Shown piece after piece: positions 1 to 64,000 of a DNA stretch of 64,000 nucleotides. Within the stretch, counting starts at the first letter, position 1. Each line of letters starts with the position of its first letter. The stretch is from Desulforadius tongensis (GTDB lineage Bacteria; Bacillota; Desulfotomaculia; Desulfotomaculales; Desulfohalotomaculaceae): contig NZ_JAFBCW010000001.1 in NCBI RefSeq assembly GCF_016907915.1, positions 62,001 to 126,000 of the forward strand, given 5' to 3'. Made by a program: the position numbers and the translations under genes. The notes under the pieces are model-generated. The model did no database searches. It was not told the DNA's origin and saw only the letters and a list, made by a program, of their open reading frames with translations.

Positions 1-370
1 TATCAAAAATAAGATATGTATGATCCGCCCGGATATTGTTGGCCTTAACCAGGCCTTGAATTAAAGGATTATCAAGCCATTTTAATTCGGCCCCGGGCAG
101 CGCTTCCCCTTTACTGCGCAGGTTTTCCACGGTGGGTTCCTTAAACAGCACGGTGGTTAAGCCGTGCTGTTTAAGCCTTTTAAGCGTTTCCGCTTCGGGC
201 AGGCCGGCCCAGCTGCTGATCTCTTCTATATCTCGATATGTGATAACAATTTCTGTGCGGGTAAAATTCTTTTCATGCTGGTAGCGGTTCCAAAAAGCCA
301 GGTGCCCCGCCGCCAGCACCCCTGTGATTACCGCGGCAATGAGCACGATAATTACCGTCTTTCTAGCCAC
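1..370 (-). CDS. DUF5693-like membrane-anchored protein (5' part only; runs off the window)
   Basis: Only the first 123 residues are inside the window; the frame stays open to base 1. The start is GTG at 370, with an AGAGGGGG ribosome site about 9 bases upstream and only 23 bases after the stop of the FAD oxidoreductase gene, so it is probably the last gene seen of that operon. The protein opens with a short basic stretch and one membrane segment (residues about 5-25), followed by an outside-facing region with the pattern WAGLPEAETLKRLKQHG and then TVLFKEPTVENL. That architecture resembles DUF5693 proteins of Firmicutes, which from memory often lie near csaB (wall polymer pyruvyl transferase); csaB is not in the window. 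The function is unknown and the family assignment is from recall. Confidence 0.6.
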   Translation of the reverse strand, partial: MARKTVIIVLIAAVITGVLAAGHLAFWNRYQHEKNFTRTEIVITYRDIEEISSWAGLPEAETLKRLKQHGLTTVLFKEPTVENLRSKGEALPGAELKWLDNPLIQGLVKANNIRADHTYLIFD

Positions 371-393
371 AATTATTTAGCCCCCTCTTTAAT

Positions 394-2178
394 CTACCTG
401 CCGGCCTGCTGAACGTAGTTCTTCAGCAGTACAAAGGCAGCCCCCCGGGTTATACCTTCATCATTTTCTACAATCTTTTCCCATACCGGCTGCTTCTTAA
501 TCCATTTTTCAGAGAAAATATCTTCTAAATCGTCAACGGTTAACTCTTTATCCACACCGGCATACCGCTCTATTTTTTCCGGCAGGTCAAAGTTATAAAT
601 TTCCCCCAGCTTGAGCAGTATTTCTGCAAATTCCGCCGCGGTTACAGGCTCATCCAGGCGGTAATCATTAAAGTATTCTCCGCTGGCCAAACCGTGCCGG
701 CGCACAAATTTCAGCCCCTCATAGGCCCAGTGCTCCCGCAGCGGGGTTTTAACTGCAAAGGGTTTAATATCCATTCCCTGTTTATTTAATATATCCTGCA
801 GATCAGACATGATATATTTTTTCTGGGCCATTTTTCTAAAGGATATGTCTTTATCAATACTGATGGCAGCAGCAGCCCCGGCGGCCTGGCCGGTGGCCAT
901 GCCCACCGGAATAACCCGGGCACTGCCGTGGGCCAAAGAGTCAAAGCCGGCTGACCTGCCCACCACCAGCATGTTGTCTACTTTCTTGGGAACCAGGCAG
1001 CGGAAGGGAACGGCATACTGCTTGGGATTGCCCACTACAAAACCGGTGTTTTCCCGGTCTGTGGCCTGCACGTCCACCGGGTAAGAGCCAAAGGCCACCC
1101 GGTCATAAAAATCCCTGTTTTCCAGCACGTCGTCCACCGTCAGGCGGTATTCGGCATAAATATGCCTCGACTCCCGCACATACAGTTCCGGCGCCACCTC
1201 CGCCAGGTAGGCATTTTCAAATCCCGGCACATTTTCTTTTATATATTCCACCAGGGCGGGCAGCTCTTTCAAAGCTATAAGCCTGGCCTCTTTACGGGCT
1301 TCGGGGTCCAGCGGGTCTACATGGTAGATGTGCAGCGCGTTTATCAGCACGCTGCCGTCATTCTGCCGGCCGATGTTTAACCCCCGCACCCCCAGGCGGG
1401 GATTTTTAAATTGATATTTTTCCATTATTTCTTTAAATCCCCAGGCGCTGACGCTGTTGGCCCCGGTGTGTATGTCGTCATCGGTATTTAAGACCCGGCG
1501 TATTTTCAACCAGTCCCGGTCGGTAATTCCCGCCAGCTTAAATACCAGCGTCACGGCCATGGTTTTACTTTTATAACCCATATCCTCCTGGCCGAAGCTG
1601 AAGGGAACCCCTGCCCGGGCCGCAATGTCGGCATCCTGGGTGGCATCAATCAGCCTTTTACAGTAATACCTCTCGGTTTCGCCCTCTGCGTTCACCACTT
1701 TAATCCCTTCAACCTTCGCCCGGCGGTATTTTTTAGTAACTATCGGCTCAATCTGCCGCGCGTTCAGCAGCAGCCGGAGATTATCTTCCCGGGCTATCAT
1801 GCGGTTAAAAACCCGCCGGGCGGTGTTAACGTCAAAGGAATCCCCCTCTACCTGCTTATAAAACTCCAGAAAGATACCTTTGTTCAGTATTTCATACTTG
1901 GGGCCATAGGGGTTGGGGGCGTAGTTCATATCGATGGTATTCAGCCAGCCCCTGGTCATCAGCCCCCCCACTTCCGGGCGGGTATCCACCAGCAGGGTGT
2001 CCAGCCCGTTCCTGGCCCCGGAAATCGCCGCCGCGATTCCCTCCGGATCACTGCCCACCACAATCAGATCATATTCATGCTTGGCCCCTTCAACGGGAGA
2101 TATACTCATCGCCAGCAGCATCACCGTACAGAGCATTAAAATGCCGGTGCTAACTGCAATTCGTCTTACTGTCACCAC
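394..2178 (-). CDS. Exported FAD-dependent oxidoreductase with C-terminal SLH-like segment (copy 1)
   Basis: A 594-residue protein that begins with an N-terminal signal or anchor segment (residues 5-31). The FAD-binding Rossmann motif follows at 36-50 in the form VVGSDPEGIAAA, where GSDPEG replaces the usual GxGxxG. Next come LLVDTRPEVGG and GRSAGFDSLAHGSARV, and near residue 430 GMATGQAAGAAAA, all typical of the FAD_oxidored (PF12831) family. From about residue 483 the sequence HWAYEGLKFVRRHGL plus VTAAEFAEILL looks like one SLH repeat, and ITRGAAFVLLKNY near 574 like the end of another. The start is GTG with GAGGTG upstream, overlapping the preceding paralogue by 29 bases, which indicates translational coupling. 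The substrate is unknown. I infer an extracytoplasmic, wall-tethered flavoenzyme. Confidence 0.85.
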   Translation of the reverse strand: MVTVRRIAVSTGILMLCTVMLLAMSISPVEGAKHEYDLIVVGSDPEGIAAAISGARNGLDTLLVDTRPEVGGLMTRGWLNTIDMNYAPNPYGPKYEILNKGIFLEFYKQVEGDSFDVNTARRVFNRMIAREDNLRLLLNARQIEPIVTKKYRRAKVEGIKVVNAEGETERYYCKRLIDATQDADIAARAGVPFSFGQEDMGYKSKTMAVTLVFKLAGITDRDWLKIRRVLNTDDDIHTGANSVSAWGFKEIMEKYQFKNPRLGVRGLNIGRQNDGSVLINALHIYHVDPLDPEARKEARLIALKELPALVEYIKENVPGFENAYLAEVAPELYVRESRHIYAEYRLTVDDVLENRDFYDRVAFGSYPVDVQATDRENTGFVVGNPKQYAVPFRCLVPKKVDNMLVVGRSAGFDSLAHGSARVIPVGMATGQAAGAAAAISIDKDISFRKMAQKKYIMSDLQDILNKQGMDIKPFAVKTPLREHWAYEGLKFVRRHGLASGEYFNDYRLDEPVTAAEFAEILLKLGEIYNFDLPEKIERYAGVDKELTVDDLEDIFSEKWIKKQPVWEKIVENDEGITRGAAFVLLKNYVQQAGR

Positions 2179-4021
2179 TTAACACCTCACCCGCCTCTAT
2201 ATAATGCTTTAAAATCATATAAGCTGCACCGCGGGTTATTTTCCCGCCATGGTTTTCCACATTCTTCAGCACCTGCCGGTCAAAGAAGTTTAAACCCCTT
2301 AGATACCGGTAGGCTTCTTTCTTGGTCAATTGTTTTCCCTGATATTGAGTAATCATATACGAAACGTCTTCTATGGTCAGGGCGTTGCCTTCGGTATAAA
2401 GCACCGGTTTTTCAGCGCTGTCCCGCCCGGCAAGCCTGGTTATCCATGACAGCAGGTTGATAAAATTTTGTTCCGGCATTTCTTCATCCAAATTATACCG
2501 GTTGGAGTAACCGCCAAACACCAGGCCGTAACGGCGCACAAATTTTAAACCCTCATAGGCCCAGTGACCGGCTTCGGGGACCGGGTAGGAAAAGGGTTTT
2601 ATCTCCATTCCCTGCCGATTCAACCTTTCCCTTAACTGGGTGATTAATTCCCGGTTATAGCACATATCCCGCAGGCTGGTGTTCTTTTCCAAGCTCAGCG
2701 CCGCTGCCGCCCCGGCGGCCTGACCGGTGGCCATGCCCACCGGAATAACCCGGGCACTGCCGTGGGCCAAAGAATCAAAGCTGGCTGACCTGCCCACCAC
2801 CAGCAGCCCGTCCACTTTTTGGGGAACCAAGCACCGCAACGGAATGGCATACTGTTTGGGAACCCCCACCACCGCCCCCTTAAATTCCCTGCTCACCGCT
2901 TGAATATCAATGGGATAGGACCCAAAGGCTATGCCGTCGGCAAAATCCCTGTTTTCCAACACGTCATCCACCGTCAGCCGGTATTCACCGTAAATATGCC
3001 GGGACTCCCGCACATACAGTTCCGGCGCAGCGGCCGCCAGCTGAGCATGTTCCAAGCCGGGGATGTTCTGCCGCAAAAACTGCACAACACGGGGCAGTTC
3101 CCCTTCTGCCACCCGGCGGGCTTCCTGCAGCTGCTGTTCATCCAGCGGGTTAATCCCGTATACATGCAGGGCATTAACCAGCAGCGTGCCGTCCTTCTGC
3201 CGCCCGATGTTTAATCCCCTGATGCCCACCTGCTCGCTGGATGACCGGTATTCAGCCATTATATCGCCAAAGCCCCAGGCGCTGACCATGTTTATTCCGG
3301 CCCGTTCACCGGAGGCCCTGTTAGAAGCCAAACTAAACCCCATTTTCAGCCAATCCAAAGCGGAAACGCCCTTTAACTGGAACACCAGCGTAACGGCCAC
3401 ATACCTGTCTGTATAGCCCATGTCGCTTAAAGCAATACTGTAGGGCACACCGGCTGCCGCCGCTATGTCGGCATCCTGGGTGGCATCTATTACCACCCGG
3501 CCGTCAATTTTTCTAACGGTATTATCCTTCTCCACCACTTTAATGCCTGTTACCGCCGTTTTACCGGCGTTCATTACCGGCTTAATTTCCTTTACATCCA
3601 GCAGCACGCTTAAATTATCTTCATTTTCCACCATACGGTTAAAAACATTGAGCGCAGTGTTAACATCAAAGGAATCTCCCTCCACCTGCTTATAAAACTC
3701 CAGGAAGATACCTTTGTTCAGTATATCCCCGTTGGGGGCGTAATTCATATCAATGCTGTTTAACCATCCCCGGGTCATCAACCCCCCCAGCACCGGGCGG
3801 GTATCCACCAGCAGCGTGTTCAGCCCGTTTCTGGCCCCGGAAACCGCCGCCGCGATCCCCTCCGGGTCGCTGCCCACCACTATCAGGTCATATTCCGACA
3901 GCGCGGCAGGGGGTTTTTCCGGCGGTTTGGCCGCAAAAAATTTAGGTTCCGGCCTGTCCGTAAGATAAAACATGCCAAAACCCAGCAGCATTATCAGCAG
4001 CACTATTAAATAGCGTTTCAT
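2150..4021 (-). CDS. Exported FAD-dependent oxidoreductase with C-terminal SLH-like segment (copy 2)
   Basis: A 623-residue paralogue of the downstream gene, clearly a tandem duplicate: the FAD motif (VVGSDPEGIAAAVSG, from about residue 48), GGLMTRGWLN, YVRESRHIYGEYRLTVDDVL and the GMATGQAAGAAAA block are nearly identical. The N-terminus is a single membrane segment (residues 4-20) followed by a proline/lysine-rich linker (TDRPEPKFFAAKPPEKPP), so this copy may be membrane-anchored. The C-terminus has HWAYEGLKFVRRYGL and ITRGAAYMILKHY, the same degenerate SLH-like pattern. The ATG start has a GGTGAGG site and lies 30 bases after the stop of the small exported protein gene. The reaction and substrate cannot be deduced. 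Confidence 0.85.
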   Translation of the reverse strand: MKRYLIVLLIMLLGFGMFYLTDRPEPKFFAAKPPEKPPAALSEYDLIVVGSDPEGIAAAVSGARNGLNTLLVDTRPVLGGLMTRGWLNSIDMNYAPNGDILNKGIFLEFYKQVEGDSFDVNTALNVFNRMVENEDNLSVLLDVKEIKPVMNAGKTAVTGIKVVEKDNTVRKIDGRVVIDATQDADIAAAAGVPYSIALSDMGYTDRYVAVTLVFQLKGVSALDWLKMGFSLASNRASGERAGINMVSAWGFGDIMAEYRSSSEQVGIRGLNIGRQKDGTLLVNALHVYGINPLDEQQLQEARRVAEGELPRVVQFLRQNIPGLEHAQLAAAAPELYVRESRHIYGEYRLTVDDVLENRDFADGIAFGSYPIDIQAVSREFKGAVVGVPKQYAIPLRCLVPQKVDGLLVVGRSASFDSLAHGSARVIPVGMATGQAAGAAAALSLEKNTSLRDMCYNRELITQLRERLNRQGMEIKPFSYPVPEAGHWAYEGLKFVRRYGLVFGGYSNRYNLDEEMPEQNFINLLSWITRLAGRDSAEKPVLYTEGNALTIEDVSYMITQYQGKQLTKKEAYRYLRGLNFFDRQVLKNVENHGGKITRGAAYMILKHYIEAGEVLSGDSKTNCS

Positions 4022-4051
4022 TTTTTATACCTCACCCGTTTAATTACCCTG

Positions 4052-4495
4052 CTATTCAACAACCCCGGTTCCCCTGTACATTATAATTATGGCGGTGTCT
4101 GCTTTTAACCCCCGGCCGTCATTTCTGGGAATTACCAGCAGGTGATTGGGGGGCACCTTCTGCCCGTTGACCACATTACCCCCTTTGGTCAGGTCTAAAA
4201 TACCGCTGGTGGTGGGGTCTATGCAGGTGGCCTTTCCCGAGCGCAGCACCACTTCGGTACCGCTTCCCCCTTTAAAAACACCGCCGGGCTTAATTTCTTT
4301 AATCAACCACTGCCCGGCCCCCTGGCCCAGCTTTTCATTTACATATTTTTCAACATAACTTTTGGTAACCAGGGGGTCTGCTGAAGTACCCGGTTCCCCC
4401 GCACCGGCCCACAGCATTCCGGCATAAACAGTAACCAGCAGAACAGCCAAACCGATTACTACTGTTAGTCTTCGCGGTGACTTTAATTTATACAA
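4052..4495 (-). CDS. Small exported protein of unknown function
   Basis: 147 residues, starting at TTG with GGGGAGG 10 bases upstream. A basic start and hydrophobic segment (residues 10-31) form a signal peptide or anchor. The mature part runs SADPLVTKSYVEKYV, then a glycine-rich segment (GGVFKGGSGTEVVLRSGKA) and DGRGLKADTAIIIMYRG near the end. I recognise the general look of short exported proteins from spore-forming Clostridia but no named family. It is the first gene of the apparent four-gene unit with the two FAD oxidoreductases and the DUF5693-like gene (gaps of 30, -29 and 23 bases), so a surface role beside those enzymes is likely but is an inference. Confidence 0.75.
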   Translation of the reverse strand: MYKLKSPRRLTVVIGLAVLLVTVYAGMLWAGAGEPGTSADPLVTKSYVEKYVNEKLGQGAGQWLIKEIKPGGVFKGGSGTEVVLRSGKATCIDPTTSGILDLTKGGNVVNGQKVPPNHLLVIPRNDGRGLKADTAIIIMYRGTGVVE

Positions 4496-4604
4496 TTTTT
4501 ATAGACCTCCCCAGTGAACTTATTTATGTATAAGACGGAACTATACATCCTTTCGTTTCGACGAACAGTTGAAAAAACCTGCCATTATTTACATAAAGTA
4601 AAAT

Positions 4605-4642
4605 AAAAACCCCCTGAATGTTTGTTAATGTACTTCAGGGGG
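4605..4642 (-). terminator. Rho-independent terminator after the ankyrin lipoprotein gene
   Basis: Perfect 9-bp arms (CCCCCTGAA at 4610-4618 and TTCAGGGGG at 4634-4642). Read on the minus strand the hairpin is followed by TTTTTATTTTA. It lies just past the stop of the ankyrin gene and separates that unit from the FAD oxidoreductase operon. On the plus strand it is also followed by T residues, so it may act in both directions. Confidence 0.85.
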
Positions 4643-4659
4643 TGGTTTTTTAGCCCGCG

Positions 4660-5169
4660 CTATTTGTTTTCTTTAGCCTGAGCATTTTTAAGCAGTTCTA
4701 CAATTTCGGTATGCCCTCTACTGGCCGCATAATCCGCTGCCGTTTTTCTGATTTCGGTTTTTATATTCACGTCGGCGCCGTTATCCAGCAGCACCTGTAC
4801 AATTTCCCTGTGCCCTTCTGTGGCCGCGTAAAACAGCGCTGTTTTACCCAGGTTATTTTTAACATTAACACCGGCACCCTGTTCTAACAACTTTTTCACC
4901 GTTTCTACATGACCTTTTTTAGCAGCAAAAATTAATGCCGTATTACCATTTTCATTTTGAACATTCGGTTCCATGCCGGCCTTTATAAACAGCTCTATAT
5001 TTTCCGCTGCCCCATTAGCCCCCTGCTCTATAAAGGACTCTTTAGTGTAGGAAATATTTTTTTCCTCCAACTGTTTTCGGGCATCTTCAGGTTTTTCCCC
5101 GCAGGCTGTCAGTAAAACCAGCGCTAAAACCATTACCAGCATCATTTTTATACTTAATTTAACTTTCAT
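4660..5169 (-). CDS. Ankyrin-repeat lipoprotein
   Basis: 169 residues from the ATG at 5169, which is preceded by GGGGAG. A longer TTG start at 5226 would place a charged 19-residue leader before the signal peptide, so I reject it. Residues 1-23 are a lipoprotein signal with lipobox LLTAC, predicting lipid attachment at Cys23. About three ankyrin repeats follow, recognisable by NGNTALIFAAKKGHVETVK, LGKTALFYAATEGHREIV and RKTAADYAASRGHTEIVELL. Ankyrin repeats are protein-binding scaffolds; the partner is unknown. It follows the SLH-protein gene by about 50 bases and probably shares its transcript, ending at the hairpin at 4605-4642. Confidence 0.85.
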   Translation of the reverse strand: MKVKLSIKMMLVMVLALVLLTACGEKPEDARKQLEEKNISYTKESFIEQGANGAAENIELFIKAGMEPNVQNENGNTALIFAAKKGHVETVKKLLEQGAGVNVKNNLGKTALFYAATEGHREIVQVLLDNGADVNIKTEIRKTAADYAASRGHTEIVELLKNAQAKENK

Positions 5170-5222
5170 CTTACTGCAACTCTCCCCTTTAATTAAAAGT
5201 TTTATTTTTAAGCAGCCATTTT

Positions 5223-6248
5223 TCAATTATATACCCGCTGATTAATAATTTCTACACTGTATATCTTCCATTTATTGCCTATTTTAGTTAACCCGTATTT
5301 TTCAGTAACTTCAACCTGCAGAGAGTCCCCGCCCTTTAACTTAACCTTGGTTTTACCGGTTACCTCTGCCAGCCTGCCGCTTTTAAACTGCACTTCCGGC
5401 TCCTCGGCCTGCCTTACATATTTGATACCCGCATTTAAAGGAACCGCTTCAAGCAAACCCAGGCCGCCCTTTTCCAAAGCCAGCGCCGCCCCGCCGGTGG
5501 TGTGGGGTTTCAGGTCACTTAAGCTGCCGTCACCCGCCATAACATCTTTTAAATCTTCAAAGTAATCCTCCACCACAGCCGTTAAATCTTCGTCCTCCGG
5601 CGGGTTTGAACCGGCACTCTTTAGAAAACGGTGCAGAATCACTATCACTTCCGCCCTGGTGGCTTTGCCGTGGGGTTCAAAGGTAGAAGCGGTGCGGCCG
5701 CTGATTAACCCGGCCTTTTTAGCCTGCAGCACAGGCTCTGTATACCACTTACCCATTGGAACATCTACAAAAGACAGTGTATACGGGGGAATAGGTTTTT
5801 TTTCCACCGCGTTCATTATAATGGCGGCAATTTCCGCCCGGGTGATGTTTTTATGGGGCTGAAAATACATCTTACCGCCGGGACCGGGCACACCGTTTAC
5901 TATTCCATCGGCTTTGAGGGCAGCCACCGCCCCCCTGGCCCACCGGGGAACATCCTGCCAATCGGCAAAATCCGGCTGGCTGTCTACCGCCTCCAACTGC
6001 AGGGTTTTGGCCATTAAAGCGGCAAATTCCACCCTGGTAATGGGTTTGTTGGGCTTAGCATAATACCTGTTGTTAACGGCATAACCGCTTAAAATATCCA
6101 GGTTAATCATTGCCGTCAGTTCCTCTTGGGCCCAGTGTTTTTCTATGTCCGCAAACTGGTGCGGCAGCGCTGCCGCCGCCATGCCGCGGGCAGGCACAGC
6201 AGTTATTAAACTAACCACCAGGAGCACCACCGGCAAATATCTGCGCAT
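5223..6248 (-). CDS. Cell-wall protein with three SLH domains and a C-terminal NTF2-like-looking domain
   Basis: 341 residues from the ATG at 6248. GGAGGA ends 6 bases before this ATG but directly abuts an ATG two codons upstream, which makes the downstream start the better one. A signal peptide occupies about residues 1-25. Three SLH repeats follow (about 30-75, 95-140 and 160-205), marked by HWAQEELTAMINLDILSGY, ITRVEFAALMAKTL, ITRAEIAAIIMNA and ATRAEVIVILHRFL. SLH triads normally bind pyruvylated secondary wall polymer. The rest (about 215-341) carries VEDYFEDLK near its start and GNKWKIYSVEIIN at its end, resembling NTF2-like or DUF4878-type small beta folds; that is a guess. It sits between a DUF4127 lipoprotein and an ankyrin lipoprotein, all likely surface-located. 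Confidence 0.9.
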   Translation of the reverse strand: MRRYLPVVLLVVSLITAVPARGMAAAALPHQFADIEKHWAQEELTAMINLDILSGYAVNNRYYAKPNKPITRVEFAALMAKTLQLEAVDSQPDFADWQDVPRWARGAVAALKADGIVNGVPGPGGKMYFQPHKNITRAEIAAIIMNAVEKKPIPPYTLSFVDVPMGKWYTEPVLQAKKAGLISGRTASTFEPHGKATRAEVIVILHRFLKSAGSNPPEDEDLTAVVEDYFEDLKDVMAGDGSLSDLKPHTTGGAALALEKGGLGLLEAVPLNAGIKYVRQAEEPEVQFKSGRLAEVTGKTKVKLKGGDSLQVEVTEKYGLTKIGNKWKIYSVEIINQRVYN

Positions 6249-6327
6249 GTACATTCCTCCACCGTCATAATTAAACGACTATAAATATTCGCCGGCGGTG
6301 CCGTTCTCCCTTTAGTTAAATGATGGT

Positions 6328-7905
6328 TCAATTGCTAGTTCTGCTCAGCTTCAGGTTGATTTCAAATGTCCGGTTCCACGGGAAGCTGACAGTTAATTTT
6401 TCAATGTTGAAATCCTTTAAATAAGCCTCGGCAAACTGCAGCAGCCTGTATTCCACTTCACTTTTCACCAGGGCGCCGTTGGCCCCCAGGTTAAATTTAT
6501 TCACATTTGAAGAGGCGATAACCTCCCGCTGTACTTCACCCCGCACATTGGCCTGGTAACCCCAATCATCCAGCAGCCTAACGGCCAGTATATTTAAAAC
6601 ATCTTTTTCATTCATATACTGCGCCAGTATTCCCTGGCCCAGGGCATAGCCCAGGCTGTTGCCGGCGGTGTTCCACCCCGCGTAGGCCGATATTTTATTT
6701 AACAAACCGCCGTGGGCCAAAGCGGCCATTAAACCGTTATCACTGCCGTTGGCATAGGAAATATCCGCCACGGCCACTTTTTTCCCCCCGGCTATGTCTG
6801 CCGCCATTTCTTTTACCAGCGAGAATACCCCCCAGGTGCTTTCCGCTGCATTTTGTTCCGTTCCCGCTTCCCGGGTGACACCGTTTACCGGGGTGTTCAC
6901 CGCCAGAATCAAATCGGCATCCTCCGGGGAGTACGCCGGCACGCACCCGGCGGCATTTAAATGGTCTCCGACGTTTTTCCACACCTCGTAATCTTCATAC
7001 TTGGGGATGGTCATGCCCCCTACCCCCCTGGCATAGCGAACAAAAACAGCGGGCTGGGCGGCATTTAAATCGTTTACAGCCCGGGTTAAAAGCACCAGCC
7101 CCACTTCATCCGCCCCGGATAAAGATGTAAATTTACCGGCCGGCAGGTTATAAGTTTTTGCTGATAACAACCGGAACTCCCTGCTGGACTGGGAATAGTA
7201 AGAGGTATCATCCCGGCAGAGAACAAAATGGTCTATTACACCGGCAGCGGTTTTGTCCAGCAGAGTGCTGTTAACGGAGAAATTCTTCGCTCTCCGGTTC
7301 ATGTAATCGTTCAGCACATCCTTGGGGACATCTTCCAACAGCTCTCCCAACTGCATCTTCTCCCCCGGGGAAAGCCCATCAACCTCATCTTTATCCCGCA
7401 GGGCGGTAATCTGATAAATTTTTTTTCCATAGGTACCGTAATAGTCAGGTTCCGCCAGGCTGGTATTCTGTTTATGAGTGCGCATAATAGTGCTAAAAAC
7501 ATACAGCTTAACTTCCGGGTTTAACTCTTTAATCCGGTCAAAGTTTGACAGCAAATTATCCAGGGTATTTTTATCCAGGTTATGGATGCGAGAAGGGGTT
7601 AAACCGCCATAAATCATGGTATCGGCAGATAAAACAATATAATCCGCCCGGGGGCAGTTTTCAAAAACCCACTGCCACAGCTTACCGGTATGGCCCGGCG
7701 TTTTCTGCCGGGGCAAATATTCCACCGGGGGAATAAGCAGGTTCTCTCCGGTGGCATTTATAATTTCCGCCGCATAGTCCAGGTTGACCGGCCGCTCGTC
7801 CAGCGGTACATAAAGGATGGTGCTTACTTCCTTCCCGCTGGTATCATCCGTACAGGCTATAACAAGCAAACAAATTACCAGTAAGGTATAAACGGTTCTC
7901 TTCAA
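6328..7905 (-). CDS. DUF4127 family lipoprotein
   Basis: 525 residues. It starts with a lipoprotein-type signal (LLVICLLVIAC, Cys18). The mature N-terminus carries ILYVPLDERPVNLDYA, the hallmark of DUF4127, followed by LSADTMIYGGLTPSR and YVFSTIMRTHK. Later blocks RYARGVGGMTIPKYEDY, VAVADISYANGSDNGLM and SAYAGWNTAGNSLGYALGQG also fit this family. DUF4127 proteins have no established biochemical activity. The conserved aspartate, serine and histidine motifs suggest an enzyme, perhaps acting on a polymer, but this is inference. It is the first gene of a run leading into the SLH and ankyrin genes; a terminator for the gene behind it lies at 7935-7963. Confidence 0.85.
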   Translation of the reverse strand: MKRTVYTLLVICLLVIACTDDTSGKEVSTILYVPLDERPVNLDYAAEIINATGENLLIPPVEYLPRQKTPGHTGKLWQWVFENCPRADYIVLSADTMIYGGLTPSRIHNLDKNTLDNLLSNFDRIKELNPEVKLYVFSTIMRTHKQNTSLAEPDYYGTYGKKIYQITALRDKDEVDGLSPGEKMQLGELLEDVPKDVLNDYMNRRAKNFSVNSTLLDKTAAGVIDHFVLCRDDTSYYSQSSREFRLLSAKTYNLPAGKFTSLSGADEVGLVLLTRAVNDLNAAQPAVFVRYARGVGGMTIPKYEDYEVWKNVGDHLNAAGCVPAYSPEDADLILAVNTPVNGVTREAGTEQNAAESTWGVFSLVKEMAADIAGGKKVAVADISYANGSDNGLMAALAHGGLLNKISAYAGWNTAGNSLGYALGQGILAQYMNEKDVLNILAVRLLDDWGYQANVRGEVQREVIASSNVNKFNLGANGALVKSEVEYRLLQFAEAYLKDFNIEKLTVSFPWNRTFEINLKLSRTSN

Positions 7906-7934
7906 CTTTTAAGCCTCCATTGCAAAATATCTAA

Positions 7935-7963
7935 TTAAAAGCCCAGGCCAAAGTTTGCCTGGG
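7935..7963 (-). terminator. Rho-independent terminator after the LCP gene
   Basis: Arms CCCAGGC (7942-7948) and GCCTGGG (7957-7963) pair. On the minus strand the hairpin runs into TTTTAATTAG. It lies 13 bases past the stop of the LCP protein gene. Confidence 0.75.
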
Positions 7964-7975
7964 TAAATATTTATT

Positions 7976-9292
7976 TTATATACCGGTGTTTGCCGGCACG
8001 GCAGCGTTTTCCGCCACATCTTTACCTGCCTCATCCTGCTGGCCGGAATTGGTTGGTACGGGCTGCTGCCCATCTTCAGAATCCTGGGGCAGCCACGGTG
8101 CGGCATCACCGCTGCTGCCGGTATTATTATCCTGCTGATTACTGCTCTCCTGCTGGCCTGCGGCTGCATCTGCACCGGCTTTACTTTCATCCGGTTCACC
8201 CGCCGCCGGGCTGCCCGACCCGGTATCCTGCTGTTCCGGCCCGGTATCCTGCTGCTGCTCACCAGCGGCGGTATTATCTTCCCTTTCTTCTGCAGCCGGT
8301 TCCTCCACAGCCTCTTTTTCAGGCTTTTTGGTATTCTTTACAATGGTACCTCCCTGCACCACATCCATCGTTTTGCCTTCAAAAATCGAAGCCACTGCCT
8401 TTTGAGCCACTTCCGGTTCCACATGCCAGTAACTGATGCCGTCTATAGTCATAAATTGACCGGGCAGGGTTTGGGTTATAATTTCGGCACTGCTTAAATT
8501 ACGGGCCGCCTTGGCCAGGCTGGCCATCTGCACCAAACCCAGGTTGGTATCCACCGCCCTGTTAATGCTGGGCACCAGCTTATGCAGCTTGGTTACCGTG
8601 CTGGGCTGCAGCACCTCTTTAGCCAGCGCCTTTAAAAACTTCTGCTGGTGAACGGTGCGGTCGATATCGCCCCTTACATACCCCCGGTAACGGACATACT
8701 GCAGCGCCTTTTCACCGTCCAAACGCTGCCGGCCCTTTTTTAAATCGATCAGGGTGCCGTCAGCGGGGTCTTTGTAGCGCATGTCCTGCTCCACATCAAT
8801 TTTCACTCCACCCACGGCATCCACTATATCTTTAAAACCGTCAAAATTGGTCAGCACATAATAATCTATGGGTACGTTTAAAAGTTTGGATACCGTTTTA
8901 CTGGCCAGTTCCGGCCCGCCGTAAACATTGGCAGCGTTAATTTTATCCACGCCGTGACCGGGTATCTCCACCCTGGTATCCCGGGGAATGGACATCATGG
9001 CAATGCGGCCGGTTTCTTTATCTATACTGACAAAAATCATGGTGTCGGTGCGGGCCTTGGTTTCACCGGGCCGGGCATCCATACCCATTAATAAAAAGTT
9101 CAGCCGCCCTTCAATATCCGGTATATCTTCGTCATCCTTACCAGCGCCGGCCGCACCAACTTCTTGGGCCGGGTTGGGCAGCAGAAGTTTACTGGCCAGC
9201 GCGTAACCCGATGCAAACAAAGCCGCCAGCAGTATACAAAAAATAACCAGCGGAAGTTTTCTTTTTAATTTGCGTCTGCGTTTTTTAGCCAT
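7976..9292 (-). CDS. LytR-CpsA-Psr (LCP) family wall-polymer ligase
   Basis: 438 residues. A very basic N-terminus (KKRRRKLKRKL) precedes one membrane segment (about 13-33). The LCP domain spans about residues 62-215, with LLMGMDARPGETKARTDTM, MMSIPRDTRVEIPG, KINAANVYGG and LQYVRYRG. These include the conserved Asp and Arg residues that hold the polyprenyl pyrophosphate. The family transfers wall polymers such as teichoic acid or other secondary polymers from undecaprenyl pyrophosphate to peptidoglycan. The last 120 residues are a low-complexity tail rich in Q, E, D, G and A, with the short repeat QQDTG, and probably disordered. The gene has its own promoter (9316-9344) and terminator and is next to tagA, which fits a wall-polymer assembly role. 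Confidence 0.92.
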   Translation of the reverse strand: MAKKRRRKLKRKLPLVIFCILLAALFASGYALASKLLLPNPAQEVGAAGAGKDDEDIPDIEGRLNFLLMGMDARPGETKARTDTMIFVSIDKETGRIAMMSIPRDTRVEIPGHGVDKINAANVYGGPELASKTVSKLLNVPIDYYVLTNFDGFKDIVDAVGGVKIDVEQDMRYKDPADGTLIDLKKGRQRLDGEKALQYVRYRGYVRGDIDRTVHQQKFLKALAKEVLQPSTVTKLHKLVPSINRAVDTNLGLVQMASLAKAARNLSSAEIITQTLPGQFMTIDGISYWHVEPEVAQKAVASIFEGKTMDVVQGGTIVKNTKKPEKEAVEEPAAEEREDNTAAGEQQQDTGPEQQDTGSGSPAAGEPDESKAGADAAAGQQESSNQQDNNTGSSGDAAPWLPQDSEDGQQPVPTNSGQQDEAGKDVAENAAVPANTGI

Positions 9293-9315
9293 TATTTCAC
9301 CTCTCTACCAGGTCA

Positions 9316-9344
9316 ATTTTATCGCAGGTCAGTTAACAATTCAA
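9316..9344 (-). promoter_or_regulatory. SigA-type promoter of the LCP gene, bracketed by an inverted repeat
   Basis: On the minus strand a -35 of TTGAAT (9339-9344), a 17-base spacer and a -10 of TAAAAT (9316-9321) precede the LCP start by about 24 bases. The 7-bp arms CTACCAG (9305-9311) and CTGGTAG (9345-9351) lie immediately outside the promoter, a layout expected of an operator or a hairpin. Confidence 0.6.
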
Positions 9345-9407
9345 CTGGTAGTTATAATCAGCCTTATATATAATGACGGGCAGCCACGGAAAATAGTTTC
9401 TAAAAAT

Positions 9408-9438
9408 TTAAAAAAAGGCCACAAAACAATGTGGCCTT
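9408..9438 (-). terminator. Rho-independent terminator after tagA
   Basis: Perfect 9-bp arms AAGGCCACA (9415-9423) and TGTGGCCTT (9430-9438) with a 6-base loop. On the minus strand it is followed by a run of seven T residues. It lies directly behind the TagA stop codon. Confidence 0.9.
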
Positions 9439-9442
9439 CTAT

Positions 9443-10165
9443 TTAAACCAAATAACGCCGCAGTACCAGCAGGGCAAACTTGGGCAGCACCAGCTGCCGC
9501 TTAAAACGGGAAGGTTCTTTAATCAGCCGGTACAGCCATTCTATTTTTAACCGCTGCATCCACCGGGGCGCTCTCTTTTTGCGGCCGGAAATCACATCAA
9601 AACTGCCGCCCACACCAATGGCCACCGGCACACCTATCCGGGGCTGGTACCTGGCAATCCACTGTTCCTGCCTGGGGGCACCCAGGGCCACAAAAAGAAT
9701 ATGCGGCCCGGCCCGGCGAATCATTTCCACAATCCGCCCGCTTTCAGCGTCGGTAAAGTAGCCGTGATGGGTGCCGGCAATTACCAGGCCGGGATTCTGC
9801 TGCTTTAACCTTTCCGCCGCCTCTTCGGCCACCCCCGGTGCCGCCCCCAGCAAAAACACCCGCCAGCCTTCATACCCGCCCCGGGCACACAGGTGCAGCA
9901 TCAGGTCAATACCGGTAACCCGCTCTTTTACCGGGCGGCCGGCAATCTTACAGGCCCACACTATACCCGTACCGTCAGCGGTAACCAAATCGGCACTGTT
10001 AACCAAATCCAGCAGTTCTCGCCGGGCCTGCGCCCGGTACAAATACTCGGGATTCAAAGTTATCACCCGGTGAGGCCGGCCCGAGCGTATGAACTCTGCC
10101 GCCTTTTCCACCGTTTCATCCATATTTAAATCATCAATGTATGCACCCAATAATTCTACCCGCAC
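9443..10165 (-). CDS. tagA: WecG/TagA/CpsF family N-acetylmannosaminyltransferase (GT26)
   Basis: 240 residues, the usual length for GT26. The start is GTG at 10165 with AGAGG 8 bases upstream. Diagnostic motifs are TLNPEYLYRA, SADLVTADGTGIVWA (with the catalytic-type Asp), ERVTGIDLM, FLLGAAPGVAEEAA, FVALGAPRQEQWI and GVGGSFDVISGRKKRAP. TagA adds ManNAc from UDP-ManNAc to GlcNAc-PP-undecaprenol, the second step of wall-polymer linkage-unit synthesis, at the cytoplasmic membrane face. The donor would come from the WecB epimerase encoded at 50879-52042. It is 13 bases downstream of an unrecognised gene and followed by a strong terminator. Confidence 0.93.
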   Translation of the reverse strand: MRVELLGAYIDDLNMDETVEKAAEFIRSGRPHRVITLNPEYLYRAQARRELLDLVNSADLVTADGTGIVWACKIAGRPVKERVTGIDLMLHLCARGGYEGWRVFLLGAAPGVAEEAAERLKQQNPGLVIAGTHHGYFTDAESGRIVEMIRRAGPHILFVALGAPRQEQWIARYQPRIGVPVAIGVGGSFDVISGRKKRAPRWMQRLKIEWLYRLIKEPSRFKRQLVLPKFALLVLRRYLV

Positions 10166-10178
10166 TACAACAACCTCT

Positions 10179-10823
10179 TTATACTGTTTTATCTAATTCA
10201 GCCAGCAGCCTTTCTTGATAGTAAGAAGCATACATTTTATTATATTCACTATACAGCTGCCTTTGGAACTGGCGGTAAGCCTGTCCACCGTCATAAATTA
10301 CTCCATCCAGCAGAGTTTTTTTCTCACCTATCTCGTCACCGCGTTTAAGAACAGTTTTTGCCGCATACCGGGATAAATTTCTGCTGTAGGCATCTCCCAC
10401 CTCGGGATCCTGCCGGCCACCTTTTGTTTTATGCCAGTGCAGATTGGGTACAAACACCTGCCACACCACTTGGCCGTCTTTCCCTAAAAATTTCAGCATG
10501 CTGTCTTCAATCTTCCGCCCGTATACATCTGTAGAACGGCTGACCCCTTCTGTGGGCTTAGTTAACTTATACCCTTCTATTCCGGTATCTGGCAGAGCAT
10601 TAGGATTTTCCAGCAGCTTTTTTATGTATTCGTTGTCTGCTTCATAAAATTCTTCTCTGCTTTTATAACCAGAGCGATCCGGTTCTTTAAGATATATTGT
10701 TTTATTCAGCACAGAATTAAATGAGTCATTAGTACTTTTTAAGCTTTTGGTAGAAATACTATTGTTATTAACAGCTGATTTATTATTTGCAGCAGCTGCC
10801 ATATTACCATAAGTAGTGCTCAT
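10179..10823 (-). CDS. Unrecognised 214-residue protein upstream of tagA
   Basis: ATG start at 10823 with GAGGGG 6 bases upstream. The N-terminal 35 residues are rich in N, S, A and K with no signal peptide or membrane segment. Then come SFNSVLNKTIYLKEPDRSG and a charged region with repeated Y, K and E residues. A central part includes YGRKIEDSMLKFLGKDGQVVW, and the C-terminus is FQRQLYSEYNKMYASYYQERL. I do not recognise a family. The low-complexity, Asn/Ser-rich start resembles those of flagellar or secreted-apparatus proteins, but nothing decisive is present. It stops 13 bases before tagA, so the two are probably cotranscribed. Confidence 0.7.
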   Translation of the reverse strand: MSTTYGNMAAAANNKSAVNNNSISTKSLKSTNDSFNSVLNKTIYLKEPDRSGYKSREEFYEADNEYIKKLLENPNALPDTGIEGYKLTKPTEGVSRSTDVYGRKIEDSMLKFLGKDGQVVWQVFVPNLHWHKTKGGRQDPEVGDAYSRNLSRYAAKTVLKRGDEIGEKKTLLDGVIYDGGQAYRQFQRQLYSEYNKMYASYYQERLLAELDKTV

Positions 10824-10846
10824 AATATCCCCTCGTTGACCTTTAT

Positions 10847-10852
10847 ATTATA
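10847..10852 (-). promoter_or_regulatory. Candidate -10 element upstream of the 214-residue gene and tagA
   Basis: A perfect TATAAT on the minus strand 24 bases before the start codon. No good -35 lies at 17 bases, so the promoter call rests on the -10 alone. Confidence 0.35.
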
Positions 10853-10903
10853 CTATTTGCACCTGAAAATCACATTAAAACTGCCGCTATAACGCCAACG
10901 GCC

Positions 10904-10925
10904 CCAGCACCCCTTCTTGTGCTGG
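10904..10925. repeat. Short hairpin between the epimerase and the 214-residue gene
   Basis: Arms CCAGCAC (10904-10910) and GTGCTGG (10919-10925) pair perfectly around an 8-base loop. There is no T run on either side, so this is not a classical terminator. It may be a REP-like unit or an RNA processing site. Confidence 0.5.
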
Positions 10926-10978
10926 CACTCAAGAAATCCACTGCTCCTGCTCAGCATGCCCAGAGCCTAAAATCATCT

Positions 10979-11905
10979 CTACTTTCCACCGTAAATATTT
11001 ATATAATAGTTAATAGTATCCCTAAGCCCATCATCTAAAGACCAAACTGGTTCCCAATGTAAAATTTTTTTAGCGTTGGTATTATCTAAACAGCTGTGCA
11101 GAATATCCCCTTTCCGGCTCTCAGTATATATAGGCTCTTTCTCTTTTTTTGTTAAATATTTAATTCGCTCAAATAATCCTTGTATTGATATTTGAGTCTT
11201 TGAGCTAATATTTAAAACAGCATTATCACCTTTCTCCAACGCCATTATATTTGCATGAGCTGCATCTTTTACAAAAATAAAATCTCTTGTTTGTTCTCCA
11301 TTTCCAAAAATAAATAAATCTTTATTGCTCAAAAGCTTATTTATAAATATGGCTACAACCCCACCTTCTCCCCCCGCATCTTGACGCGGCCCATACACAT
11401 TTGAATACCTCAATACAGTATAATTTAAACCGTACAGCTGGTGATATATCCCTAGATATCTGCTCATTACTGATTTTGTAAGACCGTACCCCGATTCGGG
11501 ATTAAGAGGATGGTTCTCATCTATGGGTAAATACTTCGGTTTTCCATATACAGCAGCTGATGATGCACATACTATTTTCTTAACATTACTTTTTACACAG
11601 CATTCTAGTACATTGAGAAATCCCAGTATATTTACTTTTGCATCAAAAATGGGATCTTTAATAGATGCTTGAACATCTACCTGCGCAGCTTGGTGAATAA
11701 CATAATCAGGCTTCTCTTTAGTAAAAACACGTATCAAACTGCTATCTACTATATTCTGCTCATAGAACTTTGCTTTGGGGTTAATATTTTCTTTTTTGCC
11801 CGTCGATAAATTATCAACTATCACTGCTTCATAACCTTTACAAACTAATTCATCTACAATATGAGAACCAATAAAACCTGCCCCACCGGTAACTAAAACC
11901 TTCAT
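10979..11905 (-). CDS. NAD-dependent nucleotide-sugar epimerase/dehydratase (GalE-like)
   Basis: 308 residues, an extended short-chain dehydrogenase. The NAD-binding motif GGAGFIGSHIVDEL lies at residues 7-20, followed by VIDQAAQ-type sequence (VIHQAAQVDVQ), the catalytic Ser region CASSAAVYGKP, and the YGLTK (YxxxK) pair. Later come NVYGPRQDAGGEGGVV, FGNGEQTRDFIFVKDAA and LHWEPVWSLDDGL. This fits UDP-glucose or UDP-GlcNAc 4-epimerases that feed surface polysaccharide synthesis. A second clearer GalE is at 29058-30032, so this one may work on another sugar. It stands apart from the main glycan operon, with S-layer remnants upstream and no U-tract terminator visible downstream. Confidence 0.85.
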   Translation of the reverse strand: MKVLVTGGAGFIGSHIVDELVCKGYEAVIVDNLSTGKKENINPKAKFYEQNIVDSSLIRVFTKEKPDYVIHQAAQVDVQASIKDPIFDAKVNILGFLNVLECCVKSNVKKIVCASSAAVYGKPKYLPIDENHPLNPESGYGLTKSVMSRYLGIYHQLYGLNYTVLRYSNVYGPRQDAGGEGGVVAIFINKLLSNKDLFIFGNGEQTRDFIFVKDAAHANIMALEKGDNAVLNISSKTQISIQGLFERIKYLTKKEKEPIYTESRKGDILHSCLDNTNAKKILHWEPVWSLDDGLRDTINYYINIYGGK

Positions 11906-11949
11906 CCATTTATCTCCTTTTCCCTTACATGTACTCTTTGGGTATAATT

Positions 11950-12392
11950 CTAAAAGTTTTTCGATCTTGCTGTAAAATAACTTATTTTTATTAAAACTTC
12001 CTCACTGACTGTAAATGTTCTACACACTTCCTTTTTTTCCTCTAAAGTTATCGTGCAAATGATGTAACCCTGTTGGTTTACCAGTCCCACAGGGGTACTA
12101 AAAAGTTTTAGCTGTTTATTCCCATAGCAATTGGGATATTTTTCCCATTGACATTGAGACGCCCATTGGCTATTATTATTATGCAATGTTTGTTGATACA
12201 AACATACAAACATGATAAAAAATTCCCCTGCTGGTATACAGCAGCATTAAACATAAACTCATCACTTTGGGTAGCTGCAGTGCCATAGTAACCTTCATAA
12301 CCTTGTGCCAATTTATACTGAAGCTGTCCAAATTGAAGTTTATAAATGCTGCGTACCAGCAGGGGATTTATATTTTGCTGACTAATTTTCAC
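11950..12392 (-). pseudogene. Decayed S-layer-type gene remnant (frameshifted)
   Basis: Two overlapping minus-strand frames together read like one broken exported protein. The upstream frame holds LAQGYEGYYGTAATQ, found also in the intact 759-residue S-layer-like protein. The DNA at 12271-12308 is identical over 38 bases to 18247-18284. That frame stops after VNGKNIPIAMGINS, while the overlapping frame reads NKQLKLFSTPVGLVNQQGY and continues to 11950, which suggests a frameshift near 12110-12150. No convincing start or ribosome site exists. I read it as a leftover of a duplicated S-layer protein gene, not as a working gene. Confidence 0.55.
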
Positions 12393-14598
12393 CTTCGGTT
12401 ATAATTATAACGGTTTTAGTATCACTTCTCCATTCCACTTCAGCTCCAAAGGCCTGAGCTACAGCGCGCAGCGGCACCATTACTCTACCGTTATAAACAT
12501 GAGCTGCTGCACCCGTTTCAATTTTCTTACCTGCTGCATAAACTGCATTTTCCCCCAGCTTAACTTTAATTTCCGTGTTATTTTTATATAATTTAGCTGT
12601 CTGGCTTTTTTTATCCCACGAAATATCAGAATCTGCACCCAATGCAAGCCCTGCATATCTTAAAGGTAAAAATGTTCTACCTTGATCAACACGTAAAGAA
12701 GAGTCCATTTTATATATTTTATTATTTACATAATAGAAGTTTTTCCCAAGTTGAAATACTACAACCCTCGTGTCAGGTATGTTCTTTTTTATTTCAAGAT
12801 TTACTGCTACGACAGCGTTAGCGGTACCTGCTGCCCACTCTGTGCCGCTATTGTTCATTTCTTTTACTGCTGGTCCTCCAATTTTTACTTTTACATCTCC
12901 ATCCGGTGCCGCATTATCTATATCATATTTTATATTACTAATTTTTATTGTACTGGCTGAATAACTAGATACATTAATAGGAATAACCAGCCTTTGTTTT
13001 TCACCCAGCTCTACAACTTCCGGTTCACCTATTACCAAGTCACCTGAGGTAACATTAACTGATGGAGTTTCACATAAAGAAACGTGATCCGGGAACTCCA
13101 GCCAAAGCTCTCTTGCCAGCAGGGCCTGACCAGCAGTTTCTTTAATTTCGATATCACCTGCCTGCTGTCCCTGCTGACCTAAAGTTAGTTCAGGCTTACT
13201 TAACGAAACTGCAGTAAAAGGCACACTTACAGTGCCCACTGTAAGCTCCCCAGATGCCCCAGCTCTCCCGCCCACAATAATTTTTAAGTCTCCTTGGGCA
13301 GTCATGTCGACACTAACTTTAGGTTTTTTTATTATTACCTTTGCTGGTTTGCTTTTACTTTCTTTTTCAATATAGAAGCGGGCAACCCTTCTATCGTCAT
13401 CTGTAATAATTGCTTTACCGGCACTTAAGCCCAGCTCAAGCTCTGTTGTACCTTCAATTTCAACGTACGGCTCCTCTGCCCACTGGGCCCAGGAAGGAAG
13501 TACAAGATCTACATACCTGCCGCCGTCAATTAACGCCCCCGGTGCGTTTTCTTTAATTGTAATTTCCGCAATTTCCTGGTCAACTAACCCTGGAGATAAG
13601 TGCTTAGGACTTCCTGCAGATACAGATACTTTTTGTTCATTATAATCAGCTACCTTTAAAGTATCTTTATCCGGATCAGAACTTCCTGATATCTGAACCT
13701 TGACATCCCCGTATGACGCAATATCTTCGTCCACATCTACATCACACTCAATTCGTAATGTTCCCCTATGAGTTGATTTCTCACCTATTAATTCTACTTT
13801 AAGAACAGAACGCCCATATTTATTTTTATATATACTCACTTTATAGTCACGCTCTTCTACTCCATCCCCGTCGTAGTCACGAACAAGTCCCAGCCCGGGA
13901 TCTATAACTGCAGAGTCCTCCCATTCAAATCCAGATGGCAGACTAAATTCAATATAATCAAATGCGCGGCTCATATTCTCTGAAACAACAATGGGACCAA
14001 TTCTTTTATCCACCACAATGTAAGGTACTTTTTCAGCACTTACTTTTAACTCACCCTCAGCAACTTTGGCAATCTTTGCCTTTCCGTCAGAGAAACCTGA
14101 ATAATCACCGCGCTCAATTGTAACGTAAACATCCCCTGTGTAGCCGGGTACCACATATACGTTATTAAAGTAAAGTATAAGTTCAGGTTTTTCCCCATCT
14201 GCACCGGACTTACTGTTTACTATTATTTCAAAACCATTATAATAACCAGGATTGTACGGGTCCTCCGAAATAGGATGTATAGTTACGGCAGACGGGTCAT
14301 CTAACCCTCGTACAACTCTAAACACTACGCCGCAGTCATCGTCTGCACTGCCATAAAGCCCCGCCGATGTAATATAACAATCGGGGGGAAGGCGAAATTC
14401 GGCCCTGTCATTTTCCCCGGAAAAAGTTAAAGTTGTTGTGCCTGTTATCACAATCCTGCCCATTTTTACAAACTGTCCATCCTTAACAGTACTTATACCC
14501 ACCGAGCTGTATTTTGTATCCGCTTCCACCGGCGCTGCCCCGAAAAAAACAGCAAAAACAAATATTAAAGCACCCAGCTTTAACACTTTTTTAATCAT
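12382..14598 (-). CDS. S-layer-like exported protein with C-terminal copper-amine-oxidase-N (stalk) domain
   Basis: 738 residues, ATG with GGAGGG upstream. A signal peptide covers about 1-26. The body has at least three repeats of a beta-rich unit whose signature is an I-x-E segment followed by a short hydrophobic strand and 'LP' (IVVSENMSRAFDYIEFSLP, ITIKENAPGALID, IEIKETAGQALLARELWLEFP). The same unit occurs in the 693-residue protein at 34712-36793, so they are paralogues. The last 110 residues form a CuAO_N/stalk domain (LRVDQGRTFLPLRYAGLALGA, then NGRVMVPLRAVAQAFGAEVEW). There is no SLH domain. I infer a structural surface protein. Its 3' end runs about 10 bases into the remnant region. 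Confidence 0.85.
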   Translation of the reverse strand: MIKKVLKLGALIFVFAVFFGAAPVEADTKYSSVGISTVKDGQFVKMGRIVITGTTTLTFSGENDRAEFRLPPDCYITSAGLYGSADDDCGVVFRVVRGLDDPSAVTIHPISEDPYNPGYYNGFEIIVNSKSGADGEKPELILYFNNVYVVPGYTGDVYVTIERGDYSGFSDGKAKIAKVAEGELKVSAEKVPYIVVDKRIGPIVVSENMSRAFDYIEFSLPSGFEWEDSAVIDPGLGLVRDYDGDGVEERDYKVSIYKNKYGRSVLKVELIGEKSTHRGTLRIECDVDVDEDIASYGDVKVQISGSSDPDKDTLKVADYNEQKVSVSAGSPKHLSPGLVDQEIAEITIKENAPGALIDGGRYVDLVLPSWAQWAEEPYVEIEGTTELELGLSAGKAIITDDDRRVARFYIEKESKSKPAKVIIKKPKVSVDMTAQGDLKIIVGGRAGASGELTVGTVSVPFTAVSLSKPELTLGQQGQQAGDIEIKETAGQALLARELWLEFPDHVSLCETPSVNVTSGDLVIGEPEVVELGEKQRLVIPINVSSYSASTIKISNIKYDIDNAAPDGDVKVKIGGPAVKEMNNSGTEWAAGTANAVVAVNLEIKKNIPDTRVVVFQLGKNFYYVNNKIYKMDSSLRVDQGRTFLPLRYAGLALGADSDISWDKKSQTAKLYKNNTEIKVKLGENAVYAAGKKIETGAAAHVYNGRVMVPLRAVAQAFGAEVEWRSDTKTVIIITEGEN

Positions 14599-14630
14599 CT
14601 ATTTCCCTCCATTAAAATAATTACTAGTAA

Positions 14631-14639
14631 ATTATACCA
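14631..14639 (-). promoter_or_regulatory. Extended -10 promoter element for the 738-residue S-layer-like gene
   Basis: On the minus strand TGGTATAAT (an extended -10, TGnTATAAT) ends 33 bases before the ATG at 14598. A weak TTAATT lies 17 bases further upstream as a possible -35. Confidence 0.5.
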
Positions 14640-14742
14640 CATGATATATTCAAAATTAACCTTTATATGCCAAGTGTTGACAATTTTTACTTAACAATTA
14701 GCTTTTTGCTGTTGCGTTTGTGATTTTTTTCATGTAAATTTT

Positions 14743-15135
14743 AATTATATAAGGGTTGATGAAGATATTGACCCCGGCCGGTGGATAAAGGGTAAAACCT
14801 ATGAACATACCACCCAGCTTGATTTTAGCGACCTGCCGGAAGGTCAGTATCGTTTGGCAGTGGGAATTATAAACACTAAAAAACAGCCTAATTCAGGAAT
14901 AAAGCTGGCCGTCAGAGAACCCAAAATAGAACATGATAATAATTACTGGTATTTAATCGGCAGCTTAAAGAAAGTACATAAAAAACAGCCCCAACATGTT
15001 GAACTTTTAGTGAATGGAAAGAATTTAAATTATAGGCATGCTGTATATGCAAAATATATTAACGGAAGAAACTGCTGGCAGGATGCTGTATCGGCATCAA
15101 AAATTGTTTCCATCAATACACCAGAACCTAAGTAA
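14743..15135 (+). pseudogene. C-terminal remnant of a DUF4832-like / S-layer-type exported protein
   Basis: An open plus-strand frame of 131 codons with no start codon or ribosome site at its upstream edge. It reads DPGRWIKGKTYEHTTQLDF, LPEGQYRLAVGIIN and NNYWYLIGSLKKV, a pattern I associate with the C-terminal beta domain of DUF4832-type glycan-related proteins. It then ends in HAVYAKYINGRNCWQDAVS, homologous to IAVYAKDENGRSTWQDAVA in the intact 759-residue protein on the opposite strand. An internal TTG at 14854 could serve as a start but has no ribosome site. I interpret it as the tail of a rearranged gene whose front has been lost. Confidence 0.5.
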
Positions 15136-15184
15136 GCCCTGGTTTTTTATTGCAGTCTTCGGTTGCTGAAGTTTTTATATAGAT

Positions 15185-15227
15185 GCATAACCAATAAGTT
15201 AATAAGTTAGGTGTTTAGCACCGTCTC
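15185..15227. repeat. REP-like element, copy A (upstream of the AT-rich orphan gene)
   Basis: Begins GCATAACCAATAAGTT, has an internal duplication of AATAAGTT, then AGGTG-TTTA-GCACC (a small hairpin) and ends CCGTCTC. The same start, hairpin and end occur in copy B at 16231-16295. The two copies lie on either side of the gene at 15416-16192 in the same orientation. Confidence 0.6.
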
Positions 15228-15415
15228 CTGATGTTACAAAGAATCACTAATGAAATTTTAACTACCAAGGATGTTGGCAAAAAAACTACATTTTTTATTG
15301 CCATTTCATGCAATTTTTACTTGCCAAATACATTGGATGAAGAAGAACAATGAGATACGTTTTTTATATGAATAAGGTTGTGGATAAAAATTAATATAAT
15401 TAAGAAGGTGAATTA

Positions 15416-16192
15416 ATGATAGAAATAATAGGAGAAAAATTTTTAAATTTATCCAGTAAGATTGTTGAAGAAAAAATTATTGAAAAAATCAATAATTTTC
15501 ATAATATCAAAGCATGGTGTAGAGCATTCGAAAAAGCTGTTATATACTCAGAAGAATTTGAACCAGGATTTGGAAACGAATTAGCAACACATCGTACTAT
15601 GATGAGATTTTATTATGAAACGTTTGACATAAGTAAAGAAAAAATCTCATTTAATGACTTTGTTTTATCAATTGGAATGGAATTTTTAGATTTTCAATTA
15701 AAGATTCCTCCTGAAGTTACTATATCTTTAGCTGATGCAATAGTTAATAATTGGTATAAAGAATTACAAACAAATAAATCCTTAAAAAACAAACTAAAAA
15801 CTGTAAACAAGCAACTTCCTGAAATAGAAGATTGGGATGTAGAAGAACTTAAGTTAATACTAAAAGATCATGAAAAAATGAGAAGAGCTTATTTTAAAAG
15901 TTTCGAACATGTTAACGGGGTAAAGACTATAAGAGTTTGGTATCCAGCTCCAAATGAAAATTGGATAAGATGGGATGAAAAATATAGTATTGATATAAAG
16001 GTAAATCCAATGTTAGGAATGGCTCTAGGATTTTTTAGAAAAGGTTATGATTACTCTTTAATTGAAACAGATAAAACCCATAGACTAAAATTTGCAGCAA
16101 TATCATCTTCAAAGGAAAGAGAAACCGCACAGTTTAAAACATCAACTTTATGTATCGGTGAAAAAGGCGGAAAAGTATTCTGGGCATGGTAA
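15416..16192 (+). CDS. AT-rich orphan protein of unknown function (258 residues)
   Basis: One of very few plus-strand genes. It starts at ATG (codon at 15417) after AAGAAGGTGAATTA, so a GAAGGTG ribosome site is present. It has no signal peptide or membrane segment and is rich in K, E, I and N with strongly A/T-ending codons, unlike the conserved genes to the right. Visible features are KAWCRAFEKAVIYSEEF, a hydrophobic mid-part (FVLSIGMEFLDFQL), and a C-terminal half with KTIRVWYPAPNENWIRWDE, GMALGFFRKGYDY and a final VFWAW. I recognise no family. The composition and flanking repeats suggest a recently gained cargo gene. A defence or toxin role is possible but unsupported by any motif. Confidence 0.75.
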   Translation: MIEIIGEKFLNLSSKIVEEKIIEKINNFHNIKAWCRAFEKAVIYSEEFEPGFGNELATHRTMMRFYYETFDISKEKISFNDFVLSIGMEFLDFQLKIPPEVTISLADAIVNNWYKELQTNKSLKNKLKTVNKQLPEIEDWDVEELKLILKDHEKMRRAYFKSFEHVNGVKTIRVWYPAPNENWIRWDEKYSIDIKVNPMLGMALGFFRKGYDYSLIETDKTHRLKFAAISSSKERETAQFKTSTLCIGEKGGKVFWAW

Positions 16193-16230
16193 GTTTAACC
16201 TATTTACACAAAATAATTTACACTCCCAAT

Positions 16231-16295
16231 GCATACCCAATAAGTTAGGTGCCTGGCAATGGCACCGGCTCACCGGCTCACCGGCTCACCGTCTC
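16231..16295. repeat. REP-like element, copy B (downstream of the AT-rich orphan gene)
   Basis: Begins GCATACCCAATAAGTTAGG, forms a hairpin GGTGCC (16248-16253) / GGCACC (16261-16266), and ends CACCGTCTC like copy A. Between hairpin and end it carries a tandem expansion of an 8-base unit. Confidence 0.65.
16263..16294. repeat. Tandem 8-base repeat (CACCGGCT), four units
   Basis: CACCGGCT at 16263-16270, 16271-16278 and 16279-16286, then the variant CACCGTCT at 16287-16294. It lies inside REP-like copy B. Copy A has only one unit, so this looks like replication slippage. Confidence 0.8.
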
Positions 16296-16432
16296 ACTAG
16301 CAAATGCCTGCCAAGCGATGGTTTTGAGCTTTCTCAAGGGCCGCAGAAATTAGAATCCATGGGGAATGTTTACTCCAGCCAGATATGAATAAACTTGAAC
16401 CGTTTTCGGTATGCAGAGAAACTTCCTTTAGA

Positions 16433-16468
16433 AGAAAAAACCCGTACTTCTTTTTAGAAGTACGGGTT
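16433..16468 (-). terminator. Strong Rho-independent terminator after the 759-residue S-layer-like gene
   Basis: Perfect 13-bp arms AACCCGTACTTCT (16439-16451) and AGAAGTACGGGTT (16456-16468) with a 4-base loop. On the minus strand it is followed by TTTTCTTCT. It is 20 bases past the S-layer gene stop codon. Confidence 0.92.
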
Positions 16469-16487
16469 ACAACTTTCATTTTAAAAC

Positions 16488-18767
16488 CTATTGAACATCC
16501 ACAGTCAGTTCATAAAGTCCAACTGTTTCATTTGAAGCATTTAGTACTTTAATTATAATTGTACCGGAATCATTTATAGCAGGATCAGTTTCTGTACCAC
16601 TCTCTCCATATATAATATTCCCACTATCATCAAGTTCAACACTTGCCCAATCTACGGTAACAAAACTAACTTCACCTACAGTTAAGCCAGAACCATCAAC
16701 TTTAGTATTTACTGTCCCATCATTTTGTAGATAGAGATCATTACCATTTTCATCTTTTATTTCCGTAATTACATTGCTTAGTGAATATGCGCCAGCTTCT
16801 GTAATAGCTGCTGTATCATCAAATGTAACAGATGTTAAAACAGGAGTTGTATTAATAACCTGAACTTCATAAGTAGCTCTTGTAAGAGCACCTTCCATAA
16901 TTTTTATTGTAGCAGTTCCTTCAGCTTCAGCCTTTACTGTTATATCACCATTTTCAACCAAAACACTAGCCACTTCATCATCACTACTAACTACTTTATA
17001 AGTTTCAGTACTGTAATCAATAGCATCTTCAATGTCAGTCTCTTTCGCAATGAATTGCCCCTGGTCGTTATACTGGTTATAATTTAATACGATTTGATTA
17101 TCTGTTGCGCCAGGCTTGGCATCAATTACATTATCTTGAGCAGTTGTTTCCAGTACTCTGTAAGCCACTGCGCTTCCATCGCCTACTGTAACAGGAATAG
17201 TTAGTAAGGTCTGATCATTATCCTTAACTAAAAGGGTTCCTTGTCCGGTATTAGTACCTTCGGGCTTAACAGTAATTGTCACAGTAGCATTCCCTTCGGA
17301 ATCTATTGTAGCCGCTACAGGGTCTACAGATAAAGTAATATCTTCATTATTCTCATTTTGTACTGCAACTATCTCAGATAAATCAGCTTTAATAGGATCC
17401 CCAAACTGATCTTTCAGAGTAAGTATTACATCTATACCCGAAGAAGCAGTAGTCATATCGATACTTGCTTTGCCAGCTGTAACATTACTTACATATCTAT
17501 CATTAGCATCATCTACTACTGTATAAGTTACTTCTTTAACAGCATTGCCGGCAGTAATTTTAAATGTAACTTGCCCCTCAGATACGGGAGTTATTCTACC
17601 AGAAGAATCTATTAAAGCAACAGTTTTATTTAAAGATTCAAAAGACTCTCCAGCAATTGGTTGTTCAGTTTTTCCATCGACAAGTGTACCTTCTACAGCA
17701 TCCAGAGTTGGAGTTTTATCGTTCATTTCAATAATTCCACTATTTACTACTACATCAGCATCAATGGTAAGTGTGACCTTATCTATAGTAGCAATATCAC
17801 TACCATTCAGCACATTTACACTCTTGGTTTCTGAAGTTGCTACATCTACACCGTCTTTGCTAACAACCACCTGGTATTCAAAGGAACTAATGTTACTTCC
17901 TAAGAAATCGCCCTGTAAAACTGCACCGGTTGTATTTGTGTTAACTTTGTTTCCGTTTCCGTCATCCAATACATCTTTGTTAGTCAAGAAAGTAACAGTG
18001 TATCCAGCCTTTTCTAGAGCAACCAGGTCAGCTGCTTCTGATTCTCCATTTATTGCAAACTCAAGCACCTGATCTGCTGTATTGTTGAAAACATTTTCGG
18101 TAATAGCACTTACAGATTCAACTGTTAAAGCAGCAGTTACCCTTTTAGAAACTGCAACCGCATCCTGCCATGTGCTGCGGCCGTTTTCATCTTTTGCATA
18201 AACAGCAATAACATATTCTTTACCCGGTTCTACATCCAGAGTTTGAGTAGCTGCAGTGCCATAGTAACCTTCATAACCTTGTGCATCAGCATTGCCAAAT
18301 GCTCTCCAGTCTTCAGGAGTACCCGGAGTTGGATCAACCCAGAATTGATAGTAAGGATTAGCGATATTAGCAGCTTCTGCTGTAATGGTAAGCTTGCCAT
18401 CTGCGTATTCAGCAGTGAAATCTACTGAACTGCCTACAAAGAATACGGAACGTGCAAAAGCATCACTCTCTACAGCATAAGCGTCCACAACATAAGCGCC
18501 CGGCTGAACATTTTCCAGTACCACAGGCTGTTCTGGAGCGCTTACACCCTTCCAGCTGTAAACACCATTTTCTTTAACCCAAATTTGGGATTGAACATCG
18601 GTTTCAATAGTTACGTTTTCACCTGCTGTAAAAGCTTTTCTCACGTCATTTCCTTGGCCGTTAATGGTCAAGGTTACGCCATCGGCAAATGCTGCCACCG
18701 GTAGCATCAGACCGACTATCAGCGTAAGTACTAGTAAAATACTCAGCTTTTTATATGCTTTTACCAT
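16488..18767 (-). CDS. Large exported S-layer-like protein with Ig-like repeats
   Basis: 759 residues, ATG with AAGGAGG about 12 bases upstream. A clear signal peptide ends near VAAFA-D (residue 28). Next is a domain with VWKENG-like aromatic strands (WVKENGVYSWKGV), ANPYYQFWVDPTPG and AQGYEGYYGTAATQ. Several Ig/Big-type beta domains follow (for example SGRITPVSEGQVTFKITAG, TVTITVKPEGTNTGQGTLLV and NGDITVKAEAEGTATIKIM). Acidic residues are abundant and cysteine is absent, both common in S-layer proteins. There is neither an SLH nor a stalk domain, so the anchoring mode is unknown. It is 48 bases downstream of a ribbon-helix-helix gene and ends in a strong terminator. Pieces of its sequence recur as remnants at 11.95-12.4 and 14.7-15.1 kb. 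Confidence 0.85.
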   Translation of the reverse strand: MVKAYKKLSILLVLTLIVGLMLPVAAFADGVTLTINGQGNDVRKAFTAGENVTIETDVQSQIWVKENGVYSWKGVSAPEQPVVLENVQPGAYVVDAYAVESDAFARSVFFVGSSVDFTAEYADGKLTITAEAANIANPYYQFWVDPTPGTPEDWRAFGNADAQGYEGYYGTAATQTLDVEPGKEYVIAVYAKDENGRSTWQDAVAVSKRVTAALTVESVSAITENVFNNTADQVLEFAINGESEAADLVALEKAGYTVTFLTNKDVLDDGNGNKVNTNTTGAVLQGDFLGSNISSFEYQVVVSKDGVDVATSETKSVNVLNGSDIATIDKVTLTIDADVVVNSGIIEMNDKTPTLDAVEGTLVDGKTEQPIAGESFESLNKTVALIDSSGRITPVSEGQVTFKITAGNAVKEVTYTVVDDANDRYVSNVTAGKASIDMTTASSGIDVILTLKDQFGDPIKADLSEIVAVQNENNEDITLSVDPVAATIDSEGNATVTITVKPEGTNTGQGTLLVKDNDQTLLTIPVTVGDGSAVAYRVLETTAQDNVIDAKPGATDNQIVLNYNQYNDQGQFIAKETDIEDAIDYSTETYKVVSSDDEVASVLVENGDITVKAEAEGTATIKIMEGALTRATYEVQVINTTPVLTSVTFDDTAAITEAGAYSLSNVITEIKDENGNDLYLQNDGTVNTKVDGSGLTVGEVSFVTVDWASVELDDSGNIIYGESGTETDPAINDSGTIIIKVLNASNETVGLYELTVDVQ

Positions 18768-18815
18768 ACTACAACTAAAACCTCCTTAAATTAGTCTTCG
18801 TGGTTGTGATATTCA

Positions 18816-19019
18816 TCACTTTTTTCCGTTTTGCTCCTTCCAGGTATCTTTACGTGGGTCCTGGTTTGTCTGAAAGTAATACCTGAGAGCACTTTCTACA
18901 ATGGCCCCCTGGCTGACACCTGTTTCATACGATTTTTTTGCTAATTCTTCTTTAAGTTCAGGACTCAGCCTCACCTGGAAAGAAACATAAACCTTGGGGC
19001 GTTTTACTGTTTTAGTCAA
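18816..19019 (-). CDS. Ribbon-helix-helix (CopG/Arc-type) DNA-binding protein
   Basis: 67 residues. The central part reads KVYVSFQVRLSPELKEELAKK followed by ETGVSQGAIVESALRYYF, i.e. one beta strand and two helices as in RHH repressors. Lys/Arg-rich ends flank it. RHH proteins bind DNA as dimers of dimers through the strand and often repress their own promoter. The gene lies directly ahead of the 759-residue S-layer-like gene, in the same direction, and a perfect 10-bp inverted repeat is present 93 bases upstream of its start. I infer that it regulates itself and the S-layer gene. It could instead be an orphan antitoxin, but no toxin gene is next to it. Confidence 0.8.
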   Translation of the reverse strand: MTKTVKRPKVYVSFQVRLSPELKEELAKKSYETGVSQGAIVESALRYYFQTNQDPRKDTWKEQNGKK

Positions 19020-19111
19020 GATCTACCACCTCTCACCTCCTTAGAAATATCATCTCTATAGACATCACCCCCCTAAATAATCGTATTGTTTATTTTTGTT
19101 AATAAAATAAC

Positions 19112-19142
19112 TAACTACTAAAGTAAAATACATTAGTAGTTA
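19112..19142. promoter_or_regulatory. Perfect 10-bp inverted repeat upstream of the RHH gene (candidate operator)
   Basis: TAACTACTAA at 19112-19121 and TTAGTAGTTA at 19133-19142, separated by 11 bases, giving 21 bases centre to centre (two helical turns). It sits in the 296-base gene-free stretch 19020-19315, which is otherwise very AT-rich with no other clear feature. Confidence 0.5.
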
Positions 19143-19315
19143 AGTCATTCTACGCATATATTCATTTTCCTTCATTTTTTGTTAATTCAATTATTTAATT
19201 TAATAAATGTTTGTATATTTGTATATATAAATTACATACTACAAAATTTTGGTTTTCCCTGCAAAAGCAGCAAATTTTTTAATATTTCTTTTCATTTTCC
19301 ATGATGCACCAGCCC

Positions 19316-21364
19316 CTAAACATTTAGATGCATATTCCTGCTGTTTTGTTCCCCCGTAAGTTTAAAATATATGCTCTCATAAGCAGCTGTCATTCTTTCC
19401 CGGTCAAACTCCGTTTCTCCTTTTTTATGTGCTTTTTCAGCCATGTTGAATATGTCACTTCTATTATTAATGAGATATTGGCACTTGTCTACAAAAACTT
19501 CAATTTCGCCACTGGGTATTAAAAAGCCATTAACTCCATCGTCAACCATTTGATCCCACCCGGGCACTTTAGAGGCAACAATAGGTACTGAAGCAGCTAA
19601 AGCTTCTATACCTACCACCGGCAGCCCTTCTCTTTCAGAAGGTGCTAACAAGACATCAATATCATTAATAAGAAGACTGGCAGCATCATCCCTAAAGCCA
19701 AGCATTTTAATATGCTCATTAAGCTTATTCCTGTTTATGTAGTTCTGAACTTCCGTACGCATTTCCCCATCGCCAATTATTAAAAATCTCAAGTCTTCCT
19801 TTAAATTAATAAGCCGGTGGGCAATTTGCAAAAACTTTATAGGCTGCTTCTGCCTGTGAAGCCTGCCAATAAAACCAAAATTTATTTTACCGTCAAGTAT
19901 CCTATTTACTTTATGCTTTTTTAATTCCCGGGGAAAAGGTTTCATGTTTATACCATTAGGTATAACTACTATGCGCTGCGCTTCTTCATTAAATTTATTA
20001 ATCAGAAGATCTTTAAAATAATTTGTTAGAACAACTCTTACATCTAAATATTCTTTAACCAGATCACTAACCCTGAAATAATCCCATGGCTGGTTTGGTT
20101 CATCCATGTGCAGTGTGTCTATAATTTTAACTTCCGGGTAGTACTTTTTAATTAATGGAGCCATGTAATAACCAAGTTTGGAATTGGATATATGAACTAT
20201 TCTAATAGACTTATAAGCAATAAAGTCGAGAATAAATTCTTCCGCTTTTTTATAATTATCTATAAAATAAGGCAGGTGAAAAACACCATCTGCCTTATTT
20301 AAAAACTTATCCTTCCATAAATTTGTCCCATGCAGGGTAGTTATAATATAAACATTAAACCTGCTGCGATCAAGACAGGACAGCAGGTTATAAAAAACCT
20401 GTTCTACCCCGCCCACTTCCAGCCACGGTAATAATATCAGTACCGGTACTTTGTTTTTTTTAGATATTTTCCTGGGTTCAGCATGCAATTTTTTATTGAT
20501 ATTAATTTTTTTTTGATACCCTGTCATACTTATATAGTGAACGTCTTTTTCAAAACGCACCGCTTTAAAAAACACACCGGAAAGTCTATTAAATAATTTA
20601 GGCATCGGCAGCTTAGGTATCAAACGGTTTTTTAGTACATAATAAAGCATTTGTACCTGTATTAAAGGATTTATATAAGCAGATCGGTGTTTCTTCCTAA
20701 TATATTTAACAATCTCACTGCGGTGTTTGTTGCTTTCATTAAGCATGGAAGGCCCGTGCTTTCGATAGTAAAATAATGTGTCTTTAATTCTCTTTCCCTT
20801 AAACCCATTTAACCCTAACCTAATCCAAAATTCCCAGTCTTCGTACCCCTTTATCATATTCTCGTCATAACCGCCCGCTTTTTCCCATGCTTCTTTACGC
20901 ACCAAAGCTGTGGCAGGTATATAATTATACAGCAGCAGTTCAGGAAAGTTATAGTCACTGGTGTACCATATATAGTCCTGCTCACCGAATAATTTGACAT
21001 CACTGTATACAAAGCTGATGTCCGGGTTTTTTTCCATCAGCCAGGTGGCTGTTTCTAAATAAGTGCTGGCAATTATATCATCGGCATCCAGGGGCAGCAC
21101 ATACTTCCCGCGGGCAGATTTAAAGCCCGCATTCCTGGCCCCGGGAAGTCCCCTGTTTTCTTGGTGAATAACAGCAGCCTCTCTTTCCAGCTCTTTTAGT
21201 ACTTCTAATGTAAATTTGTCGGTAGACCCATCATTAACCACAATAATTTCTATGTTCGGATATGTGGAATTAAGAACACTATACACAGCCTCTCTTACAT
21301 AACGGCCGTAATTATAACAAGGTATAACCACAGATACCAGCGGAAGCTTTTCTTGAATGTCCAT
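19316..21364 (-). CDS. Two-domain glycosyltransferase, GT2 then GT4
   Basis: 682 residues from the ATG at 21364, which has GGGGGAG just upstream. An in-frame GTG at 21376 lacks a ribosome site. Residues about 8-230 are a GT2 (GT-A) domain with VSVVIPCYNYGRYV, VNDGSTD, ARNAGFKSARGKY and the metal-binding LPLDADD. Residues about 320-670 are a GT4 (GT-B) domain with LLPWLEVGGVEQVFYNLLS, VIPNGINMKPFP, NFGFIGRLHRQKQP and the EREGLPVVGIE (ExxxxxxxxxE-type) motif. A bifunctional sugar transferase adding two residues to a lipid-linked glycan is inferred. It is the last gene of the glycan operon and starts 11 bases after a partner with the opposite domain order. Confidence 0.9.
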   Translation of the reverse strand: MDIQEKLPLVSVVIPCYNYGRYVREAVYSVLNSTYPNIEIIVVNDGSTDKFTLEVLKELEREAAVIHQENRGLPGARNAGFKSARGKYVLPLDADDIIASTYLETATWLMEKNPDISFVYSDVKLFGEQDYIWYTSDYNFPELLLYNYIPATALVRKEAWEKAGGYDENMIKGYEDWEFWIRLGLNGFKGKRIKDTLFYYRKHGPSMLNESNKHRSEIVKYIRKKHRSAYINPLIQVQMLYYVLKNRLIPKLPMPKLFNRLSGVFFKAVRFEKDVHYISMTGYQKKININKKLHAEPRKISKKNKVPVLILLPWLEVGGVEQVFYNLLSCLDRSRFNVYIITTLHGTNLWKDKFLNKADGVFHLPYFIDNYKKAEEFILDFIAYKSIRIVHISNSKLGYYMAPLIKKYYPEVKIIDTLHMDEPNQPWDYFRVSDLVKEYLDVRVVLTNYFKDLLINKFNEEAQRIVVIPNGINMKPFPRELKKHKVNRILDGKINFGFIGRLHRQKQPIKFLQIAHRLINLKEDLRFLIIGDGEMRTEVQNYINRNKLNEHIKMLGFRDDAASLLINDIDVLLAPSEREGLPVVGIEALAASVPIVASKVPGWDQMVDDGVNGFLIPSGEIEVFVDKCQYLINNRSDIFNMAEKAHKKGETEFDRERMTAAYESIYFKLTGEQNSRNMHLNV

Positions 21365-21375
21365 ATACTCCCCCA

Positions 21376-23466
21376 CTACTTAAAAAATTCCTTTATCTTA
21401 CGGAAGCGAGTTGCCCACTTCCATGCTTTTGAATTATAGATATTGTTTAATTCGTTAGATAACTTATACGCCTTAATGTGTGCATCATAAAACATTTTAT
21501 CTTTTTTTACCAGTACCTGTGGTAAATTTTCTTGATACGTGTCCAGGTGATGTTCAATAACTTTACTGACCAAAAATTCCCTGTACTCCTGCGAGCTGCT
21601 CAGCATACTTCCCTGCCCGTGCTGGCGGTACAAAAACAGAGGTTCTTTAACGCACCAGCCTCTCCAGCCGTGCTTTGAAAGGGCTATCCAAAAATCCCAG
21701 TCTTCAAAACCATAAACCATGTCTGTATTATAACCGCCGACCTGGTCAAAGGCATTGTGCCTAAATAATGATGCCGCAGTACATAGATTGGTTACCAGCA
21801 GATGAACATGGTCATATTCAGGCGTCTGCCAAATCCCATCTGCTGCCCCAAAATATTTTACCCAGGTATAAACAAAGCCCACATCCGGGTGATTATTTAG
21901 TATATCTACAGTTTTAGATAAAAAATCTTTTTCTAGAAGATCATCCGCATCAAGGGGTAAAATATATTCTCCTTTAGCTTTATTTATACCGGCGTTCCTG
22001 GCTGCCGCCAGGCCGCTGTTTTCCTGGTTAATCACTATAACATCCGGTTCAGCATTGGAAATCTCTTTTATCACATCAAGAGTATATTTATCTGTAGAGC
22101 CGTCATTAACCACAATAATCTCCGTTTTTTTATATGTTTGTTCCCTAACGGTATTTATAGCATCTTTCAAATATTTCCCATGGTTATAGCAGGGTATCAC
22201 AACAGATACCAACCCTTTTTGGTATTTCCCTAAATCAAGTCTATTTTTAGGTTCCATACTATGATTCTCTGATATTTTTTTAAAATATTGTTCTTGAGCG
22301 GTAACCGTTTTAGAATAATTAAATCTTTCCCGAACCTCATAATATGCATTTTCTGCCATCGTAATGCGTTCTCTAAATGTTTTCTTAAAAAACATTTTTA
22401 ATTTATCGTACAGATCTTCTGCATTCCCTGATTCAAAACTTATCCCTGAACTGCCTTCGGTTATCATCTCCAGCATACCGGTATTGCTGCCGACTATCAC
22501 CGGTACCCCCGAAGCCATAGCCTCTAAACAAACGTTGGGGAAATTTTCAAATAAAGAGGGCACTACACAGCAGCATGCTTTGCTGTACTCATTAAGCAGA
22601 TCCTCCCGGGGAATACGATCAACAAAAATTATACGTTTTTTTAGGTTTTGGGGTATAAATTTCTGCAGGTGCTCTTTCATTGATGAATTGTTTGGGCCGG
22701 TATCCGTATCTCCGCCAATGAGTTTAAGCTTTAGAGAATCTTTTTCTTCCAGCAGGGGAACAGCTGCTTTAATTAAAGTCTCAACACCTTTTCTTCTCTC
22801 CAACCGGCCTACATATAAAAGGGTATTAGAATTCGGATCATAGTTAACTTTTTCCGGGAAAGAATTAAAATCCAATGGATGAGGCAGAACTTCTATTTCA
22901 GGTTCCCAGTTTAATTTTCTTTGAACAATATCTGCTAAAATCCTTGTGGGCGAACAGATATAATCTGCCATGAGCATAGTATCTATTTCATAGCTGCTTA
23001 AAATTTGATATTCGGCACTATCTTTTTTGTTGTATTCATTCAGCACAAAAAGGGGCGTATGCAGGCGGACAACAAAAGGTAATGAAGCAAATTCACCTTT
23101 ATTGTGCTTCGCTTTAAAACAAGCCCATCCTTCACCCCGGTAATCAGGCCATTCTACAACATCCATACCCTTGTGAATTTCTTTTAAAAGATGATATACT
23201 TTCCTGCTGTACAGCTGCCAATAAAATAATGTATACTGGTTATGAGGTTTCTTGTTTAAATTTTCTAATTCTTCATTGGTAATGCTTATGCGATAAACAT
23301 TAACCCCGTTTTCAACCTCATAAGCCGGCAGGTTCCCTGGATTAAAGGTTATAACTGTGACTTTGTGTCCTTTTTGGATCAATGCATTAGCTATATTATA
23401 AACATAGGTGCCGATACCACCACCATACTGAGGCGGGTATTCGTATGATACATAGCATATGTGCAC
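21376..23466 (-). CDS. Two-domain glycosyltransferase, GT4 then GT2
   Basis: 696 residues. Residues 1-385 form a GT4 domain: CYVSYEYPPQYGGGIGTYV at the N-terminus, LLYVGRLERRKGVETLI in the middle, and PSLFENFPNVCLEAMASGVP carrying the two conserved glutamates. Residues about 415-640 form a GT2 domain with VSVVIPCYNHGKYL, VNDGSTD, ARNAGINKAKGEY and the DADD metal site (LPLDADDLLEKDF). A basic C-terminal tail may contact the membrane. The GT2 half is similar to the GT2 half of the next gene (for example LFLYRQHG versus LFYYRKHG), so the pair probably arose by duplication and domain shuffling. It is the eighth gene of the glycan operon. Confidence 0.9.
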   Translation of the reverse strand: MHICYVSYEYPPQYGGGIGTYVYNIANALIQKGHKVTVITFNPGNLPAYEVENGVNVYRISITNEELENLNKKPHNQYTLFYWQLYSRKVYHLLKEIHKGMDVVEWPDYRGEGWACFKAKHNKGEFASLPFVVRLHTPLFVLNEYNKKDSAEYQILSSYEIDTMLMADYICSPTRILADIVQRKLNWEPEIEVLPHPLDFNSFPEKVNYDPNSNTLLYVGRLERRKGVETLIKAAVPLLEEKDSLKLKLIGGDTDTGPNNSSMKEHLQKFIPQNLKKRIIFVDRIPREDLLNEYSKACCCVVPSLFENFPNVCLEAMASGVPVIVGSNTGMLEMITEGSSGISFESGNAEDLYDKLKMFFKKTFRERITMAENAYYEVRERFNYSKTVTAQEQYFKKISENHSMEPKNRLDLGKYQKGLVSVVIPCYNHGKYLKDAINTVREQTYKKTEIIVVNDGSTDKYTLDVIKEISNAEPDVIVINQENSGLAAARNAGINKAKGEYILPLDADDLLEKDFLSKTVDILNNHPDVGFVYTWVKYFGAADGIWQTPEYDHVHLLVTNLCTAASLFRHNAFDQVGGYNTDMVYGFEDWDFWIALSKHGWRGWCVKEPLFLYRQHGQGSMLSSSQEYREFLVSKVIEHHLDTYQENLPQVLVKKDKMFYDAHIKAYKLSNELNNIYNSKAWKWATRFRKIKEFFK

Positions 23467-23481
23467 GATTAGTCTGCCCCC

Positions 23482-24420
23482 TTACTCTCGGATGCCATAT
23501 TTATTCAGCAGTTCTTTAAAGCGCTTGTTTTCTTCTTCAATGCGTTTTATATATTCAGTATGAACATTTATGGTATGAACATGCTGTGTCCAGGCGTCAG
23601 CCAGCCTTTTATTCTCTTCCAAAAGTTTTTTATTTTCTTCGTAAAGTTCTCTATTTATTTTTTCCAAGTCCTTATTCCTTTGGTTAATTTCTTTAACATA
23701 CTGGCTGTAGGTGTTTAAAAAAGCTGTACAGGGTTTTATATTAGGCAGCTCATAATTTGAACAAACAGCCAACCAAGTATCACAATCTGCCATTTTTTTC
23801 TCGTCAACACCAAGAATATAACCCTGTCCAGGCAGACTGCTCCCCGCCTGCCTTGTCAGTTCATTATAGGTTATAATGCTTGTTCCCAAAATATTATTCT
23901 GTGAATATAATTTTACTTTCTTAAATCTGCTCTTTAAAATTTCATGAAATTCTTCTAAAGTAAACTTCTGCAGGTGGTAAGGATTATCCGGGTTGAAAAC
24001 AAAATCATTGGGGCATGATATAATTAATAAACCATCTAATTTTAGAACCCTGGCTATCTCTTCAATAAAAATTTGTTCATTAGGCAGATGTTCAATAGTT
24101 TCAAAAGATACAACTATATCTACAGTATGATCAGGTAAAAATGACAGATCGCATACGTCACCTTCAATAAATTCTACGTTTTTCAGTGAATAATTCTGCC
24201 GGCAGTATTTAATTGCCTCCGGGGAAATATCTACCCCCCACACCTTTTCCGCACTGCCCTGATCGGCCAGATAATGGGTTCCATAACCATTCCCACAGGC
24301 TGCATCTAAAATTTTTTTATTTTTTACCAGCTGAGCTGCAAAAACATACCGTCCTAGATGCTCAGGATACATTAAATCATTTCTATGTTCCTTTGGATCA
24401 ATACGCTCTAAAATATCCAT
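23482..24420 (-). CDS. SAM-dependent methyltransferase with C-terminal coiled coil
   Basis: 312 residues. The class I methyltransferase core is at about 25-190: ILDAACGNGYGTHYLADQG (SAM-binding motif I), VWGVDISPEAIKYC, EFIEGDVCDLSFLPD and VVSFETIEHLPNEQIFIEE. Residues about 225-310 are strongly heptad-like and charged (YEENKKLLEENKRLADAW), predicting a coiled coil. In Gram-negative ABC-dependent O-antigen systems a methyltransferase with a long coiled coil (WbdD) caps the chain and measures its length. This smaller protein beside a Wzt-type ATPase with a carbohydrate-binding tail could play the same role. That functional link is inference. Confidence 0.85.
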   Translation of the reverse strand: MDILERIDPKEHRNDLMYPEHLGRYVFAAQLVKNKKILDAACGNGYGTHYLADQGSAEKVWGVDISPEAIKYCRQNYSLKNVEFIEGDVCDLSFLPDHTVDIVVSFETIEHLPNEQIFIEEIARVLKLDGLLIISCPNDFVFNPDNPYHLQKFTLEEFHEILKSRFKKVKLYSQNNILGTSIITYNELTRQAGSSLPGQGYILGVDEKKMADCDTWLAVCSNYELPNIKPCTAFLNTYSQYVKEINQRNKDLEKINRELYEENKKLLEENKRLADAWTQHVHTINVHTEYIKRIEEENKRFKELLNKYGIRE

Positions 24421-24423
24421 GTA

Positions 24424-25701
24424 CTACACCTTCTTACGGCTTTTTTCATACACATTTATTTCCATGGGCAGCAGTACCTTTGTCCATACCCTGGTATTTT
24501 TTTTCACCCCAACATGCAGTATTTTGGCATTGTTTACCCAATCATAATATGATGTATTCCATGTTCCGTCAGGTTTTATTTCCCCAATGGCCGCAGTTAA
24601 AGCATAACTGCCGGGTTTAAGAAAAAAATTTTCTACAGTAAAATCTACGTAAATAAACGATCCCGGCTCCTGTGGCGGTATAGGGTTGTTTAAATTAAGG
24701 GAGTCGTTTCCTAAAACATCAACCCCAGAACTGTCGCGCCACAATATTCCAATATTAGTATGCGGAACAGTTCGATGAAATAAAATGCCCAACCGAACGG
24801 TAATTTTGTCACCAAATTCAATGCTGTCAACAATGTTTCCTTTTTTATCTATGAAATCTATAGTAACAAACTGAGCTTCTCCGCTGCCATGGCGATCTCC
24901 GGTTTCAAAATTACATTTTAAGTCTGCAGTATTTACTATTTCCAGCCGCTTTTTAATTTCTTTTTCTTTTTTAACATTCTGTTCCAGGTGAATGGACTGG
25001 TAATACTTGTTGACAGCAGTTTCTGGATCTCCTTTATATACCACAGTTCCTTTTTCTAGAAATACTGCTTCCTGGCAAAAACTTTTAACGGCATCAGTAT
25101 CATGACTTACAAAAAGAATGGTAGTACCTTTATTCTGCAAACTCTTCAGCTTGCTGAAGCACTTGTGCTGAAATGCAGCATCGCCAACACTTAAGGCTTC
25201 ATCAATAATTAAAATCTCCGGTTCCATATTTATGGCTACAGCAAAGGCTAACCTTACCAGCATCCCGGAAGAATACGTTTTAACAGGGTAATTAATAAAA
25301 TCGCCAATATCAGCAAAGTTTACAATATCATGATATTTCTTTTCAATTTCTTTTCTGCTGATACCCAACACAGCAGCATTTAAATAAACATTTTCCTTAC
25401 CTGTGAACTCTAAATTGAAACCTGCCCCCAGTTCCAGCAGGGCGGCAACTTTCCCTTTAACTTCAACTGTACCGCTTGTCGGTTGAAGGATGCCGGCAAC
25501 TATCTGCAGTAAAGTTGACTTTCCTGAACCATTGCGGCCAATTATTCCCACTGTTTTCCCCTTCTCAATAACCAGCGATACATTGTTTAGAGCGTTAAAA
25601 CTTTTCTTTTTATTTTTCTTAAAAAAGTGTGTAATTGGATTTTCGTATATATAATACGTCTTGCTGACATTATTAACAATAATGGCCGGGTCAGATGGCA
25701 T
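24424..25701 (-). CDS. Polysaccharide ABC exporter ATPase with Wzt-type C-terminal domain
   Basis: 425 residues from the ATG at 25701, which has AAGGAG 10 bases upstream and overlaps the permease gene by 11 bases; a longer in-frame start would overlap it by 53. The ATPase domain has Walker A GRNGSGKST, signature YSSGMLVRLAFAVA, Walker B ILIIDEALSVGD and the H-loop LFVSHDTDAV. The C-terminal 150 residues (HGSGEAQFVTIDFIDKKG, ILFHRTVPHTNIGILW, FFLKPGSYALTAAIG) match the Wzt_C domain that binds the modified end of the glycan. Together with the upstream permease it exports a finished lipid-linked polysaccharide. In Gram-positives related systems export teichoic acids (TagGH) or S-layer glycans. 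Confidence 0.93.
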   Translation of the reverse strand: MPSDPAIIVNNVSKTYYIYENPITHFFKKNKKKSFNALNNVSLVIEKGKTVGIIGRNGSGKSTLLQIVAGILQPTSGTVEVKGKVAALLELGAGFNLEFTGKENVYLNAAVLGISRKEIEKKYHDIVNFADIGDFINYPVKTYSSGMLVRLAFAVAINMEPEILIIDEALSVGDAAFQHKCFSKLKSLQNKGTTILFVSHDTDAVKSFCQEAVFLEKGTVVYKGDPETAVNKYYQSIHLEQNVKKEKEIKKRLEIVNTADLKCNFETGDRHGSGEAQFVTIDFIDKKGNIVDSIEFGDKITVRLGILFHRTVPHTNIGILWRDSSGVDVLGNDSLNLNNPIPPQEPGSFIYVDFTVENFFLKPGSYALTAAIGEIKPDGTWNTSYYDWVNNAKILHVGVKKNTRVWTKVLLPMEINVYEKSRKKV

Positions 25702-26491
25702 CAGCAAACATCTCCTTACTGCTGCAGAAAAACTTGTACCCAATAATAAAGATCACAAGTGAAATAAAAAGGTGTAATACATACCCTGTCCACACTGGTG
25801 GTTGAGCATTTAAAATAACATTCCTGCTGTTTTCAATGACACTGGTGAGTGGATTAATATACATTATAGTTTGAAATTTTTTAGGCACCGCACTGACAGG
25901 ATAAAATACCGGCGACATGAAGTATACAGCATTGATTAAAATGCTTATAAAATTACTCATATCCCTTATATACACACCCAGTACTGCAATCACCAAAGCA
26001 GTTCCTGCAGTTAATAAAATAATAGGAAGCAGTACTAATGGAAGGTAGATGACTGTTAAGGATAGGTGCCCCATCACCAAAGCAGCAGCAAGCAGCACAA
26101 TAAAAGCAAAACATGAATTTATTAATCCAGACATAACTATACTGATAGGAAGTACTTCTGCCGGGAAAACAACTTTTTTTATTAAATTGGGCTGGCTGGT
26201 AATAATTGTAGATGCCCTGTTTACTGGTTCAGAAAATATCTGAAAAACAATCATTCCTGTAAATATGAGCAGTGAAAAACTGGGCTGATCTGACCCAGCA
26301 AAAGCCCATTTGGCCTTAAATACCTGTGTAAAAACAAAAGAATAAATTGCAAGCATAAATAAGGGTGTCAATAAAGACCAAAGCACCCCCAAATAAGAAC
26401 CTTTATAACGAATATGTAAATCCCTAAGTGTAAATTGTATTATTAAGTCTTTTTGTTTCCATATTTCCAGCGGAATATAATAAAACTTCAT
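25691..26491 (-). CDS. Polysaccharide ABC exporter permease (Wzm/TagG type)
   Basis: 266 residues with about six membrane segments. The N-terminal amphipathic segment (DLIIQFTLRDLHIRYKGSYLG) and VLWSLLTPLFMLAIYSFVFTQ are the classic ABC-2 polysaccharide exporter pattern, and the C-terminus has VYFMSPVFYPVSAVP, NPLTSVIENSR and IIGYKFFCSSKEMFADAI. It pairs with the ATPase encoded 11 bases into its own 3' end, so translation is likely coupled. It moves undecaprenyl-linked glycan across the membrane. Confidence 0.93.
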   Translation of the reverse strand: MKFYYIPLEIWKQKDLIIQFTLRDLHIRYKGSYLGVLWSLLTPLFMLAIYSFVFTQVFKAKWAFAGSDQPSFSLLIFTGMIVFQIFSEPVNRASTIITSQPNLIKKVVFPAEVLPISIVMSGLINSCFAFIVLLAAALVMGHLSLTVIYLPLVLLPIILLTAGTALVIAVLGVYIRDMSNFISILINAVYFMSPVFYPVSAVPKKFQTIMYINPLTSVIENSRNVILNAQPPVWTGYVLHLFISLVIFIIGYKFFCSSKEMFADAI

Positions 26492-26497
26492 CTGATG

Positions 26498-27664
26498 CTA
26501 CCTCACTGCTAGGAAGTCTGCACTGCTTATACTATCATAATACAGCTGTTTATACGACAATTTAAAATGACTAATATCAAATTTCGTAACTGCCAGTTCT
26601 CTCCCCTTATTTCCAAGCCTGTGCCGGAGTTCGATGTTATTAATTAACCTGCTTAAAGAATGAACCATTCTTTTAGCGTCACCTTGATCATGCAAATACC
26701 CGTTTACTCCATCCAGGATGCATTCAGATATACCACCAACGTTATAAGATACTACAGGAAGACCACCTGCCATAGCTTCCAAAAGCACTAACGGAAAACC
26801 TTCCCACTTAGATGTAAGTAGAAATATATCCGCTTTTGATAGAAGGTCAGGAATGTCCTTTCGGCAGCCCAACAGCCGAATATGCTTAATTAAACCCCGT
26901 TTTTCAATTTCTTTTTCTATCTCTTTTCTTAAAGGTCCATCACCTACCCAGGTAAAGCGTACCGGGGTATTAACTGCCGACAGCGTCTCTTCAACAATAT
27001 CCAACCACGATAAGGGGTCTTTTTGAACCGACAACCTGCCGACAGTTATAATTTCCACTACTTCGGACGCTCTTTCTTGAGAGCAGCACTTGAATTTTTT
27101 AGTGTCTACACCGTTGTGTATCACAACACCTTTAATATTATCATGAAAAATTTTTTTGTTTTTTCCTACTATATAATCATTCACGCTTACAAATATAAGC
27201 TTATCTGTTATTGCCGCTAATATCCTTTCTAAGATTTCATAAAAATATCTAATCAAAAAGTTTGAGGCCGAGTAAAAACTCCACCCATGCACGGTAAAAA
27301 ATACTGTGGGAACGCCTGCCAAAAAAGCTGCCGCTCGACCCAACACTCCAGCTTTTGAGCTGTGGCAGTGAACAATTCTGTATTTCTCCCTACGGAACAA
27401 TTTGAACAGTCTATAAAATGCGAGCATATCTTGAAGCGGATTAATCGGACGGTTAAGGCCTCTAATACTGTGTATCTTTACTTCGGGAAACTCAGTATTC
27501 AATTTATTTATTAATTGACCTCCCGGACGGCAGGCCAAGTGTATTTCAAACATATTATTGTCAAGGGCCCGTATAATATCTAGTACTACGTTCTGCGCGC
27601 CGCCTGTTTCCGAAAGAGTAATCAACTGAAGCACTTTAATCTTGGGGTATTTTGTTTTTTTCAA
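26498..27664 (-). CDS. GT4 family glycosyltransferase
   Basis: 388 residues. The N-terminal half has LQLITLSETGGAQNVVLDII and VHCHSSKAGVLGRAAAFLAG. The C-terminal half has VVIHNGVDTKKF, ITVGRLSVQKDPLSWLDI, TWVGDGPLRKEIEKE and SKWEGFPLVLLEAMAGGLP, with the retaining-GT4 glutamate pair. Likely a cytoplasmic or membrane-associated transferase that adds a hexose or derivative to the lipid-linked glycan. It is 6 bases before the ABC permease gene and 25 bases after the initiating sugar transferase gene. Confidence 0.9.
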   Translation of the reverse strand: MKKTKYPKIKVLQLITLSETGGAQNVVLDIIRALDNNMFEIHLACRPGGQLINKLNTEFPEVKIHSIRGLNRPINPLQDMLAFYRLFKLFRREKYRIVHCHSSKAGVLGRAAAFLAGVPTVFFTVHGWSFYSASNFLIRYFYEILERILAAITDKLIFVSVNDYIVGKNKKIFHDNIKGVVIHNGVDTKKFKCCSQERASEVVEIITVGRLSVQKDPLSWLDIVEETLSAVNTPVRFTWVGDGPLRKEIEKEIEKRGLIKHIRLLGCRKDIPDLLSKADIFLLTSKWEGFPLVLLEAMAGGLPVVSYNVGGISECILDGVNGYLHDQGDAKRMVHSLSRLINNIELRHRLGNKGRELAVTKFDISHFKLSYKQLYYDSISSADFLAVR

Positions 27665-27689
27665 TTTGCTTAGTACCCCCCAAAGCTCC

Positions 27690-29030
27690 TTATGTAGAAC
27701 TTTTTTTAATAAATACTACTTTAATGGTCTGCAGCATTAGTTTTAAATCCAGCCAAATAGAATGGTTTAAACCATACTCTAAATCCATAATTAATTTATC
27801 TTCAGGGCTTGTACTATAACGTCCATTAACTTGGGCAAGGCCCGTAATGCCAGCTTTAAGTTTATGACGCAAACTATAACCAGGCACGTTTTTTTCAAAC
27901 TGTTTTATAAAGTACGGCCTTTCAGGCCTGGGTCCCACCAAACTCATATCTCCTTTAAGAACATTAATTATTTGGGGCAGCTCATCCAGCCTAAGGGCCC
28001 TTAAAACCCTGCCAACCTTTGTAATCCTGGGATCCCCGTCTCTAGCTTGAACCGGCCCCGTTTCTTTTTCCGCATTATTATACATAGTTCTAAATTTGTA
28101 TAGAGAAAATATTTTACCACCAGCTGTAACTCTTTCTTGTTTATATAATATTGGACGGCCCGTTTCCAGGTATATACAGGCTGATACTACAATACTAATT
28201 ATTGCTATTAGCGGCAGAGCAGCTGTAGAAATCGTTATGTCTATAGCCCGTTTTAGAACTTGACTGCGCAGGGTAATGTTTTCCGGATTAACCTCCATCA
28301 ATTTCATGTCCTCTACTTGATTAACTAACGATAATTTTAGCGCCATGTCATACATGTCAGGGATTACATAAACCTTAAGACCTTTAGTCAATGCTTGTAT
28401 AAGCAGCTGCTTCCGCATCCCCGGGGATAATGATCTCCCGAGCAGCAGTATATCTAATTTTTCGTCCGATAATATTTCGTCCAAGTTTATTTTACTGTCT
28501 GCAGCATGATGCTCACCTGCTACAGTCCAATTGTACTGCTTAAAAGGTATCCTTGATTTTATCAATTCAGCTTCATCTGATTTAGCTATTATAAAAATTT
28601 TTAGAGGACTGCTGTGTTTATTTTGATATTTCCACAGCAAACTGCGCCATAATAACAACAATAATAATTGAGGTATAACCTGCATCAGCAGTACAGTACG
28701 TGGAAATGCAAACTGCCTGCTGAAGTATGATAAAGCCATAAAAAATATATTATAAAGCAGTATCGTAATTGCAATTGATACAACCATATCCTGCCAGCGG
28801 ATATTAAATTTTGCAGGCAGCAAACCATACACATATAGAAGAAAAACTGCAATCATTAATGCCCAAGGAAGCATATTAATATATGCTTGGAAATTATAAT
28901 GGGGGATACTGCCTGAAAACCTCAGTGCAAAAATCAATACAGTGGCTGTGTTTATTAACAGAAGATCAATTACACCTACAGTTAAACATTTTAATAACTC
29001 TCTTACTGCTTGTGTCAAATTTTTTCCCAT
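27690..29030 (-). CDS. Polyprenyl-phosphate sugar phosphotransferase (initiating enzyme, WbaP/WsaP type)
   Basis: 446 residues. Four or five membrane segments in the first 130 residues are followed by a nucleotide-binding-like soluble part, then the catalytic bacterial sugar transferase domain from about residue 260: RAIDITISTAALPL, QERVTAGGKIFSLYKFRTM, LDELPQIINVLKGDMSLVGPR, and LKAGITGLAQVNGRYSTSPEDK. The Asp-Glu pair and the DMSLVGPRP motif are intact. It transfers a sugar-1-phosphate to undecaprenyl phosphate, starting the glycan. In Geobacillus S-layer glycosylation the equivalent is WsaP. Overlap and short gaps place it within the glycan operon, after galE. Confidence 0.93.
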   Translation of the reverse strand: MGKNLTQAVRELLKCLTVGVIDLLLINTATVLIFALRFSGSIPHYNFQAYINMLPWALMIAVFLLYVYGLLPAKFNIRWQDMVVSIAITILLYNIFFMALSYFSRQFAFPRTVLLMQVIPQLLLLLLWRSLLWKYQNKHSSPLKIFIIAKSDEAELIKSRIPFKQYNWTVAGEHHAADSKINLDEILSDEKLDILLLGRSLSPGMRKQLLIQALTKGLKVYVIPDMYDMALKLSLVNQVEDMKLMEVNPENITLRSQVLKRAIDITISTAALPLIAIISIVVSACIYLETGRPILYKQERVTAGGKIFSLYKFRTMYNNAEKETGPVQARDGDPRITKVGRVLRALRLDELPQIINVLKGDMSLVGPRPERPYFIKQFEKNVPGYSLRHKLKAGITGLAQVNGRYSTSPEDKLIMDLEYGLNHSIWLDLKLMLQTIKVVFIKKSST

Positions 29031-29057
29031 TTTTCAACACCTAGAGCACATTTTTGC

Positions 29058-30032
29058 TTAAATTTTTTTATGCCAGCGCCAAGCATCCTCTATAATTATC
29101 TCCAAATCATTATACTGGGGTGCCCATTTTAACATGCGCTGGATTTTTTGGGAAGATCCCACCAGCACTGGTGGGTCGCCCGGCCTTCTTGCTCCTTCTA
29201 CGATTTTTATTTTTTGACCAGTTACTTTTTGAACAGTATAAATTACCTCTTTTACAGAGTATCCCTGTCCATTTCCCAAATTAAAGGCCTCAGAATCTCC
29301 ACCGTTTTCTAAGTACTGCAATGCCAATAAATGTGCATCCGCCAGATCATTGACGTGAATAAAATCCCTTATGCAGGTACCATCTTTTGTATCATAATCA
29401 GTTCCAAAAATGGTTATATAAGGTCTACGCCCTGCTGCTGCATCCAAAACCACTGGAATGAGATGGGTTTCAGGATTATGCTTTTCCCCAATCTCAGCAG
29501 AAGGATCTGCACCTGCAGCATTAAAATATCTTAACTTAACACTTTTCAGCTTGTAAGCACTGTCAAAGTCATCTAATATCTTTTCAACCATTAATTTACT
29601 CATTCCATAAGGATTTATCGGAACCTGGGGATGCTGCTCATCAATTGGAATGCTGACAGGATTTCCATATGTGGAACAAGTTGACGAAAATACTACTTTT
29701 AACACCCCATGGTTAACAGCTGCTTCCAAAAGATTAATTGTACCAGTTACATTATTGCGGTAGTATTTTATAGGGTTTTCCACTGACTCACCTACGCAGC
29801 TGAACGCAGCAAAATGCATAACTGAATCAATACAATATTTTTTAAATACTTCGTTTAACCTCTCCCGATCTAACAAGTCTCCTTCTTCAAAAGGCCCCCA
29901 TTTAACAAATTCTCTATGACCGTATACCAAGTTATCATAAACCACAGGTTCATAACCGGCTTCAGCTAAAACTTTACAAGTATGAGAACCTATATAGCCA
30001 GCTCCCCCTGCCACCAGTATTTTCTTCGTCAT
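29058..30032 (-). CDS. galE: UDP-glucose 4-epimerase
   Basis: 324 residues, standard GalE length. NAD motif GGAGYIGSHTCKVLAEAGY at residues 8-26, VMHFAAFSCVGESVENP, the catalytic Ser/Tyr/Lys set in FSSTCSTYGNP and PYGMSKLMVEK, RYFNAAGADPSAEIGE, IFGTDYDTKDGTCIRDFIHV and FNLGNGQGYSVKEV. All are hallmarks of bacterial GalE. It interconverts UDP-glucose and UDP-galactose (or GlcNAc/GalNAc), supplying donors for the glycan operon it belongs to. Confidence 0.95.
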   Translation of the reverse strand: MTKKILVAGGAGYIGSHTCKVLAEAGYEPVVYDNLVYGHREFVKWGPFEEGDLLDRERLNEVFKKYCIDSVMHFAAFSCVGESVENPIKYYRNNVTGTINLLEAAVNHGVLKVVFSSTCSTYGNPVSIPIDEQHPQVPINPYGMSKLMVEKILDDFDSAYKLKSVKLRYFNAAGADPSAEIGEKHNPETHLIPVVLDAAAGRRPYITIFGTDYDTKDGTCIRDFIHVNDLADAHLLALQYLENGGDSEAFNLGNGQGYSVKEVIYTVQKVTGQKIKIVEGARRPGDPPVLVGSSQKIQRMLKWAPQYNDLEIIIEDAWRWHKKI

Positions 30033-30049
30033 GTGTTACCCCCCATGTT

Positions 30050-32122
30050 TTATATGTTTAACGTTTTCTTCATCTGTTCACCTTTTTTTACAGTTTCTTT
30101 TAGTCTGCCGCTAACATCCAATATCGGCATTTGGTTATAAATTTTCCAAAGCTTTAACTCTACTGGGGTAATACTTTTTGCTTGGGCAAGTACCATGGAA
30201 GGTACTTTTTTCAGCTCATTTAAATATTCTATGCTCTTTTTAGTGTCACCCTGACCAGCAGATATTTCAGCAGCTTCAAGCAGCACCTCTGCATAAATTT
30301 CATATACTTCTATATTCAGCGGCTGCAGTTTTACAGCCTTTTTCATTTCCAGCACTGCCCTATGGTGATTCTTTTCTTTCATTGCTAAATTCACCATAAG
30401 AATTCTATTGCCAATACTATATTCGCCCTTTTCAACTGCTTTTTGTGCTTCACTTTTCGCTTTTTCAATGCTGCCAACCAGCATATGTCCTTCAGCTAAC
30501 ATATTATAATAAGTATCATCAAACGGGTTATATTTTACTGCTTTTTGAGCATGGTATACAAATTCATGGTAATTGGTGCTTTGTTTAGCTTTTCTAGCTT
30601 CTATTATACTGGTATAAGACATAAATGCTGAAACAAACACCAGCAGCGTTAGTGCGATAACTGCTGTTCCAAACCCTTTATTGACAAAAGCCGACTTTTT
30701 GTTCCGGAAAGGAGCCCCTGCAGCAGCAGCCAGCATGAGCATTTGGACAGCTACAGATGCACATGACATATTAAAATCTAAAGTACTGTGCATTAAAACA
30801 GCCAGTGCCCCAAGGCCGGCAGCCAGTATCAGCTGCTGTTCTTCATTATTTTTTTCTTGAAGCCGGTGAAACCAACTTTTAAATAACATCAGTATAAACG
30901 CAGCTATTCCTATCAGTCCAATTATGCCTGATTCAAGCCAAATTTGTATAAAAAAGCTGTGGGTTTGGCGTGAGATATAACCGAAGCTTTGAAATGCATG
31001 ATAAGCCTCAATCCATCCTCCACCACCCCAGCCAAGCAACGGGCGCTGGGAAATCATAGTTAAAGCGTCCCGGAAAAAATATAATCTAGAAAGCAAATTG
31101 TGAAACCGAAGCTGCAATATACCATTATTCTGGCTGACTAAATAACTTTCAATTCCACCAACTCCACTAAGCATAAGTGTTATAACTGCAATGAACACAA
31201 AAAATACACTCATGATAATATATAAACATTTTCTAATTTCTAAGCCTATCAACAGCCTGCCGCGATTCCTCAGCATTACTAAGGAAAGCAGAACAAATAA
31301 AAGCACTGCTGTTAAAAGAATAATGCCAGCTAAATACAATTTACCAATGGAAACAAAGTAACTAAAATAAAAACCGGCAAATAAACCGCCTACTAGATAA
31401 AAAAGGCCCAATTGGACAAAACGGTTTCGTTCTCTGCCTCCTACCAGCACAAACCATAACGCAAGTACAGCAGTCAAAATTATTATTCCGCCATTTGAGC
31501 GAGTAGCTCCTAAGGCTGTAATTATCACAGCATTACCTGCCGCCAGCAGATACAGATTAGCCCTTTTAATACTGCTGGCAGAAAACAGCAGGTGAAGTCC
31601 TAACATAAATGGGGCTATAAGGTAGCAAGCTGTAGCATTAGCATACTGAAAAACTCCATACAACCGGTTCCCCATAAATGCATGATTAACATCTACTAAA
31701 TGCAGGGCCGACAAAAGGGATATAACAGCTGCTGTGACTCCCGACAAGTAAATGCCAGCCGCTAAATATGTACGTGTTTTTTTGTCTTCAACCAACTGAC
31801 TAAGCGCTGTAAATATCAGCAGGTACAAACACCACAAAACTATATCACGAACTGCATAATTCATATTCACCGCATTAATTGAAGCTAACATATAAGCTGT
31901 AATAACTATAAATATACCCCATGCGGGCTCGGGAATGCAAAAGCTTTTTTTATACATACTGTAAATAACAATACCTACCAGTACAGGCGATATAAGAAGG
32001 GCAAAAATCACCTGATCTTCAATAAAGAATAACCCTTGATGCAGTGTACTTAACGCATAAACTATAAATACATATAGAAAACTAACAGCCTTATAATATG
32101 AATTTGCTTTAATGTGACCCAT
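30050..32122 (-). CDS. O-antigen ligase/polymerase-like membrane protein with C-terminal TPRs
   Basis: 690 residues from the ATG at 32122 (AAGGAG 10 bases upstream); an upstream in-frame start at 32179 lacks a ribosome site. At least ten membrane segments cover residues 1-510. The Wzy_C/WaaL motif is seen at RPLLGWGGGGW and QTHSFFIQIWLESGIIGLIG, containing the functional histidine. From about residue 520 to 640 the protein is soluble and TPR-like (AVKYNPFDDTYYNMLAEGH, AVKLQPLNIEVYEIYAEVL). Such proteins ligate or polymerise lipid-linked glycans outside the membrane; TPR-tailed versions are known as protein O-glycosyl ligases. It is the first gene of the glycan operon, so transfer of the glycan to S-layer protein is a sensible but unproven role. 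Confidence 0.9.
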   Translation of the reverse strand: MGHIKANSYYKAVSFLYVFIVYALSTLHQGLFFIEDQVIFALLISPVLVGIVIYSMYKKSFCIPEPAWGIFIVITAYMLASINAVNMNYAVRDIVLWCLYLLIFTALSQLVEDKKTRTYLAAGIYLSGVTAAVISLLSALHLVDVNHAFMGNRLYGVFQYANATACYLIAPFMLGLHLLFSASSIKRANLYLLAAGNAVIITALGATRSNGGIIILTAVLALWFVLVGGRERNRFVQLGLFYLVGGLFAGFYFSYFVSIGKLYLAGIILLTAVLLFVLLSLVMLRNRGRLLIGLEIRKCLYIIMSVFFVFIAVITLMLSGVGGIESYLVSQNNGILQLRFHNLLSRLYFFRDALTMISQRPLLGWGGGGWIEAYHAFQSFGYISRQTHSFFIQIWLESGIIGLIGIAAFILMLFKSWFHRLQEKNNEEQQLILAAGLGALAVLMHSTLDFNMSCASVAVQMLMLAAAAGAPFRNKKSAFVNKGFGTAVIALTLLVFVSAFMSYTSIIEARKAKQSTNYHEFVYHAQKAVKYNPFDDTYYNMLAEGHMLVGSIEKAKSEAQKAVEKGEYSIGNRILMVNLAMKEKNHHRAVLEMKKAVKLQPLNIEVYEIYAEVLLEAAEISAGQGDTKKSIEYLNELKKVPSMVLAQAKSITPVELKLWKIYNQMPILDVSGRLKETVKKGEQMKKTLNI

Positions 32123-32151
32123 AAAATAGTACTCCTTATAATTGTTATTAA

Positions 32152-32181
32152 ATAATATGTATATTTCTACAAAAACCACAA
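32152..32181 (-). promoter_or_regulatory. Candidate promoter of the glycan operon
   Basis: On the minus strand -35 TTGTGG (32176-32181), an 18-base spacer and -10 TATTAT (32152-32157), ending 30 bases before the ATG at 32122. The -35 is weak. Confidence 0.4.
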
Positions 32182-32385
32182 GTGTCCTGCTCTTTGTAAA
32201 AAATACCGTTTTACCTGCTGAATTCTAAGTTAGTTGTAATAACTATAATTTTAACCTTAGTTATATTTGACAGAAATCCTTATAATTTCATAAAGGAGTC
32301 GGTAATTTATTGTCGAATAAGTTTAGGTCAGGTAATTGAAGTTAGTTAGAGTACAATTAAAATAAATAACAGGGGAGGAATAGCA

Positions 32386-33000
32386 TTGCATATCTTTAAA
32401 AAATTAATAGTACTAGCAGCAATAACACTTCTGCTCTTCGCAGTTTCAGCTTGTGGCAAATCGGATGAATCTAAAAAAGATGCTGACAAACCTGTGGAAA
32501 AAACAGAACAGGTAAACAAAAACGAAAATGATCAGGTGGTATATGAAACAGATCTGGTAGAACAGGCGAAGCATGAACATGTCTGGTTAAGGGATATTAA
32601 GCCGGTAGTTTTTAAAATCAATAAAGCTTATAAGAGCTGGGAAAATGGTAAAATTACCAGACAGCAGTTAAACCGTGAACTGGAAAACCTTTATGAACAG
32701 TTTAAGCCCATGTATGATAGTTATATGCATTATTATGAAACGCACCGGTTATCCGACGCTGCTCAGAATGACGAAAACTACAAATTGGGGCTTATACACA
32801 GTAAAGAATTGCATTCTGCAGTAAATAACTTTTTGTACACAGCTACTAAAGGTGTAATTCACAAAGACGACAATGAAAATAAGTTAAGAAAGCTCTCTGA
32901 CGAACAGCTTAAAAGCGCTTACGATAAATACATGGTAAAGAAATATGCAGAACTGGAAGCTAAGGTTGAAAAGGCTGTAAAGAATATTCTTAATAGCTAA
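32386..33000 (+). CDS. Lipoprotein of unknown function
   Basis: 204 residues on the plus strand, divergent from the glycan operon. The start is TTG at 32386 with AGGGGAGG 7 bases upstream. Residues 1-23 are a lipoprotein signal (LLLFAVSAC, lipidated Cys). A charged linker (KSDESKKDADKPVEK) leads to an alpha-helical region (KINKAYKSWENGKITRQQL, LYEQFKPMYDSYMHYY, DEQLKSAYDKYMVKKYAELE) with no recognised domain. It looks like a small helical surface lipoprotein. A terminator follows at 33019-33056. The association with the glycan and S-layer genes is only positional. Confidence 0.8.
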   Translation: MHIFKKLIVLAAITLLLFAVSACGKSDESKKDADKPVEKTEQVNKNENDQVVYETDLVEQAKHEHVWLRDIKPVVFKINKAYKSWENGKITRQQLNRELENLYEQFKPMYDSYMHYYETHRLSDAAQNDENYKLGLIHSKELHSAVNNFLYTATKGVIHKDDNENKLRKLSDEQLKSAYDKYMVKKYAELEAKVEKAVKNILNS

Positions 33001-33018
33001 GACTATTGTATAAAGCAG

Positions 33019-33056
33019 GAGGAGCGGTTGATAATTTAACCCGCTCCTCTATTTTA
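33019..33056 (+). terminator. Terminator after the plus-strand lipoprotein gene
   Basis: Arms GAGGAGCGG (33019-33027) and CCGCTCCTC (33041-33049) pair perfectly and are followed by TATTTTATT on the plus strand. It lies between convergent genes, and the minus-strand side has a weaker T-rich tail (CTGCTTTATAC). Confidence 0.85.
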
Positions 33057-33064
33057 TTAATTAT

Positions 33065-34606
33065 CTAACTAACATTAGTTATTTCCATTGTGCTGTTACT
33101 TCCGTTCCACATTACACTGCAGCCAAAGCTTTCTGCTACAAAACGCGCCGGCAGCATTGTACGCCCGGAATGGATTTCCGGCATCACATCTATTTCTTTT
33201 ACCTCTCCATTAACGGTTATTTGCGGCTTTCCAATTGTTAATTCTAATTCTGTATCATCTTTTTTTAATGATACCTTACCACCGTTATAACTGATATTGT
33301 CATCCGCTATGCCCAGGGCATGGGCCAAGTACCTTACCGGAACGTAAGTACGATTATCTTTTACGTAAGGTGCAGCATCTATATCTACACGCTGATCATT
33401 ACACTGGTACTGTTTTTTTCCCACTGTAAAAAGAACCTTTAATTTTTCCTTAGGCTTTTGGCCTGTTTGGACTGCCGGTTCTGTTTTTTTATCTTTTTTA
33501 CTGATAGATTTAGTTTCATTATCGTCCAGCGCACTTTCCAGTAAACTGCTGTCAGTGAGTCTGTCCAGCGTCATAACTGCCACTTGATAGTTAGCCTCTA
33601 ACTCAGTTTTTTGAGCCTGCAGTCTGGCTAATGCAATCTTGGCTTCCAATACTTTATCCAGGGTAATTGTACCAACCTTATAGCTTGCTTCAGCAATTCG
33701 AACAGCCTCGTTGGCCTGTTCTATAGCATTCATAATTTGTTGATGGCCTTTATCCATTGCTTCTATGCCCAAACACAACTCCCTGACCGTTTTACGCAGG
33801 GTGTCTTTAGTATCATCAACCGTCATTTCAGCAGCACGCTGTTCCCGTTCTCCCTCATCATAATACTTGGCAAACAGTTTAGTTGTCTTTGCCAACTCGG
33901 CTGCTTCTTCTGCCGTCCATATTTCAAACGAGCTGCTCAGCGCCAAACCTATCAAACTATCAATATTACTTACATCAACTTTAGCGTAGTGAGTACTGTC
34001 TGTCAGCTTTGGTCTTTCATCTACATTATAACCAACAAGAACGTTCAGCTCGGCATATGCACTGTCTAATTCCTGTTGGCTTTTTTTAAGATCAGCTTTA
34101 GCCCCTTCCACCTTTGTTTTAGCTTCTAATAAATCAAGATTATTGGCCATCCCAACATTAACTTTGGCACTTACCTGCTTCAGTTCAATATCGGCTTTGT
34201 TCAGCGCAGCTTCTTTTTCCCGCACGTCAAGCTGTTTAGCCAGCACATCATAGTAGGCCTTATAAACGTCAATTACCAGTTTCTTTTTTTCATTTTCCAG
34301 TTCTTTTTTGGCCTTTCGATATTCAAAGTCCGAGCCGTAGTAATATCGGAAAAGGTTTGTTTCACCGGGCTCAAAACTGCGGTCAACGGGAGTATATCTT
34401 AACAGCTGGGCTGCATCATCACGATACCTTTCTTTGGTGTCAATGTCATCTTTAATTTTTTTAAGTTTGTTATTATAATGAAACGCCCTCTCTACGGCTT
34501 GATCAATGCTTAGGGTCTTAACATCTTCCACTGCCGCTGCCACCGCTGTAAATGCAAACAGCAGCAGTATAAAAACCGTACACGTGATTAAATTACGCTT
34601 TTTCAT
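33065..34606 (-). CDS. TolC-family (OEP) coiled-coil protein with C-terminal stalk (CuAO_N) domain pair
   Basis: 513 residues, ATG with GAGGTG 9 bases upstream. Signal peptide at 1-25. Residues about 30-350 carry the outer-membrane-efflux-protein repeat pattern: LSIDQAVERAFHYNNKLKK, long helices (VIDVYKAYYDVLAKQLDVRE, KVNVGMANNLDLLEAKTKVE) and the second repeat EASYKVGTITLDKVLEAKI. Residues about 390-513 are two CuAO_N/stalk modules (YVKDNRTYVPVRYLAHALG and HSGRTMLPARFVAESFG) closely matching those of the S-layer protein encoded upstream. OEP proteins normally form outer-membrane channels, but nothing else in the window suggests an outer membrane. I infer a surface protein in which the helical hairpin is held by the wall module. 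Confidence 0.88.
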   Translation of the reverse strand: MKKRNLITCTVFILLLFAFTAVAAAVEDVKTLSIDQAVERAFHYNNKLKKIKDDIDTKERYRDDAAQLLRYTPVDRSFEPGETNLFRYYYGSDFEYRKAKKELENEKKKLVIDVYKAYYDVLAKQLDVREKEAALNKADIELKQVSAKVNVGMANNLDLLEAKTKVEGAKADLKKSQQELDSAYAELNVLVGYNVDERPKLTDSTHYAKVDVSNIDSLIGLALSSSFEIWTAEEAAELAKTTKLFAKYYDEGEREQRAAEMTVDDTKDTLRKTVRELCLGIEAMDKGHQQIMNAIEQANEAVRIAEASYKVGTITLDKVLEAKIALARLQAQKTELEANYQVAVMTLDRLTDSSLLESALDDNETKSISKKDKKTEPAVQTGQKPKEKLKVLFTVGKKQYQCNDQRVDIDAAPYVKDNRTYVPVRYLAHALGIADDNISYNGGKVSLKKDDTELELTIGKPQITVNGEVKEIDVMPEIHSGRTMLPARFVAESFGCSVMWNGSNSTMEITNVS

Positions 34607-34642
34607 GATATCTGCACCTCATTCAAGGTAAAAGTAAACACC

Positions 34643-34676
34643 GAGAGCCTAGGCCGCGATAGAAGCCTAGGCTCTC
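34643..34676 (-). terminator. Hairpin terminator after the 693-residue S-layer gene
   Basis: Perfect 12-bp arms GAGAGCCTAGGC (34643-34654) and GCCTAGGCTCTC (34665-34676). It lies 36 bases past the S-layer stop. The T content after it on the minus strand is modest (GGTGTTTACTTTTACC), so some read-through into the TolC-like gene is likely. Confidence 0.75.
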
Positions 34677-34711
34677 TTTAGTTATTGCTTAACTGCTTGC
34701 TTAGTTATTAT

Positions 34712-36793
34712 CTACTCCATGGAGATAACAACTTTCTTTTCTGCAGGAACGAAACCAACTTTTGCTCCGAAAGCTTCAGCTACGAAGCGTGCAGGCAGCA
34801 TGGTGCGGCCGTTGTTGATTTCAGGAGCTATATCCATGGTGGAAACCTGACCGTTAACAACCAGCTGGTTGGAACCAATGGTCAGCTCAACGGTGGTATC
34901 TCCTTTGGTCAGAGTTACAACCTTGTTAGCGTAGTCAACTTCTGCACCCAGAGCATTAGCTAAGTAACGAATAGGTACATAGGTGCGGCCTTCTTTTACG
35001 TAAGGAGCAGCATCTGCTACCTTGTAGCTGCCATCAGCCAGGTATACAGGTGAACCGATGGTGAACTCAGCAAAGCCGCCTTCTTTGTTCTCAACAGGAG
35101 TTACCAGGTTGGCTACTACAACTTCAGCTACTTTAGTTTCATCAAAGTTTTCACTGTCTTCTTCTGCATCTTCATCGTAGTTTTCAGCAAAAGCTTCACC
35201 TTTAACTTTTGCCTTGATCGGACCATAAGGTACGGTGCGGTCGATGGTTACTTTAATGTCAGAAATCTTAATTGCAGAAGGCTTGCTGCTTTGACTGTCT
35301 ACAGGAATGATCAGGATCTCGTCATCAGTATCAATGTCGTTGTCATCCAGTTCGAGGTTACCTTCGATTACCTCAACATCCGGAGTGCCGTCCCACTCAA
35401 CGCCGTCCGGCAGCTCAACAATGATGTTTTTGCCATCAAAGATAGCTTCATCTTCAACTTCGGTAATTACAATGTCGCCCAGCTCTTGAGTTTGAGTACC
35501 TAAAGTGGTGTCTACTGCTTCAGCTTCAACGGTTACCGGTGCAACAGCCTTACCAAGTACCAGTTCACCTTCTGCACCAGCGGAACCGCTGATCTCAGCT
35601 ACGATGTCACCGGTGAAGTCAGCAGCAATAGATACTTCCAGGGTAATTTCCCACTCAGTAGCATTCTTGCCATCATTATTTACTGTCCAGCTGGCTTCAT
35701 TATAGTCGTCACTATCTCTGCCGCCAGTCAGATCAGCATTACCATCTTTCTTGTCGATGTCAATGCTGTGAATTTTAACCCCTTCGGGCAGTTCCAGGTC
35801 AATGGTGCGGCCGTCAATTAAGCTTTCAGCCATGTTTTCATCAATTACAAAGGTAGCCAGTTCTTCTTCATTGTGACCGGCAATAACTGTGGGAACATCA
35901 TCAATTACTTCTAAAGTTACATCCCAGTCAGCATACTCAGCAACAACAACGTCTACCTGATCGAAGTCGTCACCTTCTACGCTGATTTCTACTTCACCGT
36001 AGTCAGCATCCTTGTCTACGTCAACAACCGGGGTGATTTCAACGATACCGCGCTCGGTACGGGATGTGCCAAGACCAGTTAACTCAATTGTAAGGTCGCG
36101 GCCATCTTTCTTGGTTATAGTAGCTGTTTTGCCTTCGAATCCACCAAACAGCTCTATTTTGCTGTTGTCCATACCACTGCCCCATTCAAAGTCCTTAGGC
36201 AGCTTCAGTTCGATTGTTTCGTCATCACCCAAAGAGTTCAAGGAACTTTCAGTGATGCGAATAACACCGCATACTTCATTGTTGTTTTGGCCGATGGTTT
36301 CGGTATCAACAACGGTTACTTCAGCATCGTCGCTGGAGGTACGACCAACAACATAAGTACCGCTGGTTACACCGGAATCCATACCGTCAACAACTGCTTC
36401 AATGTCGCCGCCTTCAAAATCATCGAGGTCAGCATATATCTTAATGCTAACTTTGTCAACAGCATCATCTTGAACAGCGGGGAATTTCAGATACAAAGTA
36501 TCCTTTGAGAAACGAATGTCATCTGGAGCAGGTGTACCGTATGCAAAAGTTACAACAGTTTGATCTTCATCCCACTCTGCACCTTTGGTAAGAGTGATTT
36601 TAAAAGTTTTGGTATTTAAGTCACTTACAAAATCTTCATCTTCTTGAATAGTTAAAGTTCCCAGCGGTTGTACCCCATCATCATCAACAGCTGGTACAGA
36701 ACTTACATGACCCTTGGTGTAAGCAAAGGCCGGAACAGCCATAGCAAATACTAAAGCCATGACCATCATAAAAATAGAAAACTTGCTTTTCAA
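34712..36793 (-). CDS. Probable major S-layer protein with C-terminal stalk (CuAO_N) domain pair
   Basis: 693 residues, TTG start at 36793 with AAGGAGG 8 bases upstream. Signal peptide about 1-24 (ends AVPAFA). Very acidic, no cysteine apart from one (NEVCGVIRI). At least four copies of a beta unit with an I-x-E strand and an LP turn (IRITESSLNSLGDDETIEL, FVIDENMAESLIDGRTIDL, IVITEVEDEAIFDGKNIIV), the same unit as in the 738-residue protein. Residues about 580-693 are two CuAO_N modules (YVKEGRTYVPIRYLANALGA, NNGRTMLPARFVAEAFGAKV). G/C-rich, evenly optimised codons, an unusually long leader with two ECF-like promoters, and a strong ribosome site all suggest high expression. Confidence 0.88.
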   Translation of the reverse strand: MKSKFSIFMMVMALVFAMAVPAFAYTKGHVSSVPAVDDDGVQPLGTLTIQEDEDFVSDLNTKTFKITLTKGAEWDEDQTVVTFAYGTPAPDDIRFSKDTLYLKFPAVQDDAVDKVSIKIYADLDDFEGGDIEAVVDGMDSGVTSGTYVVGRTSSDDAEVTVVDTETIGQNNNEVCGVIRITESSLNSLGDDETIELKLPKDFEWGSGMDNSKIELFGGFEGKTATITKKDGRDLTIELTGLGTSRTERGIVEITPVVDVDKDADYGEVEISVEGDDFDQVDVVVAEYADWDVTLEVIDDVPTVIAGHNEEELATFVIDENMAESLIDGRTIDLELPEGVKIHSIDIDKKDGNADLTGGRDSDDYNEASWTVNNDGKNATEWEITLEVSIAADFTGDIVAEISGSAGAEGELVLGKAVAPVTVEAEAVDTTLGTQTQELGDIVITEVEDEAIFDGKNIIVELPDGVEWDGTPDVEVIEGNLELDDNDIDTDDEILIIPVDSQSSKPSAIKISDIKVTIDRTVPYGPIKAKVKGEAFAENYDEDAEEDSENFDETKVAEVVVANLVTPVENKEGGFAEFTIGSPVYLADGSYKVADAAPYVKEGRTYVPIRYLANALGAEVDYANKVVTLTKGDTTVELTIGSNQLVVNGQVSTMDIAPEINNGRTMLPARFVAEAFGAKVGFVPAEKKVVISME

Positions 36794-37037
36794 CTTTGCT
36801 TCCTCCTTTAGTATAATATGTTTTTCTTTTGAAACTAGGAATCTGTTAGGCTTGGATTGCTAATCCTAAACCTCGCAGGCATTCCCCCTTTCAAAAAAGT
36901 TTAATATCAGCCCATTTGTTAGTCAGCTTATTGAATAACGTTCCAGTAAGCGGGCTTACAAGATCTATATTATTCTACAATAATCTCAAAAAACCTCTTC
37001 GATTTACACGTTTTTTATCTATCAACTTATTGTTATA

Positions 37038-37063
37038 GACGCAGTTCTTATTAATAAGTTCCA
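37038..37063 (-). promoter_or_regulatory. ECF-sigma-like promoter, proximal copy
   Basis: On the minus strand TGGAAC (37058-37063), 16 bases, CGTC (37038-37041). This matches the general ECF pattern of xGxAAC then CGTC at 16-17 bases. It directs transcription toward the S-layer gene, with a leader of roughly 240 bases. Confidence 0.45.
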
Positions 37064-37200
37064 TATTTTATTGCTTTTCCAGCTGTTTTTTAGCTGAATT
37101 CTTATCATCACAATAAGTTTGACGTAATACTTTACTTTTATGTTCCGCCTTTTTAAAAATTTTTTATACCCTATTCTAATTTTGGGCCTGCATAGTTATA

Positions 37201-37227
37201 GACGGGGTATTTTTTAAATAAGTTCCA
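37201..37227 (-). promoter_or_regulatory. ECF-sigma-like promoter, distal copy
   Basis: On the minus strand TGGAAC (37222-37227), 17 bases, CGTC (37201-37204), then TATAAC exactly as after the proximal copy. It begins at the last bases of the MBL-like gene, so it could also be an internal promoter of that unit. Confidence 0.45.
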
Positions 37228-37229
37228 CT

Positions 37230-38486
37230 TTACTTTTCTACCATACTGGTCCCTTTTTTTGATTTCGGTGCAGGCACTTGATTTATAATGTATCTGCTGC
37301 CATCAGTTTTCAAAATTATATGCTGGTTAAGCGTTTTATAAACTAAAATATTCCTTTGCTGCAGACGTTTTAGCACTTCTTCTGCAGGCTCATTTTCTTG
37401 ATCGCCAGTGCTTACACTAATAACTGCTGCTTGTGGGTTAACTTTTTCCAGCAATTCTTTTGACGTAGATTTATCGGATCCGCCGTTGGCCACTTTAAGG
37501 ACATCAGCTTTAATGCCCCCGACAAGATTTTTCTCCTGAGCTTTTAACATACCGCCGGTAAATAATACTTTAACTTTCCCGAACTTAAAGTAAGCCGCCA
37601 CTGAATTAGCTTTGGCATCATTGTAAAACCTGGGTTGGGTTAAAATTTGCACCGTTCCTTTGTCAAATTTAAAGGTTTGGCTGGCGTGGGTCTGCCTTAA
37701 AGCACCTGTCATTTGGACTAAATATTCATATTCCCTGTAAGCATCAGAATGGTCATCATAGCCGCTGTCTACAATATTTTTCACCGGAAAAGCCTTTAAT
37801 ACCGCCGGCACACCACCCATGGCCCCGGCATCGGTGTGGGTGATTACGAGCAAATCAATATCATCAACATTATGCTGTTTTAAATACTCCACTACTTTAT
37901 CACCATGTTCTCTATCGCCGGTATCAATTAAAATATCCTTATTACCGGGCAGCTGGATATACGCGGCTTCACCTCTGCCCACATCAATAAAATGAACCCA
38001 GGCATACTTATCTTCCGGTTTAACGGCCACACCGGTAAGCACCTCAGCCCGCCCGGTTGTATGGTTTATCTTTACATCATAGTTAAAGGCCCGGCACACC
38101 AGTTTAACCGGTACTAATATGTCCTTTCTGACACCGCATATTTTTACTGCCGGTTCCGGCAGTGTTACAGGCTTACCGTTTAAGTAAGCAGTTTTAGAAC
38201 CCGCCGTTACCTTAATTGTATTTACCGTTTCGTACAGGTCATTAAGCTGCACTTTTGCAGTTATGGTGCGGCAGTGTTTTGACGCAGCTGCTTCTCCGCC
38301 AAGCTTATTCACTGTTTCTGCCAAGGGAACCATAAAGGTACCCTTTGAAATCTGGGGTGGATTAATAAAATTCAATTCCACATCATCCACCAGCAGTTTA
38401 GGAGTACCGGAACCTGCATAAGCAGGTATAACAAAAAGAACACATGCCAGCAAAGCGGTAATTAATACAACCGTCTTTTTTTTCAA
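37230..38486 (-). CDS. Exported stalk-domain/metallo-beta-lactamase-fold protein lacking metal ligands
   Basis: 418 residues. Signal peptide about 1-24. Residues about 30-150 form a CuAO_N/stalk pair (KGTFMVPLAETVNKLGGE, RKDILVPVKLVCRAFNYDV). Residues about 165-400 are a ComEC-type metallo-beta-lactamase domain: VHFIDVGRGEAAYIQLPG, ILIDTGD, LLVITHTDAGAMGG, VKVLFTGGMLKAQEKNL, VLKVANGGSDKSTS, AAVISVSTGD. In active relatives these read SHPDADHIGG, TGD, HHGS and a late His. Here only the first His of the metal site remains; the Asp-His pair is Gly-Ala, TGD is TGG, HHGS is NGGS. It therefore looks like a pseudoenzyme. It lies upstream of the S-layer gene in the same direction. Confidence 0.85.
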   Translation of the reverse strand: MKKKTVVLITALLACVLFVIPAYAGSGTPKLLVDDVELNFINPPQISKGTFMVPLAETVNKLGGEAAASKHCRTITAKVQLNDLYETVNTIKVTAGSKTAYLNGKPVTLPEPAVKICGVRKDILVPVKLVCRAFNYDVKINHTTGRAEVLTGVAVKPEDKYAWVHFIDVGRGEAAYIQLPGNKDILIDTGDREHGDKVVEYLKQHNVDDIDLLVITHTDAGAMGGVPAVLKAFPVKNIVDSGYDDHSDAYREYEYLVQMTGALRQTHASQTFKFDKGTVQILTQPRFYNDAKANSVAAYFKFGKVKVLFTGGMLKAQEKNLVGGIKADVLKVANGGSDKSTSKELLEKVNPQAAVISVSTGDQENEPAEEVLKRLQQRNILVYKTLNQHIILKTDGSRYIINQVPAPKSKKGTSMVEK

Positions 38487-38604
38487 AGTAATCCCCCCTG
38501 AAATTATTCATAAATAATGTTTTGCTTTTAAAGCCGATGGCTTTATGCTGGTAAAAAATAAGCTCTTACTTTTTCGCTCTCCTAACCGCCTTTTTACAAA
38601 TTTA

Positions 38605-38631
38605 GGGAAGAACATTTCTCACGTTCTTCCC
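38605..38631 (-). terminator. Hairpin terminator after mbl
   Basis: Arms GGGAAGAAC (38605-38613) and GTTCTTCCC (38623-38631), followed on the minus strand by TAAATTTGTAAAAAG. It separates the conserved mbl/spoIIID block from the surface-protein region. Confidence 0.7.
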
Positions 38632-38643
38632 CATTTTTACCGT

Positions 38644-39681
38644 TTACCCCATTACTTTTTTAAACAGTTTTTTGCTTTTCGGATTGGGCAGCACGTTCAT
38701 CATGGCCAGCGCTTTTCCGGTGCCCTGGGCCACACAGCTGATGGGATCTTCGGCCACGTACACCGGCAGGCCGGTTTCCTCGCTGATCAAGCGGTCGAAG
38801 TTGTGCAGCAGCGCGCCGCCGCCGGTCATTACTATGCCCTTGTTTACAATGTCTGCCGCCAGTTCCGGCGGGGTGTGCTCCAGCACTTCTTTTACCGCCC
38901 CCACCACCGCTTCCAGCGGTTCCGTTATCGCTTCGTATACCTGGCTGGTGGATACCGTGATGGCTTTGGGCAGCCCGGTTACCAGGTCGCGGCCGCGGAT
39001 TTGGGTGCTGCGCTCGCTGTCCACCAGGGCGCTGCCCACTTCTATTTTTATTTCTTCGCCGGTTCTTTCACCAATCATCATGTTAAATTCTCTTCTGATA
39101 TAGCGGACTATGGCCTCGTCAAATTTATCGCCGCCCACCCTTAAGGAACGGCTGCATACAATGCCGCCCAGGGAAAGCACCGCCACGTCGGTGGTGCCGC
39201 CGCCGATATCCACCACCATAGAACCGCTGGCTTCGGATATATCTATGCCGGCACCCAGGGCGGCGGCCAGGGGTTCCTCTATCAGGTGGGCCTGTCTGGC
39301 ACCGGCCTGCAGCGCCGCCTGGCGCACCGCCCGTTCCTCCACCCCGGTTACGCCGGAGGGAATGCACACCATTACCCGCGGTTTTAAAAACCACTTTTTA
39401 GCCTTTACCCTGTTGATAAAATAGCGCAGCATTTTTTCCGTAACGTCGTAATCGGCAATAACGCCATCTCTCAAGGGGCGGATAGCCACGATGTTGCCGG
39501 GGGTGCGGCCGAGCATGCGGCGGGCCTCCGACCCCACCGCGATGATTTTCCCGGTATCTTTATTTATAGCCACCACAGAGGGCTCCTGCAGAACAATCCC
39601 CTTACCTTTAACATATACCAGGACACTGGCCGTGCCCAGGTCTATACCTATATCGGTTGAAAATCCCAGAAATCCAAACAT
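38644..39681 (-). CDS. mbl: MreB/Mbl rod-shape actin homologue
   Basis: 345 residues, family length. Actin-fold phosphate loops are evident: [19 protein letters not shown] at the N-terminus, [18 protein letters not shown] mid-protein and [16 protein letters not shown] near the C-terminus, with [16 protein letters not shown] between. It forms ATP-dependent filaments under the membrane that guide cell-wall elongation. The symbol mbl is chosen over mreB because the gene follows spoIIID, as mbl does in Bacillus, and no mreCD genes are present. SD GGGGAGG precedes the ATG. Confidence 0.93.
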
Positions 39682-39825
39682 TTGTTGCGTTTCCTCCCCA
39701 GTTCTTTTTCGGGTTTGTCCATTTCTTTATAACAAATATGCCGGTAAGGCATGTATTTTATTGAATCTTATTGACATTTCTACTTTTGGGGAAGAATTCC
39801 TCTATATTTAGTATATAAAATTAGA

Positions 39826-40080
39826 TTAATACATATTTTTGTATTTTTTCCTGGTGGCTTCTCCGCCGCGGATGTGCCGCTCGGATTTATTTAATTCCAG
39901 TATTTTTTTTACTTCCCTGGCCAGTTGTTTATTTAAAGAAGGTAAACGCTCGGTCATATCTTTGTGCACGGTGCTTTTGCTCACCTGAAATACCCGGGCG
40001 GCCTGCCGCACGGTGGCCCCGGTTTCCAGGATGTAAGCACATATTTCCAGTACCCGCTTTTGTATATAATCCTGCATCAA
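39826..40080 (-). CDS. spoIIID: Sporulation transcription factor SpoIIID
   Basis: 84 residues, near the usual 80-93. The helix-turn-helix ATVRQAARVFQVSKSTVHKDM occupies about residues 22-42, followed by RLPSLNKQLAREVKKIL and the conserved basic tail HIRGGEATRKKYK. SpoIIID modulates mother-cell gene expression with SigE. It is followed by mbl 144 bases downstream, the same order as in Bacillus. Its presence is strong evidence for an endospore former. Confidence 0.95.
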   Translation of the reverse strand: MMQDYIQKRVLEICAYILETGATVRQAARVFQVSKSTVHKDMTERLPSLNKQLAREVKKILELNKSERHIRGGEATRKKYKNMY

Positions 40081-40190
40081 CCTACCCCCCGGACAACTGT
40101 GACATGTTAGGATTAATTAGTTCATATATATGCGGGCGGGGGGATTTAATACCTATATTGATTGTTTTGGACAGGTTGGTAATAATTGCA

Positions 40191-40889
40191 TTAACGGCAG
40201 CGGGTGTATTCCGCCGGATCAACGGGGCAGCCGTCCTTAGTGAGGGTGAACTGTACCACCGGCTGTCCCGCGCTGCTGCAGGTGCCCAGAATTTCTCCCC
40301 GCTCAACCTGCTGGTTGACGGATACCCGCACGGTGCCCAGGCCGCTGTATGCTGTCCGGCAGCCCCGGCCGTGGTCCACGGTCACTTTAAAACCGGTGTA
40401 CTCACCGGCTTCAACCGCCGCCACTTTCCCGGCCAGCGCCGCTTTAACCGCTTCTCCCGGGGCAGCCTGCAGCTGCAGGCCGCTGCTGAAACGGTAGTCG
40501 TCGTAGATCTCGCTGTAGTACGGCTGGTTGTATTTAAGCAGCACCCTGCCGCTTACCGGCATGGTCAGCCGGCTTAAATCCGCCCCCGGTTCCCGCCGGG
40601 GCTGCTGTTTTTCTTCTACCGGTTGATCTTTTAGTTCGTCTGCTTCGGGCCGTTCTGCCTGTACTTCCGCCGCCGGTCCGGTTTGATTTATTTCCAGCGC
40701 TTCTTCCGCCGCCGGCATCATAAAGCGGGCGGCCAAAAGGGCCCCCGCCAGCAGCAGGGCCGCCCCCGCAGCGCACAGCCCGGTGCTTTTAAGAAACCAT
40801 TTTTTCAGCCACCGGCGGTATTTTTGTATGCCGTCCTGGTTTTTTAACTTTTCTTTCAGGCTGTTGTTGAAAGGCCACATCTTTTTCAC
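40191..40889 (-). CDS. SpoIIQ-like membrane protein with degenerate M23 domain
   Basis: 232 residues. A basic N-terminus and one membrane segment (about 34-56) are followed by an acidic/proline linker (EADELKDQPVEEKQQ) and a LytM/M23 domain from about 115. The catalytic motif normally HxGxD reads FSSGLQL here and the final HxH reads VQFTL, so both zinc histidine sites are lost. SpoIIQ of Bacillus is likewise catalytically inactive and pairs with SpoIIIAH across the septum. Its position between spoIID and spoIIID supports a SpoIIQ-equivalent role. The assignment to SpoIIQ is by fold and neighbourhood. Confidence 0.8.
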   Translation of the reverse strand: MKKMWPFNNSLKEKLKNQDGIQKYRRWLKKWFLKSTGLCAAGAALLLAGALLAARFMMPAAEEALEINQTGPAAEVQAERPEADELKDQPVEEKQQPRREPGADLSRLTMPVSGRVLLKYNQPYYSEIYDDYRFSSGLQLQAAPGEAVKAALAGKVAAVEAGEYTGFKVTVDHGRGCRTAYSGLGTVRVSVNQQVERGEILGTCSSAGQPVVQFTLTKDGCPVDPAEYTRCR

Positions 40890-40962
40890 CTCTTGCTCCT
40901 TACTTTACTGATAGTGTGGCCTTAGACCGGTTTTTTTATACCTCCGCCGGGTCCGGCAGGGG

Positions 40963-41940
40963 TTATTTTTCTATCTTCAGCTCTTTAAGCTCCGTTCCCG
41001 GGTAGTAGTGGGCCAGTATCTGCTGATAGGTTTTTTGGTGTTCCGCCATCCCTTTGGCCCCGTACTGGCACATGCCCACCCCGTGCCCGTAGCCCCTGGT
41101 GGTAAAGGTTATTTTATTTCCTTCTATTTTATAGGTAAACAGGGTTGATCTTAGATTCAGCAGATCTCTCAGGGCGGTGGCTTTCATTTCCCTGCCACCT
41201 ACCTGCAGCGTCTTCGGCCTGCCGGTGGTGGTGGTTTGGGTTACCTTTATTATTTCTTTTTTTCCGCCGGCTGAAACAGGCACTGCTTTCAGGTCCACCT
41301 GCAGCCGGGCAGATACTTTGTCCAGCGGGTAGGTTACACTGCGCACCGGACGGGGATCGGCGCAGTACGGGCAGGGTACGCTTTTCAGGTAGGGCAGGCT
41401 CACCTGCCATACCTCGCCGGAATTTTCGGTGGCCCCACCGCCGCAGGATGCGTGGTAAACGGCGTTGGCCAGCTGGTTGTTGTACGTGAGCACCTTGTTT
41501 TGGGTGCTTTTTACCGCCCACTTAATCTTCAGGTAGTAATGGGGGTATTGTATGCCCCAGCGCTTTTTCATTTCTTGTTTTGATATCCAGGCCTGCCCCT
41601 GGCGGTGATCGTCGCTGACGTCCGCCCCGGGAATGGTCCGGTTTGCTATACCGCCGGGCACCAGCCTCTGCGCTGTGTAGGTACGGGCCGCCACCGCCTG
41701 GGCCTTCAGGGCCTCCATGGGGAAAGAGGCGGGCATTTCCGCCGCCACCACACCCACCAGGTATTCTTCCAGGGGAAGGGGTTCTATTTTCCCGCTGGCA
41801 TGGTGGTAAAGGCGCACCTGCCGGCGGTTTATCTGCACATCACCGCCGGTGTTCAGCCAGGGCAGGCGGTGGGCCAAACCCGCCAGCGCCACCGTTACAA
41901 GGATCAACCCCAGGATGAAGAGAGGGATTTTTCTGCGCAT
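40963..41940 (-). CDS. spoIID: Stage II sporulation protein D (peptidoglycan lytic transglycosylase)
   Basis: 325 residues from the ATG at 41940, 6 to 9 bases after GGGAG; other ATGs lie 6 and 9 bases further upstream and sit too close to it. One membrane anchor near residues 3-20. The SpoIID domain shows LEEYLVGVVAAEMPASFP (with the catalytic Glu), ALKAQAVAARTYT, VYHASCGGGATENSGEVW (metal-binding cysteine/histidine region) and FTTRGYGHGVGMCQYGAKG. SpoIID cleaves denuded glycan strands during engulfment. It is flanked by murA and the SpoIIQ-like gene, a standard clostridial order. Confidence 0.95.
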   Translation of the reverse strand: MRRKIPLFILGLILVTVALAGLAHRLPWLNTGGDVQINRRQVRLYHHASGKIEPLPLEEYLVGVVAAEMPASFPMEALKAQAVAARTYTAQRLVPGGIANRTIPGADVSDDHRQGQAWISKQEMKKRWGIQYPHYYLKIKWAVKSTQNKVLTYNNQLANAVYHASCGGGATENSGEVWQVSLPYLKSVPCPYCADPRPVRSVTYPLDKVSARLQVDLKAVPVSAGGKKEIIKVTQTTTTGRPKTLQVGGREMKATALRDLLNLRSTLFTYKIEGNKITFTTRGYGHGVGMCQYGAKGMAEHQKTYQQILAHYYPGTELKELKIEK

Positions 41941-42011
41941 ATACATCATCTCCCACGGATTTTTTTAGATATGCCCGTAAGTACATGTATATGCGGGAAT
42001 CACCGGTAATA

Positions 42012-43274
42012 TTACCGGTCCCCAGCATTTATTCTCGTTATGTCTGCCCCGATGGATTTTAATTTTTCTTCAATCCTGTAATAGCCCCTGTCTATGTGGT
42101 TGATGTTTCCCACTTCCGTTTCTCCTTCCGCCGCCAGGCCGGCTATTATCAGGGCCGCCCCCGCCCTCAGGTCGCTGGCCTTTACCCGGGCCCCCGTCAG
42201 TTTTTCCGTGCCGTATACGATGGCGGTGTGTCCTTCGGTTTTTATTTTCGCCCCCATACGCTTCAGCTCGCTCACGTGCATAAAGCGGTTTTCAAACACC
42301 GTTTCCGTTATTACGCTGGTGCCCCGGGCCACCGTCATCAGGGCCATCATTTGGGCCTGCATGTCGGTGGGAAAACCCGGGTAGGGCATCGTTTTTATAT
42401 CTACCCCTTTTAACCGCCCGTTGGAGCGCACTCTGATGCCGCTTTCTTCCTCCGTTACTTCCACCCCCGCCTCCTGCAGTTTGGCCACCACCGGCTTAAG
42501 GTGGTCTGCAATTACGTTGTTCACCAGCACATCGCCGCCGGTGATGGCTGCCGCCACCATGTAGGTGCCCGCTTCTATGCGGTCCGGTATTACCCCGTGG
42601 GCGGTGCCGTGCAGTTTTTCCCTTCCTTCTATACGAATTACCTTGGTTCCGGCCCCTTTTATTCCGGCTCCCATGGAATTTAAAAAGTTGGCCAGGTCGA
42701 CGATTTCCGGCTCTTCGGCGGAGTTCTCTATGGTGGTAACCCCCTGGGCCAGCGCTGCGGCCATCATGATGTTCTCGGTGGCCCCCACGCTGGGAAAGTC
42801 TAAATACACGCGGCTGCCGATTAGTTTTTTCGCTTCCGCCTCTATGCAGCCCCGGCCGTATCTTATTTCCGCCCCCAGGGCATGGAAGCCCTTCAGGTGC
42901 AGGTCGATGGGCCTGGTACCGATGGCACAGCCCCCGGGCAGGGATATTCTCGCCTTCCCGGTGCGGGCCAGCAGCGGTCCCATTACCAAAAACGACGCTC
43001 TCATGCGCCGCACGTACTCGTACGGGGCTTCTGACGATTTGATCTCCGCCGCGCTGACCCGCAGTTCATCGTTATCTATTTCCACCGCCGCCCCCAGGTT
43101 CTGCAGCACCGCAGCAATGGTATACACGTCCGTCAGTTTGGGAATGTCGCACACACGGCACTGTTCCGCGGTGAGCAGCGTGGCCGCGATAATCGGTAAT
43201 ACGGCGTTTTTAGCCCCGGAAACCTTTATTGTTCCTTTTAACGGATTGCCGCCTCTTACCAGTAGTTTTTCCAT
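42012..43274 (-). CDS. murA: UDP-N-acetylglucosamine 1-carboxyvinyltransferase
   Basis: 420 residues. Motifs are [19 protein letters not shown] at the N-terminus, [19 protein letters not shown] including the active-site Cys, [32 protein letters not shown], and [14 protein letters not shown] plus [13 protein letters not shown] at the C-terminus. It transfers enolpyruvate from PEP to UDP-GlcNAc, the first committed step of peptidoglycan synthesis. The gene follows the atp operon after a terminator at 43364-43397 and precedes spoIID. Confidence 0.97.
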
Positions 43275-43363
43275 AGGATACCTTTCTGTTCACACGGGTT
43301 TTGTAGTTAGTATTGCCGTTATCTGCCGGTGTAATACCAAAAGGAAAATTAACGCTTTAAAGC

Positions 43364-43397
43364 AAAAAAGGCCAGGGTATATTTTCCCTGACCTTTT
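43364..43397 (-). terminator. Terminator of the atp operon
   Basis: Arms AAAAGGCCAGGG (43366-43377) and CCCTGACCTTTT (43386-43397) pair with one mismatch. On the minus strand the stem is followed by a run of six T residues. It is 20 bases beyond the atpC stop. Confidence 0.88.
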
Positions 43398-43417
43398 ATG
43401 TTTCCGTTTAACTTTTA

Positions 43418-43819
43418 TTATCTGCCAGCCGCTTTCAGCCTGGCTATGGCACGCTGCAGGGCCGCTTCCGCCCGGGCCTGATCTATGCCTTCGCCGCCCT
43501 TGGCCAGGCGTTCTTCGGCCCGCTTTTTGGCAGCCTCTGCCCGTTCCACGTCAATTTGATCTTCTCGCTCAGCTGTGTCTGCCAGAACTATCACACGGCT
43601 GTTTTTAACTTCCACAAAGCCGCCGCTGATGGCCACTTTGTAGGTTTTTCCATCCTGCTGTACCCTTAAAACACCGGTTTTAAGGGCGCTTACCAGCGGG
43701 GCGTGCTCGGGAAGGAAGCCCAATTCACCTTCAACCCCTGGGGCAACAACGAATTCAACTTCTTCACTGCACACCACTCTTTCAGGGGTGACAATATCCA
43801 GGCGCTGAGTTTTGGCCAT
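43418..43819 (-). CDS. atpC: F1Fo ATP synthase epsilon subunit
   Basis: 133 residues from the ATG at 43819; GAGGG lies 9-10 bases upstream. A GTG three codons earlier is too close to the ribosome site. The N-terminal beta barrel has DIVTPERVVCSEEVEFVV and GVEGELGFLPEHAPLVSAL; the C-terminal helix pair has RAEAAKKRAEERLAKG and AALQRAIARLKAAGR. It couples rotation to the F1 head and can inhibit ATP hydrolysis. The start is one base after the atpD stop. Confidence 0.96.
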   Translation of the reverse strand: MAKTQRLDIVTPERVVCSEEVEFVVAPGVEGELGFLPEHAPLVSALKTGVLRVQQDGKTYKVAISGGFVEVKNSRVIVLADTAEREDQIDVERAEAAKKRAEERLAKGGEGIDQARAEAALQRAIARLKAAGR

Positions 43820-43820
43820 A

Positions 43821-45281
<1,461 letters not shown>

Positions 45282-45284
45282 TTA

Positions 45285-46157
45285 TTACTCCAGCGCCGCG
45301 GCGCCGCCAACAATTTCGGAAATTTCCTTTGTGATGGCAGCCTGACGGGCACGGTTCAATGACAATGTCAGTTTATGAATCATTTCCTTAGCGTTGTTGG
45401 TTGCGGAGTCCATAGCGGTCATGCGGGCACCGTGCTCACCGGCCTTGGCCTCCAGCAGGGCCCGGAAGATGCTGACCTCCACATATTTGGGCAGCAGCTC
45501 GCCCAGAACTGACTCGGCGTTGGGTTCATACATGTATGAAACCTGGGCCTTTTTGTCTTCCGCACCCTCCTTTTTTTCCTCTGCCGGTGCTTCTATGGGC
45601 AGAAGCTTAACCGTTGTGGGGCGCTGGGTTAAGGTATTCACAAACTCACTGAAAATCAAATAAACCTGATCGTACTCACCGGCGGTGTACTTATCTATTA
45701 CAAACCGGGCAATTTCCTTGGCTTTGCCGAAGGTGATGTTTTCGCCCAAATTGATAAACTCTGCCGCTATTTCTGCCCCACGCCTTTTGAAAAAGTCGCG
45801 GCCCTTACGGCCGATGGTAATCAGGGCAGGGTTTTCATACTGCTGCAGCTCTTTTGCCGCACGCCGGATAACGTTCGCGTTGAAACCACCACACAGGCCT
45901 CTGTCGGCAGTGATAATGATGTAGGCGGTCTTTTGAGGTTCTCGCACTTCCAGCAGCGGGTGACTGACAGAACCGCCGGCTGCTGCACTAACTCGTCCAA
46001 GCACATCAGTCAGTTTGGTGGCGTATGGCCGGGCAGCAGTAACTGCTTCCTGGGCACGGCGCATTTTTGCCGCAGCTACCATTTTCATAGCCTTGGTAAT
46101 CTGCTGGGTGCTTTTAACACTCTTAATCCGGCGCCTAATATCGCGCGCACTAGCCAA
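45285..46157 (-). CDS. atpG: F1Fo ATP synthase gamma subunit
   Basis: 290 residues. N-terminal [20 protein letters not shown] and [14 protein letters not shown], the Rossmann-like centre with [17 protein letters not shown], and C-terminal [21 protein letters not shown] with [21 protein letters not shown]. Both long helices that form the central shaft are intact. It links ring rotation to catalysis. It lies between atpA and atpD as in all standard operons. Confidence 0.97.
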
Positions 46158-46187
46158 TACTTTTCACCACCTTACTCTTTATACTGC

Positions 46188-47693
46188 CTATACAAAGGTC
46201 TTTTTAAACTCTTCTATGGCCGCCTTCAGTTTTTCTTCAATCTCCGGTTTTAACTGCTTTTCTTCCCTAATGGACTTGAGAATTTCCGCATGCTCGCTCT
46301 TCACGTACTGCAGGAAACCCTGTTCAAAGGGGCGTACCTTTTCCACCGGCAGGTCATCCAGGTAACCGCGCACGGCAGTAAAGATGGATACCACCTGCTC
46401 TTCAACGGGCATGGGCTGATACTGACCCTGCTTCAGGATTTCCATGGAGCGGGCACCGCGGTTCAAACGGGCCTGGGTGGCCTTATCCAGGTCGGAACCG
46501 AACTGGGCAAAAGCGGCCAGCTCACGGTACTGGGCCAAATCCAAACGCAGTGTACCGGCCACCTGCTTCATGGCTTTAATTTGTGCCGCACCACCAACCC
46601 GGGATACCGACAAGCCCACGTCAACCGCCGGCCGCATACCGGAGTTGAACAGGTCTGAATCCAAAAAGATCTGACCGTCGGTAATAGAGATAACGTTGGT
46701 GGGAATGTACGCTGACACGTCACCGGCCTGGGTTTCAATAATGGGCAGGGCGGTCAATGAACCGCCGCCGTACTCGTCGCTCATCTTAGCTGCCCGTTCC
46801 AGCAGGCGGGAGTGCAGGTAGAACACGTCACCGGGGAACGCTTCACGTCCGGGGGGACGGCGCAGCAGCAGCGACAGTTCACGGTAAGCGTTGGCCTGCT
46901 TGGTAAGGTCGTCGTAAATTACCAGCACGTCCTTACCCTGCTCCATGAATTCTTCACCGATGGCACAACCGGCATAAGGCGCGATGTACAAGAGCGGTGA
47001 AGGTTCAGAAGCGTTAGCGGCCACCACAATGGTGTACTCCATGGCGCCCTTGGCTTCCAGCACGCTGATTACGTTGGCCACGGTGGAAGCTTTCTGGCCC
47101 ACGGCCACGTAGATACAAATCATATCCTGGCCTTTTTGGTTGATGATGGTGTCCACCGCGATGGCGGTTTTACCGGTTTGACGGTCACCAATGATTAACT
47201 CCCGCTGGCCCCGGCCGATGGGAATCATGGAGTCGATAGCTTTCAGACCGGTCTGCATGGGCTGGTGAACTGACTTACGGGTAATAACACCTGGAGCAAT
47301 ACGTTCAATGGGACGGAATTTATCAGACTTAATTTCTCCCTTACCGTCGATGGGCTGCCCCAACGGGTTGACAACCCGGCCGATCAGAGCGTCACCAACG
47401 GGAACGGAGATAATACGACCGGTGCGCTTAACGGTGTCACCCTCTTTAATGTGTGTGTATGGGCCCAGGATAACGCAGCCAATGTTGTCTTCTTCCAGGT
47501 TCAGGGCCATACCCAGGGTGCCACCGGGGAATTCCAGCAGCTCACTGGCCATACATTCTTCCAGGCCGTATACACGGGCAATACCGTCACCAACCTGAAT
47601 AACGGTGCCAACGTCGGTAGCCTCAATCTGGGCCTGGTATTTATCGATCTGCTGCCTGATAATAGAGCTGATCTCTTCAGGTCGCAAATTCAT
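46188..47693 (-). CDS. atpA: F1Fo ATP synthase alpha subunit
   Basis: 501 residues. N-terminal [18 protein letters not shown] and [20 protein letters not shown]-loop [33 protein letters not shown]-like segment ([18 protein letters not shown]), and [19 protein letters not shown]. It provides the non-catalytic nucleotide sites and the arginine finger. Flanked by atpH and atpG at short distances. Confidence 0.98.
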
Positions 47694-47714
47694 CTACTGG
47701 TTCACCCCTATCTA

Positions 47715-48260
47715 CTAACTAGTTTTGGACATCAGGCTCTGCTTAAGGGACTCAAGTTTATGTTTAACACTGCCGTCGATAACTTTATCCCCAATGCGTA
47801 CCACCAGGCCGCCAATTAAAGAGGCATCCACCTTGTATTCCGGGCTCACCTCTTTACCGGCCAGGCGGTTCAATACTCCGGCCAGGCTTTTCTTCTGCTC
47901 CGCAGTGAGTTCTTTGGCAGATATTACCTCTGCATCAACCCTGTTGCGGGCTTCGTTGGCCTGGTTGATAAATTCTTCCACAATATCACTTAAATAGGCT
48001 TCGCGATGACGATCAACGATCAGGTATAAAAAGTTTATTGTAGTTTCAGAAACGCGGCCTTCAAACAGCTGGGAAACAACCTGCTTTTTCTCCGCCGTGG
48101 TAATTTGGGGGTGAAAGAGGATTTTCTGCAGACCCTGTTCCCCTTCAATGACCGCGTTTACCGCCTTCAACTCTGCTTCTAATGCATCCAGGCCATTGTT
48201 TGCAACGGCAATTTCATAAAGGGCCTGGGCATATCTTCTTGCCACAGCCCCCCTTAACAT
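47715..48260 (-). CDS. atpH: F1Fo ATP synthase delta subunit
   Basis: 181 residues. N-terminal RGAVARRYAQALYEIAVANN is the delta/OSCP signature; C-terminal EYKVDASLIGGLVVRIGDKV and KHKLESLKQSLM are also characteristic. It joins F1 to the peripheral stalk. It overlaps atpF by 7 bases, so the two are translationally coupled. Confidence 0.96.
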   Translation of the reverse strand: MLRGAVARRYAQALYEIAVANNGLDALEAELKAVNAVIEGEQGLQKILFHPQITTAEKKQVVSQLFEGRVSETTINFLYLIVDRHREAYLSDIVEEFINQANEARNRVDAEVISAKELTAEQKKSLAGVLNRLAGKEVSPEYKVDASLIGGLVVRIGDKVIDGSVKHKLESLKQSLMSKTS

Positions 48261-48793
48261 GGCAACTTACCTGCTTCGTCAATAAACTTTTTCACCAGAT
48301 CGTCCTGCACGTCATCGGTAATTTTTTCAGAAACAACTTTATTGGCAATTAAAATTGACAGGCTGGCCACTTCATTTTTAAGCTCGGCAACAGCCTTTTC
48401 GCGCTCCATTTGAATATCCTGCAGGGCGCTTTCTTTAATACGGGTTGCTTCAGATTTAGCTGATTCAACAATTTTGGCCGCTTCTTCTTCAGCGGACTTA
48501 GTGGCCCTTTGTATGATAGCCTGGGCCTCTTCTTTCGCCTTGGCCAGCTGGGCATCAAGTTCGGCCCGCAGCTTTTCGGCCTCCCGGCGGTCTTTTTCTG
48601 CAGCCGCGATGTCGCTGCCAATCTTCTCTTTACGTTTTTCAATTACCCCGATCAGCGGTTTCCAAACAACAACACGCAGGAAAATTAACAGTATTACAAA
48701 GTGAAAAATCTGGGCTAAAAGGGTGGCGTTAAACAGCAGCGGGCCGCCGCCCTCCGCAGCTGACCGGGCAACTTCAATGGCTTGCAGTTCCAC
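48254..48793 (-). CDS. atpF: F1Fo ATP synthase b subunit
   Basis: 179 residues from the GTG at 48793, which is 5 bases after the strong site AAGGAGGGG; an ATG upstream at 48814 has its ribosome site within the coding sequence. One membrane segment (FNATLLAQIFHFVILLIFLRV, about 22-42) precedes VVWKPLIGVIEKRKEKI and a long charged helix with alanine-rich heptads (AAAEKDRREAEKLRAELDAQ). It is the dimeric peripheral stalk. A stem-loop of 12 bp lies between atpE and this gene. Confidence 0.95.
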   Translation of the reverse strand: MELQAIEVARSAAEGGGPLLFNATLLAQIFHFVILLIFLRVVVWKPLIGVIEKRKEKIGSDIAAAEKDRREAEKLRAELDAQLAKAKEEAQAIIQRATKSAEEEAAKIVESAKSEATRIKESALQDIQMEREKAVAELKNEVASLSILIANKVVSEKITDDVQDDLVKKFIDEAGKLPC

Positions 48794-48834
48794 TTGTTCC
48801 CCTCCTTCCATCATCAGCGGGACAAATTAAGGCG

Positions 48835-48863
48835 ATAGCAGGTTTGTTGGCCAAACCTGCTAT
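48835..48863 (-). other. Intra-operon stem-loop between atpE and atpF
   Basis: Perfect 12-bp arms ATAGCAGGTTTG (48835-48846) and CAAACCTGCTAT (48852-48863) with a 5-base loop. On the minus strand it is followed by CGCCTTAATTTG, not a U-tract, so it is more likely an mRNA stabiliser or processing site than a terminator. Confidence 0.65.
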
Positions 48864-48898
48864 GGCGCCCTTTGCTTATAAGCAAGAAATAAGTACAA

Positions 48899-49171
<273 letters not shown>

Positions 49172-49181
49172 TCACCTTTTT

Positions 49182-49940
49182 TTAGTGGTGCTTGTTAACG
49201 GCTTGTGATGTGTAAATAATGGTTAACATGCTGAAAATGAAGGCTTGGATAGTACCAACAAAGATACTGAACGCCAGCCAGATAACAGAGGGAATAAACC
49301 CGCCCATCAGCGATCCGCTTAACGGTATCAAGCCCAGCAGCACCGCGATCAGCACCTCACCGGCGTAAATGTTACCGAAAAGACGGAAGGCCAGTGTTAC
49401 CGGCTTGGCCAGTTCCTCCACTATCACCAGCGGCAGGAAGAACGGGAAGGGTTCAACAAAATGCTTAAAGTGACCCAACCCCTTATCCTTCAGGCCAAGG
49501 AACTGTGTGGTAAAAAACACCATTAAGGCCAGCCCCATGGTTGTATTTACATCCGCCGTGGGCGACATCATAGTGGGCACTAAGCCCAGCATATTGGCAA
49601 ACCAGAGAAAGGTAAATAATGTAACAATAAATGTAACCATGGAAGCGGCGCGTTTATCGCTGGTGATGTTGTCAAAAATTAGTCCCTTTAAGTATTCGTA
49701 GACCGACTCGTATACCACCTGCAGCCGGCTGGGCTTATCCATGCTTAAATTCCTGGTGGCCAGCACACCAACCAGCGCCACAATAGCCATTACAATCCAG
49801 GTCATCACTATTGTTTTAACGTTGACATCAATGGAATAGCCCGCCACCGTACCCAGGTGAGTGGGGCCGTGGGCTGCTTCCCCTAAAATTTTCTCCCAGA
49901 GCACTCCTATTTCCTCATGGACCTGCTCTAAACTCTTCAT
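49182..49940 (-). CDS. atpB: F1Fo ATP synthase a subunit
   Basis: 252 residues with five or six membrane segments. The signature region LAKPVTLAFRLFGNIYAGEVLI contains the essential Arg of the proton path, followed by FIPSVIWLAFSIFVGTIQAFIFSMLTIIY. It forms the stationary ion half-channels against the c ring. Position between atpI and atpE is standard. Confidence 0.97.
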   Translation of the reverse strand: MKSLEQVHEEIGVLWEKILGEAAHGPTHLGTVAGYSIDVNVKTIVMTWIVMAIVALVGVLATRNLSMDKPSRLQVVYESVYEYLKGLIFDNITSDKRAASMVTFIVTLFTFLWFANMLGLVPTMMSPTADVNTTMGLALMVFFTTQFLGLKDKGLGHFKHFVEPFPFFLPLVIVEELAKPVTLAFRLFGNIYAGEVLIAVLLGLIPLSGSLMGGFIPSVIWLAFSIFVGTIQAFIFSMLTIIYTSQAVNKHH

Positions 49941-49958
49941 ATTCTCCCCCCTTTCACG

Positions 49959-50378
49959 CTAATTTTTATTTTTTAATACCAGGTAAGCTTTGTAATCATT
50001 CAGCAGGCTGATGTTAAAATCTATCATTGTTATCATGGGGGCCACAAATATACCGAAAGCCACCCCGTATATATCCAGCGCATCGAACCTGATGGCCAGG
50101 AAAAGCACGGCCATAATCATTAAAAGCCGCATGAAAAAGCCCATGCGCATAAAGGCCACCGCCTTTTCAAAGGGCATATCGGCAATATGCTTCATGCGGT
50201 TGTATATCAGTACCGAATTTACCACCCCAACCACCGTGCCGATAACCAGCCCCCACCTAAAGGGAGAAGAGGGTTCTAAAATCAAGCCCAGGGAAAAAAC
50301 GAATCCCACTATACCGGTAAACTTAATGGTGCGGGCCAGCTGCACGTTTAAGCTGCGGGCTTTGTGCAAATCCAGCAT
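49959..50378 (-). CDS. atpI: ATP synthase accessory protein, AtpI-like (ATP synthase subunit I)
   Basis: 139 residues with about four membrane segments (GIVGFVFSLGLILEP, GLVIGTVVGVVNSVLIYN, FMRLLMIMAVLFLAI, VAFGIFVAPMITMI). No catalytic motif is expected. AtpI-type proteins help assemble the c ring and may be involved in magnesium handling. The gene lies one base after the AtpZ-like gene and 18 bases before atpB, the usual first position in Firmicute atp operons. Confidence 0.85.
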   Translation of the reverse strand: MLDLHKARSLNVQLARTIKFTGIVGFVFSLGLILEPSSPFRWGLVIGTVVGVVNSVLIYNRMKHIADMPFEKAVAFMRMGFFMRLLMIMAVLFLAIRFDALDIYGVAFGIFVAPMITMIDFNISLLNDYKAYLVLKNKN

Positions 50379-50379
50379 T

Positions 50380-50673
50380 TCACTTCACACCCTTGTCCTG
50401 TTTATCTTTAAAAAACGCATTCAGTGTATTAATTATGCCCATTACACCAACGGCCAAACCCGCCAGCAGGCCGATAATCAAAAACACCGGGGCGGTATCC
50501 AACCTGTGGTCTATGTACCTGCCGCCGTAGAACCCCAGCACCGAGGTAATGGCCAGCTCCATCCCGATGGTGGTGGTTATGGCCAGGGCTTGTAAAGGTG
50601 AACCTTTTTTCAATCCATTTTTATTTGTACGCTTATCCCGGTTATTTATGTCTCCATTAACTCCTTTTTTCAC
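50380..50673 (-). CDS. atpZ: AtpZ/AtpI-family small membrane protein
   Basis: 97 residues. A charged, Asn/Lys-rich N-terminus (GDINNRDKRTNKNG) precedes two membrane segments with the characteristic GMELAITSVLGFYGGRYIDHR, and FLIIGLLAGLAVGVMGIINTL. The glycine-rich GxxxGxYxD-type turn is typical of AtpZ proteins encoded with F1Fo ATP synthases. It probably starts the atp operon; a stop and a 205-base gap separate it from wecB. Confidence 0.85.
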   Translation of the reverse strand: MKKGVNGDINNRDKRTNKNGLKKGSPLQALAITTTIGMELAITSVLGFYGGRYIDHRLDTAPVFLIIGLLAGLAVGVMGIINTLNAFFKDKQDKGVK

Positions 50674-50719
50674 AATTTAATACCATTAAATGGATAATTT
50701 GTAAGCCAAAGGGCCTTTA

Positions 50720-50748
50720 TATTTATCAGAACCTTCTGTTTCTGACAA
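50720..50748 (-). promoter_or_regulatory. Candidate promoter of the atp operon
   Basis: On the minus strand TTGTCA (50743-50748), 17 bases, TAAATA (50720-50725), about 45 bases before the AtpZ-like start. The -35 is good but the -10 is poor. The surrounding 205-base gap is AT-rich and has no clear terminator for wecB. Confidence 0.3.
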
Positions 50749-50878
50749 ATCAGAACTTTTGACAAGAGACAAATTCTACATTAATTAGATTATTCCTTCC
50801 GCCGAGGTAACTAATTTTTATTTTTTTACGAAATTTATCGACTATTTTAACAAATTCTAATGATAGTGAAATAATCTT

Positions 50879-52042
50879 CTAGTTTTTACAATTATTTTTA
50901 ATAATAAACTGCTCCGGCGGCCTGCTGGATATGTTCCATTTGTAACAAATAGCCTGGGTTATTCTGGCCGATGCCCTTCCATCCCCGTAGGGGTTTACTG
51001 CCTCTGCCATGCTGTTGTAAGCCTTCGGATTGTCCAAAAGTTCCCTGGTCTGCCTGCTTACACTTTCTCTGGCCGTGCCAATCAACCGCACCGTTCCCGC
51101 CCGCACCGCCTCCGGCCGCTCGGTGGTGTCCCTCAGCACCAGCACCGGTTTGCCCAGCGCCGGGGCTTCCTCCTGCATGCCGCCGGAATCGGTAAGCACC
51201 AGGTAGCAGCGCTGCATGAGATTGATAAAAGGTTGGTAATCCAACGGTTCGATTAGATGAACCCGCGGTAAATCTCCCAGCACATCCCTTACCGCCCGGC
51301 GCACGGCCGGGTTTTTATGCATGGGAAATACTATTTCCACATCGGGGTAATCGCTGACTATTTCCTTTAAGGCAGCGTATATGTCCCGCATGGGACGGCC
51401 GAGGTTTTCCCGGCGGTGAGTGGTTACCAGCAGCACCCGGCGGCGGGCAAAGTCTATGCCGTCCAGTTCGGGAATGTTGAATGTGTAGTTATCCCGCACC
51501 GCCGCTTTCAGGGCATCGATAACGGTGTTGCCGGTGACATATATTTTTTCCCCGCTGACCCCTTCCCGCAGCAGGTTTTCCCGGGCGGTTTCCGTGGGGG
51601 CAAAGTGTATATCCGCCAGCACCCCGGTAAGCCGCCGGTTCATTTCCTCCGGGTAGGGGGAGTATTTGTTGTTGGTGCGCAGACCCGCCTCCACATGCCC
51701 CACCGGTATCTGCCGGTAAAAGGCGGCCAGCGAAGCAGCAAAGGTGGTGGTGGTGTCACCGTGCACCAGTACCAGGTCCGGCCGAGCCCGGTGCATTACC
51801 TCCTGCAGGCCGGCCAAAGCCCGGTTGGTGATATCAAACAGCGTCTGACCGGCCTGCATAATGTTCAGGTCGTATTCCGGTTTGATGCGGAAAAGTTCCA
51901 GCACCCGGTCCAGCATTTCCCGGTGCTGGGCGGTAACGGCAACGCTGCATTGAATGCCTTCGGTTTTCTGCAGTTCCAGCACCAGCGGTGCCATTTTTAT
52001 AGCCTCCGGGCGAGTTCCGAATATGGTTAATACTTTTAGCAT
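50879..52042 (-). CDS. wecB: UDP-N-acetylglucosamine 2-epimerase (non-hydrolysing)
   Basis: 387 residues. Motifs are IFGTRPEAIKMAPLVLEL at the N-terminus, VTAQHREMLDRVLELF, VHGDTTTTFAASLAAFY, GHVEAGLRT, TTHRRENLGRPM, and VLTDSGGMQEEAPALGKPVLV near the C-terminus. It forms UDP-ManNAc from UDP-GlcNAc. This is the donor required by the TagA protein encoded at 9443-10165, so the two probably serve one wall-polymer pathway. The C-terminal tail is slightly longer than usual (about 15 residues). Confidence 0.96.
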   Translation of the reverse strand: MLKVLTIFGTRPEAIKMAPLVLELQKTEGIQCSVAVTAQHREMLDRVLELFRIKPEYDLNIMQAGQTLFDITNRALAGLQEVMHRARPDLVLVHGDTTTTFAASLAAFYRQIPVGHVEAGLRTNNKYSPYPEEMNRRLTGVLADIHFAPTETARENLLREGVSGEKIYVTGNTVIDALKAAVRDNYTFNIPELDGIDFARRRVLLVTTHRRENLGRPMRDIYAALKEIVSDYPDVEIVFPMHKNPAVRRAVRDVLGDLPRVHLIEPLDYQPFINLMQRCYLVLTDSGGMQEEAPALGKPVLVLRDTTERPEAVRAGTVRLIGTARESVSRQTRELLDNPKAYNSMAEAVNPYGDGRASARITQAICYKWNISSRPPEQFIIKNNCKN

Positions 52043-52043
52043 T

Positions 52044-52418
52044 TTATTTCTCCCCTGCCGCCTTTATTTCCCTGGTGGTGCCGCCTGCAGCCTGGGTATC
52101 CACAATGTAACCCTTTCGTTTTAATTTTTCCACGTGTTCCTGGTGCAGCGCGTCTATATCCACACCGTACTGTTCTTCCAGCACAAACATCATGGACACC
52201 GCCGTTTGGGCTACATCCAGCAGTTCTCTGGAAATCACCTGCATAACCTGTTTTTCATCCAGGCGGGAGGCTTCACCGCTCATTCCCCGCAGTTTGCCGA
52301 TGGCCTGAGCCAGCTCCCCCGCCTCCTCCATCAGTTTCAGGGCGGTGGATTCCAGGGTCGGTGAAAGGTTATTCAGCTTGGGCAGCGTCACTTTTTTAGT
52401 CTGCATTACCTTCACCAT
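52044..52418 (-). CDS. MazG-like nucleotide pyrophosphohydrolase
   Basis: 124 residues, or 120 if the ATG four codons in is used. The metal-binding pattern LMEEAGELAQAIGKL followed by ISRELLDVAQTAVSMMFVLE (EExxE ... ExxD) is the MazG/all-alpha NTP-PPase signature. Such enzymes hydrolyse non-canonical or excess NTPs to NMP and pyrophosphate. A basic tail (EHVEKLKRKGYI) follows. The stop abuts the wecB start (1 base), so it may be cotranscribed. Whether it is a housekeeping enzyme or a phosphoribosyl-ATP-like enzyme is not decidable. Confidence 0.8.
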   Translation of the reverse strand: MVKVMQTKKVTLPKLNNLSPTLESTALKLMEEAGELAQAIGKLRGMSGEASRLDEKQVMQVISRELLDVAQTAVSMMFVLEEQYGVDIDALHQEHVEKLKRKGYIVDTQAAGGTTREIKAAGEK

Positions 52419-52526
52419 CTCATCTATTATTTTCCAGTTAAGTTTTAAATATACAGGTGCCGGGTAATTAATTCTACTTTAAAAACGAAATTCCTGCCGC
52501 AGCGCTCACTTCTGCCCCCGGCTGCT

Positions 52527-52973
52527 TTATCGGGCATGGAACTGTACCAGTTCTATCCCCGCTTCTTTAAACATTTCCAGGGATAGTTCATCGGGGTAAT
52601 CGCCGGCGAACACCACTCTTTTTATCCCGGCGTTGATAATCATTTTAGCGCACAGCACGCATGGTTGAGTGGTGGAGTAAAGGGTGGCGCCTTTTATGGC
52701 CACCCCGTGCACCGCTGCCTGGAGGAGGGCGTTTTGCTCCGCGTGCAGTCCCCGGCACAGCTCGTGCCTTTGACCGGAGGGTATGCCCTGTTCCCGGCGC
52801 AGGCATCCCGTTTCCAGGCAGTGTTTCAGCCCGGAGGGGGCACCGTTGTAGCCGCTGGCCAGTATGTGGTTGTCCTTTACCAGCACCGCTCCCACCCTGC
52901 GGCGGAGGCAGGTTGAGCGGGAAGCCACCACCTTGGTTATATCCATAAAATATTGATCCCAATCCGGGCGCAT
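52527..52973 (-). CDS. comEB: dCMP deaminase (ComEB-like)
   Basis: 148 residues from the ATG at 52973, 21 bases after the glyA stop; a longer in-frame start would overlap glyA by 31 bases. The zinc site is [13 protein letters not shown] together with [21 protein letters not shown]-terminal [20 protein letters not shown] and [16 protein letters not shown] are also characteristic. It converts dCMP to dUMP for thymidylate synthesis. Confidence 0.93.
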
Positions 52974-52993
52974 ACTATCCACCCCATCACTAA

Positions 52994-54241
52994 CTACCAC
53001 CGGTACAGCGGGTACTTTTGGCACAGGCCGGCGGCCAGTTCTTTGGCTTCTGCCACTGCTTCCCGGTTGTCTTTCTGGTTGATGGCTTTATCTATAATTT
53101 CCGCTATTACCTTCATGTCTTCTTCTTTCATTCCCCGGCTGGTTACGGCAGGGGTGCCCAAACGAATGCCGCTGGTTACGAAGGGTTTTTCCGGGTCAAA
53201 GGGAATGGCGTTTTTGTTCACCGTTACTCCCACTTCTTCCAGCAGTTTTTCCGCCTCTTTACCGGTTACACCGTTGGCCCTTAAGTCAACCAGCACCAGG
53301 TGGTTGTCGGTGCCGCCGGATACCAGGTTGAAGCCCCGTTCCTGCAGGGATTGGGCCAGGGTTTGGGCGTTGTTTACTATCTGCTGCTGGTAGGCTTTAA
53401 ATTCCGGCTTCAGCGCTTCCCCAAAGGCCGCTGCCTTGGCGGCAATAACGTGCATCAGCGGGCCGCCCTGGCTGCCGGGGAATACCGCTTTATCTATATC
53501 TTTGGCATATTTTTCTTTGCACAGTATGGCACCGCCCCGGGGACCGCGCAGCGTTTTGTGGGTGGTGGTGGTTACCACATCGGCATAGGGCACCGGGTTG
53601 ATGTGCAGACCGGCGGCACACAGGCCGGCAATGTGGGCCATATCCACCATTAGGTAGGCCCCCGCTTCCCGGGCAATTTCAGCCATTTTGGCAAAATCTA
53701 TTTCCCGCGGATAGGCGCTGGCGCCGGCCACAATCATTTTGGGCCGGTGTTTTAGAGCCAGTTCGCGCAGCCGGTCGTAGTCGATGCGCTGGGTGCGCTC
53801 ATCCACACCGTAGGCCACGATATTGAAATATTTACCGGATACGTTTACCGGGCTGCCGTGGGTAAGGTGGCCGCCGTGGGCCAGGTTCATACCCAGTATG
53901 GTATCCCCCGGTTTCAGCAGCGCCAGGTACACCGCAAAGTTGGCGTTGGCCCCGGAGTGGGGCTGCACGTTAACATGCTCGGCACCAAAGAGTTTTTTCA
54001 ACCGCTCCCTGGCCAGTTCTTCGGCAATATCCACAAATTGACAGCCGCCGTAGTAGCGCCTGCCCGGGTAGCCCTCGGCATATTTGTTGGTCAGCACTGA
54101 GCCCTGGGCTTCCATCACCGCCCGGCTGACAAAGTTTTCTGAGGCAATCAGTTCAATGGTGCTGCGCTGGCGGTCAATCTCCTTGGATATGGCCTGGTAA
54201 AGTTCGGGGTCTGTTTCCATTAAATGTCTCACATCTACCAA
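52994..54241 (-). CDS. glyA: Serine hydroxymethyltransferase
   Basis: 415 residues. [55 protein letters not shown] and the pyridoxal-phosphate lysine motif [15 protein letters not shown] are all present, as is [19 protein letters not shown]. It transfers the one-carbon unit between serine, glycine and tetrahydrofolate. It is 31 bases downstream of rpiB. Confidence 0.98.
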
Positions 54242-54272
54242 TTTCTCTTCTCCTCTCCAGAATTAGCTTGCT

Positions 54273-54734
54273 CTACTTACTATACTTCTGCTCTATGCCG
54301 GTAATTTTATCCACCCGGCGCTGGTGCCTGCCGCCGGCAAAGTCTGTTTCTAAAAAGGTTTTAACCAGTTCTTTAGCTGTTTGGGCGGTTATTACCCGGG
54401 AACCAAAGGCTAAAATGTTAGCGTTGTTGTGCTCCCGGCACATTTGAGCTGTGTATTGATCGTGGCAGTTAGCCGCCCTGATGCCGGGCACTTTGTTGGC
54501 GGCAATACTTATGCCGATGCCGGTGCCGCAGATAACGATCCCTCTTTCGGCATCGCCAAAAGCCACCGCCTCGGCCACTTTCAGCGCTAAATCCGGGTAG
54601 TCCACCGAGTCCCCGGAATATGTACCGTGGTCTTCCACTTCTACTCCGTCAAAGTTCTTCAGGTACTGGATTATTTCGTTTTTCAGCTCGTATCCTGCGT
54701 GGTCGCAGCCGATAGCCAGTTTCAATTGTGTCAC
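54273..54734 (-). CDS. rpiB: Ribose 5-phosphate isomerase B
   Basis: 153 residues. N-terminal LAIGCDHAGYELKNEI, the active-site region IVICGTGIGISIAANKVPGIRA, and C-terminal NANILAFGSRVITAQTAKEL. It interconverts ribose 5-phosphate and ribulose 5-phosphate. Together with glyA and the YwlE-like phosphatase gene it is in the order commonly seen in Firmicutes. Confidence 0.97.
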   Translation of the reverse strand: MTQLKLAIGCDHAGYELKNEIIQYLKNFDGVEVEDHGTYSGDSVDYPDLALKVAEAVAFGDAERGIVICGTGIGISIAANKVPGIRAANCHDQYTAQMCREHNNANILAFGSRVITAQTAKELVKTFLETDFAGGRHQRRVDKITGIEQKYSK

Positions 54735-54808
54735 TCCTATTCTATTCTAAAAAAGTTATTCTGCTGGGCCGGCAGCTTTTTAACCTGCGCTGAATAATGT
54801 TTTTGTTT

Positions 54809-55288
54809 TTATTCTGTATTTAAATTACTTTTTCCTTCATTGTCCCACAGCCTGTCCAGGGCTTTTTCCAGCAGCTGTTCCAATTTGTCGGCACAGCTTT
54901 TGTATACTTCCACCGGCTGTCCCACCGGATCCGGTATATCCCCGGTTTCCCCGGCATAATGGGACAGGGTGTATGTTTTCTCTGCCGCTTCCGGAGAAAG
55001 CTCAAGCACCTGCTGTTTTTGGGCAGAGGTCATGGTCAGTATCAGGTCGGCAGATTTTACCAGTTCTTCGCTCAGCGCCGCTGCCCGGTGTTTTTTTATG
55101 TCTATACCCCTTTCGGCCAGGGCTTGCACCGCCTGTTCCGCCGCCGGGCTGCCCGGCCAGGCCATGGTGCCGGCAGATATAACTTCTATTTCCGTATCTA
55201 GGCCCCGCCCGGCCAGTATGGCCCTGGCCAATCCTTCGGCCATGCTGCTGCGGCAGGTGTTGCCGGTGCACACAAACAGGATTTTCAT
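54809..55288 (-). CDS. ywlE: Low-molecular-weight phosphatase, likely protein-arginine phosphatase (YwlE type)
   Basis: 159 residues. The P-loop is VCTGNTCRSSMAEGLARAIL (residues 6-25), Cys-x5-Arg. The threonine two before the arginine (CTGNTCR) is the residue known to favour phosphoarginine in YwlE, whereas tyrosine phosphatases usually have a bulkier side chain. The general-acid loop is IPDPVGQPVEVYKSC. The gene sits beside rpiB and ywlC, as ywlE does in Bacillus. It removes arginine phosphate marks made by McsB, if the organism has McsB; that gene is not in the window. Confidence 0.85.
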   Translation of the reverse strand: MKILFVCTGNTCRSSMAEGLARAILAGRGLDTEIEVISAGTMAWPGSPAAEQAVQALAERGIDIKKHRAAALSEELVKSADLILTMTSAQKQQVLELSPEAAEKTYTLSHYAGETGDIPDPVGQPVEVYKSCADKLEQLLEKALDRLWDNEGKSNLNTE

Positions 55289-55331
55289 TCTTTTACCATC
55301 ACCTCGCCTTCCATAATACGGGTTTATTGTT

Positions 55332-55868
55332 TTAGAAAAACAGCTTAATACCTATCCCGATCAGAATTATTCCCCCCGCCATCTGCGCCCGCCGGCCTAT
55401 TTTGTTTCCCACATAGCGCCCGAAGGTCAGCCCGGCGTAGGTCATCATTCCGGCCACCGCTCCCATTACAGCAGCGGCTTGATAAAGATTTACCGTCCGG
55501 GTGCCCAGGGTAAAGCCCACGCTTAAGGCGTCCATGCTCACGCTGGCCGCCAGCATCACCAGGCCCCCGGTGTTGGCCAGCAGTATTTTCTGCTCCTCTT
55601 CTTCAGAGAGCATATCTTTAATCATTTTCACTCCCAGGTATATGAGCAGCAGCGCACCGGCTATGGCGGCGGCACGACCGATGTATCTTCCCACCAGCTC
55701 GCCCGCATAGTAGCCGGCAATGGGCATAATGACGTGAAACACCGCTATGGTAAAGGTAAGAACATAAACCTGCCGCCGTAAAACACCGGACATACCGATA
55801 CCCACGCACAGGGACATGGCATCGGTGCCCAGTGCCGCCGCCAGCAGAAACAGGGTTACCAGACTCAT
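55332..55868 (-). CDS. mntP: Manganese efflux pump
   Basis: 178 residues with six membrane segments. The DUF204 pattern is seen in LGTDAMSLCVGIGMSGVLRRQ near the N-terminus and again in VSMDALSVGFTLGTR mid-protein (paired DAxSVG motifs), plus AGYYAGELVGRYIGRAAAIA. It exports Mn(II). ATG with GGAGGTACATA upstream. Confidence 0.92.
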   Translation of the reverse strand: MSLVTLFLLAAALGTDAMSLCVGIGMSGVLRRQVYVLTFTIAVFHVIMPIAGYYAGELVGRYIGRAAAIAGALLLIYLGVKMIKDMLSEEEEQKILLANTGGLVMLAASVSMDALSVGFTLGTRTVNLYQAAAVMGAVAGMMTYAGLTFGRYVGNKIGRRAQMAGGIILIGIGIKLFF

Positions 55869-55920
55869 TATGTACCTCCGTATTTATCACTCCGCCCGAG
55901 TTTTAGTTTATGTAGGCGGG

Positions 55921-57000
55921 TTAAAAAGTATCAGTTTCGGCCGCTGCAGCTTTTACTATCTTCCCGGCGGCTCTTCTTAAACGATCCATTACCGCTCTGC
56001 CCAGGCCGGTATCGGGCATTCCCTCGGCTATGATGACATCAACGCCCAGCATGTCAAACCGGCGCAGGGCTGCGTAAAGAACGGCGGCAGCAGCAGCGGG
56101 ATTGCCGCGGCTGCCGTAAGACAGCACCTCTGCCCCCCGGTAGCGGCGGGCATTTTCTGCGCTGGCCAAAACACCCACTTTTTTATTTTCCCCCTGATAA
56201 CGTTTAATCAGCTCTTCGGTGTGCCGGGCAATGTCCTCCGCCCTGCCTTCCAGCAGCACCACGCCGGCTTTGGGCGCGTAGTGTTTGTATTTTAATCCCG
56301 GTGAGCGGGGTTTGATGTTTTGCCGGTCTTTTTCCAGGGCAGCAGCATATTTTACCTGCCCGATCACCGGAATCAGCTGTTCAGCGGTGATCCCGCCGGG
56401 GCGCAGAATAACCGGTTCACCGGTGCTGATATCCAGCACGGTGGATTCCACTCCCAGGTTGGAGGGCCCGCCGTCCAGCACGCCGTCAACGCGCCCCGCC
56501 AGGTCTTCCAGCACGTGGCGGGCGGTGGTGGGGCTGGGACTGCCGGACAGATTGGCACTGGGGGCGGCCACCGGCACCCCCGCCGCGGCAATTAACTGCC
56601 TGGCCACCGGGTGGTCGGGCATGCGCACCGCCACCGTGTTTAACCCGCCGGTTACTTCGGGGGGTACAAGCCGGCTTTTGGGCAGCACCAGCGTCAGCGG
56701 CCCCGGCCAAAAGGTGTGCATCAGTTTTAACGCCCTGGGGCTGCAGCCCGCGGATAGTTTTTTTACTTCGTCGATACCGGCCACATGCACTATCAGCGGG
56801 TTGTCTGAAGGACGGCCTTTGGCTTTAAATATTTTTTTTACCGCTTTCCCATCCAGGGCATTGGCTCCCAGGCCGTATACCGTTTCGGTGGGAAAGGCCA
56901 CCAGTCCCCCCCGGGCAATGATGGCACCGGCTTCTTTTATAGCTTGATTATCCCGGTGGATATCGTCGATTTTCCAGTACCGGGTGTTATTTTTTTGCAT
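55921..57000 (-). CDS. ywlC: L-threonylcarbamoyladenylate synthase (Sua5/YwlC)
   Basis: 359 residues from the ATG at 57000, which has GGGAGTGG upstream; a longer in-frame start at 57096 lacks a ribosome site and would overlap the divergent transporter's leader. The YrdC domain (about 1-210) has GGLVAFPTETVYGLGANALD, KGRPSDNPLIVHV, FWPGPLTLVLPKS and VAAPSANLSGSPSPT. The Sua5 C-terminal domain (about 240-359) has KPRSPGLKYKHYAPKAGVVL. It makes threonylcarbamoyl-AMP for the t6A modification of tRNA. Confidence 0.95.
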   Translation of the reverse strand: MQKNNTRYWKIDDIHRDNQAIKEAGAIIARGGLVAFPTETVYGLGANALDGKAVKKIFKAKGRPSDNPLIVHVAGIDEVKKLSAGCSPRALKLMHTFWPGPLTLVLPKSRLVPPEVTGGLNTVAVRMPDHPVARQLIAAAGVPVAAPSANLSGSPSPTTARHVLEDLAGRVDGVLDGGPSNLGVESTVLDISTGEPVILRPGGITAEQLIPVIGQVKYAAALEKDRQNIKPRSPGLKYKHYAPKAGVVLLEGRAEDIARHTEELIKRYQGENKKVGVLASAENARRYRGAEVLSYGSRGNPAAAAAVLYAALRRFDMLGVDVIIAEGMPDTGLGRAVMDRLRRAAGKIVKAAAAETDTF

Positions 57001-57152
57001 TTTCTGCCACTCCCATCTCACGCAGTAGTATAGCACAAAATATGCTGGCATAAAACCGGCAGCAGTTAAATATGGATAAGTGCAGCGGAAATTCATGCCG
57101 GTGCAAAAGCCACCGGCCTTGGAACTGCCAATATTTTAAGCGGGGGGTTGGC

Positions 57153-57836
57153 ATGGGTTTTATTGCTATGCTTGTTTCTGCCTTCGGCATCGGGGCGCTG
57201 CATGCCCTGGAACCGGGGCACGGAAAAAGTATTATGGGGGCTTATTTGGTGCTTTCCCGGGGGCGGGCCGTTCACGCTGTGGTGCTGGGGCTTACTTCCG
57301 CCGTTACTCACACCGGCGTTATTGTAATAATGTCCCTGGCCGCCCATGGTGTTTTGGGGGCGGCAGCGGGGCCCACGGGAATGTCCGGTGAAAGGACGGA
57401 ACTGTGGCTGAAGGTGATTTCCGGGCTGTTTATTACCGTCATCGGGCTGCGCATGGCGCTGCGGCGGGCGCCGGGGTGCAGCTGCGGCTGCAGCACCGGG
57501 CACCTGCCCGCCGACAGCAGCACGGTGGAGTGGCCCACCCTGGTGCTGCTGGGGGTAACCAACGGTTTAATACCCTGTCCCAGCGCGCTGGCAGTGCTTT
57601 TGATGAGCATCAGCACCGGGGCGCTGGCCAGCGGTATGGCGCTGGTGGTAGCCTTCGGTGTGGGCGGGGCGGCAGCGTTAATAGCGGTGGGGTTGGCGCT
57701 TTTAAAGCTATCTAAAGGTGCAGTTAATTTAACCGGCCGCCGGGGCTGGTCCCGGCTGGCTAATTTAAGCGGGGGGATTATCGCCGCCATCGGTTTCTTT
57801 ACCTGTTACGGGGCGGTAAAGGCATTACTGGTTTAG
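57153..57836 (+). CDS. NicO/UreH-type nickel or cobalt transporter
   Basis: 227 residues from the ATG at 57153 (GGGGGG 7 bases upstream). A start at 57072 would add a Cys- and Trp-rich leader unlike the family. About six membrane segments. Diagnostic histidine motif HALEPGHGKSIMGAYLV near the N-terminus, AVTHTGVIVIMSLAAHGVLG, a mid segment with a Cys/Gly cluster (GCSCGCSTGHLP) and VTNGLIPCPSALAVLLMSI. It is the only plus-strand gene in the right-hand 25 kb and is convergent with prmC (1-base gap). It could export Ni or Co, or be a general TauE/SafE-like exporter. Confidence 0.85.
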   Translation: MGFIAMLVSAFGIGALHALEPGHGKSIMGAYLVLSRGRAVHAVVLGLTSAVTHTGVIVIMSLAAHGVLGAAAGPTGMSGERTELWLKVISGLFITVIGLRMALRRAPGCSCGCSTGHLPADSSTVEWPTLVLLGVTNGLIPCPSALAVLLMSISTGALASGMALVVAFGVGGAAALIAVGLALLKLSKGAVNLTGRRGWSRLANLSGGIIAAIGFFTCYGAVKALLV

Positions 57837-57837
57837 A

Positions 57838-58698
57838 TTATCTTTTTTCAGCCGCTATCAGGCGCTCCCTGCCGCCCAGGTCGCGGTACAGCTTCGCCTG
57901 CCAATTATTAAGCAGGTTTAGAGCCGTTTCCCCCTGTCCCGGGCCTATTTCCAGCAGCAGGTGCCCCCCCGGTTTAATTAGCTTTTGGGCCTGGGGTATC
58001 AGCTGGCGGTAAAGGTCCAGGCCGTCGGGGCCCCCGTCCAGCGCCAGCAGCGGTTCCCGCCGCACTTCCCTGGACAGGCCCGGTATATCACCGCTGGGCA
58101 CGTAGGGTAGGTTAGCTGCAATTATGTCCACCGGCTCACCGTTCAGCCGCTCCATCACCGGCTCCAGCAGGCTGCCCTTTAAAAACACCACCCGGTCATC
58201 CACAGCGTGGGTGCGGGCGTTTTTTTGGGCTACTTCCAGGGCCGGGGCTGAAATGTCCACCGCCAGCACCCGCAGGGTTGGAACCAGGTGGGCGGTACTC
58301 ACCGCAATGGCACCGCTGCCGGTGCCCACATCCACCATCAGGGGCCGGCCGCCGGCACGCTTTGACAGCAGGTGTACCGCCGTTTCCACCAGCAGCTCGG
58401 TATCCGGCCGGGGAATCAGCACCGCGGGGGTAACGGTAAAATCCAGGCCCATAAATTCCTTATGCCCCACCAGGTAGGCCACCGGGTGGCCCTGGGCCCG
58501 TTTCTGCACCAGCCGGTTGTAGTGCTGCAGCTGGCCCGGCTCCAGCCGGCGGTGGGCACCGGCATATAGAGCGGCCCGGCTGCAGCCCAGCACGTGGGCC
58601 AGCAGTACCTCGGCATCCAGCCGCGGCTGCTCGATGTCTTTTTGCTGCAGCAAAGCCCTGGCACCGGCCAGGGCTGTTTCTATGTTAGTGTATCGCAC
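57838..58698 (-). CDS. prmC: Peptide chain release factor N5-glutamine methyltransferase
   Basis: 286 residues. An N-terminal helical domain (ALAGARALLQQKDIEQPRLD, residues 8-27) and HVLGCSRAALYAGAHRRLE precede the methyltransferase domain with IPRPDTELLVE, VDVGTGSGAIAVSTAHLVP and AANLPYVPSGDIPGL, where the catalytic motif is NLPY in place of NPPY. It methylates the GGQ glutamine of release factors. It directly follows prfA (6 bases). Confidence 0.95.
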   Translation of the reverse strand: MRYTNIETALAGARALLQQKDIEQPRLDAEVLLAHVLGCSRAALYAGAHRRLEPGQLQHYNRLVQKRAQGHPVAYLVGHKEFMGLDFTVTPAVLIPRPDTELLVETAVHLLSKRAGGRPLMVDVGTGSGAIAVSTAHLVPTLRVLAVDISAPALEVAQKNARTHAVDDRVVFLKGSLLEPVMERLNGEPVDIIAANLPYVPSGDIPGLSREVRREPLLALDGGPDGLDLYRQLIPQAQKLIKPGGHLLLEIGPGQGETALNLLNNWQAKLYRDLGGRERLIAAEKR

Positions 58699-58704
58699 GT
58701 TTTT

Positions 58705-59772
58705 CTACTCCAGCTCTTTCAGTTTTTCGGCCTGTTCCGCCGTGGTCAGCGCTTCTATAATTTCGTCCAGCCGGCCCTGCAGCACTTCACCGAGCCGGTG
58801 CAGCGTTAAACCGATGCGGTGATCCGTTACCCGGTTCTGCGGGAAATTGTAGGTGCGGATGCGCTCGCTGCGATCGCCGCTGCCGATCATTGATTTACGG
58901 GCACCGGCAATTTGCTCCTGCTGTTCCCTCTGGGCCTTTTCATACAATCTTGCCCGCAGCACTTTCATGGCTTTGTCTTTGTTTTTGTGCTGGGACTTTT
59001 CGTCCTGGCAGGAAACAACTATCCCCGTGGGCAGGTGGGTAATCCGCACCGCCGACTGGGTGGTGTTCACCGACTGACCTCCCGGACCGCTGGAACAGAA
59101 CAGGTCTATCCGTATATCGTTGGGGTTAATTTCAATTTCTACCTCTTCTGCCTCCGGCATTACCGCCACGGTGGCGGCGGAGGTGTGAATGCGCCCACCG
59201 CTTTCGGTAACCGGCACCCTTTGTACCCGGTGCACACCGCTTTCAAATTTCAGCGCGCTGTAGGCACCTTTACCCACCACCATGAAAACGATTTCTTTAA
59301 TGCCATCCATATCCGTGTAGTGGGTATTCATGATGTCAATTTTCCAACCCCGTTCTTCGGCAAAGCGGCTGTACATGCGGAACAGGTCGGCAGCAAACAG
59401 CGCCGCTTCTTCCCCGCCGGTACCGGCTCTGATTTCCACAATGACGTTTTTCTCGTCGTTGGGGTCTTTGGGCAGCAGCAGCACTTTCAGCTGCTGCTCC
59501 AACTGCTCTTTTTTCTCCTTCAGTTCCCGCTGCTCCGCTTCGGCCATTTCTTTCAGTTCCGGGTCCAGGTTTTCTTTGAGCATCTGCTTGGTGTCTTCCA
59601 GCTCCTGCAGCACTTTTTTGTACTGCCTATATACTCCCACTATTTCCTGCAGCTCGTTGTGACTTTTCACATACTGCTGCCAGCGGTTGTGATCGGCTAT
59701 TACTTCCGGATCGGAGATTAGTTTGTTTAGCTCTTCATATTTTTCTTCCAATTGATCCAGCTTATCCAACAT
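58705..59772 (-). CDS. prfA: Peptide chain release factor 1
   Basis: 355 residues from the ATG at 59772, overlapping the DUF1385 gene by 11 bases. [19 protein letters not shown] and [20 protein letters not shown] (with the catalytic GGQ loop) and [20 protein letters not shown] are seen, as is the codon-recognition region around [20 protein letters not shown]. It reads UAA and UAG stops. Spacing to prmC is 6 bases. Confidence 0.97.
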
Positions 59773-60643
59773 GGGTTTCACCTTCCTCCAAAACGGCCTT
59801 TAATGCTGTAATGGCTACCTCCACCTGCCGGTCGTCCGGTTCACCGGTGGTCAGTTTCTGCAGCCACAGCCCGGGGGCAATGACCGCTCTGCACAGGCGG
59901 TTATGGGCGTACCTGCCCGATAGTTTAAGCAGTTCGTACGACAGTCCCGCCACCACCGGCAGCAGCAGTACCCGGGACAGCACGCGCCACAGTATGTCTT
60001 CGTTGTGCCCCAGAATGGCAAATACAAATATGCTCACCACCATCACAATGAGCAGAAAGCTGGTGCCGCACCGGGGGTGCAGTGTAGAGTAGCGCTGTAC
60101 GTTTTCCGTTTCCAGCGGTTCCCCCGCCTCGTAGGCATTTATTACTTTATGTTCGGCACCGTGGTATTGAAACACCCGCTGAATGTCTTTCACCCGGGAT
60201 ATGGCCACCACGTAGGCCAAAAACACCCCGATGCGCACTATTCCCTCTATGACGTTGTTCCAGAAGGGATTTTGCACTGCGGCCGCCGCCCAGTGGGTTA
60301 CCGCCGTAGGCAGAACCACAAACAGCAGTACGGCCAGCCCCAGGGCAAACAGGATGGTTAAAATCATTTCTTTTTTGGTCAGCTCTTCCTCTTCATCTAC
60401 AGCCTGGCTGGCTGAATAGCTCAGCGCCTCCAGCCCCATGGCCAGGGATTCAAAGAGAACCACCACCCCGCGAATGCCCGGCCATTTTAAAAAGGGCAGT
60501 TTTTGGGTAATGGAGCCGATGGGACGCTTATCGGTAACGATGGAATTATCCGGCCTGCGCACGGCAATGGAACGGGTTTTGGGACCGCGCATCATTACCC
60601 CTTCAATAACTGCCTGGCCGCCGTATTGAAAGCCGCCTTTCAC
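59762..60643 (-). CDS. DUF1385 (YqhQ-like) membrane protein
   Basis: 293 residues. N-terminal [20 protein letters not shown] and [12 protein letters not shown] are the DUF1385 signature. Several membrane segments lie in the middle ([32 protein letters not shown]), with [16 protein letters not shown] and [17 protein letters not shown]. The His/Glu pair in the AEHK motif suggests a metal site but no activity is established. It precedes prfA with overlapping ends, and rpmE lies upstream after a terminator. Confidence 0.9.
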
Positions 60644-60750
60644 TTCAATAACACCCCTCTTGCGTTACTAAGCCGGTGTCTTTTGCAGTAAGCCACCGCT
60701 TTGATATTATAAATTAAAATTGGTATTTGGGGGTTTAAGTACCTAAAGAA

Positions 60751-60775
60751 ATAGCAGAGCATTCTGCTCTGCTAT
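60751..60775 (-). terminator. Rho-independent terminator after rpmE
   Basis: Perfect 11-bp arms ATAGCAGAGCA (60751-60761) and TGCTCTGCTAT (60765-60775) with a 3-base loop. On the minus strand it is followed by TTCTTTAGG. Confidence 0.85.
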
Positions 60776-60785
60776 CTGTTCACTT

Positions 60786-60992
60786 TTACTTCTTATCCAA
60801 ACCGTATTTTTTGCGGAATCTCTCTGCTCGGCCACGGGTTTCCACCATGCGCTGTGCCCCGGTGTAGAAGGGATGGCAGTTTGAGCAGATGTCTACACGC
60901 AGCTCCTTCTTGGTTGAACCGGTGGTAAAGCTGTTGCCGCACACGCAGGTTACTTTTGCCTCGTGGTATTCAGGATGGATTTTTTCCTTCAC
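60786..60992 (-). CDS. rpmE: 50S ribosomal protein L31
   Basis: 68 residues from the GTG at 60992, preceded by GAGGTG at 6 bases; the protein then starts [14 protein letters not shown], the family's standard N-terminus. A GTG three codons earlier would overlap the ribosome site. The four zinc-type cysteines are present (CVCG and CSNC), so this is the zinc-binding form. It bridges the ribosomal subunits. It has its own promoter at 61055-61083 and terminator at 60751-60775. Confidence 0.96.
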
Positions 60993-61054
60993 CGAAATCA
61001 CCTCTTTATATTAAACTTGGGGTATTTTAGGCATCGTTTTCAAAACACTAAGAT

Positions 61055-61083
61055 ATTGTAACATACTCTTTTAATATCTGCAA
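61055..61083 (-). promoter_or_regulatory. SigA-type promoter of rpmE
   Basis: On the minus strand TTGCAG (61078-61083), 17 bases, TACAAT (61055-61060) with the extended TGT ahead of the -10. It lies 62 bases before the L31 start. Confidence 0.6.
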
Positions 61084-61101
61084 CTAAGATTATCAGGTTT
61101 G

Positions 61102-62385
61102 TTATAATTTGCTGCCCCGGTCATCTTTACCGGCAAGGGGTTTGCTGTAGCTGCCGATTAACACCCCCGGCAGCTGGCGGCGCAGGGTTTGTATAAAGGC
61201 CGGGATGCCTAAGATTTCCTGCTCTTGGCCGGGCGGCAGTTTGCTTAAAAGGTAATCGGGATCTATGTTCAGGTTTCTTATCTGCACCATGTCCACCGCC
61301 GTTTCCTGTATTAACCGGATCAGGCTTTCTGTTTCCTCCACCCGGTCGGTTATGCCCGGCATGGTCAGCAGGTTTAACGATACAAACACACCGTTTTCTT
61401 TGGCCAGTTTGATGCTCTCCTTCACGTTATCCAGGCTGTAGCCCCGGGGCCGGTAGTAGGCATCGTATATTTCCCGATTGGCGCTGATAATGCTCACCCG
61501 CAGGGAGTTCAAACCCGCCTGCACTATCTTTTTTATCCCCGCGGTGTACCCGGCGTTGGAGTTCATGTTGATGGTGCCCTTTGGGGTTCTGTCCCGCATG
61601 GCCTTCACTGCCGGGGCAATGGTTTCTGCCGCCAGGGAGGGTTCTCCCTCACAGCCCTGGCCAAAACTGATGATGGCATCTTCGGCCCGCTCCAGGTGGC
61701 AGGCCCCCACTTCCACCAGCTCCTGTACGGTGGGCTTAAAGTCTATCCGCCCCTGGGGCGAGGGGCAGCATTCCGCCGGCTGCTCGGATATGCAGCCCAG
61801 GCAGCGGGCGTTGCAGGTGGGAGATACCGGCAGCCCCCCTTCCCACCGGGCGTAAAATATGTTTTGGGCGGTGAAGCAGCGGTACTGCACAGCGCAGCGG
61901 GACAGGTGCCGCAGTATCCTGTTCTGCGGGTGTTCCGCCAGGCGTTTTTCTATCAATTCCGGCAGGGCGGCGGTGCTGTAATGTTCCGGTTCCCATTTGT
62001 TTAGTTCATCCGTTTGTACCGCCGCCACGTACAGCCGCTCTCCCTTGGAAACCACCGCTGCGTACCCCAGCAGCGGCAGCGGTTTTTTCGCCGTTCTGCG
62101 GTATGCCGGCAGCAGAGTTCTGGTATAGCCCTGGGGCAGGGTAGCCCCCACCGCAAAGGCGGGTTCCCCCGGTTGGTAGGGATTTGTTGACAGCAGTTTA
62201 AATTCTCCCCGGCCGTTAATCCCGATGGGGCGGCCCTCGGGTATCAGCACCAGCCCGGCATTTTCCGGCAGCGGTATGAGGTCTTCATCCATTATTTCTA
62301 CAAATCGATCTCCCATTCGACCCGCCGCCCGCAGGCGATAATCGAAAAATTCTCCTTCCCGGTTGGCAAAGATAAGATTGTACAT
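61102..62385 (-). CDS. Radical SAM protein of unknown substrate
   Basis: 427 residues. The radical SAM cluster motif is TCNARCLGC (Cys-x3-Cys-x2-Cys) near residue 190, followed by CISEQPAECCPSPQGRI, FGQGCEGEPSLAAETI and NMNSNAGYTAGIKKIVQAG. The N-terminal 180 residues (EGEFFDYRLRAAGRMGDRFV, FKLLSTNPYQPGEPAF) form an extra domain that I do not recognise. The additional cysteines just after the cluster motif could support a second cluster. It uses SAM to start radical chemistry in the cytoplasm; the product is not known. It lies between the LysM-M23 gene and rpmE. Confidence 0.88.
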   Translation of the reverse strand: MYNLIFANREGEFFDYRLRAAGRMGDRFVEIMDEDLIPLPENAGLVLIPEGRPIGINGRGEFKLLSTNPYQPGEPAFAVGATLPQGYTRTLLPAYRRTAKKPLPLLGYAAVVSKGERLYVAAVQTDELNKWEPEHYSTAALPELIEKRLAEHPQNRILRHLSRCAVQYRCFTAQNIFYARWEGGLPVSPTCNARCLGCISEQPAECCPSPQGRIDFKPTVQELVEVGACHLERAEDAIISFGQGCEGEPSLAAETIAPAVKAMRDRTPKGTINMNSNAGYTAGIKKIVQAGLNSLRVSIISANREIYDAYYRPRGYSLDNVKESIKLAKENGVFVSLNLLTMPGITDRVEETESLIRLIQETAVDMVQIRNLNIDPDYLLSKLPPGQEQEILGIPAFIQTLRRQLPGVLIGSYSKPLAGKDDRGSKL

Positions 62386-62439
62386 GGTCCGCTCCTTTGT
62401 AATATTGTCCTTATTAGGTTTATCCTTAAATTATAGCAT

Positions 62440-62474
62440 AAAAATAAAGGAGACCCGGTGGTACACCAAGGTCT
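62440..62474 (-). terminator. Terminator after the LysM-M23 gene
   Basis: Arms AGACC (62451-62455) and GGTCT (62470-62474) with an inner GGTG/CACC stem. On the minus strand the stem is followed by CCTTTATTTTTATG. It lies 11 bases past the LysM-M23 stop codon. Confidence 0.65.
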
Positions 62475-62485
62475 GCTTTAAAATA

Positions 62486-63436
62486 TTAGGCCCGGTCACT
62501 GCCTGCGGCCAAATAAAGTTTTTCCGCTTCGATGCAGAAGGTGGGATCAAAGGGCACTCCTTTATACCGCACTTCCCAGTGCAGGTGGGGGCCGAAGGAG
62601 CGGCCGGTGTTGCCCACCGTGGCTATGGTGCTGCCCCGGCCCACCCTTTGACCGCATTTTACATACAGTTTTGAGCAGTGGGCGTAAAGGGTACTTGTTC
62701 CGTAACCGTGGTCGATGATTACGGTGTTGCCGTAGCCGCTGTAATAGCCGGAATAAACAACCACACCCTCCCGGGGGGCCCTAATCGCTGCCCCGCAGGG
62801 GGCGGCAATGTCCACCCCGTGGTGGGGGCGTCCTTCCTTTCTAATGCCAAAGGGAGAGGTAATTTCACCCTTCAGCGGCCACTCCATAACCATAACCGGT
62901 ATGGGCAGTCCTCTGCCGCTCATCGCGGGCACCACCGGTTCTGCCGGCTGCCGCAGCGGTATGGTCAAGGTCTGTCCTATTTTTACAAAGTCCGGGTTTT
63001 TGATGCTGTTGGCTGCCAGCAGCTGGGCCATGGTTACCCGGTACCGGCGGCAGATACCGTAAAGGTTGTCGCCCGGTTTTACGGTATACTTTACACTGCT
63101 GCAGTCAGCTTCCACCGGCAGCTCTATGACCTGGCCGGCATAAAGTATACTGTCTTCAGTGAAACCGTTTACCGCCGCCAGCAGTTCCATTGAAACGCCG
63201 CACCGCCCGGCCAGTTCCCAAAGGGTGTCCCCTGCCTTCACCCGGTAGAATTGGGTGGCGGTTTGCCGCGGTTCCAGCGGTATCATCTGCAGCCGGCAGT
63301 GCACCGGGTCCACACCGTAGGGTTTGTTGTCTATAACCATTTCATCCAGCCGGGCCTGGGCGGGAAGGGCAAACAGGGTGCCTGCCAGTATTAAAGCCGC
63401 CAGCGGGCCGGTTATTTTTTTAATTTTGCTGAACAT
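62486..63436 (-). CDS. Exported LysM-M23 peptidoglycan endopeptidase
   Basis: 316 residues. Signal peptide about 1-28. Two LysM domains, about 60-108 (YRVKAGDTLWELAGRCGVSM) and 113-160 (YTVKPGDNLYGICRRYRVTM), bind peptidoglycan. The M23 domain (about 185-300) keeps its zinc ligands in GRPHHGVDIAAP and HLHWEVR, with SPFGIRKEG ahead. It is predicted to cut cross-links in the wall, in contrast with the degenerate M23 protein at 40191-40889. Separated from rho by 69 bases. Confidence 0.93.
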   Translation of the reverse strand: MFSKIKKITGPLAALILAGTLFALPAQARLDEMVIDNKPYGVDPVHCRLQMIPLEPRQTATQFYRVKAGDTLWELAGRCGVSMELLAAVNGFTEDSILYAGQVIELPVEADCSSVKYTVKPGDNLYGICRRYRVTMAQLLAANSIKNPDFVKIGQTLTIPLRQPAEPVVPAMSGRGLPIPVMVMEWPLKGEITSPFGIRKEGRPHHGVDIAAPCGAAIRAPREGVVVYSGYYSGYGNTVIIDHGYGTSTLYAHCSKLYVKCGQRVGRGSTIATVGNTGRSFGPHLHWEVRYKGVPFDPTFCIEAEKLYLAAGSDRA

Positions 63437-63505
63437 TTCTCTTTCACCTCAAAATGGCAATATCCGGTTTTATTATTGCCCTTTTGAGGGAATTTTATTC
63501 ATTAC

Positions 63506-64000
63506 TCACTCTTCACTGCTGCCGGCGGTTAAATGTCTGCTGCCGGTCTTACTTACCCGGGTGGGCGGGTAGCCGGGTACAATGCTGCGGGCTTTTTTGC
63601 GCTGTTCTAACATGGTGGCAATCATTTCTTCGTTATTTTTGCTGTTTTTTATCCGCTCCAGCAGGCTTTCCAGCGCTTCGTAGGACTGGGCGCTGCTGAA
63701 AGCCCGGCGGAATCCCCATACCCATTCCAGCTCATCCCTGCTCAGCAGCCCTTCCTCCCGTCTTGTGCCGGATCTTTTTACGTCTATGGCCGGGAACAGC
63801 CTGCGCTCGGCCAGTTTGCGGTCTAAAATCAGCTCCATGTTGCCGGTTCCTTTAAATTCTTCAAAAATCACCTCGTCCATGCGGCTGCCCGTTTCCACCA
63901 GCGCGGTGGCCAGGATGGTTAAGCTGCCCCCTTCTTCCACATTTCTGGCCGCGCCGAAAAAGCGCTTGGGCCGGTGCAGAGAAGCGGGGTCAACACCGCC
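63506..64000 (-). CDS. rho: Transcription termination factor Rho, C-terminal part (runs off the window)
   Basis: The last 164 codons of rho; the 5' part lies beyond base 64000. The translated region reads [20 protein letters not shown], then [40 protein letters not shown] and [12 protein letters not shown], all diagnostic of the Rho ATPase core (Q-loop, R-loop region and subunit contacts). The protein ends with an extra basic tail of about 30 residues after the conserved end ([15 protein letters not shown]). Transcription proceeds toward the LysM-M23 gene. Confidence 0.95.

Follow-up and report, generated by a model that had tools for sequence, protein, structure and literature searches.

Gene architecture and genomic context

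The gene under study lies on the reverse strand at 37230-38486 of the 64,000-nucleotide stretch of Desulforadius tongensis DNA that we analyzed (the window), and encodes an exported protein of 418 amino acids that joins a CuAO_N1 domain to a ComEC-like metallo-beta-lactamase (MBL) fold depleted of its metal ligands. It is a genuine and whole gene that starts at TTG, with the ribosome-binding site AGGGGGG read directly about 7 nt upstream (38493-38499) and an open frame of 418 codons plus a stop, in which GC by codon position is coding-like; its codon usage was compared with that of the window genes. Residues 1-24 (MKKKTVVLITALLACVLFVIPAYA; 38415-38486) form a signal peptide without a lipobox, evident from the sequence and modeled by AlphaFold2 as a helix over residues 3-24. 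They are followed by a Cu_amine_oxidN1 domain (PF07833) at residues 33-145 (38052-38390), which scored 56.6 bits in Pfam against a cut-off of 24.2 and, together with the signal peptide, identifies the target as a CuAO_N1 surface protein. The MBL-fold domain spans residues 160-405 (37272-38009), with Lactamase_B at residues 175-358 scoring 37.4 bits in Pfam (gathering cut-off 22.7). The C-terminal Ada-like tail found in relatives is absent from the target, and in three of those relatives (L172, L201, and L215) one Cys of the Ada-like zinc domain is missing as well (PDxLC in place of PCxxC). The MBL domain is near neutral, with a net charge of -2 against -15 to -26 in the more acidic intact CuAO_N1 relatives that were checked, and a strongly basic DNA-binding surface was rejected on the basis of this charge.

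The gene is flanked on one side by mbl, an MreB-family gene (38644-39681, reverse strand) that forms the fixed end of an atpD-atpC-murA-spoIID-M23-spoIIID-mbl block. On the other side lie, on the same strand, the gene of a large exported protein with a C-terminal CuAO_N1 domain (34712-36793), which is putatively S-layer-like, and then that of an OEP/TolC-family protein that also carries a C-terminal CuAO_N1 domain (33065-34606). Such a TolC-family protein is unusual for a presumably single-membrane Gram-positive bacterium, and its homologues adjoin the large CuAO_N1 protein across the order. The region from 10000 to 38500 has a GC content of about 0.34-0.44, against 0.5-0.58 in its flanks, and contains surface polysaccharide genes along with CuAO_N1 proteins; this stretch may represent a surface island that evolves fast or was gained by horizontal transfer. 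Farther away in the window (394-4021) there are two similar tandem ORFs resembling exported FAD-dependent oxidoreductases.

Loss of metal ligands in a retained fold

The AlphaFold2 model, built with 77 eligible homologues, had a mean pLDDT of 88, rising to about 95 across the MBL domain. Its best structural matches were the ComEC MBL domain 9ic4 (Z 33.2, rmsd 2.0, 246 residues) and the pneumococcal esterase Pce (Z 28), followed by RNase J and others at Z of about 19 or less, and a PDB sequence search likewise returned ComEC MBL domains as the nearest solved relatives (9ic4, E 1.8e-22), in agreement with an NCBIfam search that also placed the domain closest to ComEC. These matches and the Lactamase_B score place the target in the MBL fold, and the high pLDDT together with the 9ic4 match predicts that the fold is intact despite the loss of ligands.

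When the target was mapped residue by residue on 9IC4, only two of seven ligand positions were kept, H217 (H598) and D219 (D600), as was S337, which corresponds to S728. The other mapped residues were replaced (D602 by G221, H603 by A222, D700 by G312, H725 by N334, and H726 by G335). In the alignment, the former HxHxDH motif reads THTDAGAMGG (37812-37841), TGD has become TGG (37551-37559), HHGS has become NGGS (37476-37487), and the GHP of relatives has become ENEP (37386-37397), with E366 in place of the late His; all four lie on the reverse strand. The canonical THPHEDHIGG/TGD/HHGS/GHP set is complete in L002 and the ComEC protein L003, which are the other ComEC-like MBL proteins found in the same genome, and in most aligned homologues, so the loss is not due to chance. 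In the ComEC protein of 9IC4, the H598A, D602A, H603A, and D700A variants are virtually inactive and D600A costs about five-fold in activity, so that D602, H603, and D700, all lost in the target, are each essential for nuclease activity (PMC12455585). At the level of the sequence, the target would thus be unable to assemble the usual two-metal site, and one weak mononuclear site that uses the remaining H217 and D219 is possible.

An active MBL enzyme has a complete set of HxHxDH or HxDxDH, TGD, HHGS, and the late His, and this set is broken in the target by G221, A222, G312, N334, and E366; with enzyme-family homology, lost catalytic residues, and a fold predicted to be retained, the protein qualifies on these grounds as a pseudoenzyme. 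More specific identities were rejected, namely ComEC/Rec2 (TIGR00361, 99 vs 190 bits, in a protein of 418 amino acids with a single N-terminal hydrophobic helix), an AHM/B3-like beta-lactamase (NF049846, 98.8 bits vs an NCBIfam exception cut-off of 590, with ligands lost), and a Pce-type teichoic acid esterase (no choline-binding repeats in the Pfam scan, with metal ligands lost). An initial annotation, made from the letters and their translated reading frames, had described an exported protein at 37230-38486 with a ComEC-type MBL fold and most metal ligands lost (THTDAGAMGG, TGG, NGGS, and the late His), and had proposed alignment with active ComEC domains. The start codon and ribosome-binding site, the signal peptide, and the structural model bear out this description, and the alignments with 9IC4 and with relatives, with five of seven ligand positions lost, confirm its account of the active site.

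Ligand loss across the order

We surveyed 117 distinct domains from 113 genomes of the order, and a contig scan built on intact-motif patterns was excluded from the counts of ligand loss. At least two of six core ligands were lost in 5/19 CuAO_N1-MBL proteins, 3/70 standalone MBL proteins, and 0/27 ComEC domains (CuAO_N1-MBL against the rest, Fisher p 0.003, ignoring relatedness); judging from their sequences, the ComEC domains and most standalone MBL proteins of the order keep their ligands. Six of seven locus members had lost at least three of seven ligands, as had about 1 of the 108 other MBL domains of the order (p 2e-8), a value that describes one lineage and not independent events, as the locus sequences are related. 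No relative with the target's own residues was present in the 113 genomes; searches of the family and the class were also empty, and a first contig scan with the target alone as query gave no matches.

Some depleted proteins were found outside the locus. L160 (genome G256), a CuAO_N1-MBL protein from another family of the phylum and in another gene context, reads TSTREEHFGG / ADA / NHGA / GWP, and its loss is apparently independent. L015 (G075) and L026 (G077), from sister species of one genus, have His-to-Asn changes at several ligands (NHGS, GNP), and L026 additionally has TNPNEEH and an N-terminus that looks truncated, so the two are a possible decay series. L079 is partly depleted.

A variable slot beside mbl

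Ligand-depleted MBL proteins occupy the identical slot, with mbl on one side and the large CuAO_N1 gene on the other, in G056, G050, G053, and G051, where the CuAO_N1 part of G051 is a separate short ORF. In G035 and G055 the MBL relative lies on the opposite side of the same pair of large CuAO_N1 and TolC-like genes; the G035 protein is depleted, and in that of G055 (L022) the six core ligands are kept and the late His alone is missing. In all, a relative stands beside this pair in six genomes of the order, four times in the identical slot and five times with ligand loss. By coordinates, no other MBL gene adjoined a large-CuAO_N1 match among the matches listed in the order, and the intact homologues of G002, G006, and G033, as well as the nearly intact one of G012, are at unrelated loci. 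In the target's own family, no MBL orthologue was found in the mbl slot, as G002, G006, and G001 have unrelated genes there.

The gap between mbl and the large CuAO_N1 gene (36794-38643 in the window, and L316-L321, L335, and L343) is a variable cassette position. Its occupant can be a depleted MBL protein, a CuAO_N1 plus beta-propeller protein, or a lone propeller-like ORF, and in some cases other CuAO_N1 genes lie there in opposite orientation. The slot of G052 encodes CuAO_N1 plus a beta-propeller and that of G054 a propeller-like ORF; the idea that these are more degraded MBL proteins was rejected because they have no MBL signal. The beta-propeller is often a non-catalytic binding fold. 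Since the slot is variable, shared position is not proof of shared descent.

Descent and constraint

In a tree built without the ligand motifs, the target grouped with L027, L028, L215, L172, and L201 (support 93/76) and, at the next level, with L022 (95/91). Constraining the target to a clade with the intact homologues of its genus and family was 24 log units worse (p-AU 0.002), a result to be read with a long-branch caveat, as the branches of the MBL tree, including that of the target, are long. Residues outside the metal site point in the same direction: M223 is present in 6/6 depleted locus members vs Ile in 18/18 intact proteins, L345 is present in 6/6 depleted locus members and in 1/18 intact ones (Phe in 17/18), and K236 is found in 7/7 locus members, with Glu in most intact ones. 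After removal of L022, L027, and L028 the target drifted to a placement of low support, and a tree of the N-domain was uninformative on the target because long branches meet. Since placement is weakened without these intermediates, synteny and shared residues carry the argument for orthology, and we consider it likely that ligand loss in the locus lineage goes back to a single descent.

The target and the proteins of genus g27 (the Desulfotomaculum reducens group) could instead have entered the variable slot separately and lost their ligands in parallel, given that MBL proteins anchored at the surface often give up catalysis. The variability of the slot, the existence of depleted proteins at other places (L160 from a different family of the phylum, L026 with its His-to-Asn changes, and L079 in part), and the instability of the target without intermediates are all compatible with such a history, under which the target would still be a pseudoenzyme. 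Independent losses do not readily account for M223, K236, and L345 in common, the 93/76 support obtained with the ligand columns masked, or the identical flanking genes, and we regard them as unlikely.

Constraint was measured on the g27 trio, whose full-length depleted proteins share 52-66% identity and have pN/pS values of 0.25-0.38 with synonymous sites saturated, similar to the value of 0.31 for the intact pair L004/L005. The depleted g27 members are therefore under constraint; the target itself had no close orthologue among the genomes searched. These data bear on local decay, in which an ordinary exported MBL enzyme would have been inactivated recently in the copy seen here, and the target gene would be turning into a pseudogene. 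Decay would be in line with the absence of a relative sharing the target's residues, its long branch, its missing Ada-like tail, and the presence of intact CuAO_N1-MBL proteins in sister genomes (36-39% identity). Against it stand the open frame, the good ribosome-binding site, and the coding-like codon-position GC, and the locus mates in other genera are themselves depleted, constrained, and marked by common non-ligand changes. The initial annotation had asked whether the losses are conserved in orthologues and had named intact-ligand orthologues as the sign of local decay: same-neighborhood relatives from other genera of sulfate reducers proved to be depleted in intact, constrained genes, and the intact homologues that we found occupy unrelated loci, with a joint clade rejected (p-AU 0.002). 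Decay thus appears quite improbable.

Detection of a locus relative in a surface proteome

The surface proteome of D. reducens MI-1 includes Dred_3143, which carries PF07833 and an MBL fold, as well as Dred_3141, a member of the TolC family (PMC4137172). The ATP synthase genes of this strain are Dred_3149-56 (PMC4759654), and if the MBL gene of G056 is numbered 3143, a count across mbl, spoIIID, M23, spoIID, and murA arrives at 3149 for atpC; by gene order and locus-tag count, L201 of G056 thus matches Dred_3143. As with the target, Dred_3143 combines CuAO_N1 and MBL domains and is encoded in the slot that has mbl on one flank and the large-CuAO_N1/TolC-like pair on the other; unlike the target, it keeps the Ada-like tail, and other residues replace its ligands. 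In the text available, the authors suggested antibiotic resistance and did not remark on ligand loss (PMC4137172). The residues at the ligand positions of L201 are T, S, E, H / D / D, H / Y, which makes antibiotic resistance unlikely for Dred_3143. The D. reducens surface extracts also contained cytoplasmic proteins from lysed cells, and detection of Dred_3143 therefore supports, and does not prove, surface exposure. With this reservation, the detection gives independent support to the surface location proposed in the initial annotation.

A probable non-enzymatic role

The reading of the target as an exported pseudoenzyme is supported because the fold is retained, the losses hit residues essential in ComEC, and the relatives in the same neighborhood are both depleted and constrained. 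We conclude that the target is probably a maintained non-enzymatic surface protein, and not a decaying gene or an antibiotic-resistance enzyme, and we favor, with moderate confidence, a pseudoenzyme with a binding or structural role. It is improbable that the target is still an enzyme that works with a single metal or a rearranged site (formed, for example, by H217, D219, D188, and acidic residues nearby) or by metal-free chemistry. In favor of such residual catalysis, H217, D219, D188, and S337 are kept, and the MBL domain still has seven His and many Asp. Against it, the domain has no Cys, a second set of conserved ligands is absent, even H217 and D219 are replaced in other locus members (KxA, TxS, TxR, SxT), and single substitutions of the lost residues virtually abolish ComEC activity (PMC12455585).

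As a maintained surface pseudoenzyme, the target would be exported by its signal peptide, and its CuAO_N1 domain probably anchors it, either in the cell wall or on other proteins of the locus that carry CuAO_N1, with the depleted MBL fold serving as a putative binding or structural head. The old groove may grip nucleic acid or an envelope polymer rich in phosphate and leave it uncut, since ComEC and Pce, the nearest relatives of solved structure, have DNA and teichoic-acid phosphorylcholine as their respective substrates, and the kept S337 corresponds to the DNA-binding Ser of ComEC, S728. The target, whose gene is linked to a locus of envelope type, would belong to a lineage tied to this mbl/large-CuAO_N1/TolC-like locus in several families of the order. 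That a beta-propeller can take the place of the MBL head in this slot is easier to reconcile with binding than with catalysis. A bolder and doubtful proposal is that, in a lineage of sulfate-reducing Bacillota, an MBL phosphodiesterase turned into a non-cutting, lectin-like head, housed in a dedicated slot of an envelope locus and interchangeable with a beta-propeller, which binds a phosphate-containing envelope polymer and helps to organize the cell surface.

Comparison with known systems

In the literature searched for CuAO_N1 and for the locus, where the D. reducens papers alone were useful, we found no description of a surface-anchored, locus-linked lineage of bacterial MBL pseudoenzymes. 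Annotations usually present ComEC-like MBL proteins as hydrolases or as resistance enzymes, and a locus-linked lineage without the metal site corrects this, while its pairs of intact and depleted proteins allow the role of the MBL fold without metal to be tested.

The C-terminal MBL nuclease domain of ComEC (9IC4) resembles the target in fold, motif order, and the Ser of the HHGS loop, with 29% identity, but the target is a soluble, exported protein without the membrane channel domain and with five of seven ligand positions lost. The pneumococcal teichoic-acid phosphorylcholine esterase Pce/CbpE (2bib, 1wra) shares the fold (Z 28) and the overall layout, in which a protein of the cell surface combines an MBL head with a module attached to the wall. 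Pce, however, is catalytically active with zinc and carries choline-binding repeats, whereas the target has lost the ligands and its presumed attachment module is CuAO_N1.

MBL pseudoenzymes are already known in eukaryotic RNA processing, where CPSF100 and INTS9 keep the fold, have lost the metal ligands, and act as non-catalytic partners; unlike the target, they are intracellular subunits, each paired with an active paralogue. They are also suspected in pneumococcal ComEC, as the MBL domain of Streptococcus pneumoniae ComEC is predicted to be inactive (PMC12455585). That domain, like the target, is ComEC-like and without catalytic metal residues, but it is part of a DNA-uptake channel and the target is a separate surface protein, whose lineage would extend the short list of known MBL pseudoenzymes to the surface of bacteria.
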